From Thermoleophilia bacterium (GTDB lineage Bacteria > Actinomycetota > Thermoleophilia > Gaiellales > Gaiellaceae): a stretch of DNA of 43,478 nucleotides. Within the stretch, counting starts at the first letter, position 1. Each line of letters starts with the position of its first letter. The translations under genes and the position numbers were made by a program. This document shows positions 1 to 43,478 of this stretch, piece after piece. Location of the stretch: NCBI GenBank assembly GCA_025925195.1, contig JAICLU010000003.1:1-43478 (forward strand), written 5' to 3'. The notes below the pieces were generated by a model. The model was not told where the DNA came from. It saw nothing but the letters and a program-made list of their open reading frames with translations, and searched no databases.

Positions 1-635
1 ACCTGATGCGGATGGTCGGCATCCCGAACCCCGAGCAGCGCTACGAGCAGTACCCGCACGAGTTCTCGGGCGGCATGCGGCAGCGGGCGATGATCGCGAT
101 GTCGATCGCGAACTCGCCGTCGCTGCTGATCGCAGACGAGCCGACGACGGCGCTCGACGTGACGATCCAGGCGCAGGTGCTCGAGGTGCTGAAGACGGTG
201 CAGGAGCAAACCAGCGCTGCGACGATCCTCATCACGCACGACCTCGGCATCGTCGCCGAGCTGTGCGACCGGGTGATCGTGATGTACGCCGGCAAGATCG
301 TCGAGCACGGCGACGTGCACACGATCTTCCAGAATCCGCGTCACCCGTACACGATCGGCCTGATGGACTCGCTGCCGAAATTGACGGAGGACGAGGAATG
401 GCTCCGGCCGATCCCCGGCCAGCCCCCGTCGCTGATCAACCGGCCGTCGGGCTGCGCGTTCCATCCGCGCTGCTTCCTGTCGCAGGGCCGCATTCGCTGT
501 CGCGAGGAAGTGCCGCCCCTGCGTCCGACCGACGGCGGCCCTGATCATCGCTCGGCATGTCATTTCGCAGAGGAGCTCGTCGGGCGTCGTTCGAAGTTCG
601 CCGCCGAGCCTGCGCCGGTCGGAGGAGGGTCGTGA
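1..635 (+). CDS. Oligopeptide/dipeptide ABC transporter ATP-binding protein (DppD/OppD type), 5' truncated by the window
   Basis: This is one of two ATPases that power a peptide (or nickel/opine-type) importer at the inner face of the membrane. The open frame runs in from the left edge, so the start and Walker A motif lie outside the window. Visible in order are the ABC signature FSGGMRQR, Walker B LLIADEPTTALDVT, the H-loop ITHD, and the C-terminal oligopeptide/dipeptide extension with CAFHPRC, which marks this subfamily. The TGA stop (633-635) overlaps the GTG start of the next ATPase, so the two are translationally coupled. The permease and substrate-binding genes are presumably upstream. 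The substrate cannot be read from the ATPase alone. Confidence 0.93.
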   Translation, partial: LMRMVGIPNPEQRYEQYPHEFSGGMRQRAMIAMSIANSPSLLIADEPTTALDVTIQAQVLEVLKTVQEQTSAATILITHDLGIVAELCDRVIVMYAGKIVEHGDVHTIFQNPRHPYTIGLMDSLPKLTEDEEWLRPIPGQPPSLINRPSGCAFHPRCFLSQGRIRCREEVPPLRPTDGGPDHRSACHFAEELVGRRSKFAAEPAPVGGGS

Positions 636-1750
636 GCAGTTCCGAGGAGCGGGTCGCCGAGTCGGAGCGGGCCGAGCCCACGGCGGAGGAGCTGCAGGCA
701 ATCCATGCCCGCGCCGGTGCCGGCGAGGAGATCCTGCGGATCGAGGGGCTGATCAAGCACTTCCCGATCCGTGCCGGGATCTTCAAGCGGCAGGTCGGCC
801 GCATCCACGCGGTGGACGGCGTCGATCTGTCGATCCGCGCGGGCGAGACGGTCGGCCTCGTCGGCGAGTCGGGATGCGGCAAGACGACGCTCTCCAGGAC
901 GATCATCAAGCTGACCGAGCCGACCGCCGGGAAGATCTCCTTCAACGGCCGCGACATCACCGGCTTCAACCGGCGGAAGATGCGGGACGTGCGGCGGGAG
1001 ATGCAGATCGTCTTCCAGGATCCGTACGCCTCGTTGAATCCGCGGATGACGGTGCGCGACATCGTGTCGGAGCCGCTGCGCATCCACGGTGGGTTCAAGC
1101 GCGAGCAGGGCAAGCAACGCGTGAACGAGCTGCTGCGCACGGTCGGCCTTTCGCCCGAGCACGCAAACCGTTTCCCGCACGAGTTCTCCGGCGGCCAGCG
1201 GCAGCGGATCGGCGTCGCCCGCGCGCTTGCGCTGAATCCGCAGCTGATCATTCTCGACGAGCCGGTGTCGGCCCTCGACGTGTCGATCCGCGCGCAGGTC
1301 GTGAACCTGCTCGAGTCGTTGCAGCGGGACTTCGGGCTGACGTACATCTTCGTCGCGCACGACCTGTCGGTGGTGCGTCACGTGTCGGACCGCGTCGCGG
1401 TGATGTATCTGGGCAAGATCGTCGAGATCGGGACGAAGCATCAGATCTACGACGAGCCGTGCCATCCGTACACGCAGGCGCTGCTGTCGGCGGTGCCGAT
1501 CGAGGAGCCGGGGCAGCGGGGCCGGCGGAAGCGGATCGTGCTGGAGGGCGACGTGCCGTCGCCGGCGAACCCGCCGAGCGGCTGCCGGTTCCGGACGCGG
1601 TGCTGGAAGGCGCAGCCGATCTGTGCCGAGGAGGAGCCCGCCCTGATCGATCGCGGGCAGGGCCATCCCAGTGCCTGCCACTTCGCGGAGATCGTGAAGC
1701 CCCTCGACATCGTCGCCGAACCGGCCGCGCCCGCTCCGACGGCGTCTTAA
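632..1750 (+). CDS. Oligopeptide/dipeptide ABC transporter ATP-binding protein (DppF/OppF type)
   Basis: This is the second ATPase of the peptide importer (372 aa) and pairs with the upstream DppD-like subunit as a heterodimer. I chose GTG 632 over an in-frame ATG at 557 because a GGAGGAG ribosome site (621-627) precedes it and it overlaps the upstream stop in the usual GTGA manner. Visible are Walker A GESGCGKTT, signature FSGGQRQR, Walker B LIILDEPVSALDVS, the H-loop VAHD and the C-terminal peptide-transporter extension with a CRFRTRC cysteine pair. The TAA stop (1748-1750) sits in a CTTAAACCG motif repeated beside the REP palindrome that follows. The 3' end of the gene may therefore have been shaped by REP insertion. 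Confidence 0.95.
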   Translation: MSSSEERVAESERAEPTAEELQAIHARAGAGEEILRIEGLIKHFPIRAGIFKRQVGRIHAVDGVDLSIRAGETVGLVGESGCGKTTLSRTIIKLTEPTAGKISFNGRDITGFNRRKMRDVRREMQIVFQDPYASLNPRMTVRDIVSEPLRIHGGFKREQGKQRVNELLRTVGLSPEHANRFPHEFSGGQRQRIGVARALALNPQLIILDEPVSALDVSIRAQVVNLLESLQRDFGLTYIFVAHDLSVVRHVSDRVAVMYLGKIVEIGTKHQIYDEPCHPYTQALLSAVPIEEPGQRGRRKRIVLEGDVPSPANPPSGCRFRTRCWKAQPICAEEEPALIDRGQGHPSACHFAEIVKPLDIVAEPAAPAPTAS

Positions 1751-1761
1751 ACCGCGCGCCT

Positions 1762-1786
1762 TAAACCGGGGATTATCCCCGTTTTA
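1762..1786. repeat. REP palindrome copy 1 (downstream of the DppF-like gene)
   Basis: This is a 12-nt inverted repeat with one mismatch around a central T (1774); the core is CGGGGAT-T-ATCCCCG (1767-1781) flanked by A- and T-rich triplets. A short direct repeat, CTTAAACCG, occurs both at the DppF stop (1747) and at the left edge of the palindrome (1760). The right edge TTA (1784-1786) is the reverse complement of the RAYT stop codon. Confidence 0.85.
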
Positions 1787-2332
1787 TTCGGCCGGCTCGA
1801 CGAAGATGCGCAGAAGTCGTTGCGCTTCCGCCCGGCGCGTGGCGAGTTGACCGACTGCGAGGCTGTCATCGACGAAGAAGAACGGCTGCGCGTAACCCGC
1901 TGAGCCTCGGTAGCTCCCCCAGTACCACTCCTCCGGCCTCTGGCAGAAGCCGGCGCGAACGGGGTTACGCGCGATGTAGCGGACGTTCCCCAGCAGGTCG
2001 GCGTCGTCGGTGACGGGACGCAGCTTGAAGGGCGCCCCTCGCAGGTGTCCGCTGCGCTTCCATCGCCGGTTGAACTCCTGCGCATAGGGTCCGAAGGCGT
2101 CTCTCATCACGCGGGACAGCAGGTCGTCTTCGACGGTCACCAGTAGATGGAAGTGCGTGCCCATCAAGACGAACGCGTGGCAGACGAGCTGATACTTCGC
2201 GATTGACGAGGCGAGGCGGTTGCAAAAGGCGGTTCGGTCGGTGTCGTCGCGGAACATCTCGATCGGTCCTGCGCTCCGCCGCCAGACGTGGTAGGTGCCG
2301 GCGGGAATGCGACCACGGTTGCGGCGAGCCAT
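1784..2332 (-). CDS. REP-associated tyrosine transposase (RAYT, Y1/HUH family)
   Basis: This 182-aa protein belongs to the Y1 transposase superfamily related to IS200/IS605 TnpA. The HUH metal-binding motif is visible as HFHLLV near residue 61. The downstream segment FGPYAQEFNRRWKRSGHL carries the candidate catalytic tyrosine followed by the NRR.KRSGHL stretch typical of RAYTs. The length fits an intact family member. The start ATG (2330-2332) follows R/G-rich genomic DNA without a clear ribosome site. The gene stands alone between two REP palindromes, as expected for a domesticated transposase that maintains REPs rather than a free insertion sequence. Its TAA stop lies inside REP copy 1. Activity cannot be judged from sequence, but no motif is missing. 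Confidence 0.92.
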   Translation of the reverse strand: MARRNRGRIPAGTYHVWRRSAGPIEMFRDDTDRTAFCNRLASSIAKYQLVCHAFVLMGTHFHLLVTVEDDLLSRVMRDAFGPYAQEFNRRWKRSGHLRGAPFKLRPVTDDADLLGNVRYIARNPVRAGFCQRPEEWYWGSYRGSAGYAQPFFFVDDSLAVGQLATRRAEAQRLLRIFVEPAE

Positions 2333-2378
2333 GCATCAAGCGTGCCGCGAAAACCGTCACGAAACCGTCTCAGCTCTT

Positions 2379-2402
2379 ACAACGGGGATAATCCCCGTTT
2401 AG
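2379..2402. repeat. REP palindrome copy 2 (upstream of RAYT, 3' end of rsgA)
   Basis: A perfect palindrome, AACGGGGAT-A-ATCCCCGTT (2381-2399), has a single central base. Read on the minus strand, the right flank is TTGTAAGAGC, matching the TTTTAAGAGC flank of copy 3. TTA at 2399-2401 is the rsgA stop codon on the minus strand. The 30 nt before the palindrome contain a short direct repeat, AAACCGTC (2351 and 2362). Confidence 0.85.
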
Positions 2403-3445
2403 CGGTGGCGGGTTCGCGAGCGGGCGTCCTTCGTGAGCAGCTGCCAGCGGCGACGGTCTTCCTGCCGGAGGCGGGCGTCCGTCCGCCGCGCGATCGCCCG
2501 GAGCTCGCGCTGCAGCTTCTGCCACGACGCATAGCGGTCGCCCGGCAGCGAGCCGTCGGCCAGCGCGGCGCGCACCGCACATCCAGGCTCTGTCTCGTGC
2601 GCGCAGTCGTTGAACCTGCACTGCGACGCCAGAGCCTCGACGTCCGCGAACGTCTCCTCCAGCGCGCCGGAATTGCCCGCGTCGCCGAGCTGCAACTCGC
2701 GGATCCCCGGCGTGTCGATCACCATCCCGCCGCCCGGCAACTCGATCAACGCGCGATGCGTCGTCGTATGGCGGCCCTCGTCGTCGTCCGCGCGCGTCTC
2801 CTGGGTCGCCAGCAGCTCCTCGCCCAACCATCGGTTGACGAGCGTCGACTTCCCGACCCCTGACGACCCGATGAGCACAGCCGTCTTGCCGACACCGATC
2901 CGCGCCCGCAGCGCGTCGCAGCCGTCGCCCGTCACCGAGGAGACGACCCACACCGGGACGCCGAGTGCAACCGCCTCGACCTGCGCCACCATCGGCGAGG
3001 GATCGTCGAGCCGGTCGGCCTTCGTCAGCACGATCTCGGGGGATGCGCCGCTCTCCCAGATCGTCACGAGGTACCGCTCCAGCCGCCGTGGCTCGAGATC
3101 CGGGCCGAGCGACGTCACGATGAACGCCGTATCGACGTTCGCGGCCAGCGTCTGCGGCTTGGACGTCAGCCCGGCGGCCGTCCGCACGAGCGCGGACCGG
3201 CGGGGGAGCACCGACCGGATCAGCCCGTCCGACAGGCCGACCCAGTCGCCGACTGCGACATCGACCTCGTCGAAGTGCGCCATGCGCCCCGGCAGCCGGG
3301 TCCGCACAGCCTCGCCGCCGCTCGCGACGGCCACGTCGTATGCCGCGCGATGCGCAGCGATCACCCGTCCGGGCTCGAGGCCCGGCTCCAGCGATTCGGC
3401 GAGCTCGGGTGACCACCCGAGCGCGTCCAGGTCGTGCTCTGACAA
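2399..3445 (-). CDS. rsgA: Ribosome small-subunit-dependent GTPase A (RsgA/YjeQ/EngC)
   Basis: RsgA is a circularly permuted GTPase that releases late assembly factors from the 30S subunit; the gene encodes 348 aa, the usual length. The N-terminal OB-type domain includes the segment around VAVGDWVGL. The G motifs then occur in permuted order: TKADR (G4), SVTGDG (G5), GSSGVGKST (G1/P-loop) and DTPG (G3). The C-terminal zinc knuckle is C-RFND-C-A-H-ETEPG-C. TTG 3445 is taken as the start because GAAGGAG lies 7-8 nt upstream and no better codon is near. The TAA stop is provided by REP copy 2. The 180-nt gap upstream contains a mini-ORF and strong secondary structure (described separately), suggesting leader control. 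Confidence 0.95.
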   Translation of the reverse strand: MSEHDLDALGWSPELAESLEPGLEPGRVIAAHRAAYDVAVASGGEAVRTRLPGRMAHFDEVDVAVGDWVGLSDGLIRSVLPRRSALVRTAAGLTSKPQTLAANVDTAFIVTSLGPDLEPRRLERYLVTIWESGASPEIVLTKADRLDDPSPMVAQVEAVALGVPVWVVSSVTGDGCDALRARIGVGKTAVLIGSSGVGKSTLVNRWLGEELLATQETRADDDEGRHTTTHRALIELPGGGMVIDTPGIRELQLGDAGNSGALEETFADVEALASQCRFNDCAHETEPGCAVRAALADGSLPGDRYASWQKLQRELRAIARRTDARLRQEDRRRWQLLTKDARSRTRHR

Positions 3446-3476
3446 CGCGATCTCTCCTTCGGGAACGAAGCTTCAG

Positions 3477-3524
3477 GGACAGGACGGCGCGCGGCGCCGT
3501 CTCCCCGAGAGGAGAACTCTGTCC
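3477..3524 (-). promoter_or_regulatory. Structured leader between the mini-ORF and rsgA (three-way-junction-like fold)
   Basis: On either strand an outer stem GGACAG (3477-3482) pairs with CTGTCC (3519-3524). It encloses hairpin A, GACGGCG/CGCCGTC (3483-3489 with 3495-3501), and a weak hairpin B formed by CTCC/GGAG (3501-3514). In the rsgA sense direction the loop region carries TCTCCT, complementary to the AGGAGA of the rsgA ribosome site about 60 nt downstream. Alternative pairing could therefore mask that site. The pairings are read directly; the regulatory role is inference. Confidence 0.4.
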
Positions 3525-3533
3525 GCCGCGGCG

Positions 3534-3578
3534 TTAGTCGGCCGCAAGGGCCGAGGAGGCGGCAAGCACAGTCGTCAT
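3534..3578 (-). CDS. Upstream mini-ORF of rsgA (14 codons, possible leader peptide)
   Basis: The frame ATG to TAA encodes MTTVLAASSALAAD. It is preceded by a perfect AAGGAGG ribosome-binding site (3586-3592) at 7-nt spacing, the strongest Shine-Dalgarno sequence I noticed in the window. It ends 88 nt before the rsgA TTG start, and a stable folded segment lies between. A ribosome site this good on so short a frame argues for real initiation. The peptide has no run of a single regulatory amino acid, although alanine is abundant. It could be a leader peptide, a small protein, or a remnant. No homologue is recognised. Confidence 0.45.
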   Translation of the reverse strand: MTTVLAASSALAAD

Positions 3579-3624
3579 TGTCGAACCTCCTTCGCGCGGG
3601 GGACAGAACGAGAACCGGACGAGC

Positions 3625-4314
3625 TTAGCGGGCGACGCCCTGCCGTGCCAACTCGCGCAGCGCCCGCACGTACCGCGGGACGAGCGACGCGGGCACCGGG
3701 CCGGCCGGGAGCTCGACGACGAACGACGCGGTCCCCCGATACCGGTGGTTCTGCCAGTTCGACGCCGTCCCGTACGGCCACTGCATCGAGCGGTACGGCA
3801 GCACGCCGCCCAGGAGCGCCGTGAACCGCCTCGCCGTCGGCACGCTCTCGCCCCACGCGCGCACGACGTCCTCGTGCTGGTGGAAGACGATCGTGACGGC
3901 GGGCTGCAGCGCCGCCACGAGCCGGATGAAGTAGCGCGTCTCGGGCTCGGAGAGCGGCCGCGGCCCCGACCACTGGTAGGACCCGCGCCGGCCGATCCGC
4001 GCCCAGTTGGACGGGAAGTTCCGGTTCAGGTCGACGCCGTGCGCATTCTGGCGGGTCCCGGTTCCGAAGCAGCCGTCGGGATTTGCCGCCGGCAGGACGA
4101 CGATCTCGGCGCCGGGGACGCGGCCGGCCCGCACGAGAGCGTGGGCGATCGGCAGCCCGGCAGGCTCGTTCCCGTGGATGCATCCGACGACGAGCAGCCG
4201 GTGCGCGGGCGGCGCTGCCCCGAGGACGATCGGCCGCAGCGTGCGCCCTTCGACGCTGTGCCCGACCGGCAGCGCCGCAGCGACCGATACGAGAGCCGTC
4301 GCCAATCCCAGCAT
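3625..4314 (-). CDS. Secreted M14-family zinc carboxypeptidase / murein-peptide amidase-like
   Basis: This is a 229-aa zinc peptidase of the M14 (carboxypeptidase A / MpaA-like) superfamily. Zinc ligands are seen in CIHGNEPAG (HxxE) and FHQHED (the distal His). The substrate-binding NR pair is in GVDLNRNFPSNW, and the catalytic Glu is in SFVVELPAGP near the C terminus. A hydrophobic N terminus (MLGLATALVSVAAALP) looks like a short signal sequence, so the enzyme probably acts outside the membrane on cell-wall or environmental peptides. ATG 4314 is preferred over ATG 4320 because GGAG lies 7 nt upstream of the former and 1 nt from the latter. The gene diverges from the BMP lipoprotein gene with only 16 nt between starts. 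Confidence 0.85.
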   Translation of the reverse strand: MLGLATALVSVAAALPVGHSVEGRTLRPIVLGAAPPAHRLLVVGCIHGNEPAGLPIAHALVRAGRVPGAEIVVLPAANPDGCFGTGTRQNAHGVDLNRNFPSNWARIGRRGSYQWSGPRPLSEPETRYFIRLVAALQPAVTIVFHQHEDVVRAWGESVPTARRFTALLGGVLPYRSMQWPYGTASNWQNHRYRGTASFVVELPAGPVPASLVPRYVRALRELARQGVAR

Positions 4315-4331
4315 GGGCATACTCCAGCACA
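4314..4331. promoter_or_regulatory. Divergent start region between the M14 peptidase and BMP lipoprotein genes
   Basis: Only 16 nt separate the two start codons. On the plus strand CATACT (4318-4323) lies 7 nt before ATG 4331, the position expected for the -10 box of a leaderless transcript. On the minus strand GAGTAT (4319-4324) overlaps it, but it sits only 4 nt from ATG 4314 and doubles as the GGAG ribosome site. Minus-strand transcription may therefore start further upstream. Confidence 0.4.
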
Positions 4332-5377
4332 TGAACCCCCGCCGACTCGGATTCCTTGCCATAGCCGCTCCCACCGTCGTCGCGCTCCTCGCGGGCTGCG
4401 GCGGCTCGAGCTCCTCGCAGAGCTCCGGCTCGACGGCCACCGCGTCGGGGGGGAAGAACGCCTACGTCGTCCTCGTCACCGACATCGGCCAGCTGAACGA
4501 CCACGGCTTCAACCAGCTCGCGTACCAGGGCCTGAAGCGGGCCCAGGCCAAGCTCGGGATCCGCGGCGACGTCTACCAATCGCCGTCGACCGCCGACTAC
4601 ATCCCGAACCTTACGCTCGCCGCCCGCAAGGGCGCCGACCTCGTGATCAGCGTCGGCTTCGACCAGGCGAACTCGATCGCGAAGGTCGCAAAGCACTTCC
4701 CGAAGACGCATTTCGCGATCATCGACGTCGACTGGAACGATCTGCCCGGCCATCCGAAGAACGTCGAGGGGCTCATCTTCAGGGAGCAGGAGGTCGGCTA
4801 CCTCGCGGGCTACCTCGCCGGCCTCGTCGAGAAGGCGCACAAGGGCTCGAACACGATCGGCTCCGTCGGCGGGGAGAAGCAGCCGCCCGTCGATCGGTAC
4901 ATCGCCGGCTATCAGGCCGGCGCGAAGGCGGCCGATCCGACCGTGAAGCTCCTGAACGCATACAGCCAGGAATGGGTCGACCAGGCGAAGTGCAAGACGA
5001 TCGCCCTGAACCAGATCGCCGAGGGCGCGGGGATCGTCTTCCAGGTCGCCGGCGGTTGCGGGCTCGGCGTGCTGGATGCTGCGAAGGAGCAACACGTCTG
5101 GGGGATCGGCGTCGACGCCGACCAGTCCTACCTCGGGCCGCAGGTTCTGACGAGCGCGGAGAAGGGCGTGGACACCTCCGTCTACGCGACGATCCAGCAG
5201 GTGCTCGACGGCAGCTTCAAGGGCGGCACGAACGCCGTCTTCAGCCTGATCAACAACGGCGTTCGGCTCGGCAAGATCAGCCCGAAGGTGCCGAAGGCGG
5301 ACGTGCGCAAGGTGCAGCAGGTCGCGGATCAGATCGCGAACGGCAAGATCGCGAACATCCCGACCGAGGTGCCGTAG
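4331..5377 (+). CDS. BMP-family (PnrA/TmpC/Med-like) substrate-binding lipoprotein
   Basis: This 348-aa extracytoplasmic receptor belongs to the basic membrane protein family, which binds nucleosides or related ligands for ABC import. The N terminus MNPRRLGFLAIAAPTVVALLAGC is a lipoprotein signal with lipobox LAGC (lipidated Cys23), followed by a Ser/Gly/Thr linker. Family features follow: VTDIGQLNDHGFNQLAYQG near the N-lobe, then GEKQPPVDRYIAGYQAGA, then VWGIGVDADQSYLGPQVLTSAEKGVD. No permease or ATPase gene is adjacent. The receptor must serve a transporter encoded elsewhere or act as a sensor. ATG 4331 is chosen because it gives a canonical lipoprotein signal. The HMG-CoA lyase-like gene starts 24 nt downstream and is likely cotranscribed. 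Confidence 0.9.
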   Translation: MNPRRLGFLAIAAPTVVALLAGCGGSSSSQSSGSTATASGGKNAYVVLVTDIGQLNDHGFNQLAYQGLKRAQAKLGIRGDVYQSPSTADYIPNLTLAARKGADLVISVGFDQANSIAKVAKHFPKTHFAIIDVDWNDLPGHPKNVEGLIFREQEVGYLAGYLAGLVEKAHKGSNTIGSVGGEKQPPVDRYIAGYQAGAKAADPTVKLLNAYSQEWVDQAKCKTIALNQIAEGAGIVFQVAGGCGLGVLDAAKEQHVWGIGVDADQSYLGPQVLTSAEKGVDTSVYATIQQVLDGSFKGGTNAVFSLINNGVRLGKISPKVPKADVRKVQQVADQIANGKIANIPTEVP

Positions 5378-5401
5378 GCACTCCGGCCGTCGTTCCACGA
5401 C

Positions 5402-6253
5402 GTGAGAGTGACGCTGTGCGACGTTGGGCCGCGCGATGGGCTCCAGAACGAGCCGGAGACGCTGGCGCCGGCCGTTCGGGCGGATCTGGTCAATCGACTC
5501 GCGGCAGCCGGGCTGCCGCGAGTCGAGGCCGTCAGCTTCGTCCGCGACGACCGCGTGCCACGGATGGCCGGGGCCGAGGAGGTCGTCGCCGCGATCGAGC
5601 GGCGCGCAGACACGGAGTACGCGGGGCTCGTCCTGAACGAGCGGGGCTGGGAGCGCTTCGTCGCGAGCGGCCTCGACCGGATGACGGTGACGTTCGCCGC
5701 GACGGATGCGTTCAACCGCGCCAACGGCAACATGACCCTTGCGGACGCGGTCGAGCAGGCCGACGCGATCGTCGCCGCTTGCGACGATTCGTCACGAGCG
5801 ACGGTGACGATCTCCGTCTGCTTCGGCTGCCCGTTCGAGGGCGCCGTCGACCCGGGCGTCGTCGCCGACCTCGCCGCGCGCTTCGCGGGCCGAGCGGAGG
5901 TCGTCCTCGCCGACACGATCGGAGTTGCGACGCCGCGCTCCGTCCGGTCGCTCGTCGAGCGGACCGGCGCCGACGGCTTTCACGGCCACAACACCCGTAA
6001 CACCGGCTACGCCAATTGCCTTGCCGCCCTCGACGCGGGCGCGACGGTGCTCGACGCGTCGGTCGGCGGCCTCGGCGGCTGCCCCTACGCGCCGCGCGCG
6101 ACCGGCAACGTCGCGACCGAGGACCTCGTCTACCTCCTCGAGGGCGAGGGCGTCGAGACCGGCGTCGACCTCGACGCGCTCGTCGCCGTCTCACGCTGGC
6201 TCGAAGGGCTGCTCGGCCGCCCGCTCGAGGGCTACGTGTACCGGACGGCATGA
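5402..6253 (+). CDS. Hydroxymethylglutaryl-CoA lyase-like enzyme (DRE-TIM family)
   Basis: HMG-CoA lyase cleaves HMG-CoA to acetyl-CoA and acetoacetate at the end of leucine breakdown. The 283-aa product has the DRE-TIM N terminus DVGPRDGLQNE, the metal-binding HGHNTRNTGYAN, and the signature SVGGLGGCPYAPRATGN with the catalytic cysteine in GGCP. The stretch SFVRDDRVPRMAG departs from the usual SFVSPKxVPQMAD, so a related acyl-CoA lyase specificity is possible. The GTG start (5402) follows the BMP stop closely. The TGA stop overlaps the ATG of the NhaA-DsbA gene. The liv transporter genes elsewhere in the window fit a branched-chain amino acid theme. Confidence 0.85.
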   Translation: MRVTLCDVGPRDGLQNEPETLAPAVRADLVNRLAAAGLPRVEAVSFVRDDRVPRMAGAEEVVAAIERRADTEYAGLVLNERGWERFVASGLDRMTVTFAATDAFNRANGNMTLADAVEQADAIVAACDDSSRATVTISVCFGCPFEGAVDPGVVADLAARFAGRAEVVLADTIGVATPRSVRSLVERTGADGFHGHNTRNTGYANCLAALDAGATVLDASVGGLGGCPYAPRATGNVATEDLVYLLEGEGVETGVDLDALVAVSRWLEGLLGRPLEGYVYRTA

Positions 6254-8163
6254 GCGAGACCGAGTCCGGGCGAACAGCGTGGTCACGGAACCTCGGCGCG
6301 CCGCTGCGGGCCTTTTTGCGCGCCGAGACCGCGAGCGCCGCGTGCCTCGTTGCGGCCGCCGTCGGAGCGCTCGTCTGGGCGACCGCCGACGCCGGCTCGT
6401 ACGAGCGCGTCTGGACGACCGTGCTCTCGATCCGGCTCGGCGGGCACGGCCTCGCGCTCACGCTCCGCGACTGGGTGAACGGCGGCCTGATGAGCTTCTT
6501 CTTCTTCGTCGTCGGCCTCGAGGCGCGGCGGGAGATCGACGTCGGAGAGCTTCGCGAGCGCCGGCGGCTGGTGCTGCCCGTCGCCGCCGGCGGGCTCGGG
6601 ATGCTCGCGCCGATCGGGATCTTTCTCGCGGTCAACGGCGGTCACCCGACCGCCCACGCCTGGGGGACGGCGATGTCGACCGATACGGCGATCGCCCTCG
6701 GAGTGCTCGCCGTCCTCGGACGCCGGGTGCCCGACCGGCTGCGCGCCTTCGTCGTCACGATCCTCGTCGTCGACGATCTCGTCGCATTGCTCGTGATCGT
6801 CTTCGCGTACAGCAACCACGTCGCCGCGCGTCCCCTCGCGCTTGCGGGCGGTCTGTTCGCCGCAGCTCTCGTGCTCGTCCGGCTCGGCGTGCGCGGCGGC
6901 CTCGTCTACCTCGTGCTCGGCACCGTGATCTGGGTCTGCCTGCACGAGGGCGGCGTCGAGCCCGTCGTCGTCGGCATCGCGTTCGGCCTGTTGACGTACG
7001 CCGGGCCGTCCGGCTGGGGCGACCTCGAGCGCGCGACCGACCTCTTTCGGTTGTTCCGCGAGCAGCCGACGCCGGAGCTGGCGCGCGCCGCGCGTAGCGG
7101 CGTCGCGTCGGCGGTGTCGCCGAACGACCGGCTGCAGGAGCTCTTCCTGCCGTGGACGAGCTACGCGATCGTGCCGCTCTTCGCGCTCGCCAACGCCGGC
7201 GTGCCGCTCGGCGCCTCCTCGCTCGACCGCGCCGTGCACTCGCGGGTCGCAATCGGCATCGTCGTCGCGTACGTCGTCGGCAAGCCGCTCGGCATCGGCC
7301 TCGCGACCGCCCTCGTCGCGCGGATCGCGCCGCGGCTCCGGCCGCCGATCGGCTGGTTGAGCGTGGCCGCGGGCGGCGCCGCTGCGGCTGCGGCGTTCAC
7401 GGTCTCGCTCCTCGTCGCCTCCCTCGCGCTGCACGGCCGCGACCTGCAGTCGGCCACGCTCGGGATCCTCGCGGCCGCCGCGCTCGCGCCGCTCTCGGCG
7501 TGGGCCGTCGTCCGTGGCGCGACGCTGTTGCCGGCCGACCTGCGCCTGCGCGCCGTGCTCGGCCAAGCGGAGTCGATCGTCGACCTCGCCGTTCCGGTCG
7601 ACCTCGCACGGGACCACGTCCGCGGTGCCGAGGACGCTGCCGTCACGCTGCTGGAATACGGGGACTTCGAATGCCCGTACTGCGGCCGTGCCGAGGACGC
7701 GATCGAATCGGTGCTCGGAACCGGGGACGTCCGCTATGTCTGGCGCCACTTGCCGTTGACGGACGTCCATCCGCGCGCGCAACTGGCCGCCGAGGCGTCG
7801 GAGGCGGCGGCTGCTCAGGGGCGGTTCTGGGAGATGCACGACGTGCTGCTCGACCATCAGGACGAGCTCGCACCGCCCGATCTCGTCCGCCATGCCCGCG
7901 AGCTCGGCCTCGACGTCGACCGGTTCGTCGACGATCTGCGCCGGCACGCAGGCGGCAAGCGGATCGCCGACGACGTCGAGAGCGCCGAGCAGAGCGGCGT
8001 GGCGGGGACGCCGACGTTCTTCGTCAACGGGAGGCGCCACTGGGGTGCCTACGACGTCGCCGGCCTCACCCGCTCGGTTCGGGAGGCCCGTGCCCGAGCG
8101 CGGGTGGCGGCGACCGGTGACGGAGTCGCTCTCCGTCGACCGTCAGCGGCGGCGCCACGGTGA
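6250..8163 (+). CDS. NhaA Na+/H+ antiporter fused to a C-terminal DsbA-like thioredoxin domain
   Basis: The 637-aa product has two domains. Residues ~15-420 match the NhaA sodium/proton antiporter, with NGGLMSFFFFVVGLEARREI, the AMSTDTAIALGVLA segment and ILVVDDLVALLVI, whose paired Asp residues bind the cation. Residues ~455-620 form a DsbA-like thioredoxin domain with DFECPYCGRAEDAI (CxxC at 475-478) and the cis-Pro loop VAGTPTFFVNG. NhaA-thioredoxin fusions are known among bacteria. The domain could couple antiport to redox state or act as a membrane-anchored thiol oxidase. ATG 6250 overlaps the upstream stop by 4 nt. The last 98 nt overlap the convergent CoA-transferase gene; they encode a low-complexity tail beyond the folded domain. 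Confidence 0.93.
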   Translation: MSETESGRTAWSRNLGAPLRAFLRAETASAACLVAAAVGALVWATADAGSYERVWTTVLSIRLGGHGLALTLRDWVNGGLMSFFFFVVGLEARREIDVGELRERRRLVLPVAAGGLGMLAPIGIFLAVNGGHPTAHAWGTAMSTDTAIALGVLAVLGRRVPDRLRAFVVTILVVDDLVALLVIVFAYSNHVAARPLALAGGLFAAALVLVRLGVRGGLVYLVLGTVIWVCLHEGGVEPVVVGIAFGLLTYAGPSGWGDLERATDLFRLFREQPTPELARAARSGVASAVSPNDRLQELFLPWTSYAIVPLFALANAGVPLGASSLDRAVHSRVAIGIVVAYVVGKPLGIGLATALVARIAPRLRPPIGWLSVAAGGAAAAAAFTVSLLVASLALHGRDLQSATLGILAAAALAPLSAWAVVRGATLLPADLRLRAVLGQAESIVDLAVPVDLARDHVRGAEDAAVTLLEYGDFECPYCGRAEDAIESVLGTGDVRYVWRHLPLTDVHPRAQLAAEASEAAAAQGRFWEMHDVLLDHQDELAPPDLVRHARELGLDVDRFVDDLRRHAGGKRIADDVESAEQSGVAGTPTFFVNGRRHWGAYDVAGLTRSVREARARARVAATGDGVALRRPSAAAPR

Positions 8164-9130
8164 CGCCGTCACCGAGCGTCTGGAGGATCCCGAGCGTCTG
8201 CGTGTGCTCGTCGGCGAGCGCCTCGGCGACCGTTCGCACGCGCGCTGCCGGAACACCCGCCTCGACGAGCAGCTCCTCCCACTCCGCGGACGAACGGCCC
8301 GTGAGCGCGGACTCGATCGTCTCGCGGAGCGCGTCTCGGTGCGCGACGCGATCGGGATTCGTCGCGAACCGCGCGTCCTCGGGCAGACCGAGGGCGCCGC
8401 GCAGCCGCTCGTAGAGGGCGTCGCTGCCGGCCGCAATCATCAGGTCGCCCGCGAATACCTCGTAGGGCGCGATCAGCGGAAAGGCCGTCCCGTGCCGGCC
8501 GGGATTCTCGCCCGTCGCGGCGGCGCCTGCGACGTGCCCGGCGAGCAGTGCGAGCGCCGTCTCGTAGAGCGACGCCTCGATCGTCGCGCCGCCGCCGCGC
8601 AGCAGTGCGGCGAGAATCCCGATCGCCGCCCACTGGCCGGTCGCGAAGTCGACGAGCGACACGCCGACGCGCACGGGTGGCCGGCCCGGTTCGCCTGTGA
8701 CGCTCATGATCCCGCTCGCAGCCTGCACGAGCGGGTCGTAGCCCGGGCGGTCCCGGTAGGCGCCGATCGAGACGTGCACGAGCGAGGGCTTGCGCGCCCG
8801 AAGCGTCGCCGCGTCGACGCCGTGCCGCTCCGCGAGACCGGGGCGGAGGCTCTGGACGAACACGTCGGCCTCGTCGACGAGCTCGAGCAGCTCGCCGCGG
8901 TCGCGTTCGAGGTCGAGCACGACCGAGCGCTTGCCGGCGTTCGCGGCGAACCACAGAGCCCCGTTGCCCCCGACGAACGGGGGGCCCCACGCGCGCGCAT
9001 GGTCGCCGCCCTCCGGCTCGACCTTGACGACCTCGGCTCCGAGCGCGGCGAGCAGCTGCGTGCACGACGGTCCCGCGAGCGACGACGTCAGGTCGACGAC
9101 GCGGCGGCCGGCGAGCGGCAGGAAGCTCAA
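8066..9130 (-). CDS. CaiB/BaiF-type (class III) CoA transferase
   Basis: This 354-aa class III CoA transferase moves CoA between acyl groups through an aspartyl-CoA thioester. The N terminus MSFLPLAGRRVVDLTSSLAGPSCTQLLAALGAEVVKVEP is diagnostic. The catalytic Asp is in GYDPLVQAASGIMSVTGEPG, and further family blocks are VSLVDFATGQWAA and ASLYETALALL. TTG 9130 is chosen because it sits immediately before the conserved start of the fold and overlaps the upstream GNAT stop (TTGA). The 3' end overlaps the convergent NhaA-DsbA gene by 98 nt. The substrate is unknown. Confidence 0.9.
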   Translation of the reverse strand: MSFLPLAGRRVVDLTSSLAGPSCTQLLAALGAEVVKVEPEGGDHARAWGPPFVGGNGALWFAANAGKRSVVLDLERDRGELLELVDEADVFVQSLRPGLAERHGVDAATLRARKPSLVHVSIGAYRDRPGYDPLVQAASGIMSVTGEPGRPPVRVGVSLVDFATGQWAAIGILAALLRGGGATIEASLYETALALLAGHVAGAAATGENPGRHGTAFPLIAPYEVFAGDLMIAAGSDALYERLRGALGLPEDARFATNPDRVAHRDALRETIESALTGRSSAEWEELLVEAGVPAARVRTVAEALADEHTQTLGILQTLGDGVTVAPPLTVDGERLRHRSPPPALGHGPPEPSG

Positions 9131-9663
9131 CGGCGGTTGACGGCGTACAGGCGGGCAGACCAGTCGTCGCGCCCGACGTCGCGGACGTACCGCTCGCCGA
9201 TCTTCTCCGCGACCCGGACCGAGCGGTCGTTCCCCTTGAGGATCAACGAGATCAGCCGCATCAGCTTCAGCTCCCGGAACGCGTAGTCGCGGCATGCCGT
9301 TGCGGCCTCGGTGGCGTACCCCTGGCCCCAGTGCTCCTTGGCGACGATCCAACCGAGCTCGACGATGCCGGCGTCGCCGAACTCGGCGAGCGTGCCGGTC
9401 TGCCAGGTCTCGCTGTTCCAGACGAGGAAGCCGGAGCGGCCCAGCACGCGCGCGTCCTCTTTCCGCTCGAGCACGAGCGTGCCGAACCCGTCGGCCTTCC
9501 AGCGCGCGAGCGCCCGCTTGACCCACTCGCGCGTGGCGGAGAGGTCGCGGGTCTCGCCGGTCCCGATGAACTCCATCACCTCCGGATCGCCGTAGGCCTC
9601 GTGGAGCGCTTTCGCGTCCCCGAGCTTGGGCTTGCGGAGGATCAGGCGGTCCGTCTCGATCAT
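9127..9663 (-). CDS. GNAT N-acetyltransferase (RimJ/RimL type)
   Basis: This 178-aa Gcn5-related acetyltransferase probably acetylates an alpha-amino group or small amine using acetyl-CoA. It opens with MIETDRLILRKPKLGDAKALHEAYGDPEVMEF, typical of the RimJ/RimL branch. It carries the acetyl-CoA pyrophosphate loop EHWGQGYATEAATACRDYAF. Its start lies 1 nt after the stop of a second, clearly paralogous GNAT (shared RLxLRKP, ETWQT and GYATEAA blocks), and its stop overlaps the CoA-transferase start. The four genes MaoC-GNAT-GNAT-CaiB form one coupled unit. Confidence 0.9.
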   Translation of the reverse strand: MIETDRLILRKPKLGDAKALHEAYGDPEVMEFIGTGETRDLSATREWVKRALARWKADGFGTLVLERKEDARVLGRSGFLVWNSETWQTGTLAEFGDAGIVELGWIVAKEHWGQGYATEAATACRDYAFRELKLMRLISLILKGNDRSVRVAEKIGERYVRDVGRDDWSARLYAVNRR

Positions 9664-9664
9664 C

Positions 9665-10090
9665 TCAGGCCCTATGTTCCCAAACGACGTAGGTTCCGTC
9701 GTCGGGGAGGTGTATCGACCCGCGCGGCACGGCGTCGAGACGACGCGCGACCGCCTGCGAGGCGAGGTTGTCCGGCGGGATCAACGATACGAGGTGCGGC
9801 GCCGCATACCAGTCGCGGACGGCGCGGGCCGCCTCGGTCGCGTAGCCGAGGCCGCGGTATTCGGGCCGGAGCGTCCAGCCGAGCTCCGGCTCGCCGTCGT
9901 CTCCGTCGACCGTCTGCCACGTCTCCGGATGGAGCAGCTGCACGCCCACCCGGCCGACCACGGCGGCGTCGGCGCGGCGGACGACGACGAACTTCCCGAT
10001 GCCGTTGCGCTCCCATTGCTCCAGATGGAAGCGCATGTCGGGGTCGTCGACCGTCGGCTTTCGCAGCAGCAGCCGCTCAGTCGTCAGCAA
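9665..10090 (-). CDS. Short GNAT N-acetyltransferase with an internal deletion
   Basis: This 141-aa GNAT is paralogous to its downstream neighbour. Aligning the two by eye, about 31 residues (helix 1-2 region, KALHEAYGDPEVM onward) are missing after RKPTVDDP, where the sequence jumps directly to MRFHLEQWERNGIG. The acetyl-CoA loop EYRGLGYATEAARAVRDW is intact. The deletion is in frame and could leave a minimal active fold or an inactive remnant. The start is TTG 10090, overlapping the MaoC stop by 14 nt; no other start fits. Confidence 0.8.
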   Translation of the reverse strand: MLTTERLLLRKPTVDDPDMRFHLEQWERNGIGKFVVVRRADAAVVGRVGVQLLHPETWQTVDGDDGEPELGWTLRPEYRGLGYATEAARAVRDWYAAPHLVSLIPPDNLASQAVARRLDAVPRGSIHLPDDGTYVVWEHRA

Positions 10091-10520
10091 GGGGCACCAG
10101 CACCGAGCGCTCGAACTCGATAACGACCTCGTCCCGCTGATTCAGCCCGCGCGTCCGCACCGTCACGACCCCCTGCCCGGGCCGCGAGCGCGACTCGCGC
10201 TTCGACAGGATCTCCGTCTCGGCGCGGATCGTGTCACCGGCGAAGACCGGCGCGGGAAGCGTCACCTCGCGCCAGCCGAGGTTGACCGCGCGCTCCGAGA
10301 CGTCCACGACGGAGAGACCGGTGACGAGCGCGAGCGTGAAGGTCGAGTCGACGAGCGGCTTCTCCCATTCGGTCGTCGCCGCGTACCGCGCGTCGAAGTG
10401 GATCGGGTTCGTGTTCAGCGTCAGGAGGGTGAACCAGACGTTGTCGGCCTCCAGTACGGTGCGACCGAAGCGGCTGCGATAGATCGCGCCGACCTCCAAC
10501 TCCTCGTACGTGCGACCCAC
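10077..10520 (-). CDS. MaoC-like hotdog-fold dehydratase
   Basis: This 147-aa single-hotdog protein is of the MaoC enoyl-CoA hydratase type. It carries the segment FTLLTLNTNPIHFDARYAA, where the Asn/Asp-x4-His hydratase motif lies, followed by FAGDTIRAETEILSKRES. This class hydrates enoyl-CoA or mesaconyl-CoA-like thioesters. GTG 10520 begins VGRTYEELEVGAIY, the usual start of the family. It diverges from the GNAT at 10540 across 19 nt containing a symmetric -10-like element. It heads the MaoC-GNAT-GNAT-CaiB unit, and the pairing with a CoA transferase suggests an acyl-CoA pathway. Confidence 0.85.
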   Translation of the reverse strand: MGRTYEELEVGAIYRSRFGRTVLEADNVWFTLLTLNTNPIHFDARYAATTEWEKPLVDSTFTLALVTGLSVVDVSERAVNLGWREVTLPAPVFAGDTIRAETEILSKRESRSRPGQGVVTVRTRGLNQRDEVVIEFERSVLVPLADD

Positions 10521-10539
10521 GCCTGAGATTCTCGCATCG
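10521..10539. promoter_or_regulatory. Symmetric divergent promoter between maoC-like and GNAT genes
   Basis: The 19-nt gap holds GAGATTCTC, nearly palindromic. On the plus strand GATTCT (10527-10532) is 7 nt from ATG 10540. On the minus strand GAGAAT (10528-10533) is 7 nt from GTG 10520. Both are the spacing expected if transcription starts at the start codon (leaderless mRNA). No ribosome site is visible for either gene. Confidence 0.5.
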
Positions 10540-11321
10540 ATGCAGCGCCTGGCGGTCGACCAGCGCAAGCTCCTCGGCGACCGTGCCCCGTGGCATCCGG
10601 GCGACCTCGCCTGGCAGCGCTGGCAGCACGCCGGCCGCGAGAAGGAGTGGGAGCTCCGCAGGTGGGACGATCTCGCCTGGTCCTGGCTTCGCCTGGACAG
10701 CGGGACGCTCGAGCACGACGTGCACACGCGGCACCGCCATCTGCTCGACGACGTGCTCGCAGAGCCGCGCGCTCGCACGACCTGGGCGTTCGCCGACGAC
10801 CGGGAGCACGTTGCCGCACTTACACGGCACGGTTTCGTCACGCCGGGCACGAGGCTCCACTTCTTCGCACGTGACCTCGAGGAAGCGCCGCTCGTCCCGC
10901 ACCTCCCGGACGGGTTCTGCGCGCGGACGGTCGAGGATGCGGATCTCACGGAGCGGGTCGCGATCCACCGCGACGTGTGGGCACCGTCCCGGGTCACCGA
11001 GGAGAGCTACGCCAACGTCTGCGGAGCGTGGCCCTACCGGTCGACCCTCGATTGCGTCGTCGAGGCGTCCGACGGTTGCTTTGCGGCCTACGCGCTCCTC
11101 TGGCCCGACGACGAGAACGGTGTCGGCGAGCTCGAGCCCGTCGGCGTGCGCCGGGAGTTCCGTCGTCGGGGCCTCGGCGCGGCCGTCTGCGCGTTCGCGC
11201 TGCGCCGCTGGTACGAGGAGGGCGGACGGCGCGCCATCGTCTACTGCATGACGGAGGACGCCTGCGCGCTCTACGAGTCTCTCGGGTTCCGCCGGCACGC
11301 GACGCTCGTGGAGTTCGCGCG

Positions 11322-11325
<4 letters not shown>
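10540..11325 (+). CDS. GNAT-fold N-acetyltransferase, two-domain
   Basis: This 261-aa protein has a C-terminal GNAT domain: [35 protein letters not shown] carries the acetyl-CoA loop [24 protein letters not shown] is the usual closing strand-helix. The N-terminal 110 residues (around [20 protein letters not shown]) resemble the degenerate first domain of mycothiol-synthase-like tandem GNATs. The substrate is not identifiable. ATG 10540 is preferred over an in-frame GTG at 10510 because it lies 7 nt from the -10-like box and avoids overlap with the divergent MaoC start. The stop overlaps the GTG start of the DUF255 gene. Confidence 0.85.
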
Positions 11326-13195
<1,870 letters not shown>

Positions 13196-13199
<4 letters not shown>

Positions 13200-13220
13200 C
13201 GGGGATAATCCCCGTTTTAA
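13196..13220. repeat. REP palindrome copy 3 (3' end of the DUF255 gene)
   Basis: A perfect AACGGGGAT-A-ATCCCCGTT core (13198-13216) is identical to copy 2. The flank TTTTAAGAGC continues rightwards, matching copy 2 read on the opposite strand. The TAA at 13197-13199 ends the DUF255 reading frame. It is probably transcribed as a stem-loop at the end of that mRNA. Confidence 0.88.
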
Positions 13221-13328
13221 GAGCCGTCACGAAGCTGTGACTCGGTGAGGGCGCTCATCGCCGCCTCGGACCTCGTCGGCGCGGCGAACGTGTCGCCTTT
13301 GACACCGCTGTGTCGCTGCCGCCGCTTC
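13221..13328. other. Spacer between REP copies 3 and 4 with two small hairpins
   Basis: This 108-nt non-coding spacer holds two 5-bp, 6-nt-loop hairpins: GTCAC-gaagct-GTGAC (13226-13241) and GTGTC-gcctTT-GACAC (13290-13305). With the REP copies at each end it resembles a REPIN or BIME, a compound element able to fold as a unit. No gene, promoter or ribosome site is seen. Confidence 0.5.
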
Positions 13329-13348
13329 AACGGGGATAAGCCCCGGTT
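13329..13348. repeat. REP palindrome copy 4 (diverged)
   Basis: AACGGGGAT-A-AGCCCCGGTT shows the core with a T-to-G change and an extra G in the right arm, so the palindrome is imperfect. Read on the minus strand its flank is GTTGAAGCG, loosely like the TTNTAAGAGC flank of the other copies. That would make it inverted relative to copy 3. Confidence 0.7.
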
Positions 13349-13364
13349 TTCGGTTTTGAGGGGG

Positions 13365-13397
13365 GGCGCGCCGGAGACGTGGGGTCTCCGGCGCGCC
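13365..13397. terminator. Perfect 14-bp hairpin, probable bidirectional terminator
   Basis: GGCGCGCCGGAGAC (13365-13378) pairs without mismatch to GTCTCCGGCGCGCC (13384-13397) around the loop GTGGG. It lies between the end of the DUF255 gene (plus) and the end of livK (minus), where a shared terminator is expected. Neither side has a U-tract, as is common for terminators in GC-rich actinobacteria. It could also be an mRNA-stabilising 3' structure for livK. Confidence 0.65.
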
Positions 13398-13446
13398 TGG
13401 GTTCCGTTTCCGGCAGCCGGATCGCGGGGCAATCCGGGTGAACGCG

Positions 13447-14712
13447 CTAGCGAATGCCGCCGAGCAGCTTGCCGAACGGCTTCCAGTCTCCCGTTGCGCC
13501 GCCGGCCCACTTGATGAAGATCTCCTGCTCGATCGGGAAGTTGTCCCGGTGGCCTTTGTGGAAATCGGTGAAGATCCGGATGCCCGGATAGAGGTAGGGG
13601 TTCGACGTGTTCATCTCGTGCAGTGCGTTCATGAGGCTCGCACGGGTCGGGTTCTTGCCGGCGTGCTTGAGGGCATACACGAACGTGTAGGCCACGCCGA
13701 GCCCGTACGTGATGTTCGAGTCGCCGCTGTCCCAGCTCGGCACGAGCGCCGGGGCGTACGTCTGGAGGATCCCGCGCGCCTGCTTGATCGCCTTGTCGCC
13801 CGCGTTGACGGTCGGGCTCTTGACGTACGTCGTCGAGACGACGCCGTCGACGTTCGCACCGGCCTTCGCCGCTGCCAGCAGGAACAGGCGGTTCGCCGAG
13901 ACGTTGTTGATGTACGTCGTCGGGCTCCAGCCGACCTTCGTCGCCGTCACGAGGGCGGTGATGGTCGGGGTCGGTGTACCGAAGACGACCATCGTGTCGG
14001 CGCCCTTGCTCTTCAGCGCGAGGATCTGCTGCGCGAGGCTCGTCGCCGTCGCATCGAACGTCTCGGCGTCGACGATGTTCGACTTCTTGGCACCCAGGCC
14101 GAGGCGAAGGCCGGCGTAGTAGTTCTTGCCGTACGCGTCGTTCTGGTAGAGGACGCCGATCTTCGCGTTCGGCGTGTTCGCGGCGATGTACTTGCCGTAC
14201 TGCCGCGACTCACCCGGATAGTCCGGCTGCCAGCCGATCGTCCACGGCTTCTTCGATCCGTCGCAGACCTTCGTCGCGCAGAAGCCCCAGAATGAGTCGC
14301 CCGTGGCGAGGAAGACCTGGGGTACCTTGCGCTGGTTCGTGTAGTTCCAGACCGACAGGCCGGGCGCGGTGCCGAGGCTGCCGAGGATGGCGAAGACCTT
14401 GTCCCGCTCCACGAGCTCCTGCGTCAGCGGAACGGTGTTGGACGGGCTGTACGCGTCGTCCTTGATGAGGAAGTTGATCTTGCGGCCGTTGACGCCGCCC
14501 TGGGTGTCGTTGACGTAGTCGAAATACGCCTTCTCGGCGAGCGGGATCGTCTTGTAGAGCGAGGCGGGCCCCGTCAACGGGAACGTGCCTCCGATCGTGA
14601 TGCTCGACTTCGTGATGCCGGGATCCGCCTTGACGGCGCCGCTGGCCGCTGTCGCGGCGACCGCAGCCACGGCGGCGGCTGCTGCGACCACGGCGAGAAC
14701 CTTGCGCTTCAT
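13447..14712 (-). CDS. Branched-chain amino acid-type ABC transporter substrate-binding protein (LivK-like)
   Basis: This 421-aa periplasmic-binding protein (PBP1/type I fold) captures an amino acid, amide or aromatic/short-chain carboxylate for the adjacent LivHMGF transporter. MKRKVLAVVAAAAAVAAVAATAASGAVKA is a Sec-type signal without a lipobox Cys. Mature features are ITIGGTFPLTGPASLY, YVNDTQGGVNGRKINFLIKDD and VFAILGSLGTAPGLSVWNYTNQRKVPQVFLATG. ATG 14712 has GGAGGG 10 nt upstream. It is the last gene of the liv operon, 52 nt after livM, with a hairpin in the gap that could raise the yield of this abundant subunit. The true ligand is unproven, since this family is functionally diverse. Confidence 0.93.
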   Translation of the reverse strand: MKRKVLAVVAAAAAVAAVAATAASGAVKADPGITKSSITIGGTFPLTGPASLYKTIPLAEKAYFDYVNDTQGGVNGRKINFLIKDDAYSPSNTVPLTQELVERDKVFAILGSLGTAPGLSVWNYTNQRKVPQVFLATGDSFWGFCATKVCDGSKKPWTIGWQPDYPGESRQYGKYIAANTPNAKIGVLYQNDAYGKNYYAGLRLGLGAKKSNIVDAETFDATATSLAQQILALKSKGADTMVVFGTPTPTITALVTATKVGWSPTTYINNVSANRLFLLAAAKAGANVDGVVSTTYVKSPTVNAGDKAIKQARGILQTYAPALVPSWDSGDSNITYGLGVAYTFVYALKHAGKNPTRASLMNALHEMNTSNPYLYPGIRIFTDFHKGHRDNFPIEQEIFIKWAGGATGDWKPFGKLLGGIR

Positions 14713-14738
14713 ACGTATCCGACCCTCCGTAGGTTGGG

Positions 14739-14757
14739 GCTCGGCTTTTGCCCGAGC
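14739..14757 (-). promoter_or_regulatory. Intercistronic hairpin between livM and livK
   Basis: GCTCGG (14739-14744) pairs with CCGAGC (14752-14757) over a 7-nt loop, in the 52-nt gap just before the livK ribosome site. Such structures often protect or separate a highly expressed binding-protein message from the permease message. This role is inferred. Confidence 0.4.
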
Positions 14758-14764
14758 GTGCCGA

Positions 14765-15730
14765 TTATGACGTCGTCGGATCCGATTTGATAGCGGATTT
14801 GAATCGCGAGTCAATAGCGCCGAGCAGGCCCGCGACCCCGTTCGGCAGCAGGATCATCACGAGAATCACGATCAGCCCGAACACGACGTCCTGCCCGTGG
14901 CCGGATCCGATCAGCGGCACGCTCGTCGAGATCTGGGGCAAGAGGCCGATGAAGAGGGCGCCGACGATCGTCCCGTACAGCGACCCGAGGCCGGCCACGG
15001 CCGCCCCGATCAGGAGCTGCAGCGACAGCAGGACGCCGAACTCGTTCGGCTGCGCGTAGCCGTTCGTCACGAGGACGAAGAGCGAGCCGGCGACGCCCGC
15101 GAATGCGGCGGAGACCCCGAACGCGAGCGTCTTGTAGATCGGCAACGAGACGCCTGACGACGCGGCGGCGAGCTCGCTGTCCCGGATCGAGCGAAACGCA
15201 CGACCCGTCCGGCCCCGCAGCAGCAGCCAGGCCGCCACGAAGGCGATCCCCGCGCAGATCCAGCACACTCGGTAGAGCCAGTTGTTGCCCGGCGAGGTGA
15301 AGGTGCGGATGCCGTTGCTCCCGCCGGTCCACTTCGACCACTTCAGCGGCAGCTGCGGGATCGACACCGCGAGCGCGAAGGTGGCGAGCGCGAGATAGAC
15401 CCCCGACAGCCGCAGGGCCGGGATCCCGACGGCGAGGCCGCAGACGAAGCACACCGCGAGCGCGAGCGGCAGCGTCAGCAGCAGGTCGGTGTGGTGGTAG
15501 TACGACATCAGCGCCGTCGTGTAGCCGCCGATCGCCATGAACGCGCCGTGGCCGATCGAGATCTGGCCCGTGTATCCGGTCAGGATGTTCAGCCCGAGGA
15601 TGGCGATGAAGTAGATCGCGATCCGGGCGCCGAGCCCGAGGTGGTAGTCGCTGAGCCGGAAGCCCAGCACGATCACGATCCCGGCCGCCACGGCGATCAC
15701 ACCGAGCCGGGTCACGAGCCCGCGGCTCAT
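14765..15730 (-). CDS. Branched-chain amino acid-type ABC transporter permease (LivM-like)
   Basis: This integral membrane subunit (321 aa) has about ten hydrophobic segments and the LivM hallmarks: ARIAIYFIAILGLNILTGYTGQISIGHGAFMAIGGYTTA near the N terminus and a C-terminal FGLIVILVMILLPNGVAGLLG. The cytoplasmic EAA-like loop that contacts the ATPase lies around RTGRAFRSIRDSELAAASSG. ATG 15728-15730 overlaps the livH stop by 4 nt. It works with LivH as a heterodimeric channel. Confidence 0.94.
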   Translation of the reverse strand: MSRGLVTRLGVIAVAAGIVIVLGFRLSDYHLGLGARIAIYFIAILGLNILTGYTGQISIGHGAFMAIGGYTTALMSYYHHTDLLLTLPLALAVCFVCGLAVGIPALRLSGVYLALATFALAVSIPQLPLKWSKWTGGSNGIRTFTSPGNNWLYRVCWICAGIAFVAAWLLLRGRTGRAFRSIRDSELAAASSGVSLPIYKTLAFGVSAAFAGVAGSLFVLVTNGYAQPNEFGVLLSLQLLIGAAVAGLGSLYGTIVGALFIGLLPQISTSVPLIGSGHGQDVVFGLIVILVMILLPNGVAGLLGAIDSRFKSAIKSDPTTS

Positions 15731-16713
15731 ACCCGCCGCACCTGCCTGCGCCCGAAGAGGCCGGTCGGCTTGAGGAGCAGGACGACGAGCAGGACGGCGA
15801 ACGCGATCGGCAGGCGAAGCTCCGACGTCGCGTACCCGACGTACTGCCCGATCAGGTTCAGGAAGACACCGATCGCGAGACCGCCGACGACCGACCCGGC
15901 CGGGCTCTCGAGCCCGCCGAGCACCGCGGCTGCGAACGCATAGAGCAGGATCGCCTGCATCATCGTCGGCTGCAGGAACTGCGACGGCTCGGTCATCAGT
16001 CCGGCGACCGCGCCGAGCACGGCGGCGAGGCCCCAGCCGATCGCGAGCATCCAGTCGACGCGGATCCCGACGAGCGCAGCGGCCGCAGGACGCAGCGCGG
16101 CGGCGCGCATCGCGAGACCGAGCTTCGTGAACTGGAACAGCACCCAGAGCAGGATCACCGAGAGAATCGAGACGAGCAGCACGCCGATGTCCTGCCGAGA
16201 GAAGGAGACCCCGCCGGCGTGGTAGACGTTGTTGCCGAACGGTGCCGGCATGAACTTCAGGTCGGCGCCCCATTTCCAGGTCACGAGCCCGTCGATCAGG
16301 ATGAACAGGCCGACGGTGACGATCACGAGCGCGATCACCGAACGGTGCTGCACCGGCCGGATCAGGACGCCGTAGACGACGGCCCCGAGCACGAACGAGA
16401 TGACGAGCGTCAGGAAGAACGCGAGCCAGTACGAGACGTGCCACAGCGTCAGCTGGTACGCGATGTACGTCGTCGCCATTGCCAGCTCGCCCTGCGCGAA
16501 GTTGATCACTTCGGTCGCGCGGTAGATGAGCACGAGCGCGAGCGCGAGCGACGCGAAGATCGCGCCCTGCGCGAGACCCGCCACCGTCTGCTGGGCGAAG
16601 ATGTTGCTGACGAGGCAGCCGACGAGCAGGAAGATGCACGCCGCGGCGATGCCGACGATCACCGGCAGCGACGCGCCGGTCGAGACCTTCGTCTTGCGGC
16701 TGAGGCCCAGCAT
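15727..16713 (-). CDS. Branched-chain amino acid-type ABC transporter permease (LivH-like)
   Basis: This second permease subunit (328 aa) is very hydrophobic, with the family segment LAQGAIFASLALALVLIYRATEVINFAQGELAM. The ATPase-contact loop is around TKLGLAMRAAALRPAAAALVGI, and AAAVLGGLESPAGSVVGGLAIG is near the C terminus. It starts at ATG 16713, which shares one base with the livF stop, and it overlaps livM by 4 nt, so all transport genes are translationally coupled. Confidence 0.94.
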   Translation of the reverse strand: MLGLSRKTKVSTGASLPVIVGIAAACIFLLVGCLVSNIFAQQTVAGLAQGAIFASLALALVLIYRATEVINFAQGELAMATTYIAYQLTLWHVSYWLAFFLTLVISFVLGAVVYGVLIRPVQHRSVIALVIVTVGLFILIDGLVTWKWGADLKFMPAPFGNNVYHAGGVSFSRQDIGVLLVSILSVILLWVLFQFTKLGLAMRAAALRPAAAALVGIRVDWMLAIGWGLAAVLGAVAGLMTEPSQFLQPTMMQAILLYAFAAAVLGGLESPAGSVVGGLAIGVFLNLIGQYVGYATSELRLPIAFAVLLVVLLLKPTGLFGRRQVRRV

Positions 16714-17414
16714 CAGTAACCCAGGTAACTCCGCCGGATCGACTCGTGCTGCTGCACCTCGGCGCTCGGACCGGCGAGCGCGACCCGGCCGACCTCGAGG
16801 ACGTACGCGGTCTGCGCGAGCTGCAGCGCGATGTGCGCGTTCTGCTCGACCACGAGGACGGTGAGGCCCTCCTGCTCGTTGAGCTCGCGGATGATCCGGA
16901 AGATCTCCGTGACGAGGAGGGGTGCCAGCCCGAGCGACGGCTCGTCGAGCAGAAGGAGGCGCGGCCGCTGCATGAACGCGCGCGCGAGCGCGAGCATTTG
17001 CTGCTCACCGCCGCTCAGTGTCCCCGCCTGCTGCGATCGGCGGGACTCGATCCACGGGAAGTAGCGCTGCACGCGCGCGAAGTCCTCCTTCGACGCGCGC
17101 CGCGAGTAGGCGCCCAGCCGGAGGTTCTCCCAGACGCTCAGCTCGGCGAACGTGCCGCGCCCCTCCGGCACGTGGGCGATGCCGTGCCGTGCGGTCGCAT
17201 CGGGGCCCCCGTGCAGCGCCCTGCCCGCGAAGCGCAACGTTCCGTCGCGGCGGACCGTCCCCGAGATCGCCCGGAGCGTCGTCGTCTTGCCGGCGCCGTT
17301 CGCGCCGAGCACCGCCGCTATCTCGCCCTCTTCGACCGACAGCGTCACGCCGTGCAGCGCCTGGATCGGGCCGTAGCGCGCGTCGACGTCCGCGAGCTCG
17401 AGCAGCGCCGCCAT
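16713..17414 (-). CDS. ABC transporter ATP-binding protein (LivF-like)
   Basis: This 233-aa ATPase of the Liv transporter has Walker A GANGAGKTT, signature LSGGEQQM, Walker B LLLLDEPSLGLAP and the switch histidine replaced by Gln in VVEQNAH, as is normal for LivF. It starts MAALLELADVDARYGPIQAL. The ATG overlaps the livG stop by one nucleotide (TGATG). Confidence 0.95.
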   Translation of the reverse strand: MAALLELADVDARYGPIQALHGVTLSVEEGEIAAVLGANGAGKTTTLRAISGTVRRDGTLRFAGRALHGGPDATARHGIAHVPEGRGTFAELSVWENLRLGAYSRRASKEDFARVQRYFPWIESRRSQQAGTLSGGEQQMLALARAFMQRPRLLLLDEPSLGLAPLLVTEIFRIIRELNEQEGLTVLVVEQNAHIALQLAQTAYVLEVGRVALAGPSAEVQQHESIRRSYLGY

Positions 17415-18184
17415 CAGGACGCGGCCTCGAGCTCGCCGCCGAGATACGCCTCGATCACCTGCGGGTCGCGCTGCACGTCGGCGGGCGGGCCGCTCGCGAT
17501 CGTGCGCCCGAAGTTGAGGACGTGCACGTGGTCGGAGATGCGCATCACGAGGTTCATGTGGTGCTCGACGAGCAGCACCGTGATCTTGAGGTCGTCGCGC
17601 AGCCGCTGGATGAACGTCGCGAGCGCCTCGACCTCCTCGTGGTTGAGTCCGCCGGCCGGCTCGTCGAGCAGGACGAGCCGCGGCTCCGAGACCAGCGCGC
17701 GCGCGAGCTCGATCCGCTTCAGCGTGCCGAACGGCAGGCCGGCAGCCGGACGCTTCGCGACGCTCGCGATGCCCACGTAGTCGAGCACCTCGGCCGCCTT
17801 CGCGCGCATCGCGCCCTCGCGCTTGAACCGGGAGACGGTGTGCGCGCCGACGAGCGTGTTCTCGAGCACCGTCATGGTCGGGAAGAGCTCGACGTTCTGG
17901 AACGTGCGCGCGATGCCGTGGCGCACGACGCCGCTCGGCGGCGTGTGGAGGAGCGACCGCCCGTCGAAGAGCACGTCGCCGGAGTCGACGCGGTACAGCC
18001 GCGTGATCACGTTGAACGCGGTCGTCTTGCCTGCGCCGTTCGGGCCGATCAGGCCGAAGATCGTGTGCGGCTGCACGTCGAAGCTGACCTCGTCGAGCGC
18101 GACGATGCCGCCGAACCGCAGTGAGGCAGCCTGCAGCGAGAGCAATGGCACAGCGGGCGGGACTCTATCGTCGCTCTCGGGCAT
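17414..18184 (-). CDS. ABC transporter ATP-binding protein (LivG-like)
   Basis: This 256-aa partner ATPase of LivF has Walker A GPNGAGKTT, a Q-loop in ARTFQNVELFPTMTVLEN (typical LivG wording), Walker B LVLLDEPAGGLN and the H-loop VEHHM. The usual signature LSxGxQ is replaced by LPFGTLKRIELARAL, a common LivG variation. ATG 18184 overlaps the end of the histidine phosphatase gene by 20 nt. The order is livG-livF-livH-livM-livK. Confidence 0.94.
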   Translation of the reverse strand: MPESDDRVPPAVPLLSLQAASLRFGGIVALDEVSFDVQPHTIFGLIGPNGAGKTTAFNVITRLYRVDSGDVLFDGRSLLHTPPSGVVRHGIARTFQNVELFPTMTVLENTLVGAHTVSRFKREGAMRAKAAEVLDYVGIASVAKRPAAGLPFGTLKRIELARALVSEPRLVLLDEPAGGLNHEEVEALATFIQRLRDDLKITVLLVEHHMNLVMRISDHVHVLNFGRTIASGPPADVQRDPQVIEAYLGGELEAAS

Positions 18185-18833
18185 CGAGATACTCCTGCCA
18201 GAGCCGTTCCATCGTCGTGTCGCGTGCTGCGGTGACGTGGGCCGGGTCGTACGGCGTGTGGTTGACGGCGCGCACCACGAAGCTCCCGTCGCCGTCGACG
18301 TCGAGCACGTTGATGCAGCCGGGCGACTGCTCGAAGCCGCCGAGGAATGTCCGCCCACCGGTGAGCGCGCGGCCGAGGAGCGCCCGGTTGACGGCGCCGT
18401 GGAGGACGAGCAGCGCGATGTCCCAGCTCTCGTCGCCAAGCACGGCGTCGAGCTCGGGGAGGACGCGGTCGAACAGCTCGTCGACCGACTCGCCGCCGAG
18501 GAAGCGCGACTCGCGCGGGACGACGCCCCGGAATGCGGCCGTCATCATCGCCTGCACCTCCGACGGATCGACGCCGCGGAGCTCGCCGCTTTCGATCTCG
18601 CGCAGCTCGTGTTTCGACTCATGGTCCGCGTACGGTGCGACGATCCGCGCGGTTTCGAGTGTGCGAGGCAGTCCGCTCGTCACGACGCGGTCGAACCGCA
18701 CGTCCTGCAGCGCCGCCCGTGCCGCCGCGGCCTGCTCGCGGCCGGTCTCCGTCAGCAGCACCTCGTGGGGGTGGACCCCCTCGAAGTACCTGACCTGTGC
18801 GTGGCGCATCAGGTAGATGCGCCGCCGGCTCAT
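18165..18833 (-). CDS. Histidine phosphatase superfamily protein (phosphoglycerate mutase-like)
   Basis: This 222-aa phosphatase has the RHA/RHG motif in IYLMRHAQVRYF (phosphohistidine His), the acid motif REIESGELRG, and the second catalytic His in ALLVLHGAVNRALLG. The family dephosphorylates sugars, phosphoglycerate or small metabolites; this member's substrate is unknown. It begins at ATG 18833, overlapping the SDR stop by 3-4 nt, and runs 20 nt into livG. It therefore links the SDR gene and the liv operon into one transcript. Confidence 0.88.
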   Translation of the reverse strand: MSRRRIYLMRHAQVRYFEGVHPHEVLLTETGREQAAAARAALQDVRFDRVVTSGLPRTLETARIVAPYADHESKHELREIESGELRGVDPSEVQAMMTAAFRGVVPRESRFLGGESVDELFDRVLPELDAVLGDESWDIALLVLHGAVNRALLGRALTGGRTFLGGFEQSPGCINVLDVDGDGSFVVRAVNHTPYDPAHVTAARDTTMERLWQEYLDARERR

Positions 18834-19768
18834 TGCTGCGCGCGCAGCGAGCGACCGCCCGCCGATTGCATCCCGGCCATCATCCCGGGCGGCGAGGCGC
18901 CGTCGGGGAAGCGCTGCAGCAGCTCGCCGAGCAGCGCGTCGGCATCCCAGCGCTTCTCCGACTCGAACAGCTCGCCGGCCGACCAGCCGCGCAGCGCATT
19001 CACGGCGCCGCCCCAGACGTGGAAGACCTGTCCCGTGATGTCCTGCGCCTCGTCGGCGCACAGGGCGACGACGACGGGCGACATGTTGGCCGGGTCGAGT
19101 GGATCGAATTCATTCGGATCGGGCGCGCTCATGTCGAAGGTCTCCTCCGTCATGCGCGTCCGGGCGTTCGGCGCGAGGCAGTTGACGGTCACGCCGTAGC
19201 GGTGCAGCTCCTGCGCGGCGATCACGGTGAATGCCGCGATGCCGGCCTTCGCTGCGCCGTAGTTCGCCTGTCCGATGTTCCCGAAGACGCCCGACGGGCT
19301 GGAGGTGTTGATGACGCGCCCCTGCACCTGCTCGCCGGCCTTCGACAGCTCGCGCCAGTGCGCCGCGGCGTGCCGGGTCGGCGCGAAGTGGCCCTTCAGG
19401 TGGACGTTGATCACCGCGTCCCACTCGGCCTCGCTCATGTTCACGAGCATCCGGTCGCGCAGGATGCCCGCGTTGTTGACGAGGATGTCGAGGCGGCCGA
19501 ACCGGTCGATCGCCTGCTGCACCATCGCCGCCGCCTGGTCGAAGTCGGCGACGTTCGCGTCGTTCGCAACGGCTGCTCCGCCGAGCGCCTCGATCTCCGC
19601 CACGACCTGTTGGGCCGGCGTGTCGTCGTGCCCTTCGCCCGACAGCGCGGCGCCGAGGTCGTTGACGACGACCTTGGCGCCGGCGCGCGCGAGCGCAAGC
19701 GCGTGGTCGCGGCCGATACCGCGCCCGGCGCCCGTGACGATCGCGACCTTGCCGTCGAGATTCGGCAT
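18830..19768 (-). CDS. SDR-family 3-hydroxyacyl-CoA dehydrogenase-like (HSD17B4/MFE-2 type)
   Basis: This 312-aa short-chain dehydrogenase has the NAD-binding TGAGRGIGR, NNAG, a catalytic Ser in INTSSPSGVFG and the YxxxK pair in QANYGAAKAG. The opening GRDHALALARAGAKVVVNDLG resembles the dehydrogenase domain of peroxisomal multifunctional enzyme type 2, which oxidises (3R)-hydroxyacyl-CoA in beta-oxidation. ATG 19768 begins MPNLDGKVAIVTG; an alternative ATG at 19780 would abut the divergent acyl-CoA dehydrogenase start exactly. The C-terminal extension past residue 250 (GWSAGELFESEKRWDADALL) also fits that subfamily. Confidence 0.88.
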   Translation of the reverse strand: MPNLDGKVAIVTGAGRGIGRDHALALARAGAKVVVNDLGAALSGEGHDDTPAQQVVAEIEALGGAAVANDANVADFDQAAAMVQQAIDRFGRLDILVNNAGILRDRMLVNMSEAEWDAVINVHLKGHFAPTRHAAAHWRELSKAGEQVQGRVINTSSPSGVFGNIGQANYGAAKAGIAAFTVIAAQELHRYGVTVNCLAPNARTRMTEETFDMSAPDPNEFDPLDPANMSPVVVALCADEAQDITGQVFHVWGGAVNALRGWSAGELFESEKRWDADALLGELLQRFPDGASPPGMMAGMQSAGGRSLRAQQ

Positions 19769-19780
19769 GCTGCGGAGCAT

Positions 19781-20947
19781 ATGGACTTCTCGCTCACGGA
19801 CGAACAGCAGCTGATTCGCGAGACCGCGCGGGCGTTCTGCGAGCGCGAGATCGTCCCGCGTGCGCGCGAGTGGGACCGCAGCGAGCGGATGGATACCGGC
19901 ATCGTCGCGAAGCTCGCCGACGTCGGCTTCCTCGGCTGCGCGCTGCCGGAGGAGCACGGCGGGATGGGGCTCGACACGATCTCGTACTGCCTCGTGATGG
20001 AGGAGCTCGGGCGCGCCGACTCGTCGGTGCGCGGGATCGTCTCGGTCAACAACGGGCTCGCAGGGAAGACGATCGCGAAGTGGGGGACAGAGGAGCAGCG
20101 GGCCGAGTGGCTGCCGCGGATGGCGTCGGGCGAGGCGCTCGGCTGCTACGGGCTGACCGAGCCGGGCAGCGGCTCGGACCCGGCATCGCTCGTGACGCGC
20201 GCCGAGCGCGTCCCTGCCGCTGGGGGTGGGGACGACTGGGTGATCAACGGCTCGAAGATCTTCATCACGCTCGGCTCGTGGGCGGGCGTCTGCCTCGTGT
20301 TCGCGCGGACCGGCGGCGAGGGGCCGCGCGGGATCACGTGCTTCCTCGTCCCGACGGCGAGCGAGGGCTTCTCGGCCGTGAAGATCGACGGCAAGCTGGG
20401 GCTGCGCGCACAGGACACGGCCGAGCTCTTCCTCGACGGCGTGCGCGTGCCCGACTCGGCGCGGCTCGGCGACGAGGGCGCCGGGTTCAAGGTGGCGATG
20501 AGCGCGCTCGACAACGGCCGGATCTCGCTCGCCGCCGGCTCGGTCGGGATCGCGCAGGGCTGCGTCGACGCGTGTCTCGCGTACGCCGCCGAGCGGAAGC
20601 AGTTCGGCCGGCCGATCGCGACGTTCCAGCTCGTGCAAGAGCTGATTGCGGATACCGCGGTCGAGACCGAAGCTGCTCGGATGCTGACGTACCTGGCGGC
20701 GTGGAAGGCCGACAACGGCGAGCCGTACACGCTCGCGGCCTCGCAGGCGAAGTACTACGCGAGCGAGGTCGCCGTGCGGGCCGCGAACGCGGCAGTGCAG
20801 GTGCACGGCGGCTATGGCTACGTCGACGAGTATCCCGTGCAGAAATACCTGCGCGACGCGCGCGTCAGCACGCTCTACGAAGGGACGTCGCAGATCCAGA
20901 AGCTGCTGATCGGCCGGGCGCTGACCGGTGAGAGCGCCTTCCTGTGA
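19781..20947 (+). CDS. Acyl-CoA dehydrogenase
   Basis: This 388-aa FAD enzyme catalyses the first oxidation of acyl-CoA beta-oxidation. It opens MDFSLTDEQQLIRETARAFC, with the FAD/substrate motif CYGLTEPGSGSDPASL and the ITLGSWA flavin segment. Near the end is QVHGGYGYVDEYPVQKYLRDARVSTLYEGTSQIQ, where the Glu of YEG is the catalytic base of the short/medium-chain class. It diverges from the SDR gene, with ATG 19781 immediately next to CAT, and no ribosome site is visible. It converges on the small gene at 20950 with a 2-nt gap. Confidence 0.94.
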   Translation: MDFSLTDEQQLIRETARAFCEREIVPRAREWDRSERMDTGIVAKLADVGFLGCALPEEHGGMGLDTISYCLVMEELGRADSSVRGIVSVNNGLAGKTIAKWGTEEQRAEWLPRMASGEALGCYGLTEPGSGSDPASLVTRAERVPAAGGGDDWVINGSKIFITLGSWAGVCLVFARTGGEGPRGITCFLVPTASEGFSAVKIDGKLGLRAQDTAELFLDGVRVPDSARLGDEGAGFKVAMSALDNGRISLAAGSVGIAQGCVDACLAYAAERKQFGRPIATFQLVQELIADTAVETEAARMLTYLAAWKADNGEPYTLAASQAKYYASEVAVRAANAAVQVHGGYGYVDEYPVQKYLRDARVSTLYEGTSQIQKLLIGRALTGESAFL

Positions 20948-20949
20948 TG

Positions 20950-21096
20950 TCAGCGCCGGTTCCGGAACTGATGCAACAGCTTCGACTTTCGTGCGGCCTT
21001 CGGCTCCTCGGCCCGCGGCGGCGGGTCGTGCTCGGCCAGCCATTTTGCGGCCTCGTCGTCCGGATCGAGCCCGGCGCTCTGCTCGCGCTCGCGCAT
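20950..21096 (-). CDS. Small basic hypothetical protein (48 aa)
   Basis: This small charged protein begins MREREQSAGLDPDDEAAKWLAEH and ends in a basic tail, KAARKSKLLHQFRNRR. I do not recognise a family. ATG 21096 is 16 nt downstream of the DUF6285 stop, so it may be the third gene of the kinase-DUF6285 unit; a GTG at 21132 would add 12 Arg-rich residues and overlap DUF6285. The acidic-then-basic layout and the clean position between two good genes make it likely to be real. Confidence 0.55.
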   Translation of the reverse strand: MREREQSAGLDPDDEAAKWLAEHDPPPRAEEPKAARKSKLLHQFRNRR

Positions 21097-21112
21097 CCTC
21101 GCGACGCGCTGC

Positions 21113-21433
21113 CTACTCGGAGGGCGCTTCACCGTACTGCTCGAGATACCGCGGCGACGCGATCTGCAACCGCGCCGCGACGTCTGCCTTGACTCGGGCG
21201 ATCGTGCCCGGGGGCACGGTTCCGGAGCGGATCTGCGCCGCGAGCGCGCGCTGCCCTGCGTCGTCCTCGGCCGGGAGCCGCTCCAGAAGCTCGCGGTAGA
21301 CGATCCCGAGGGCGTTCATCGCCACGAGCAGCCGGAAGCGCAGGCGCGGGTCGGCGACGGTCGGCAGGATCTCGGCGCCGAGGAACTCCTGGATCGCCTC
21401 GGCCAGCTCGGCCGCGGTCGGGCGCTCGCTCAT
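21113..21433 (-). CDS. DUF6285 protein, LvaB-like partner of the adjacent kinase
   Basis: This small helical protein (106 aa) begins MSERPTAAELAEAIQEFLGAEILPTV and contains LRFRLLVAMNALGIVYREL, the pattern of DUF6285. In Pseudomonas putida levulinate catabolism a protein of this kind (LvaB) is needed by the kinase LvaA to phosphorylate 4-hydroxyacyl-CoA. Here the gene overlaps the stop of a LvaA-like phosphotransferase by 4 nt, and a LvaC-like dehydrogenase diverges beyond it, so the same role is inferred. Confidence 0.75.
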   Translation of the reverse strand: MSERPTAAELAEAIQEFLGAEILPTVADPRLRFRLLVAMNALGIVYRELLERLPAEDDAGQRALAAQIRSGTVPPGTIARVKADVAARLQIASPRYLEQYGEAPSE

Positions 21434-22347
21434 GCAGCCCGCTCCAGCAGGTGACAGATCTCGTACTCGACCTCGGCGCCGAGCCGGCCGAGCGTCGCGA
21501 GCTCGACGCTCCGGTCGAGGCCCGAGAGGTGCCGCTGCATCTGCGTCAGGCAGCCGATCGCCCAGCCGACGTTCCCGGCGAGCTCCCAGTAGTCGAGCTC
21601 TCCGTGCCGGACGTCGAAGCCGGTCAGCTCGTTGTAGCGCTCGAGATACGGCTTGACGTCGCCGATGCCGCCCAGCCGCCTGCCGGGGACGCCGAACCGC
21701 CACGCGCGGACGAGCGCGAACGCGAGGTCGCGCACGGGATCGTCGAGATGCGCGAACTCCCAGTCGAGCACGCCCACGAGCCCCCGCGGGTCGACGACGA
21801 GGTTCCCGATCCGGTAGTCGCCGTGTACGACGACCGGCTCGCGCGGCGGCGGCCGGTGCTCGCGCAGCCACCAGAGGCCGAGCTCGATCGCCGGCCGCGG
21901 CTCGCCGACCTCGTCGAACTCCTCGATCATCCGCTCGATCCGCGCCTCCTCGAGGAACGGCAGCCGCCCGCGCGGGATGGCGTGGATCTTCGCGAGCTGC
22001 TCCGCCATCTCGAGTGGTAGCCGCTCCGGCACGTCCATGCGAACGATGCGCCGTCCGATCGTCTCTCCTGCGAGCCGCTCCATCACGAACGCCTCCCGAC
22101 CGTCGAGATCGGCGATGTAGCGGATCGGGCGCGGCACCTTGACGCCCGCCTCGTACGCGGCTTCGAGCACCGCGAACTCGTGCGCGAGCGACAGCGTGTG
22201 CTTGTGGATGACGCCGACTGCGGCCCGCCGTACAAGGAGCTTCTCGCCGCCCGCGTCGACCGACCACGCCTCCTTCGAGGCGCCGCCTGCGAGGAGAATC
22301 GGCTCGGATACGGCGGTGCCGAGCTCTGCCTGGAGTGCATCGCGCAT
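21430..22347 (-). CDS. APH-fold phosphotransferase, LvaA/ACAD10-11-like kinase
   Basis: This 305-aa protein kinase-like phosphotransferase has the catalytic loop VVVHGDYRIGNLVVD and the metal-binding VGVLDWEFAHLDDPVRDLAF. The N-terminal nucleotide loop is LAGGASKEAWSV. The same fold forms the N-terminal half of mammalian ACAD10/ACAD11 and bacterial LvaA, which phosphorylate 4-hydroxyacyl-CoA. ATG 22347 is favoured over ATG 22359 because AATGAT lies 7 nt upstream as a -10 for a leaderless message; both give a complete fold. It is coupled to DUF6285 and diverges from the matching dehydrogenase. Antibiotic resistance is unlikely in this context. Confidence 0.85.
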   Translation of the reverse strand: MRDALQAELGTAVSEPILLAGGASKEAWSVDAGGEKLLVRRAAVGVIHKHTLSLAHEFAVLEAAYEAGVKVPRPIRYIADLDGREAFVMERLAGETIGRRIVRMDVPERLPLEMAEQLAKIHAIPRGRLPFLEEARIERMIEEFDEVGEPRPAIELGLWWLREHRPPPREPVVVHGDYRIGNLVVDPRGLVGVLDWEFAHLDDPVRDLAFALVRAWRFGVPGRRLGGIGDVKPYLERYNELTGFDVRHGELDYWELAGNVGWAIGCLTQMQRHLSGLDRSVELATLGRLGAEVEYEICHLLERAA

Positions 22348-22367
22348 CCATGCGATCATTGCTGGCG
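22348..22367. promoter_or_regulatory. Divergent promoter between LvaA-like kinase and LvaC-like dehydrogenase
   Basis: On the plus strand GATCAT (22354-22359) lies 8 nt before ATG 22368. On the minus strand AATGAT (22355-22360) lies 7 nt before ATG 22347. The two overlap almost completely, giving a symmetric divergent promoter that would coexpress the kinase pair and the dehydrogenase. Confidence 0.4.
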
Positions 22368-23573
22368 ATGGCGACCGTTGCCACGCCGGATGTGTTCGCC
22401 GACCGTCGCGCGCAGGTGCGCGCGTTCATGGAGGAGCACGTCTACCCGAACGAGCAGGCGCTGGCGCGCGAGGACGAGGCGGCGGACGCGCTCGTCGAAC
22501 GGCTGCGGCAGGAGGCGAAGGACGCCGGGCTGTGGGCGCCCCACCTGCCGCCCGAGGCCGGCGGCTCGGGCAGCGGCTTCCTCGAGTACGCGTACCTGAA
22601 CGAGGAGATCGGCCGCAGCGCGTACGCGCAGCTGATCTTCGGCTGCCAGGCTCCCGACGCCGGCAACGCCGAGATCCTCCACCTGTTCGGCACCGACGAG
22701 CAGAAGGAGCGGTTCCTGAAGCCGCTCGTCTCGGGGGCGGCACGCTCGTTCTTCGGGATGACCGAGCCCGAGGTGTCCGGCTCCGACCCGACCGGCCTGC
22801 AGGGGCGGGCCGTGCTCGACGGCGACGAATGGGTGGTCGACGCGCACAAGTGGTTCTCGTCGGGTGCCGACGGCGCCGCGTTCGGGATCGTCATGGTCGT
22901 CACCGATCCCGACGAAGCACCGCACCGGCGGGCCTCGATGATCCTCGTTCCGACCGACGCTCCCGGGTACGAGCTGGTGCGACGGATTCCGGTCATGGGA
23001 CACGAAGGACGAGGCTGGGGCACGCACTGCGAGACGCGATTCACGAACGTCCGCGTGCCGCGGGACAACGTGCTCGGCGCGCCCGGCGAGGGATTCCGGC
23101 TCGCGCAGAAGCGGCTCGGCCCCGGGCGCATCCATCACGTGATGCGCTGGCTCGGCCAGATGCAGCGCGCCTTCGACCTGATGTGCGCGTACTCGCTCGA
23201 GCGCAAGACGTTCGGCGACGCGCTCGCGTCGAAGCAGACGGTGCAGAACTGGATCGCCGAGTCGGCGGCCGAGATCCAGGCTTGCCGGCTGATGACGATG
23301 CAGGCGGCACAGAGGATCGACGATGGCGACGAGGCGCGGGTCGAGATCTCGCTCATCAAGTTCTACGCCGCCCGCGTCCTCGGCGACGTGATCGACCGGG
23401 CGATCCAGGTGCACGGCGGGCTCGGCATGACCGAGGACACGCCGCTTGCGTCGATGTGGCGCGCGGCGCGCGCCGGCCGCATCTACGACGGCCCCGACGA
23501 GGTGCACAAGATGGTCGTCGCGCGGCGGATCCTCCGTGCCTACGAGGACGGGGACGGCTGGCGCTTCACGTAG
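22368..23573 (+). CDS. ACAD10/11-type acyl-CoA dehydrogenase (LvaC-like)
   Basis: This 401-aa member of the acyl-CoA dehydrogenase superfamily has FGMTEPEVSGSDPTGLQGRA and then AHKWFSSGADG, matching the KKWWSSGA block of ACAD10/11. It ends with IYDGPDEVHKMVVARRIL in place of YEGTSQIQ: the catalytic Glu position holds Asp, as in the ADGPDEVH signature of that clade. Relatives remove a 4-phosphate and isomerise 4-hydroxyacyl-CoA to 3-hydroxyacyl-CoA rather than simply desaturating. The neighbouring divergent kinase and DUF6285 complete the system. The downstream GNAT begins near or inside its 3' end. Confidence 0.9.
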   Translation: MATVATPDVFADRRAQVRAFMEEHVYPNEQALAREDEAADALVERLRQEAKDAGLWAPHLPPEAGGSGSGFLEYAYLNEEIGRSAYAQLIFGCQAPDAGNAEILHLFGTDEQKERFLKPLVSGAARSFFGMTEPEVSGSDPTGLQGRAVLDGDEWVVDAHKWFSSGADGAAFGIVMVVTDPDEAPHRRASMILVPTDAPGYELVRRIPVMGHEGRGWGTHCETRFTNVRVPRDNVLGAPGEGFRLAQKRLGPGRIHHVMRWLGQMQRAFDLMCAYSLERKTFGDALASKQTVQNWIAESAAEIQACRLMTMQAAQRIDDGDEARVEISLIKFYAARVLGDVIDRAIQVHGGLGMTEDTPLASMWRAARAGRIYDGPDEVHKMVVARRILRAYEDGDGWRFT

Positions 23574-24145
23574 AGCTCGTCGGGGGGCGTGTCCGGCTCG
23601 TGCCGCTGCAGCCGCAGCACCATGACGAGCTCGATGCGATCTCCGACGATCCGCGCATCTGGGCGTTGCAGCGGGTCTGGGGCAACGAGCACTTCGACGA
23701 GTGGTACGACAGCGTCGACATGGGGTTCGCGCACTACTTCGACGGCGAGCTCGTCGGGCACACGAGCTTCCTCAACGACCGGCCGCACGACAAGGCGGTC
23801 GAGATCGGCAACACCTGGCTCGTGCCGGGCGCATGGGGGACAGGCGCGAACGTCGAGGCGAAGCGACTGCTGCTCCAGCAGGCCTTCGAGGTGGAGGGCT
23901 ACCGGCGAGTCGAATTCAAGACCGACGCGGCGAACGAGCGCTCGCGGGCCGCTCTTGCAGCGTTGCCTGCGACGTTCGAGGGCGTCTTCCGCAAGCACAT
24001 GATCGTGCGCGGCGGCGAGCGGCGCGACTCGGCGTGGTATTCGGTGATCGACGACGACTGGCCGGACGTGAAGGCGAACCTGCTCGAACGGCTCGCAAGA
24101 AGGGCGAGTCCGACGAGCGCAGGCGTGGCAAGCCCGACGAAGTAG
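23558..24145 (+). CDS. GNAT N-acetyltransferase (RimJ/RimL-like), unusual start
   Basis: This GNAT acetyltransferase has the first strand ELVGGRVRLVPLQPQHHDEL, then VEIGNTWLVPGAWGTGANVEAKRLLL with the acetyl-CoA loop, then NERSRAALAALPATFEG. No ATG, GTG or TTG precedes the first strand in frame. CTG 23558 preceded by GAGGACGGGGA would give the whole domain (195 aa), and GTG 23600 would drop half of strand 1. The start is therefore tentative. The frame overlaps the end of the dehydrogenase by 16 nt. Its last 247 nt overlap a convergent membrane-protein frame on the other strand. Confidence 0.75.
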   Translation: MALHVELVGGRVRLVPLQPQHHDELDAISDDPRIWALQRVWGNEHFDEWYDSVDMGFAHYFDGELVGHTSFLNDRPHDKAVEIGNTWLVPGAWGTGANVEAKRLLLQQAFEVEGYRRVEFKTDAANERSRAALAALPATFEGVFRKHMIVRGGERRDSAWYSVIDDDWPDVKANLLERLARRASPTSAGVASPTK

Positions 24146-24960
24146 TACGCGCTGTCGAGCGGGTCCAGCAGCAGACGTACGGCGACGACGGCGGCGGGGA
24201 CGATCCACACGGCGTTTTCGCTGCGACGCAGCCGCCACATGAGCAGAGCGCCTGCGGCCAGTGCCGTGCCGCCCTGCAGCACGCGGAGCGGCCAGCCGAA
24301 TGTCGTGCCCGGGGCGACGACGTGGCCGACCAGCGAGCGGGCGTCGACCAGCCATACGAAGTGCGTGGAGTGGAAGTGGCCGGCGAGCAGGAAGGGTGCG
24401 AAGAGAAGCACCGCCGTCGCTACCGCGACGGGCAGAGCGCGCGGGGCGACGACGAGGACGGCAATCCCCAGGATTCCCCACGTCTCGAAGCCGGCGGAGA
24501 GCCCGACGAGCACCGCGGCACGGACCGCGCGCCCGCGCCGTGCATCAGCGGCGGCGAGCACCCAGACGAGGGGGATCAGCGCGTCGGCGGGGTGGCCCGC
24601 CTCGTAGGCGTTGCGGGTGATGCCCGCGGCGACTGCGACCAGGCCGGCGCCGGCGAGCAGCGACGGGCGCCGGACGCCGGCGGCGTGCGCTGCGGCGACG
24701 ACAAGCAGCGCCGTCGCGACCGCGAGCACGATCGAGAGGGCGAACGTCGAGCGTCCGATCGAGCCGTAGACCGCAAGCTGGAGCGGGCCGACCTGGATCG
24801 AGGGGTTTGCGAAGGCATGGCTCCAGTCGCCGGAGAGCAGCGTTCGGCCCGCGGCCGCGAATGCGCGGCCGTCGGCGTCGGAGCCGCGTGCGAACGGCGC
24901 CGTCAGCGCCGCGGCGGCGGCGGGGATGGTCCAGGCGAGGTGGTAGCGCACCCCAAGCAA
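23899..24960 (-). CDS. Polytopic membrane protein, GT-C glycosyltransferase-like (DUF2029-like)
   Basis: This protein of about 353 aa has roughly nine hydrophobic segments. An early loop DADGRAFAAAGRTLLSGDWSHAFANPSIQVGPLQL and the NAYEAGHPADALIPLVWVLAA motif resemble polyprenol-phosphate-mannose-dependent (DUF2029/GT-C) mannosyltransferases, where GHPxxA is conserved. The assignment is moderate. TTG 24960 (or GTG 24951) is the likely start, 32 nt after the thioesterase stop; no clear ribosome site is present. The hydrophobic part ends near LVGLALLASRSSR (about 24095). The remaining C-terminal residues are hydrophilic and exactly antisense to the GNAT gene, so the true end of the functional protein is uncertain. 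Confidence 0.65.
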   Translation of the reverse strand: MLGVRYHLAWTIPAAAAALTAPFARGSDADGRAFAAAGRTLLSGDWSHAFANPSIQVGPLQLAVYGSIGRSTFALSIVLAVATALLVVAAAHAAGVRRPSLLAGAGLVAVAAGITRNAYEAGHPADALIPLVWVLAAADARRGRAVRAAVLVGLSAGFETWGILGIAVLVVAPRALPVAVATAVLLFAPFLLAGHFHSTHFVWLVDARSLVGHVVAPGTTFGWPLRVLQGGTALAAGALLMWRLRRSENAVWIVPAAVVAVRLLLDPLDSAYYFVGLATPALVGLALLASRSSRFAFTSGQSSSITEYHAESRRSPPRTIMCLRKTPSNVAGNAARAARERSFAASVLNSTRR

Positions 24961-24992
24961 TGTCGGCAGCCGGGGCCGGGCGAATGAGACCT

Positions 24993-25400
24993 TTATCCGG
25001 TGCGGATGATCTGCGTGCAGCGCGACGTGGCGAGCAGCTCGTCGTCCTGATGGAGCTCGGCGGCGCAGAAGGCGACGCGGCGGTTGCGCTGCACGACCCA
25101 GCCCTTCGCGCGCAGCATCCCCGGCCGCGCCGCGCGCAGGAACTCCGTGCGCAGGTCGGCCGTGAGGAAGCTCTCGTCGTCGGCGAGCGTCGCCCAGCAG
25201 GCTCCTCCCATCGCCGTGTCGAGCAGCGTCGTCACCATGCCGCCGTGGACGATGTAGCCGCCGTTGCCGTCGTGGAAGCAGAACTCCGGCGTCGCGTCCC
25301 ACTCGATCGCGCCTGGCTCGGTGCCCCGGTACCCGAGCGTGTTCCAGATGTGCGGGTCGCGCGGCACGTCCTCGCCCCAGCCTCGGCGCGGGCGGCTCAC
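24993..25400 (-). CDS. PaaI-family hotdog thioesterase
   Basis: This 135-aa acyl-CoA thioesterase has GGYIVHGGMVTTLLDTAMGGACWAT, the HGG..(A/T)..D active-site block of the PaaI type, followed by ADLRTEFLRAARPGMLRAKGWVVQRNRRVAFCAAEL. It would release CoA from an intermediate of the catabolic operon it belongs to. GTG 25400 overlaps the SDR stop (GTGA). Confidence 0.88.
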   Translation of the reverse strand: MSRPRRGWGEDVPRDPHIWNTLGYRGTEPGAIEWDATPEFCFHDGNGGYIVHGGMVTTLLDTAMGGACWATLADDESFLTADLRTEFLRAARPGMLRAKGWVVQRNRRVAFCAAELHQDDELLATSRCTQIIRTG

Positions 25401-26035
25401 TCGCGCGGCCCGGGTACGCCACGGAACGAATACGGCTCGATGCGACCCGGCTGGACGATCCATGCGCGGCCGGTCTCCTCGTCGTTCAGCGCTGCGAGCG
25501 CAGCCTGTGCGACGAACGACGGCTCCATCAGCGGCACCGGCAGCATCCCGCGCAGCTCGTCCTCGACGATCGGCGTGTCCGTGAAGCCGGGGCAGAGGGC
25601 GTTCAGCCGGATGCCGCGCGCCGCGAGCCCCGCCGATGCCGAGCGCACCCAGCCGACGACCGCGTGCTTCGTCGCCGTGTACATCGGGTCGTAGGGCATG
25701 CCGACCAGCCCGGCCAGCGATGCCGTCGCGACGATCGCGCCGCCGTTCGGCATCAGCCGCCGTGCGCACTCCCGCGTCCCGTAGACGACGCCGAGGAAGT
25801 TCGCGCCGACGATCCGCTCGATTTCGCCGTCCGGCAGTTCCGCCACGTCGGGATAGCCGATGCCGATGCCGGCGTTCAGGAACGCAGCGTCGAACTCGCC
25901 CGCCAGTGCAGCCCACGCCTCGACCGATGCGACGTCGAAGTCCGGCAGGTCGAGCAGCACACACTCGCCGTCGAAGGCGTCGGCGATCGCACGGCCGATG
26001 CCGCCGCGGCCGCCCGTCACGAGCGCCCGGCTCAC
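25397..26035 (-). CDS. Short-chain dehydrogenase/reductase
   Basis: This 212-aa SDR has the cofactor loop ALVTGGRGGIGRAIADAF, FLNAGIGIG in place of NNAG, the catalytic Ser in IVATASLAGLVGMP and YxxxK in YTATKHAVVGW. PGFTDTPIV is the usual segment after the active site. It is slightly short for the family. It probably oxidises a hydroxyacyl-CoA or related alcohol within this operon. GTG 26035 overlaps the upstream oxidoreductase stop. Confidence 0.88.
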   Translation of the reverse strand: MSRALVTGGRGGIGRAIADAFDGECVLLDLPDFDVASVEAWAALAGEFDAAFLNAGIGIGYPDVAELPDGEIERIVGANFLGVVYGTRECARRLMPNGGAIVATASLAGLVGMPYDPMYTATKHAVVGWVRSASAGLAARGIRLNALCPGFTDTPIVEDELRGMLPVPLMEPSFVAQAALAALNDEETGRAWIVQPGRIEPYSFRGVPGPRE

Positions 26036-26943
26036 GGGACGAGCACGACCTTGCCGACGCTCCGCCGCGACTCCAAGAGCTCGTGCGCGTGCTCGGCCGC
26101 GTCCAGCGGGAGCTCGTGTCCGACCAGCGGAGCCAGTGCGCCCGTCTGCCAGAAGGCGAGCAGCTCGCCGACCGCACTGCCGACGAGCTCCGGATCGAGC
26201 CGCAGCAACCGCCCGAGATAGAAGCCGGCGAGCGCGACGTTGCGGCCGACGATCCGCGCCGGGTCGACCGGCTGCCACGCACCGGCGGCCGAGCCGACCG
26301 CAATCACGGTGCCGAGCGGCCTCAGCCGCGCGAACGAGCCGGCGAACACCTCGCCGCCGACCTGGTCGAGGATCACGTCGAAGCGCTCGTCCTCCGGCAG
26401 CTCGTCGTAGAGATAGGCCGCCTCGGCGCCGAGCGACACACACGTCTCGATCTTCTCGCGCGAGCCGACGAGTCCCACGACCGCCGCGCCGAGACCGTGC
26501 GCAACCTGGATCGCGGCCGAGCCGACGCCGCCCGCCGCCGCAGTCACGAGTACGCGCGACCCCGGCCCGATCCGAACCTGCCGCGTCAGGGGTATGAACG
26601 CCGTCAGGAACGTCAGGAGGAACGCCGCGCCCTCCGCGAAGGTCGCGTGGTCGGGCAGCGGCACGACCTGCGACGGGTCGACCGCCGCGAGCTCGGCATA
26701 CCCGCCGCCACCGGCCGTCAGCGCCATGACGCGCGTCCCGTCCTCAAGCTCGCCGGCGACCTCCGATCCGAGCACCGTGGGCAGCTCCGGCATCTGCGGG
26801 TAGCGGCCGCGGCGCACCATCACGTCTGCGAAGTTGACGCCGGCGGCGCGGACGCGCACGAGCACCTTGCCGTCAGGCGCCGGGTCCGGCACGTCGACGA
26901 CCTCGAAGGGGCCGTCGATTTCGCGCAGGAGCGCGACTTTCAC
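26032..26943 (-). CDS. Quinone oxidoreductase-like MDR protein (zinc-free)
   Basis: This 303-aa medium-chain dehydrogenase/reductase of the NADPH:quinone oxidoreductase (Qor) group carries VRAAGVNFADVMVRRGRYP, GSEVAGEL, the nucleotide-binding LVTAAAGGVGSAAIQVAHGLGA and FDVILDQVGGEVF. The catalytic-zinc cysteines of alcohol dehydrogenases are absent. Members reduce quinones or enoyl-type double bonds. GTG 26943 overlaps the acyl-CoA ligase stop. Confidence 0.9.
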   Translation of the reverse strand: MKVALLREIDGPFEVVDVPDPAPDGKVLVRVRAAGVNFADVMVRRGRYPQMPELPTVLGSEVAGELEDGTRVMALTAGGGGYAELAAVDPSQVVPLPDHATFAEGAAFLLTFLTAFIPLTRQVRIGPGSRVLVTAAAGGVGSAAIQVAHGLGAAVVGLVGSREKIETCVSLGAEAAYLYDELPEDERFDVILDQVGGEVFAGSFARLRPLGTVIAVGSAAGAWQPVDPARIVGRNVALAGFYLGRLLRLDPELVGSAVGELLAFWQTGALAPLVGHELPLDAAEHAHELLESRRSVGKVVLVP

Positions 26944-28547
26944 GCGCGTGCGAACTGCTCGCGCAGCGCGATCTTGCGGAACTTGCCGACGCTCGTCTTC
27001 GGGATCTCGCCGACGAACTCGAACCGGTCGGGCAGCCACCACTTGGCGAACTGCGGCGCGAGGAAGTCGCGCAGCTCGTCCGGCGTCGCGCTCGCGCCGT
27101 CGCGCAGCACCACGCAGGCGAGCGGCCGCTCGGCCCACTTGTCGTCGGGGATCGCGATCACCGCGGCCTCGGCGATCGCGGGGTGCGCCATCAGCGCGTT
27201 CTCGAGCTCGACCGACGAGATCCACTCGCCGCCCGACTTGATGACGTCCTTCGAGCGGTCCTTGATCTGGATGTAGCCGCGGTCGGTCAGCGACACGATG
27301 TCGCCCGTCCGGAACCAGCCGTCGTCGGTCCAGCGATCGGACCCAGCGCCGGTGCTTGCGGCCTCTGCCGGCGCGTCGTAGTACGACGCCGCCACCCAGG
27401 GGCCGCGGACCTCGAGCTCGCCCATCGCCTCGCCGTCCCACGGAATGTCCTCGTCGCCGACGCGGCCGCGCACCTCGACGAACGGCAGCGGGATCCCTGC
27501 GGTCGCCTCGAGGTCGAAGCGCGTCTCGTCGTCGACGGACGCGAGGTCGTGCGGGAGCGCGGCGGTGCTCGCGACGGGCGACGTCTCGGTCATGCCCCAG
27601 CCCTGCACGATCTGGATCCCGTGCCGCTGCTTGTACGCGGCGATCATCGCGCGCGGCACGGCGGAGCCGCCGACGAGCATCGCCTTCATCGCCGAGAGAT
27701 CCCAGCGCGACGCGTCCTGATCGAGCAGGCCGAGGATCCCCATCCAGATCGTCGGGACGCCCGCAGCCCACGCGACGCGCTCCTCCGACATCAGGCCGAG
27801 CAGCGACTCCGGGTCGAGGTGCGGGCCGGGGTAGACGAGCTTCGAGCCGAGCATCGTCGCGACGTACGGGTAGCCCCAGGCGTTCGCGTGGAACATGGGC
27901 ACGACCGGCAGGATCGCGTCGTTGACGGAGATGCCGAGCCCCATCGGGTTGTTCGCTGCGACCCCGAAGCTGTGCAGCACCGACGAGCGATGCGAGTAGA
28001 CGACGCCCTTCGGCATCCCGGTCGTGCCGCTCGTGTAACACATCGCCGCCGCCTGGTTCTCGTCGATGTCGAGCTCGCGGAAGTCGTCGTCCGTGACCGT
28101 CTCGAGCAGCTCCTCGTACGAGTCCTCGACGACGAGCACGTGCTCGATCTTCGTCCGGTCGCGGAACTGGTCGAGCAGCGGCAGCAGCGAGCGGTCGACG
28201 ATCACAGCGCGGTCGTTCGCGTGGGTCGCGATGTACGCGAGGTCGTTCGGATGCAGCCGGAGGTTCAGCGTGTGGAGGACGAACCCGCCGCACGGAATGC
28301 CGAAGTACGCCTCGTGGTGCTGCGCGTGGTTCCACATCAGCGTGCCGACGCGGTCGCCCGGCTCGAGCCCCAGCTTCTGCAGCGCCGCCGCGAGCCGCTT
28401 CGACCGCCGCATCACGTCGCGGTACGTCGTGCGGTGCAGGCTCCTGTCGGCTCGACGCGAGACGATCTCGCCGTTGCCGAAATACGTCTCGGCCCGCTTC
28501 AGCAGGTGATTCAGCGTCAGCGGGAAGTCCATCATGAGGCCGTTCAT
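26940..28547 (-). CDS. Long-chain/medium-chain fatty acyl-CoA ligase (FadD-like)
   Basis: This 535-aa AMP-forming ligase activates a carboxylic acid to its CoA thioester. It has the P-loop-like CYTSGTTGMPKGVVYSHRS, the A5 motif GWGMTETSP, YIQIKDRSKDVIKSGGEWISSVELEN (hinge and A8) and the C-terminal catalytic Lys in PKTSVGKFRK. The VPMFHANAWGYPYVA segment is typical of the long/medium-chain group. ATG 28547 overlaps the upstream dehydrogenase stop (TGATG). It is the entry step of the seven-gene catabolic operon. Confidence 0.93.
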   Translation of the reverse strand: MNGLMMDFPLTLNHLLKRAETYFGNGEIVSRRADRSLHRTTYRDVMRRSKRLAAALQKLGLEPGDRVGTLMWNHAQHHEAYFGIPCGGFVLHTLNLRLHPNDLAYIATHANDRAVIVDRSLLPLLDQFRDRTKIEHVLVVEDSYEELLETVTDDDFRELDIDENQAAAMCYTSGTTGMPKGVVYSHRSSVLHSFGVAANNPMGLGISVNDAILPVVPMFHANAWGYPYVATMLGSKLVYPGPHLDPESLLGLMSEERVAWAAGVPTIWMGILGLLDQDASRWDLSAMKAMLVGGSAVPRAMIAAYKQRHGIQIVQGWGMTETSPVASTAALPHDLASVDDETRFDLEATAGIPLPFVEVRGRVGDEDIPWDGEAMGELEVRGPWVAASYYDAPAEAASTGAGSDRWTDDGWFRTGDIVSLTDRGYIQIKDRSKDVIKSGGEWISSVELENALMAHPAIAEAAVIAIPDDKWAERPLACVVLRDGASATPDELRDFLAPQFAKWWLPDRFEFVGEIPKTSVGKFRKIALREQFARA

Positions 28548-29320
28548 CAGGCTGTCGTCGTCACCCCCAGCAGCGCGTCTGCGACCTCGAGCCGGAGCTC
28601 CGACGGGCGCTTGCCGAAGCCCTCGAGCCAGAGCGCCCGCTTGTAGAAGCGGTGCAGCGGGTGCTCCCACGTGAAGCCGGTGCCGCCGTGCACCTGGATC
28701 GAGCGCTCGCACGCGTGAACGGCGGCCTCCGTCGCGAACGCCTTCGCAGCCGCCGCGGCGACCGGCGCCTGCTCGTCGTCCTCGGCGACGCACCACGCCG
28801 CCCAGTAGGCGAGCGAACGCGCGAGCTCGACGTCGGTGTACGTGTCGGAGAGCTGGTGGGAGACGGCCTGGTACGTGCCGATCGGCTTGCCGAACTGCAC
28901 GCGTGTCTTCGCGTGCTCGATCCCGAGGTCGAGCGCGCGCTGCGCGATGCCGACGGCTTCCGCGGCCATCGCGGCACGCAGGCGCGGCGTCTCGGCGGCG
29001 CCGTTCGGCAACTGCCGGAGCGGCCGGCTCGGGTCGACCGTCTCGATCTCGCCGCCGCTTCCGAAGACCTCCGTCTGACCGGTGACGTGGGCGAGGTATG
29101 GACCGGGGTAGAGGGCGTAGCCGAGCTCCTCGAGGAGCAGTGCCTCCTCGACGAACCCGAGATCGGCCTCGGCGACGTCGAGCCACCCGAGCTCGGCAAG
29201 CTCCGACCAGCGGTCGGCCTGCGGCCCGTCCCAGTCGCGATCGAGCGGGTAGCGCGACGCGAGCCATCCGCGGGCCTGGTCCTTGAGCTCCTGCTGGATC
29301 TCGTTCAGCGCGAAGTCCAT
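28547..29320 (-). CDS. Short acyl-CoA dehydrogenase subunit (FadE heteromer type)
   Basis: This 257-aa acyl-CoA dehydrogenase-like chain is much shorter than the usual 380-400 aa. It keeps the N-terminal helical domain (MDFALNEIQQELKDQARGWL) and the C-terminal helical domain (KTRVQFGKPIGTYQAVSHQL; QVHGGTGFTWEHPLHRFYKRALWLEG). The middle beta domain is largely missing. Actinobacteria use such chains as one half of alpha2beta2 dehydrogenases, as in steroid side-chain breakdown. Its start overlaps the stop of the full-length chain next door (TGATG), its likely partner. Confidence 0.88.
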   Translation of the reverse strand: MDFALNEIQQELKDQARGWLASRYPLDRDWDGPQADRWSELAELGWLDVAEADLGFVEEALLLEELGYALYPGPYLAHVTGQTEVFGSGGEIETVDPSRPLRQLPNGAAETPRLRAAMAAEAVGIAQRALDLGIEHAKTRVQFGKPIGTYQAVSHQLSDTYTDVELARSLAYWAAWCVAEDDEQAPVAAAAAKAFATEAAVHACERSIQVHGGTGFTWEHPLHRFYKRALWLEGFGKRPSELRLEVADALLGVTTTA

Positions 29321-30468
29321 CAGCGCGACCTCGGCAGGCCGAGCACGCGCTCGGCCACGATGTTGCGGAGCACTTCGCTCGTGCCGGCCTCGATCGTGTT
29401 GCCGCGGCTGCGCAGCTGCTGATGGTGCCACCAGCCGTCGCCGACGAGGATCCCCTCCGGCCCGAGCACCTCGCGACCGAGCTTCGTCATCCGCTGGTTC
29501 GCCTCCGACCAGCGCAGCTTGACGCCCGATCCCTCGGGGCCGGGGACGCCGGTGCGCTGGTACGTGCCGAGCGCGCGATAGTTCGTGTAGCGCAGCGCCT
29601 GTAGCTCGATCCACTCGGTCGCGATCCGCTCGCGCAACCGCTCGTTCCCACTCGTGTGCTCGCGCGCCGTGTCGAGCAGGCGTGCGACGCCGGCGTCGAA
29701 GGTCGCGGTCAGCGCGAAGCCGAGCGTGCCCCGCTCGTGCAGCAGCGTCGTCATCGCGACGTTCCAGCCGTCGCCCTCGTCGCCGAGCCGGTTCGCCACC
29801 GGCACCTCGACGTCGGTGAAGAAGATCTCGTTGAACTCGGCCTCGCCGGTGATCTGACGCAGAGGCCGCACCTCGACGCCCGGCGCGTGCATGTCGACGA
29901 TCAGGTACGTCAGGTTGCGATAGCGCGGCCCGTCGGGATCGCTCTGCGTGACCAGGATGCAGAAGTCGGCGATGTGCGCGAACGACGACCACACCTTCTG
30001 TCCGTTGACGACGTAGACGTCGCCCTTGCGCTCGGCGCGGGTGCGCGCGGCCGCGAGATCGGAGCCGGCATCCGGCTCGGAGAAGCCCTGGCACCAGATC
30101 TCCTCGGCGGCGAGCAGCGGTGTCAGATATCTCGCCTTTTGGTCATCCGTGCCGTGCGCGATGATCGTCGGCCCCGCCATCCCGAGCCCGATCACGCCGA
30201 TGTGCGGCGGCGCCTGGGCGGCCGCCATCTCCTCGTAGAAGATCGCCTGGAAGCTGTACGGCGCGCCCGCGCCGCCGAACTCCTTCGGCCATGTCAGCCC
30301 TGCGTAGCCGGCCTCGTAGAGCTTGCGGCTCCACTCGCGCATGAACGGATCGTCGAATCGTTGCGCGCCGCCGCGGCTGCCGCGCTTGTCCTCGGGAAGA
30401 TTCGCGTCGATCCAGGCGCGCAGCCCGCTGCGGAACTCGGCCTCGTCCGGCGTGTCCCTCAGATCCAC
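29320..30468 (-). CDS. Acyl-CoA dehydrogenase, large subunit (FadE26-like)
   Basis: This 382-aa dehydrogenase begins MDLRDTPDEAEFRSGLRAWIDANLP and has the FAD/substrate block WCQGFSEPDAGSDLAAARTRAE, then NGQKVWSSFAHIADF and the ending RSRGNTIEAGTSEVLRNIVAERVLGLPR. The composition matches large chains of heteromeric actinobacterial enzymes, and a short partner chain follows. GTG 30468 is preceded, 6 nt upstream, by TAGGCT on the minus strand, a good -10 for a leaderless mRNA. This gene heads the operon large FadE, small FadE, FadD, Qor-like, SDR, thioesterase, membrane protein. Confidence 0.92.
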   Translation of the reverse strand: MDLRDTPDEAEFRSGLRAWIDANLPEDKRGSRGGAQRFDDPFMREWSRKLYEAGYAGLTWPKEFGGAGAPYSFQAIFYEEMAAAQAPPHIGVIGLGMAGPTIIAHGTDDQKARYLTPLLAAEEIWCQGFSEPDAGSDLAAARTRAERKGDVYVVNGQKVWSSFAHIADFCILVTQSDPDGPRYRNLTYLIVDMHAPGVEVRPLRQITGEAEFNEIFFTDVEVPVANRLGDEGDGWNVAMTTLLHERGTLGFALTATFDAGVARLLDTAREHTSGNERLRERIATEWIELQALRYTNYRALGTYQRTGVPGPEGSGVKLRWSEANQRMTKLGREVLGPEGILVGDGWWHHQQLRSRGNTIEAGTSEVLRNIVAERVLGLPRSR

Positions 30469-30513
30469 GGGCGGAGCCTATCCGTTCGGATCCGAGCGGC
30501 ATAGATTTCTCGC
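30469..30513. promoter_or_regulatory. Divergent promoter pair between the fadE-like operon and unknown genes
   Basis: On the minus strand TAGGCT (30475-30480) lies 6 nt before GTG 30468. On the plus strand TAGATT (30502-30507) lies 6 nt before GTG 30514. Both match TAnnnT at the spacing of leaderless actinobacterial transcripts, and neither gene has a ribosome site. CCGTTCGGATCCGAGCGG-type near-symmetry (30482-30499) fills the centre and could be an operator; that is inference. Confidence 0.55.
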
Positions 30514-30936
30514 GTGGGGCTCTTCCGTCCAGCGCGCACCGTCACCGGGCCGTCGGGGGACTACTGGGAGATCTACCTGTCGAAGACGGCGCTGCCCGCA
30601 TGGAAGGAGGGACGGAGCGGCGGCGTCGACCTGACCGGGAACCCCCGAATCGACCTGCTCATGCTCCCGGTCGCGGTGCTGGGCGTCCTGTGGTCGCAGC
30701 TCGTCCTGCCGCTGCTTCGCTTCTCGGTGCTGCTCCCCGTCGCCGTCCTGCGCGGACGGCGGTCGCGGGCGGTGCGCATCGAGGCGGTCAACAACTTCCC
30801 GGCCCGCGAGGTGCTGCTCTGGACGACGACCGAGGGGTTCGTCGACGGCGTCCTCGACGAGATCGTCGCAGGTCTCGCTGCGGGCAAGGTCGTGCAGCCG
30901 GTCGCGGCCGTCTATTCGGGCCGCGAGAGCGCCTGA
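30514..30936 (+). CDS. Hypothetical membrane-associated protein (140 aa)
   Basis: I do not recognise the family. The N terminus MGLFRPARTVTGPSGDYWEIYLSKTALPAWKEG is soluble. One long or two short hydrophobic segments follow (about residues 46-80, IDLLMLPVAVLGVLWSQLVLP and onward). A soluble C-terminal part then includes NNFPAREVLLWTTTEGFVDGVLDEIVAGLAAGK. GTG 30514 starts directly after a -10-like box. It shares TGATG with the next unknown gene, so the two probably act together. Confidence 0.75.
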   Translation: MGLFRPARTVTGPSGDYWEIYLSKTALPAWKEGRSGGVDLTGNPRIDLLMLPVAVLGVLWSQLVLPLLRFSVLLPVAVLRGRRSRAVRIEAVNNFPAREVLLWTTTEGFVDGVLDEIVAGLAAGKVVQPVAAVYSGRESA

Positions 30937-31493
30937 TGGCGATCGGATCGTGGCTGCGCGGCGACGTGCCGGTGAGCCGCTTCGCTCCCGCGCGCGAGCG
31001 CTGCACGGTCACGTCGGACGTCGTCGAAGCGCTGCCGCGTGGCCCCGCGCGGAGCGCTGCCTGGGCGTCGTACGCACTCGTCACCTACGGCGACAAGCTC
31101 CTCGCGGCGGGCAAGGACGACGGCTACGTGGACGGCGACACCGCACGTGTCGCGGCGTCCGCGTACGAGCTCGCTGCGCGCTGTCTCGAGGCGGACGCGC
31201 CCATCCCCGGCGGTCTCCCGCCATGGTCGGCCGGCACGCGCTCGGTGCACCAGCTCCGCGGCATGCGCGATGCGCTCGACGCGCTGCGCACGTTTCTCGC
31301 CGTCGATCTCGGGCCCGCGCCGCTCGCCGCGGCGGACGCGCACCGGGCGAAGGCCGGCAGCCTGTGGATCGCGCGGCCGACTGCGGAGCTCCGCGGCGGC
31401 ATCGCCGGCGCACTCGTGGCCGGGCTCGACGCCGTGTATGCGCTCGGCGTCGCTAGCTCGGCGCGAGAGCCGCGTCGCGCGCCGCGAGCGTGA
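30936..31493 (+). CDS. Hypothetical protein (185 aa)
   Basis: Not recognised. The protein is mostly helical and alanine-rich, with LPRGPARSAAWASYALVTYGDKLLAAG and AADAHRAKAGSLWIARPTAELRGGIAGALVAGLDAVYALGV. No signal peptide or strong membrane segment is seen. ATG 30936 overlaps the upstream stop by one base. The last 41 nt overlap the convergent EamA transporter gene. Confidence 0.7.
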   Translation: MAIGSWLRGDVPVSRFAPARERCTVTSDVVEALPRGPARSAAWASYALVTYGDKLLAAGKDDGYVDGDTARVAASAYELAARCLEADAPIPGGLPPWSAGTRSVHQLRGMRDALDALRTFLAVDLGPAPLAAADAHRAKAGSLWIARPTAELRGGIAGALVAGLDAVYALGVASSAREPRRAPRA

Positions 31494-32382
31494 CGATCTT
31501 CCGGCGCCGCTGAATAGGCAGGATCGTGACGGTGACGATGATCACTGCGATGCCGAGCCACTGCGACCAGCGCAGGTGGCTGTTGTACGCGTAGATGCCG
31601 GCGATCACGGCGATCGCGGGATACGTCAGCTCGGCGATCGACGACAGCATCGCCGGCGTCCGCTGCAGGCCGAAGTAGTAGAGCGAGAGCGCGATCAGCC
31701 CCGTGACGACGGCGAGGTAGAGGATCAACAGGCTGTCGTGGCCGTTCGACCACGCGCTCGCGCCCATGACCGGCAGGGCGATCGCGCTGCCGACGAGGCC
31801 GAAGAGGAAGCGGAGCGCGAGCACGTGCTGGAACTCGAGGTCGCGGCTGAGATAGCGCCCGAGGACGGTGCCGAGCGCCCACAGCACGGCGGCGGCGGTC
31901 GCCTCGATGATCGGCACGAGCCCCTTGGCCGTCGGCTCGAGCGGGTGCGGCTGGTTGACGAGCCAGAACCCGATCAGCGCGGGCAGCAGGAACCAGGCGA
32001 AGCGCGGCCGCGCCCGTTCGCCGAGGATCAGCGCCGCCGCGCCGACGGCGACGAGCGGCTGGACCTTCTGGATGACGACCGGCGTCACGAAGTCGCCGTG
32101 GAAGAGCGCCTCGGTGAACAGGATCGTGGCGACCGCGGATGCGCCCGCGCCGATCGCGATCGCGCAGAGGATCGCACGCCAGCCTGCGCGCCAAACCGCG
32201 CGCAGCGCGGGGAGCAGCAGCGGCAGCGTCAACGCGACGAGGACGACGTGCTCGCCGAATACGATCGTCGTCGCCGACGTCGAGGCGCCCATCGTCTTGC
32301 GGATGATCGGATCGGTGCCCCACATGGCCGCCGCGATCGCGATCAGGACCACTCCGGGGATGGCGATGACGCGCGCCTTCAT
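31453..32382 (-). CDS. EamA/DMT-family transporter
   Basis: This 309-aa drug/metabolite transporter superfamily protein has about ten hydrophobic segments in two EamA repeats, with the first-repeat pattern IPGVVLIAIAAAMWGTDPIIRKTMG. The second repeat begins at IIEATAAAVLWALGTVLGRYLS and ends in the PAIAVIAGIYAYNSHLRWSQWLGIAVIIV block. It is likely an exporter or importer of a small metabolite or amino acid. ATG 32382 overlaps the stop of the DsbA-like selenoprotein gene, so it belongs to the lysA-dsbA-eamA operon. A lysine or diaminopimelate-related cargo is possible but unproven. Confidence 0.9.
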   Translation of the reverse strand: MKARVIAIPGVVLIAIAAAMWGTDPIIRKTMGASTSATTIVFGEHVVLVALTLPLLLPALRAVWRAGWRAILCAIAIGAGASAVATILFTEALFHGDFVTPVVIQKVQPLVAVGAAALILGERARPRFAWFLLPALIGFWLVNQPHPLEPTAKGLVPIIEATAAAVLWALGTVLGRYLSRDLEFQHVLALRFLFGLVGSAIALPVMGASAWSNGHDSLLILYLAVVTGLIALSLYYFGLQRTPAMLSSIAELTYPAIAVIAGIYAYNSHLRWSQWLGIAVIIVTVTILPIQRRRKIVTLAARDAALAPS

Positions 32383-32975
32383 TGCTCCAGCGTATCGAAA
32401 ACCTGTTCGAACACTTCGAGGGGTTGTGCGCCGAGCACGAGCAGCTTGCCGTCGAGGACGAAGGCCGGAATCGCGTTGATGCCGTGACCGTGCGCCTGCT
32501 GCGTCGACGCCTGCACGCGGGCTCCGTAGCGGTCGTCGGAGAGCGCGGGCTCGATGTCGTCGAGGCCCGCCTCGGCTGCGAGTGCGCGCAGCTCGTCGGC
32601 GTCGCCGATGTTGCGACCCTCGGCCCAGTACGCGTCCATCAGCCGGTCGTGGACGGCCTCGTGGACGTCGCGGTCGCGCGCGAGCTCGGTCACGCGCAGC
32701 GCGAGCTGCGTGTTCGGGACGACGTTCTCGGGCGGCGCGTACACGAGCCCGTTCGCCGCGAAGCTCGCCCTGAGCCGGTCGTGCATGGCCTCGCCGTAGC
32801 GCGCGTGGAGCTGCGCGCGCGGGATCCCCTCCGGCGGATACTCGGGGTGCAGGTCGAAGGGCAGGAAGGTGATCTCGGCGCCGTACCGGCTCCGCAGCGT
32901 CTCGGCCGTCTTCTGGCCGAGCCGGCAGAACGGTCAGATGTAGTCCGACCAGATCAGGATCGAGTGATCGCTCAT
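32379..32975 (-). CDS. DsbA/FrnE-like thiol oxidoreductase with in-frame TGA: probable selenocysteine protein
   Basis: Read through one TGA (32934-32936), the frame gives a 198-aa DsbA-family protein of the FrnE type. It runs MSDHSILIWSDYI-U-PFCRLGQKTAETL, so TGA occupies the first Cys of the active-site CPxC (UPFC). Past the TGA the match is full: FLPFDLHPEYPPEGIP, VVPNTQLALRVTELARD, YWAEGRNIGDADELRALAAEAGLD, and the cis-Pro loop INAIPAFVLDGK. There is no frameshift. The start ATG overlaps the lysA stop (ATGA), so initiation upstream of the TGA is well supported. Standard calling would start at ATG 32786 and lose the active site. Alternatives are a TGC-to-TGA error or a recent pseudogene. 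The SECIS-like hairpin makes selenocysteine the better reading. Confidence 0.85.
32901..32921 (-). promoter_or_regulatory. Candidate bacterial SECIS hairpin for the UGA at 32934-32936
   Basis: On the minus strand CTCGGCC (32921-32915) pairs perfectly with GGCCGAG (32907-32901) over the loop AGAAGAC. The loop begins 19 nt after the UGA, and its first two bases include a G. These meet the published bacterial SECIS criteria: a short stem, a small apical loop, G in the first two loop positions, and 16-37 nt from UGA. The hairpin lies inside the coding sequence, as it does in bacteria, where SelB binds it. Confidence 0.65.
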
Positions 32976-34207
32976 CCCTCCTCGTAACGCAGCAGGTCGT
33001 CCACGGCTTCCCGGCTGCGGATCAACCGCGCCGCGCCGTCGCGCACGAGGACGACTGCGGGTCGCGGGACGCCGTTGTACGTCGAGCCCATGGCGAGCGT
33101 GTACGCGCCGGTCGCCGGCACGGCGAGCAGGTCGCCGCGGCGCGGGTGCGGCAGCTCGGCGGCCTGGATCAGGACGTCGCCCGACTCGCAGTGCTTGCCG
33201 GCGACGCGGAAGATCCCGTCCGGCAGCTCGGCGGCCCGGTTCGCGAGCAGCGCCTCGTAGCGCGCGCCGTACAGCTGCGGCCGCGGATTGTCCGACATGC
33301 CGCCGTCGATCGCGACGTACGTCACGCCGCCGCTGTCCTTCACGACGCCGACGCGGTAGAGCGTGACGCCGGCGCGGCCGACGAGCGAGCGGCCCGGCTC
33401 GAGGATCACCTGCACGTCGCCGGGCAGCGCCGCGACGAGCGGCTCCACGAACGCGTCGATCTCGGGCACGTGCTCGTCGCGCGTGTAGCGGATGCCCAGC
33501 CCGCCGCCGATGTCCAGCGTCCGCGGCCGCCACCCGAGCTCGTCCTCGGCGCGCTCGCAGAAGGCGAGCAGGCGCTGGACGGCGAGCACGCTCTCGTCGA
33601 CGCGCGCGAGCTGCGAGCCGACGTGGAAGTGGACGCCCGCGACGTCGAGGCCGCGCTCGCGGGCGTCCGCGATGACGGCGAGCGCCCGCTCGGGCGGCAG
33701 GCCGAACTTCGACTCGTCGTGCGCGGTGCGGATCGACTGGTGGGTGTGGGCGTCAACGCCCGGCGTCAGCCGCACTAGCACCTGCCGCACGCCCTGCGCG
33801 GCTGCGCGCTCGGGCTCGTCGGCCGCGTCGAGGACGACGGTCGCGCCGGTCTCGGCCGCCGCCCGGAGCTCCTCGTCCGACTTGTTGTTGCCGTGGAAGA
33901 GGATGCGCTGACCGGCGATGCCTGCCGCCTGCGCGAACGCGAGCTCGCCGAGCGTCGAGACGTCGGCGCCGACGCCTTCCTCGGCGAGGACGCGCAGGAC
34001 GGCGACGTTCGCGAAGGCCTTCGTCCCGTAGACGACGAGCGCGCCGGGCGCCGCCTTCGCGTACGCCCGCGCCTGCGCGCGGATCGTCTCCTCGCAGTAG
34101 ACGAGCAGCGGCGTGCCGTGCTCTGCGGCGAGCGCCTCGGCGTCGATGCCGCCGACCGACAGGCGGCCGCCGTCGATCCGCGCGCTGAGAGGAAGGATCT
34201 CCTGCAC
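32972..34207 (-). CDS. lysA: Diaminopimelate decarboxylase
   Basis: LysA is a PLP enzyme converting meso-diaminopimelate to lysine (411 aa). It has the PLP-Lys motif VVYGTKAFANVAVLR, HFHVGSQ, the glycine-rich DIGGGLGIRY, EPGRSLVGRAG, and the C-terminal CESGDVL followed by ATGAYTLAMGSTYNG. GTG 34207 lies 6 nt after GATACT on the minus strand, a leaderless-type promoter. Its TGA overlaps the ATG of the DsbA-like gene by 4 nt. It diverges from the leuS leader peptide with 21 nt between starts. Confidence 0.96.
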   Translation of the reverse strand: MQEILPLSARIDGGRLSVGGIDAEALAAEHGTPLLVYCEETIRAQARAYAKAAPGALVVYGTKAFANVAVLRVLAEEGVGADVSTLGELAFAQAAGIAGQRILFHGNNKSDEELRAAAETGATVVLDAADEPERAAAQGVRQVLVRLTPGVDAHTHQSIRTAHDESKFGLPPERALAVIADARERGLDVAGVHFHVGSQLARVDESVLAVQRLLAFCERAEDELGWRPRTLDIGGGLGIRYTRDEHVPEIDAFVEPLVAALPGDVQVILEPGRSLVGRAGVTLYRVGVVKDSGGVTYVAIDGGMSDNPRPQLYGARYEALLANRAAELPDGIFRVAGKHCESGDVLIQAAELPHPRRGDLLAVPATGAYTLAMGSTYNGVPRPAVVLVRDGAARLIRSREAVDDLLRYEEG

Positions 34208-34228
34208 CTTGCTAGTATCCGGTTCCCG
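34208..34228. promoter_or_regulatory. Symmetric divergent promoter for lysA and the leuS leader
   Basis: GATACT on the minus strand (34214-34219) is 6 nt before lysA GTG 34207. TAGTAT on the plus strand (34213-34218) is 10 nt before the leader ATG 34229. The two -10 boxes lie on the same six or seven base pairs, so lysine synthesis and leucyl-tRNA charging genes share one promoter core. Confidence 0.5.
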
Positions 34229-34255
34229 ATGAAGGAGCTGCTTACCACCCGCTAG
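34229..34255 (+). CDS. leuS leader peptide (MKELLTTR)
   Basis: An eight-codon frame ATG-AAG-GAG-CTG-CTT-ACC-ACC-CGC-TAG begins about 3-4 nt after the predicted transcription start. It contains two adjacent leucine codons, one of them CTT, which is uncommon in GC-rich genomes. It lies directly upstream of a terminator-like hairpin and leuS. A ribosome stalling at the Leu pair when leucyl-tRNA is scarce is the classic attenuation logic. The peptide is short and has only two regulatory codons, so the assignment is probable rather than certain. Confidence 0.6.
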   Translation: MKELLTTR

Positions 34256-34312
34256 GAAGCCGCCACCCGTGGCTTCCCTTGGCCTCCCGTCGTGGAGGTC
34301 TTTTCATTTTCT
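34255..34312 (+). terminator. Attenuator-like hairpins in the leuS leader
   Basis: Hairpin 1 is GGAAGCC (34255-34261) with GGCTTCC (34271-34277). Hairpin 2 is GGCCTCC (34281-34287) with GGAGGTC (34294-34300), one G-U pair, 6-nt loop, followed at once by TTTTCATTTTCT (34301-34312), a rare U-rich tract in this genome. Hairpin 2 has the form of an intrinsic terminator ending at the leuS ATG. It also sequesters GGAGG, the only ribosome-site-like sequence near leuS, so translational control is an alternative. I could not define a convincing antiterminator. Confidence 0.6.
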
Positions 34313-36697
34313 ATGGCCGACTACGACGTTCACGAGATCGAGGCGAAGTGGCAGCGCGTCTGGGACGACGCGGGGGCCGCGCTCGTCGGCGAGCCCGATC
34401 CGACGAAGCCGAAGAGCTACGTCGTCGCGATGTGGCCGTACCCGTCGGGGACGCTGCACATGGGCCACGTGCTCGTCTACACGGTCGGCGACGTCCTGAC
34501 GCGGTTCCGCAAGCGGCAGGGGATGGAGGTGCTGCACCCGATCGGCTTCGACTCGTTCGGGCTGCCGGCCGAGAACGCGGCGATCCGCGAGGGTGGGCAC
34601 CCGCGCGACATCGTCGAGCGGAACATCGAGACGATCACGCAGTCGATGCGCCGGATGGGCTGGGCGTTCGACTGGTCGCGCCTGATCTCCGCGCACCAGC
34701 CGACGTACTACGTCTGGGATCAGTGGCTCTTCCTGCAGCTGTACGAGGCCGGGCTGATCTATCGCAAGGGCTCGCCGGTCAAGTGGTGCCCGCAGGATCA
34801 GGTCGTGCTCGCGAACGAGCAGGTGCACGACGGTCGGTGCGAGTACTGCGGCGCCGAGGTCGAGGCGAAGAATCTCGAGCAGTGGTTCGTCCGCCAGACG
34901 GCGTACGCGCAGGAGCTGCTCGACGGCCTCGACGAGCTCGACTGGGCGGAGAAGATCAAGACGATGCAGCGCAACTGGATCGGCCGCTCGGAAGGCGCCG
35001 AGATCCAGTTCCGCATCGACGAATTGGAGGACGATGTCGCCGTCTTCACCACGCGACCCGACACGCTGTACGGCGCGACGTTCTTCGTCGTCGCACCGGA
35101 GCATCCGCTTGTCGAGACGCTCTCCGAGCGGTCGCCGAACGGCGAGGAGATCCGCGCGTACGTGCGCCGCGCCGCCGCGAAGCGCGGCGAGGAGCGCATG
35201 GCGGCCGAGGAGAAGACCGGCGTCTTCACCGGCTTCTTCGCGACGAACCCGGTCACCGAGGCGCGCATCCCGATCTGGGTCGCCGACTACGTGTTGATGG
35301 ACTACGGCACCGGCGCGATCATGGCCGTGCCCGCGCACGACGACCGCGACCGCGAGTTCGCGGAGACGTTCGACCTGCCGATCGTCCCCGTGATCGACGA
35401 GGACGGGAAGCTGATCGACTCCGCGCAGTTCACCGGGCTGCCGTTCGAGGACGCGAAGAAGGCGATCGTCGCGTGGCTCGCCGAGCGCGGCCGCGCGAAG
35501 GAGACGATCTCGTACCGCCTGCGCGACTGGGGCTTCTCGCGGCAGCGGTACTGGGGGTCGCCGATCCCGATCGTCTATTGCGACACGTGCGGCACCGTCC
35601 CCGTCCCGTACGAGGACCTGCCGGTGCTGCTGCCGCTCGACCTCGAGGACTTCCGGCCGCGCGGCGTCGCGCCGCTCGCCGCGCACGAGTCGTTCATGAA
35701 CGTCGACTGCCCGCAGTGCGGCGCACGGGCGAAGCGCGAGCCCGAGACGATGGACACGTTCATCGACTCGTCGTGGTACTTCCTGCGCTACACCGATCCG
35801 AAGAACGCTGACATGCCGTGGCGGCAGGAGCTGGCCGACTACTGGAACCCGGTCGACCAGTACATCGGCGGCATCGACCACACGACGATGCACATGATCT
35901 ATGCGCGCGTCGTCATCAAGGCGCTCGCCGATCTCGGGCACATCGGGTTCCGCGAGCCGTTCCGCGCGTTCTTCACGAACGGCTGGGTGAACCTCGGCGG
36001 GACGAAGATGTCGAAGTCGAAGGGCAACGTCATCGGCCCCGAGCAGCTGCTCGACGAGTACGGCGCCGATGTCTCGCGCTTGAACATCCTCCACCTCGGG
36101 CCTGCGACCGAGGACATGGAGTGGACGGACGAAGGCGTCGAGGGGATGCTGCGCTTCACGCGCCGCCTGTGGCGGATCGTCAACGAGGTCGCGGCGTCGT
36201 CGTCGCGCGACACACCGCCCGTGAACGAGCTGTCGCGCAAGGCGCATCAGACGATCGCGAAGGTGACCGACGACCTCGGTCGCCGCCAGTCCTTCCATAC
36301 CGCGATCTCCGCGGTGATCGAGCTGCTCAACGAGCTGTCGCGTGCGGGCGCTTCCGATCCGGCTGCGCGGTTCGCCGCCGAGACCGCCGTGTCGCTGATC
36401 CAGCCGTACGCGCCGCACATCGCGGAGGAGCTGTGGGTCGCGCTCGGGCACGAGAAGCTGTGGGAGGCGCCCTGGCCGGTCGCCGACGAGCCGCAGCTGA
36501 CACGCGACACGTTCGAGCTCGTCGTGCAGGTCAACGGCAAGGTGCGGGACCGCTTCGAGGTCGATGCCGGCCTGTCGGAGGAGGAGCTGGTGGCACGGGC
36601 GACCGCGTCCGAGAAGGTGCAGACGCACCTCGACGGCGCGACCGTGCGGAGGACGATCGTCGTCCCGCGCAAGCTCGTGAACTTCGTCGTCGGTTAG
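34313..36697 (+). CDS. leuS: Leucyl-tRNA synthetase
   Basis: LeuS is a class I synthetase charging tRNA-Leu (794 aa). It begins MADYDVHEIEAKWQRVWDD and has the HIGH motif as GTLHMGHVLVYTVGD, zinc-type cysteines in RCEYCGAEV and in CDTCG...CPQCGARAKREPETMDTF. The CP1 editing domain contains TTRPDTLYGATFFVVAPEHP, and KMSKS is in GGTKMSKSKGNVIGPEQLL. ATG 34313 is chosen over GTG 34292 because the latter adds VFSFS residues with no family counterpart and lies inside the attenuator. The stop overlaps the convergent small membrane gene by 3 nt. Confidence 0.97.
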   Translation: MADYDVHEIEAKWQRVWDDAGAALVGEPDPTKPKSYVVAMWPYPSGTLHMGHVLVYTVGDVLTRFRKRQGMEVLHPIGFDSFGLPAENAAIREGGHPRDIVERNIETITQSMRRMGWAFDWSRLISAHQPTYYVWDQWLFLQLYEAGLIYRKGSPVKWCPQDQVVLANEQVHDGRCEYCGAEVEAKNLEQWFVRQTAYAQELLDGLDELDWAEKIKTMQRNWIGRSEGAEIQFRIDELEDDVAVFTTRPDTLYGATFFVVAPEHPLVETLSERSPNGEEIRAYVRRAAAKRGEERMAAEEKTGVFTGFFATNPVTEARIPIWVADYVLMDYGTGAIMAVPAHDDRDREFAETFDLPIVPVIDEDGKLIDSAQFTGLPFEDAKKAIVAWLAERGRAKETISYRLRDWGFSRQRYWGSPIPIVYCDTCGTVPVPYEDLPVLLPLDLEDFRPRGVAPLAAHESFMNVDCPQCGARAKREPETMDTFIDSSWYFLRYTDPKNADMPWRQELADYWNPVDQYIGGIDHTTMHMIYARVVIKALADLGHIGFREPFRAFFTNGWVNLGGTKMSKSKGNVIGPEQLLDEYGADVSRLNILHLGPATEDMEWTDEGVEGMLRFTRRLWRIVNEVAASSSRDTPPVNELSRKAHQTIAKVTDDLGRRQSFHTAISAVIELLNELSRAGASDPAARFAAETAVSLIQPYAPHIAEELWVALGHEKLWEAPWPVADEPQLTRDTFELVVQVNGKVRDRFEVDAGLSEEELVARATASEKVQTHLDGATVRRTIVVPRKLVNFVVG

Positions 36698-37164
36698 AGC
36701 CTGCCGAGCGCGGCCGCGACACGTCGGAGCGCGGCATCGGCACCGTCGCCGCACCGGACGATCGCGCGGACGTTCCCGCGCCAGCGCGCGGCGTTGCGGG
36801 CGCCGTTGTCGCACGTTCGCGGATAGCGGACGAACCGTCCGTGCGCGCCGAGCCTGTACTCGAACGATCCCATCGCCTTCACCTTGGCGGGATCGCCGAA
36901 GACGGTCACCTCGACGCGCAGGCTGCGGTCGCTGAAGTCGGTCATCACCGGCAGCCGCGACCGGCGGACGAGCTCGAGCGGCGCGAACGCCCGCCGCACG
37001 TCCTGCGCCGTGTAGAGCGCCCGCGTGTACGGGAGGTCGTTCGGCGGCGACGGCATGACCGCCGGGCGGTACTGCGGTCGTGACACGGCGAAGATGAGGC
37101 CCGATGCGCCGACAGCCGCCACGACGAGCAGGCCCGAGAGGAGGTGGAGCCGCAGGAAGGCCAC
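36694..37164 (-). CDS. Small single-pass membrane protein of unknown function
   Basis: Not recognised. With the GTG 37164 start, the 156-aa protein begins VAFLRLHLLSGLLVVAAVGASGLIFAV, an N-terminal membrane anchor or signal. An extracytoplasmic domain follows, including PPNDLPYTRALYTAQDVRRAFAPLELVRRS and YPRTCDNGARNAARWRGNVRAIVRCG with two cysteines that may form a disulfide. An ATG at 37236 would extend it 24 residues and exactly abut the comEA start; it has GGGAGG 11 nt upstream and cannot be excluded. It converges on leuS with a few bases of overlap. Confidence 0.7.
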   Translation of the reverse strand: MAFLRLHLLSGLLVVAAVGASGLIFAVSRPQYRPAVMPSPPNDLPYTRALYTAQDVRRAFAPLELVRRSRLPVMTDFSDRSLRVEVTVFGDPAKVKAMGSFEYRLGAHGRFVRYPRTCDNGARNAARWRGNVRAIVRCGDGADAALRRVAAALGRL

Positions 37165-37234
37165 GTCGCTCTTGTCGGGATTCCTCGCGGAAGTCGTGAC
37201 ACTCCTGTGAGGGTTCGACCGCGAAGCTTCCTTC

Positions 37235-37858
37235 ATGGACTGGCTCGCCTCCCTGACGCCCGAGCGGCGACGACTGCTGGCCGTCGCGCTCGTCGTGCTC
37301 GGCGTGCTCGTCCTCGGCGTACCGCGGCTCGTGCACCGCGGCGCCGCACGCGCGGCCACCCCTCCGCTGCGCGTCGCCTCTGCCCCCGCCCCTGGGCAGG
37401 GGCAGGGGCACGGCCCGGCGGCGCGTGCCGCTCCGCGACTCGTCGTGGACGTCGCAGGCGCGGTGCGCCGCCCCGGGCTCTACCGGCTCGTCACGGGTCT
37501 GCGCGTCGACGACGCGCTCGCCGCGGCCGGCGGCGCGACGGCGCGGGCCGATCTCGACGCCGTGAACCTCGCGGCACCGGTCGCCGACGGCGAGCAGATC
37601 GTCGTGCCCGTGCGGGGAGCCGCCGCCGTGGGTGCCGCGTCCGGGTCGGGGTCCTCGCCGTCTGCGCCCGTCGACCTGAACAGCGCGACGCCGGAGCAGC
37701 TCGACACGCTGCCGGGGATCGGGCCGACGACCGCCGAGAAGATCGTCGCGTACCGCCAGCAGCACGGCGCCTTCCATTCGCTCGCCGAGCTCGACGCAGT
37801 GCCCGGTATCGGCCCGTCGCGGATCGCCCAGCTGAAGGGTCTCGTGGTGCCGCCGTGA
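37235..37858 (+). CDS. comEA: ComEA-like DNA-binding competence protein (SLBB plus helix-hairpin-helix)
   Basis: This 207-aa membrane-anchored receptor binds incoming DNA during transformation. An N-terminal transmembrane segment (LLAVALVVLGVLVLGV) is followed by a Pro/Gly/Ala linker, an SLBB domain (LVVDVAGAVRRPGLYRLVTGLRVDDALAAAGG) and a tandem HhH domain (VDLNSATPEQLDTLPGIGPTTAEKIVAYR; DAVPGIGPSRIAQLKG). ATG 37235 lies 6 nt after GAAGCT, a weak leaderless-type -10. The stop overlaps the comEC GTG. Confidence 0.93.
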   Translation: MDWLASLTPERRRLLAVALVVLGVLVLGVPRLVHRGAARAATPPLRVASAPAPGQGQGHGPAARAAPRLVVDVAGAVRRPGLYRLVTGLRVDDALAAAGGATARADLDAVNLAAPVADGEQIVVPVRGAAAVGAASGSGSSPSAPVDLNSATPEQLDTLPGIGPTTAEKIVAYRQQHGAFHSLAELDAVPGIGPSRIAQLKGLVVPP

Positions 37859-39300
37859 CTCGACTGCGGCCCGCCTACGCGGTGCCGGCTGCGCTTTCCA
37901 TCGGCTGTGCCGCGGCGCTGCTCGTGCGCGCCTCGGTTCTGCCGGCGGCGGTCGTGGTCGCCGTCGCTCTGACGCTGCGGCCGCCGATCGCCCTCGCCGT
38001 CCTGCTCGCCGTCGGCGGCTGGTGGTGGGGCGGCGAGCGCCTCCGCACGCTCGACAGAAGCGTCCTCGCGTCGCGGATCGGCACGGCCGAGCGTGCCGTC
38101 GTCGAGACGCAGGAGCCTGCGCGCACGAGCGCGTACGACGTCCGCGTCCGGGCACTCGTCCGGCGCTGGGGCAGCGCGCGGGTGCGCGAGGTCGTCCTCC
38201 TCGAGCTACCGCTGGGCCGCGCGCCGCCGCAGGGCTCCCGTCTGCAGGTGCTGGGGACGCTTCGCGATCCGGGCGATCAGCGCGCCTGGCTGCGCCTGCA
38301 CGGCATTCATGTCGTGCTGCGGGCGGGCGTCTGGCGTCGCATCGGCGCGCGCGGGACGCTCGCCGACCGCCTGCACGGCTGGCTCGCGCGCACCTCCGTT
38401 CCCGGCCTGGCGGGAGAGCGGCGCGCTGTCCTCGAAGGGGTGGTGCTCGGCGAGGACCAGGGGCTGAGCGACACGCTCCGCGCCCGGTTCCGGGCCTCCG
38501 GTCTCTATCACCTGCTTGCGGTCAGCGGCGGCAACGTGATCGTCGTCGCGTCCGGTGCCACCGTGCTCGCGTTGGCGCTCGGGCTCTCCCGGCTCGTCGC
38601 CGAGGCTGCAGCGCTCGCTGCGATCGGCGGCTACGTCCTGGCCGTCGGGCCGCAGCCGTCCGTGCTGCGCGCCGGGATCGCCGGCGCCCTCGGCTGTCTC
38701 GCCTGGCTGAGCGGCCGCGAGCGCGATCGGCTGTACGCGCTGCTCCTCGCAGCGGCGTCGCTCCTGGCGTGGAACCCGTTGACGCTGCTCGACCCCGGGT
38801 TCCAGCTGTCGTTCGCCGCCGTCGTCGCCATCTTCGTCGCCACGCCGCGGCTCAGCGCGTGGCTCGAGGGGTATCCGCTTCCGCGCTACGTCCGCGAGGC
38901 GATCGCGGTCTCGACGCCGTGCGGGATCGTGACGGCGCCGATCTCGTGGGCGCACTTCCACCAGATCCCGCTGCTGACGGTGCCGGCGAACGTCGCGGCA
39001 GCGCCCGTCGTCGGGCCGATGCTCGTGCTGGCGCTCCTCGCGGCGCTTCTGCCGCCGCTCGGCGTGCCGCTCGCGCACCTGAACGGGCTGCTCGCCGCCT
39101 ACCTCGCCGGGTGCGCGCGCTTCTTCGGCGGCCTGCCCGGCGCGCAGATCCGGTCGCCCGCCGCCGCGGCTGCGCTCGCTGCGGGTGCGCTCCTGGCAGC
39201 GGCCTATGCTTGGACGCGTGCCGAGCGAGCTGAAGCCGGTCTACCTGCTGACCGGGACCGACCGCCCGAAGATCGCGCGCGCGGTGCGCCGGCTACGTGA
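37855..39300 (+). CDS. comEC: ComEC/Rec2 competence channel, short form without the metallo-beta-lactamase domain
   Basis: This 481-aa polytopic protein is the predicted channel for single-stranded DNA uptake. Hydrophobic N-terminal helices are followed by an OB-like soluble region (QGSRLQVLGTLRDPGDQRAWLRLHG) and the Competence domain: LSDTLRARFRASGLYHLLAVSGGNVIV with the conserved HLLAVSGGN, then NPLTLLDPGFQLSFAAVVAI and a C-terminal helix bundle. The metallo-beta-lactamase domain of longer ComECs is absent. GTG 37855 overlaps the comEA stop. The 3' end overlaps holA by about 83 nt in another frame. Confidence 0.92.
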   Translation: MTRLRPAYAVPAALSIGCAAALLVRASVLPAAVVVAVALTLRPPIALAVLLAVGGWWWGGERLRTLDRSVLASRIGTAERAVVETQEPARTSAYDVRVRALVRRWGSARVREVVLLELPLGRAPPQGSRLQVLGTLRDPGDQRAWLRLHGIHVVLRAGVWRRIGARGTLADRLHGWLARTSVPGLAGERRAVLEGVVLGEDQGLSDTLRARFRASGLYHLLAVSGGNVIVVASGATVLALALGLSRLVAEAAALAAIGGYVLAVGPQPSVLRAGIAGALGCLAWLSGRERDRLYALLLAAASLLAWNPLTLLDPGFQLSFAAVVAIFVATPRLSAWLEGYPLPRYVREAIAVSTPCGIVTAPISWAHFHQIPLLTVPANVAAAPVVGPMLVLALLAALLPPLGVPLAHLNGLLAAYLAGCARFFGGLPGAQIRSPAAAAALAAGALLAAAYAWTRAERAEAGLPADRDRPPEDRARGAPAT

Positions 39301-40195
39301 CCGGTTCGGCGACGACTCGACCGACCATCTGAGCGCGCGCGAGGCGAGCGCGGCAGACGTCGTCGCCTCGTGCAACGCGATGGGTCTGTTCGGCGGCGGC
39401 GACGGCCGCCTCGTGATCGTCGACGACGCCGACCGGTGGAAGGCCCCCGACGTCAAGGAGCTGACCGCGTACATCGCTGCGCCGTCGCCGGAGACGGTGC
39501 TCGCGCTCGTCGCGGAGGAGATCAAGTCCGACTCCGCGCTCGCGAAGGCGGTCGCGAAGGTCGGGCAGGTGCTTGCGTACGAGGTGCCGAAGCGGAAGCT
39601 GCCGGAGTGGGTCGGCGAGCAGTTCGGCCGCTACGGCGGCCGCGCCGACCCCGACGCCTGCCGCGCGCTCGTCGAGCTCGTCGGCGACGACCTCGAGGCG
39701 CTGCAGAGCGAGATCGACAAGCTCTCCACGTGGGCGAACGGCGACGTCGTCACGCTCGACGACGTCCAGAAGCTGACGGCCGGACGTGGCGAGACGGCGA
39801 TCTTCGCCGTGACCGACGCCTGGGGCCGGCGCGACGTCGGCGCGACGCTGCGTTCGACGGAAGACCTGCTCGAGCGGTCGCACCGGCCGCGCTCCGGCGA
39901 GCTGATGCGGCTCGTGTCGTCGATGGTCGGCCACGTCGGCCGCGTGCGGCGCTGTCAGAAGCTCGCCGAGCAGGGCGTCCGCCCGCGCGATGCAGCGGGG
40001 ATGCTCAAGATGCACCCGTTCGTCGCCGAGAAGGCGTTCGCCCAGGCTGCGAACTTCTCGGCCGAGGAACTGGCGGATGCGATCGTCCGGCTGGCGGAGC
40101 TCGACGCAGCGTCGAAGGGCGGCTCGCGGCTGCCGGTCGACCTCGAGCTCGAGCGGGCGCTCGTCGACGTGACGCGCGGCGCGGCTTCGAACTAG
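39218..40195 (+). CDS. holA: DNA polymerase III delta subunit
   Basis: HolA opens the sliding clamp within the clamp loader (325 aa). It begins VPSELKPVYLLTGTDRPKIARAVRRLR and contains LFGGGDGRLVIVDDADRWK, VPKRKLPEWVGEQFGRYGGRADPDACRALVELVGDDLEALQSEIDKLSTW and the collar-domain KMHPFVAEKAFAQAANFS. GTG 39218 is chosen as closest to the family start; ATG 39206 would add MLGR. Position between comEC and rpsT is a conserved bacterial arrangement. The stop overlaps the convergent rpsT stop by 4 nt. Confidence 0.94.
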   Translation: MPSELKPVYLLTGTDRPKIARAVRRLRDRFGDDSTDHLSAREASAADVVASCNAMGLFGGGDGRLVIVDDADRWKAPDVKELTAYIAAPSPETVLALVAEEIKSDSALAKAVAKVGQVLAYEVPKRKLPEWVGEQFGRYGGRADPDACRALVELVGDDLEALQSEIDKLSTWANGDVVTLDDVQKLTAGRGETAIFAVTDAWGRRDVGATLRSTEDLLERSHRPRSGELMRLVSSMVGHVGRVRRCQKLAEQGVRPRDAAGMLKMHPFVAEKAFAQAANFSAEELADAIVRLAELDAASKGGSRLPVDLELERALVDVTRGAASN

Positions 40196-40461
40196 GCGTC
40201 GCGCTCGCCCGCAACGAGGCGAGCGGCCTGCGCCTTGCGGCGGGCGGCGGTGTTCTTGTGGAGGGCGCCGCGCGCGGCAGCCTTGTCGACCCAGCGGACG
40301 AGCTCACGATGGCGTTCGCCGACCTGCGCCGCATCGCCGGAGTCGGCGGCCTGGCGGAGGTTGCGCATGAGCGTCTTCGCGGTCGAGCGCCAGCGCAGGT
40401 TCTCGACCCGCTGCTGCGCCGACTGGCGGACGCGCTTCTCCTGTTGTCTGATGTTCGGCAT
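40192..40461 (-). CDS. rpsT: 30S ribosomal protein S20
   Basis: S20 is a primary 16S rRNA-binding protein (89 aa). MPNIRQQEKRVRQSAQQRVENLRWRSTAKTLMRNLRQAA and WVDKAAARGALHKNTAARRKAQAARL are standard. ATG 40461 has no ribosome-binding sequence; its 5' leader is about 31 nt and folded. S20 synthesis is autoregulated in E. coli, so the leader structure may be functional here. Confidence 0.97.
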   Translation of the reverse strand: MPNIRQQEKRVRQSAQQRVENLRWRSTAKTLMRNLRQAADSGDAAQVGERHRELVRWVDKAAARGALHKNTAARRKAQAARLVAGERDA

Positions 40462-40504
40462 GTTCGGCGTAGAAACGCCCGCTTTTGCGGGCGGCCGGAT
40501 GGTA
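40462..40504 (-). promoter_or_regulatory. rpsT promoter and structured 5' leader
   Basis: On the minus strand TACCAT (40499-40504, with an upstream TGC) is a good -10, placing the start near 40492. The mRNA would then begin with CGCCCGC-AAAA-GCGGGCG (40493-40476), followed by TTTCT. The 3' arm can alternatively pair as GGCGT-TTCT-ACGCC with the segment just before the start codon. Two mutually exclusive hairpins and no ribosome site suggest regulation, possibly by S20 itself. Confidence 0.45.
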
Positions 40505-40528
40505 GCAGGCTCCGGCCCGTCCCTGACA

Positions 40529-40534
40529 TAGGCT
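40529..40534 (+). promoter_or_regulatory. -10 box of murJ (leaderless-type)
   Basis: TAGGCT lies 7 nt before the murJ GTG (40542) and is identical to the minus-strand -10 box of the fadE-like operon. No ribosome site is present, so a leaderless mRNA is likely. Confidence 0.5.
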
Positions 40535-40541
40535 CCGCGGC

Positions 40542-42389
40542 GTGGACGCCGACCGCGAGCGGGAGCTACGCCGGCTCGAGCGCGACCGGCGCCGCAAGGA
40601 GCAGGGCAAGCAGCCGCTCTTCGAGCGCTCCGACCCGGTCGGTTCGGACACCGGCGGCTGGCCGCTCCTGACCGACCTGTCGGAGCAGCCGACGATGATC
40701 ATCCGTCCCTCCCGCCTGCGCGAGGAGGCGGAGCGGCGGGAGGCGCTCGAGACCGACCAGCTCTCGACGGCCGACACGATGGTCATCCCGCCCGCCGATG
40801 CGGCGCAGCCGCGGAGGGGCGAGCCCGAGGCGGGCGGGCGGCGCCTCGCAGTCTCGACCGCGATCTTCGGCGCCGCGACCGCGCTCTCGCGCGTGCTCGG
40901 CCTCGTCAGGGAGGTCGTCGCGTCCTACTACTTCGGCGTCAACGGCCGCATCAACGCGTTCACCGTCGCATTCCAGATCCCGAACCTGGTCCGGGCGCTC
41001 GTCGCCGACGCGGCGCTCTCGTCCGCGTTCGTCCCGGTCTTCAGCGAGCTGCTCGAGAAGGGCGAGCGCAAGCGCGCCTGGCGCGTCGCGTCGACGCTCT
41101 TCTGGCTGATGCTGCTCGGCCTCACCGCGCTGACGGCGCTCTTCATCCTCGTGTCGCCGTGGGTGATCGGGATCTTCGGCGACCCCGGCCACGACAAGGC
41201 GCTCGCCGTCGGGCTCTCGCGCGTGCTCTTCCCGATCGTGGCGCTGCTCGGCGTGTCCGGGATCGTCGTCGGGATCCTGAACAGCTACGACCACTTCACG
41301 GTGCCGGCGATCTCGCCGGTCTTCTGGAACATCGCGATCATCGCCGGCCTCGCGATCGGCGTCCCGCAGACGAGCTCGTCGAGCGGCAAGCTCTACGTGT
41401 ACGCCGGCGCGATTCTCGGCGCCACGTTCATCCAGGTCTTCCTGCCGATGCCCTGGCTGCGGGGGCGCGACGGCCGGCTGCAGCTCGTGCTCGACTGGCG
41501 CGACCCGGCCGTGGCGCGCGTCTTCAAGCTGATGGTGCCGGTGACGCTCGGCCTCGGCCTGATCAACGTCAACGCCGTCATCGACACGTTCTTCGCGTCG
41601 AGACTGATCGATCCGAACCTCGCACCGACCGCCATCCAGAAGGCGTTTCTCGTCTACATGCTCCCGCAGGGGATGTTCTCGGTGGCGATCGCCACCGTGC
41701 TCTTCCCGTCGCTGTCGCGCTTCGCGGCGCGCAACGACATGGACTCGTTCCGCCGCACCGTCAGCAGCGGCATCCGGCAGATCGCCTTCCTGCTCATTCC
41801 GGCCGCGGTCGTCAGCGCGCTGCTCGCGGAGCCGATCATCCGGCTGCTCTACCAGCGCGGCCAGTTTCATCCCTCGGCGACGCCGGTCGTCGCGGATGCG
41901 CTCGCCGCGTTCAGCGCCGGCCTCGTCTTCAACGGCGCGATGCTGATGCTGAACCGGGCGTTCTTCAGCCTGCAGTCGAACTGGATCCCGACCTCGATCG
42001 CGCTCGGCAACCTGTTCCTGAACGCGCTGCTCGACGCCGTCTTCTACCGCTTCGGCGTCTGGGGGATTCCGCTGTCGACCGCGATCTGCAACATCGCGGG
42101 AACCTGGGTGCTGTTCGTGCTGCTGCGCCGCCGGCTCGGTCGCATCGACGGCGGCGCGATCGCCTCGACCGTCGCCCGCGTCGCGGTCGCGTCGGCACTA
42201 GCAGGCGGGATCGCGCTCGTCATCTGGCGGGCGCTCGACGGCGCTCTCGGCCGGTCGTTCCCCGCGCAGGTCGCCTCGGTCGGCGTCGCGCTCGGCACCG
42301 CGGTCGCCGCATATCTGATCGCGTGCCGCCTGCTGCAGGTCGAGGAGCTGCGCGCGCTGTCGGCGCTGCGAGGCAGGCTGCGGTCGTGA
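40542..42389 (+). CDS. murJ: Lipid II flippase MurJ (MviN) with N-terminal cytoplasmic extension
   Basis: MurJ moves lipid II across the membrane for peptidoglycan synthesis. The 615-aa product has a charged extension of about 100 residues (GTG start, VDADRERELRRLERDRRRKEQGKQ onward). The 14-helix MOP-fold transporter follows: AVSTAIFGAATALSRVLGLVREVVASYYFG, AFQIPNLVRALVADAALSSAFVPVFSE, then the PQGMFSVAIATVLFPSLSRFAA and LLYQRGQF blocks. The extension contains Ser/Thr residues near TMIIRPSR and could be a regulatory or phosphorylation region, as in other actinobacteria; this is inference. The stop overlaps the next gene. Confidence 0.95.
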   Translation: MDADRERELRRLERDRRRKEQGKQPLFERSDPVGSDTGGWPLLTDLSEQPTMIIRPSRLREEAERREALETDQLSTADTMVIPPADAAQPRRGEPEAGGRRLAVSTAIFGAATALSRVLGLVREVVASYYFGVNGRINAFTVAFQIPNLVRALVADAALSSAFVPVFSELLEKGERKRAWRVASTLFWLMLLGLTALTALFILVSPWVIGIFGDPGHDKALAVGLSRVLFPIVALLGVSGIVVGILNSYDHFTVPAISPVFWNIAIIAGLAIGVPQTSSSSGKLYVYAGAILGATFIQVFLPMPWLRGRDGRLQLVLDWRDPAVARVFKLMVPVTLGLGLINVNAVIDTFFASRLIDPNLAPTAIQKAFLVYMLPQGMFSVAIATVLFPSLSRFAARNDMDSFRRTVSSGIRQIAFLLIPAAVVSALLAEPIIRLLYQRGQFHPSATPVVADALAAFSAGLVFNGAMLMLNRAFFSLQSNWIPTSIALGNLFLNALLDAVFYRFGVWGIPLSTAICNIAGTWVLFVLLRRRLGRIDGGAIASTVARVAVASALAGGIALVIWRALDGALGRSFPAQVASVGVALGTAVAAYLIACRLLQVEELRALSALRGRLRS

Positions 42390-43255
42390 ACGTCGGCTTC
42401 GTCGGCCTCGGTGCGATGGGGAGCGGCATCGTCCGCCGCCTCCTCGCAGCGGGGCACGACGTCACGGGCTGGAACCGGACGCCGGCGAAGGCAGACGCGC
42501 TCGTCGCCGAGGGGATGCGCCGCGCCGGGTCGCCGGGCGACGCCGCGGCCGAGAGCGACGTCGTGTTCACGATGCTGACCGACGCGCGGGCCCTCGAAGC
42601 GGTCGCGGACGAGCTCGTCGACGGGCTGCGAAGCGACTCGATCTGGCTCGACATGTCGACGATCGCACCGGACCAGAGCCGCGCGCTCGCCGCGCGGGTG
42701 CCGGCCGGCGCGTCGTTCCTCGACGCGCCCGTCAGCGGCTCGCTGACCACGCTGGCGGCGGGGCAGCTGTCGATCATGGTCGGCGGCGACCGCGCCGTCT
42801 TCGAGCGCGTCGAGCCGTTGCTCCTCGACATCGGGCCGAAGGTCACGTATCTCGGCGCACAGGGCAACGCCCTGCTGATGAAGATGGCGATCAACCTCTC
42901 GCTCGTCGTGCAGGGGATGTCGTTCTGCGAGTCGGTCGCGATGGCCGAGAACGCCGGCATCCCGCGTGAGGCGGCGGTGGACGCGGTGCTGAAGAGCGTC
43001 ATCGCCTCGCCGATGCTCCAGTACCGCGGACCGATGGTCCTCGAGGGCGGACGGCCGGAAACGCCGTTCGCCGACGCGGCGCTGCAGCAGAAGGACCAGC
43101 AGCTCGGGCTCGCGCTCGGCCGCGAGCTCGGCGCGCCGCTTCCGTTCGCGTCACTCGCGAACGAGTTCCTGACCGTCTGTCGCGCCGCAGGTCTGGGCGA
43201 CCAGGAGTGGATCGCGGTCTACGACGTGTTCCGACGAATGGGGGGAGCCGCATGA
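42386..43255 (+). CDS. NAD(P)-dependent beta-hydroxyacid dehydrogenase (3-hydroxyisobutyrate dehydrogenase family)
   Basis: This 289-aa protein has the Rossmann motif VGFVGLGAMGSGIVRRLLAAGHDVTGWNRT, the substrate motif FLDAPVSGSLTTLAAGQLSIMVGG and the catalytic Lys in GNALLMKMAINLSLV. ALQQKDQQLGLALGRELGAPLP is the usual C-terminal segment. The family includes 3-hydroxyisobutyrate dehydrogenase (valine breakdown), tartronate semialdehyde reductase and GLYR-type succinic semialdehyde reductases; the substrate is not settled. GTG 42386 overlaps the murJ stop, and its own stop overlaps the cupin start (ATGA). Confidence 0.92.
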   Translation: MNVGFVGLGAMGSGIVRRLLAAGHDVTGWNRTPAKADALVAEGMRRAGSPGDAAAESDVVFTMLTDARALEAVADELVDGLRSDSIWLDMSTIAPDQSRALAARVPAGASFLDAPVSGSLTTLAAGQLSIMVGGDRAVFERVEPLLLDIGPKVTYLGAQGNALLMKMAINLSLVVQGMSFCESVAMAENAGIPREAAVDAVLKSVIASPMLQYRGPMVLEGGRPETPFADAALQQKDQQLGLALGRELGAPLPFASLANEFLTVCRAAGLGDQEWIAVYDVFRRMGGAA

Positions 43256-43478
43256 AGCCCTACCGCACGACGATCGGCGACGTCCCCCTCGAGCAGGGCC
43301 TGCGCGAGGACGAGGGCTGGATCGACATGCAGGTGCAGTTCCTGATCGACGCGCGCGCCGCCGCCTCGGAGCAGCTCGTCGTCGGGCGGACAGTGCTGCC
43401 GCCGGGAGCGCGGCACGAGAAGCACGCGCACCCGAACTGCGACGAGTTCCTCGTCGTCATGTCGGGCAGCGGCGAGAT
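43252..43478 (+). CDS. Cupin-domain protein, 3' truncated by the window
   Basis: This frame starts at ATG 43252 (overlapping the previous stop) and runs off the right edge. MKPYRTTIGDVPLEQGLREDEGWIDMQVQFL leads into TVLPPGARHEKHAHPNCDEFLVVMSGSGE, which is cupin motif 1 with the HxH...E metal ligands. Function is unknown; cupins beside hydroxyacid dehydrogenases often act on small carbohydrates or organic acids. Confidence 0.85.
   Translation, partial: MKPYRTTIGDVPLEQGLREDEGWIDMQVQFLIDARAAASEQLVVGRTVLPPGARHEKHAHPNCDEFLVVMSGSGE

Follow-up and report, generated by a model that had tools for sequence, protein, structure and literature searches.

A predicted selenocysteine-containing FrnE/DsbA-family thiol-disulfide oxidoreductase in a Thermoleophilia genome and its relatives

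We analysed a window of 43,478 nucleotides (contig JAICLU010000003.1 of assembly GCA_025925195.1, Thermoleophilia bacterium) and conclude, on comparative sequence evidence, that an in-frame TGA at the active site of a thiol-disulfide oxidoreductase is very probably decoded as selenocysteine (Sec), with a rough probability of 0.97. The gene, hereafter Sec-FrnE, lies on the minus strand at 32379..32975 (ATG at 32975-32973, stop TGA at 32381-32379) and was placed in the FrnE/DsbA family by matches to Pfam DSBA and to FrnE and SCO1869. Its frame has 199 codons including the stop, with a sole internal TGA at codon 14 (32936-32934); translated, 32975..32379 of this strand reads MSDHSILIWSDYI-U-PFCRLGQ... 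up to the final TGA, giving a predicted protein of 198 aa with Sec14 and Cys17. The internal TGA (32934..32936, minus strand) replaces the first active-site cysteine in WSDYI-U-PFC and encodes the U of the redox motif UPFC, whose codons TGA CCG TTC TGC occupy 32925..32936 (minus strand). The Pfam DSBA (PF01323) match ran unbroken over it (residues 6-192, E 1.2e-35), in agreement with an earlier note on this DNA, which had described one DsbA-family frame with a single TGA at the codon for this cysteine. As that note also anticipated, gene calling with table 11 yielded only 32786..32379, a fragment of 135 aa that lacks the active site; standard gene calling truncates this redox enzyme of the class and hides its active site.

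The gene is flanked on the same (minus) strand by lysA (diaminopimelate decarboxylase; 32972..34207; TIGR01048, E 7e-125) upstream and by an EamA-family (DMT) transporter gene (31453..32382; Pfam EamA, E 6.7e-30) downstream. Four-base ATGA overlaps join its start to the lysA stop, an overlap noted previously and found as described, and its stop to the EamA gene; GAGGAGG precedes the ATG. The three genes are probably co-transcribed as one operon. The lysA gene was likewise upstream of the TGA-containing gene in several relatives (L040, L042/L023, L043/L024, L048, L049 and L059), and an EamA gene adjoined it in one relative only (G014, locus L040). One addition to the Sec reading would make inefficient decoding of the UGA a selenium-dependent switch: with selenium the complete enzyme would be produced; without it, a stop after 13 residues would lower EamA expression, or Cys would sometimes be inserted in place of Sec. 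The ATGA overlaps at both gene ends suggest translational coupling, and other selenoprotein systems are known to show both selenium-dependent polarity and misinsertion of Cys for Sec, which provides general precedents; however, because the EamA neighbour recurs in G014 only, the data give no support to a regulatory role conserved for the two genes, and we consider such a switch unlikely.

The codon state was examined among relatives. In a scan of public genomes, three MAGs with homologues of 65-70% identity all carried TGA at the identical codon (3/3), and Cys-type relatives were found in uncultured actinobacteria and in Corynebacterium. When 399 genomes of the same class were searched (cut-off E <= 1e-20), a homologue was obtained in 117, and any stop within the match was a single TGA. 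The codon could be read in 107 loci; it was TGA in 52 distinct loci of the class (51 genomes, the window included) and TGC or TGT in the others, never another stop, which answers as expected the proposal that close relatives be compared at this position. The second motif residue was Cys in every locus read. One genome (G044) had two TGA-type copies on separate contigs (L119, L120). One locus (L030, CAMCDF010000074.1; 8868 bases) is titled Bifidobacterium breve; the tree placed it with uncultured actinobacteria of the class, and the record is probably mislabelled.

These data bear on whether an ordinary FrnE gene of Cys type has instead acquired the TGA by nonsense mutation, as a pseudogene or through faulty assembly, a reading to which we give very little credence. 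TGA is one substitution from TGC or TGT, and the source genome is a fragmented MAG, as such a reading would want; against it, TGA stood at the identical codon in homologues down to 29% identity, with frames intact on both sides and no other stop, the protein downstream of the TGA was strongly conserved in the alignment of homologues, and the genome contains Sec machinery. Because the same codon was TGA in 52 loci from 51 assemblies, chance, sequencing error and a dead gene were excluded.

We then consider the source genome itself (2.62 Mb, 82% complete), for which a search for selA, selB, selC and selD had been advised; all of these were found. The selA gene (C6:33229-34449, 497 bits) and selB (C6:31622-33214, a 560-aa frame, 325 bits) are separated by about 15 nt on one contig, which also carries a tRNA-Sec with anticodon tca (UCA) at C6:25808-25898; selD was at C43:9472-10353 (326 bits). 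Only the 57-bit match to RF01852 in this genome represents tRNA-Sec; the next seven matches were rejected as candidates, being ordinary tRNA-Ser, tRNA-Arg or tRNA-Trp by ARAGORN. A formate dehydrogenase alpha gene (G000:C141:19507-22359, L141) contained one in-frame TGA, within NQARIUHSSTV, and represents a second selenoprotein. Bacterial Sec machinery serves this subunit more often than any other protein (PMC5029168, PMC1794560); the enzyme is unrelated to Sec-FrnE and shares with it the machinery for decoding UGA. With SelA, SelB, SelD, tRNA-Sec and the formate dehydrogenase UGA in one genome, it follows that the source cell can make and use Sec. That TGA has been reassigned genome-wide (to Trp, Gly or another residue), with no selenoprotein involved, would account for a TGA left open midway through a conserved frame, but is still more improbable than a mutation or error, since lysA and frnE both end in TGA, internal TGA was found (in a non-exhaustive screen) in two frames only, both at known or expected Sec positions, the codon column alternates with Cys and not with Trp or Gly, and a dedicated tRNA-Sec and SelABD are present. 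Pseudogene or error was thus rejected on the conserved TGA column, and reassignment on the use of TGA as the stop of neighbouring genes.

The Sec reading was further compared with the distribution of selA, a strong match being defined as E <= 1e-29. Such a match was present in 42/51 genomes with the TGA form versus 13/38 with the Cys form (Fisher p 6e-6, a descriptive value, as the genomes are related and some are incomplete); a tree-based test of independent pairs for TGA versus selA had too few pairs for significance. A convincing selA match was missing in 9 of the TGA genomes. Three of these 9 had a tRNA-Sec(UCA), and the 6 with neither selA nor tRNA-Sec were all incomplete MAGs (69-88%).

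A bSECIS-like hairpin lies at 32889..32931 (minus strand), immediately past the TGA. Its core stem (32921-32915 paired with 32907-32901) and apical loop (AGAAGAC, 32914-32908) read CUCGGCC-AGAAGAC-GGCCGAG, and a lower stem extends to 32931/32889. The extended hairpin had an MFE of -24.2 kcal/mol (z -2.8 versus dinucleotide shuffles) and the core alone -12.4. Published bSECIS criteria call for a loop of 3-9 nt, an upper stem of 4-16 bp, a G in the first two loop positions, a loop 16-37 nt after the UGA and an MFE <= -7.5 (PMC13188914); the hairpin of the window has a 7-nt loop with G second, a 7-bp stem, a loop start 19 nt past the UGA and an energy within the limit. Where the stem is expected, 90% of TGA loci had at least 6 contiguous pairs, versus 13% of Cys loci. 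Pairing in a fixed register did not separate the TGA and Cys groups, since the TGA homologues are split between two registers offset by one base. In the 29 loci sharing one register, the core six pairs were 99% formed, versus 93% for column shuffles (0/500 reached the observed value) and 11-52% in slid registers, and the top pair was variously C-G, G-C and A-U; the remaining 23 TGA loci use a register one base shorter and were 80% paired. The strict bSECIS model was passed by 38/52 TGA loci (14/52 failing) versus 12/46 Cys loci. A folding z-score computed with the protein preserved gave only a modest signal (mean -0.94 for TGA forms versus -0.15 for Cys forms), and the explicit test at the hairpin place was far clearer than this global score. 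The hairpin is likely under selection, as the pairing across homologues indicates, overlapping with constraint on the protein. The conserved TGA/Cys column, the machinery and this hairpin together support the selenoprotein that the earlier note had proposed.

Decoding would proceed as follows: SelA, using selenophosphate supplied by SelD, would make Sec-tRNA(UCA), SelB would carry it, and binding of SelB to the hairpin, whose loop starts 19 nt downstream of the UGA, would deliver Sec where termination would otherwise occur. The final TGA would terminate normally, presumably as no such hairpin serves it. In the enzyme, the selenolate of Sec14 may attack the disulfide of a substrate; the mixed selenenyl-sulfide may then be resolved by Cys17, which is the one remaining thiol of the protein, and a thiol system of the cell would recycle the enzyme.

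Judged by sequence and model, Sec-FrnE is an FrnE-type member of the DsbA family. The AlphaFold2 model was confidently of DsbA type (pLDDT 95.6), and PF01323 and the folds matched by the model both indicate a DsbA thioredoxin domain with an inserted helical domain. In the model UPFC occupies residues 14-17, with a helix starting at residue 15. Residues invariant over 27 homologues include W9, S10, D11, position 14, P15, C17 and P170; P170 lies in the proline loop INAIP and is presumably the cis-proline of the thioredoxin fold. The top PDB folds were SCO1869 of Streptomyces coelicolor (3gl5), the best match at 34% identity over the alignment, and FrnE of Deinococcus radiodurans (DR_0659; 5co3, 5cp1, 5cnw; TM about 0.84-0.87 by query length). 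SCO1869 is a Cys protein as far as known, whereas Sec-FrnE would have Sec for the first active-site Cys. The match to D. radiodurans FrnE covered residues 6-188 and aligned its CPWC with UPFC, residue 14 falling on the first Cys; at this motif the aligned FrnE proteins read CP(W/F)C. The active site of D. radiodurans FrnE contains Cys, and the protein carries a further CXXXXC in its C-terminal part, whereas Sec-FrnE ends earlier; in its 198 residues CXXXXC is absent and Cys17 is the sole Cys, leaving only Sec14 and Cys17. The CXXXXC of D. radiodurans FrnE was proposed to regenerate the active site, and is found in many but not all FrnE proteins, being missing in that of S. roseofulvus (PMC8945050). 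FrnE, by prediction a thiol oxidoreductase of the cytoplasm, is tied to oxidative-stress tolerance (PMC8945050), and cytoplasmic thiol-disulfide exchange with a selenolate nucleophile is the likely job of Sec-FrnE. The window contains a second DsbA domain, at 6244-8163 (plus strand), where the C-terminal part of an NhaA-type Na+/H+ antiporter is a fused DsbA/Thioredoxin_4 domain whose ECPYC site is of Cys type.

The reading of a Sec-containing DsbA protein stood; the novelty implied for it is reduced, such DsbA-like proteins of COG2761 having been catalogued since 2005 (PMC1088965, PMC5029168). A UxxC protein of this kind was described in the Sargasso Sea selenoproteome in 2005 (PMC1088965), Sec DsbA-like proteins were counted in 41 organisms in 2016 (PMC5029168), and a 2026 catalogue lists "DsbA-like protein form 1" (PF01323, UxxC; PMC13188914). 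By published description, these share with the present protein the Pfam family, Sec at the first position of UxxC, a bSECIS-type hairpin and widespread Cys homologues (PMC1088965, PMC13188914, PMC5029168); Sec-FrnE likewise has UxxC within PF01323/COG2761, the COG2761 assignment being made through Pfam and FrnE similarity. Since the family has been known for two decades (from 2005), the present gene is an added member and not the first. The early reports were from a marine metagenome and some Deltaproteobacteria and Clostridia, whereas Sec-FrnE is spread through one actinobacterial class, often behind lysA; a literature search for Sec in Thermoleophilia or Gaiella returned nothing relevant. 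What is added is the broad distribution of the Sec form across one actinobacterial class, largely uncultivated, together with nested replacements of Sec by Cys. The known range of Sec-DsbA/FrnE proteins is thereby broadened, and pairs of close relatives differing in Sec or Cys become available for tests of the advantage that selenium brings to catalysis, and of its loss.

A maximum-likelihood tree built from 98 proteins required 6 Sec/Cys changes (at least 5 on well-supported branches), versus 33 for shuffled labels. We lean toward regarding Sec-FrnE as an old selenoprotein of the class, inherited mainly by vertical descent, that several lineages have lost or exchanged for a Cys form. Within genus g36, five Cys-type homologues (L078, L083, L084, L085 and L086) formed a clade nested among Sec forms, and a selA match was found in 0/5 of their genomes, which are incomplete. 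The nested clade fits replacement of Sec by Cys with loss of the machinery. If this is true, g36, which belongs to the second family in the order, would with its Sec group and nested Cys clade without selA constitute a natural experiment on surviving the loss of the machinery. In the genus of the window (G000-G015), the Sec-FrnE gene was present in only 2/16 genomes and selA in 13/16, which makes it probable that other proteins, e.g., formate dehydrogenase, use the machinery in this genus.
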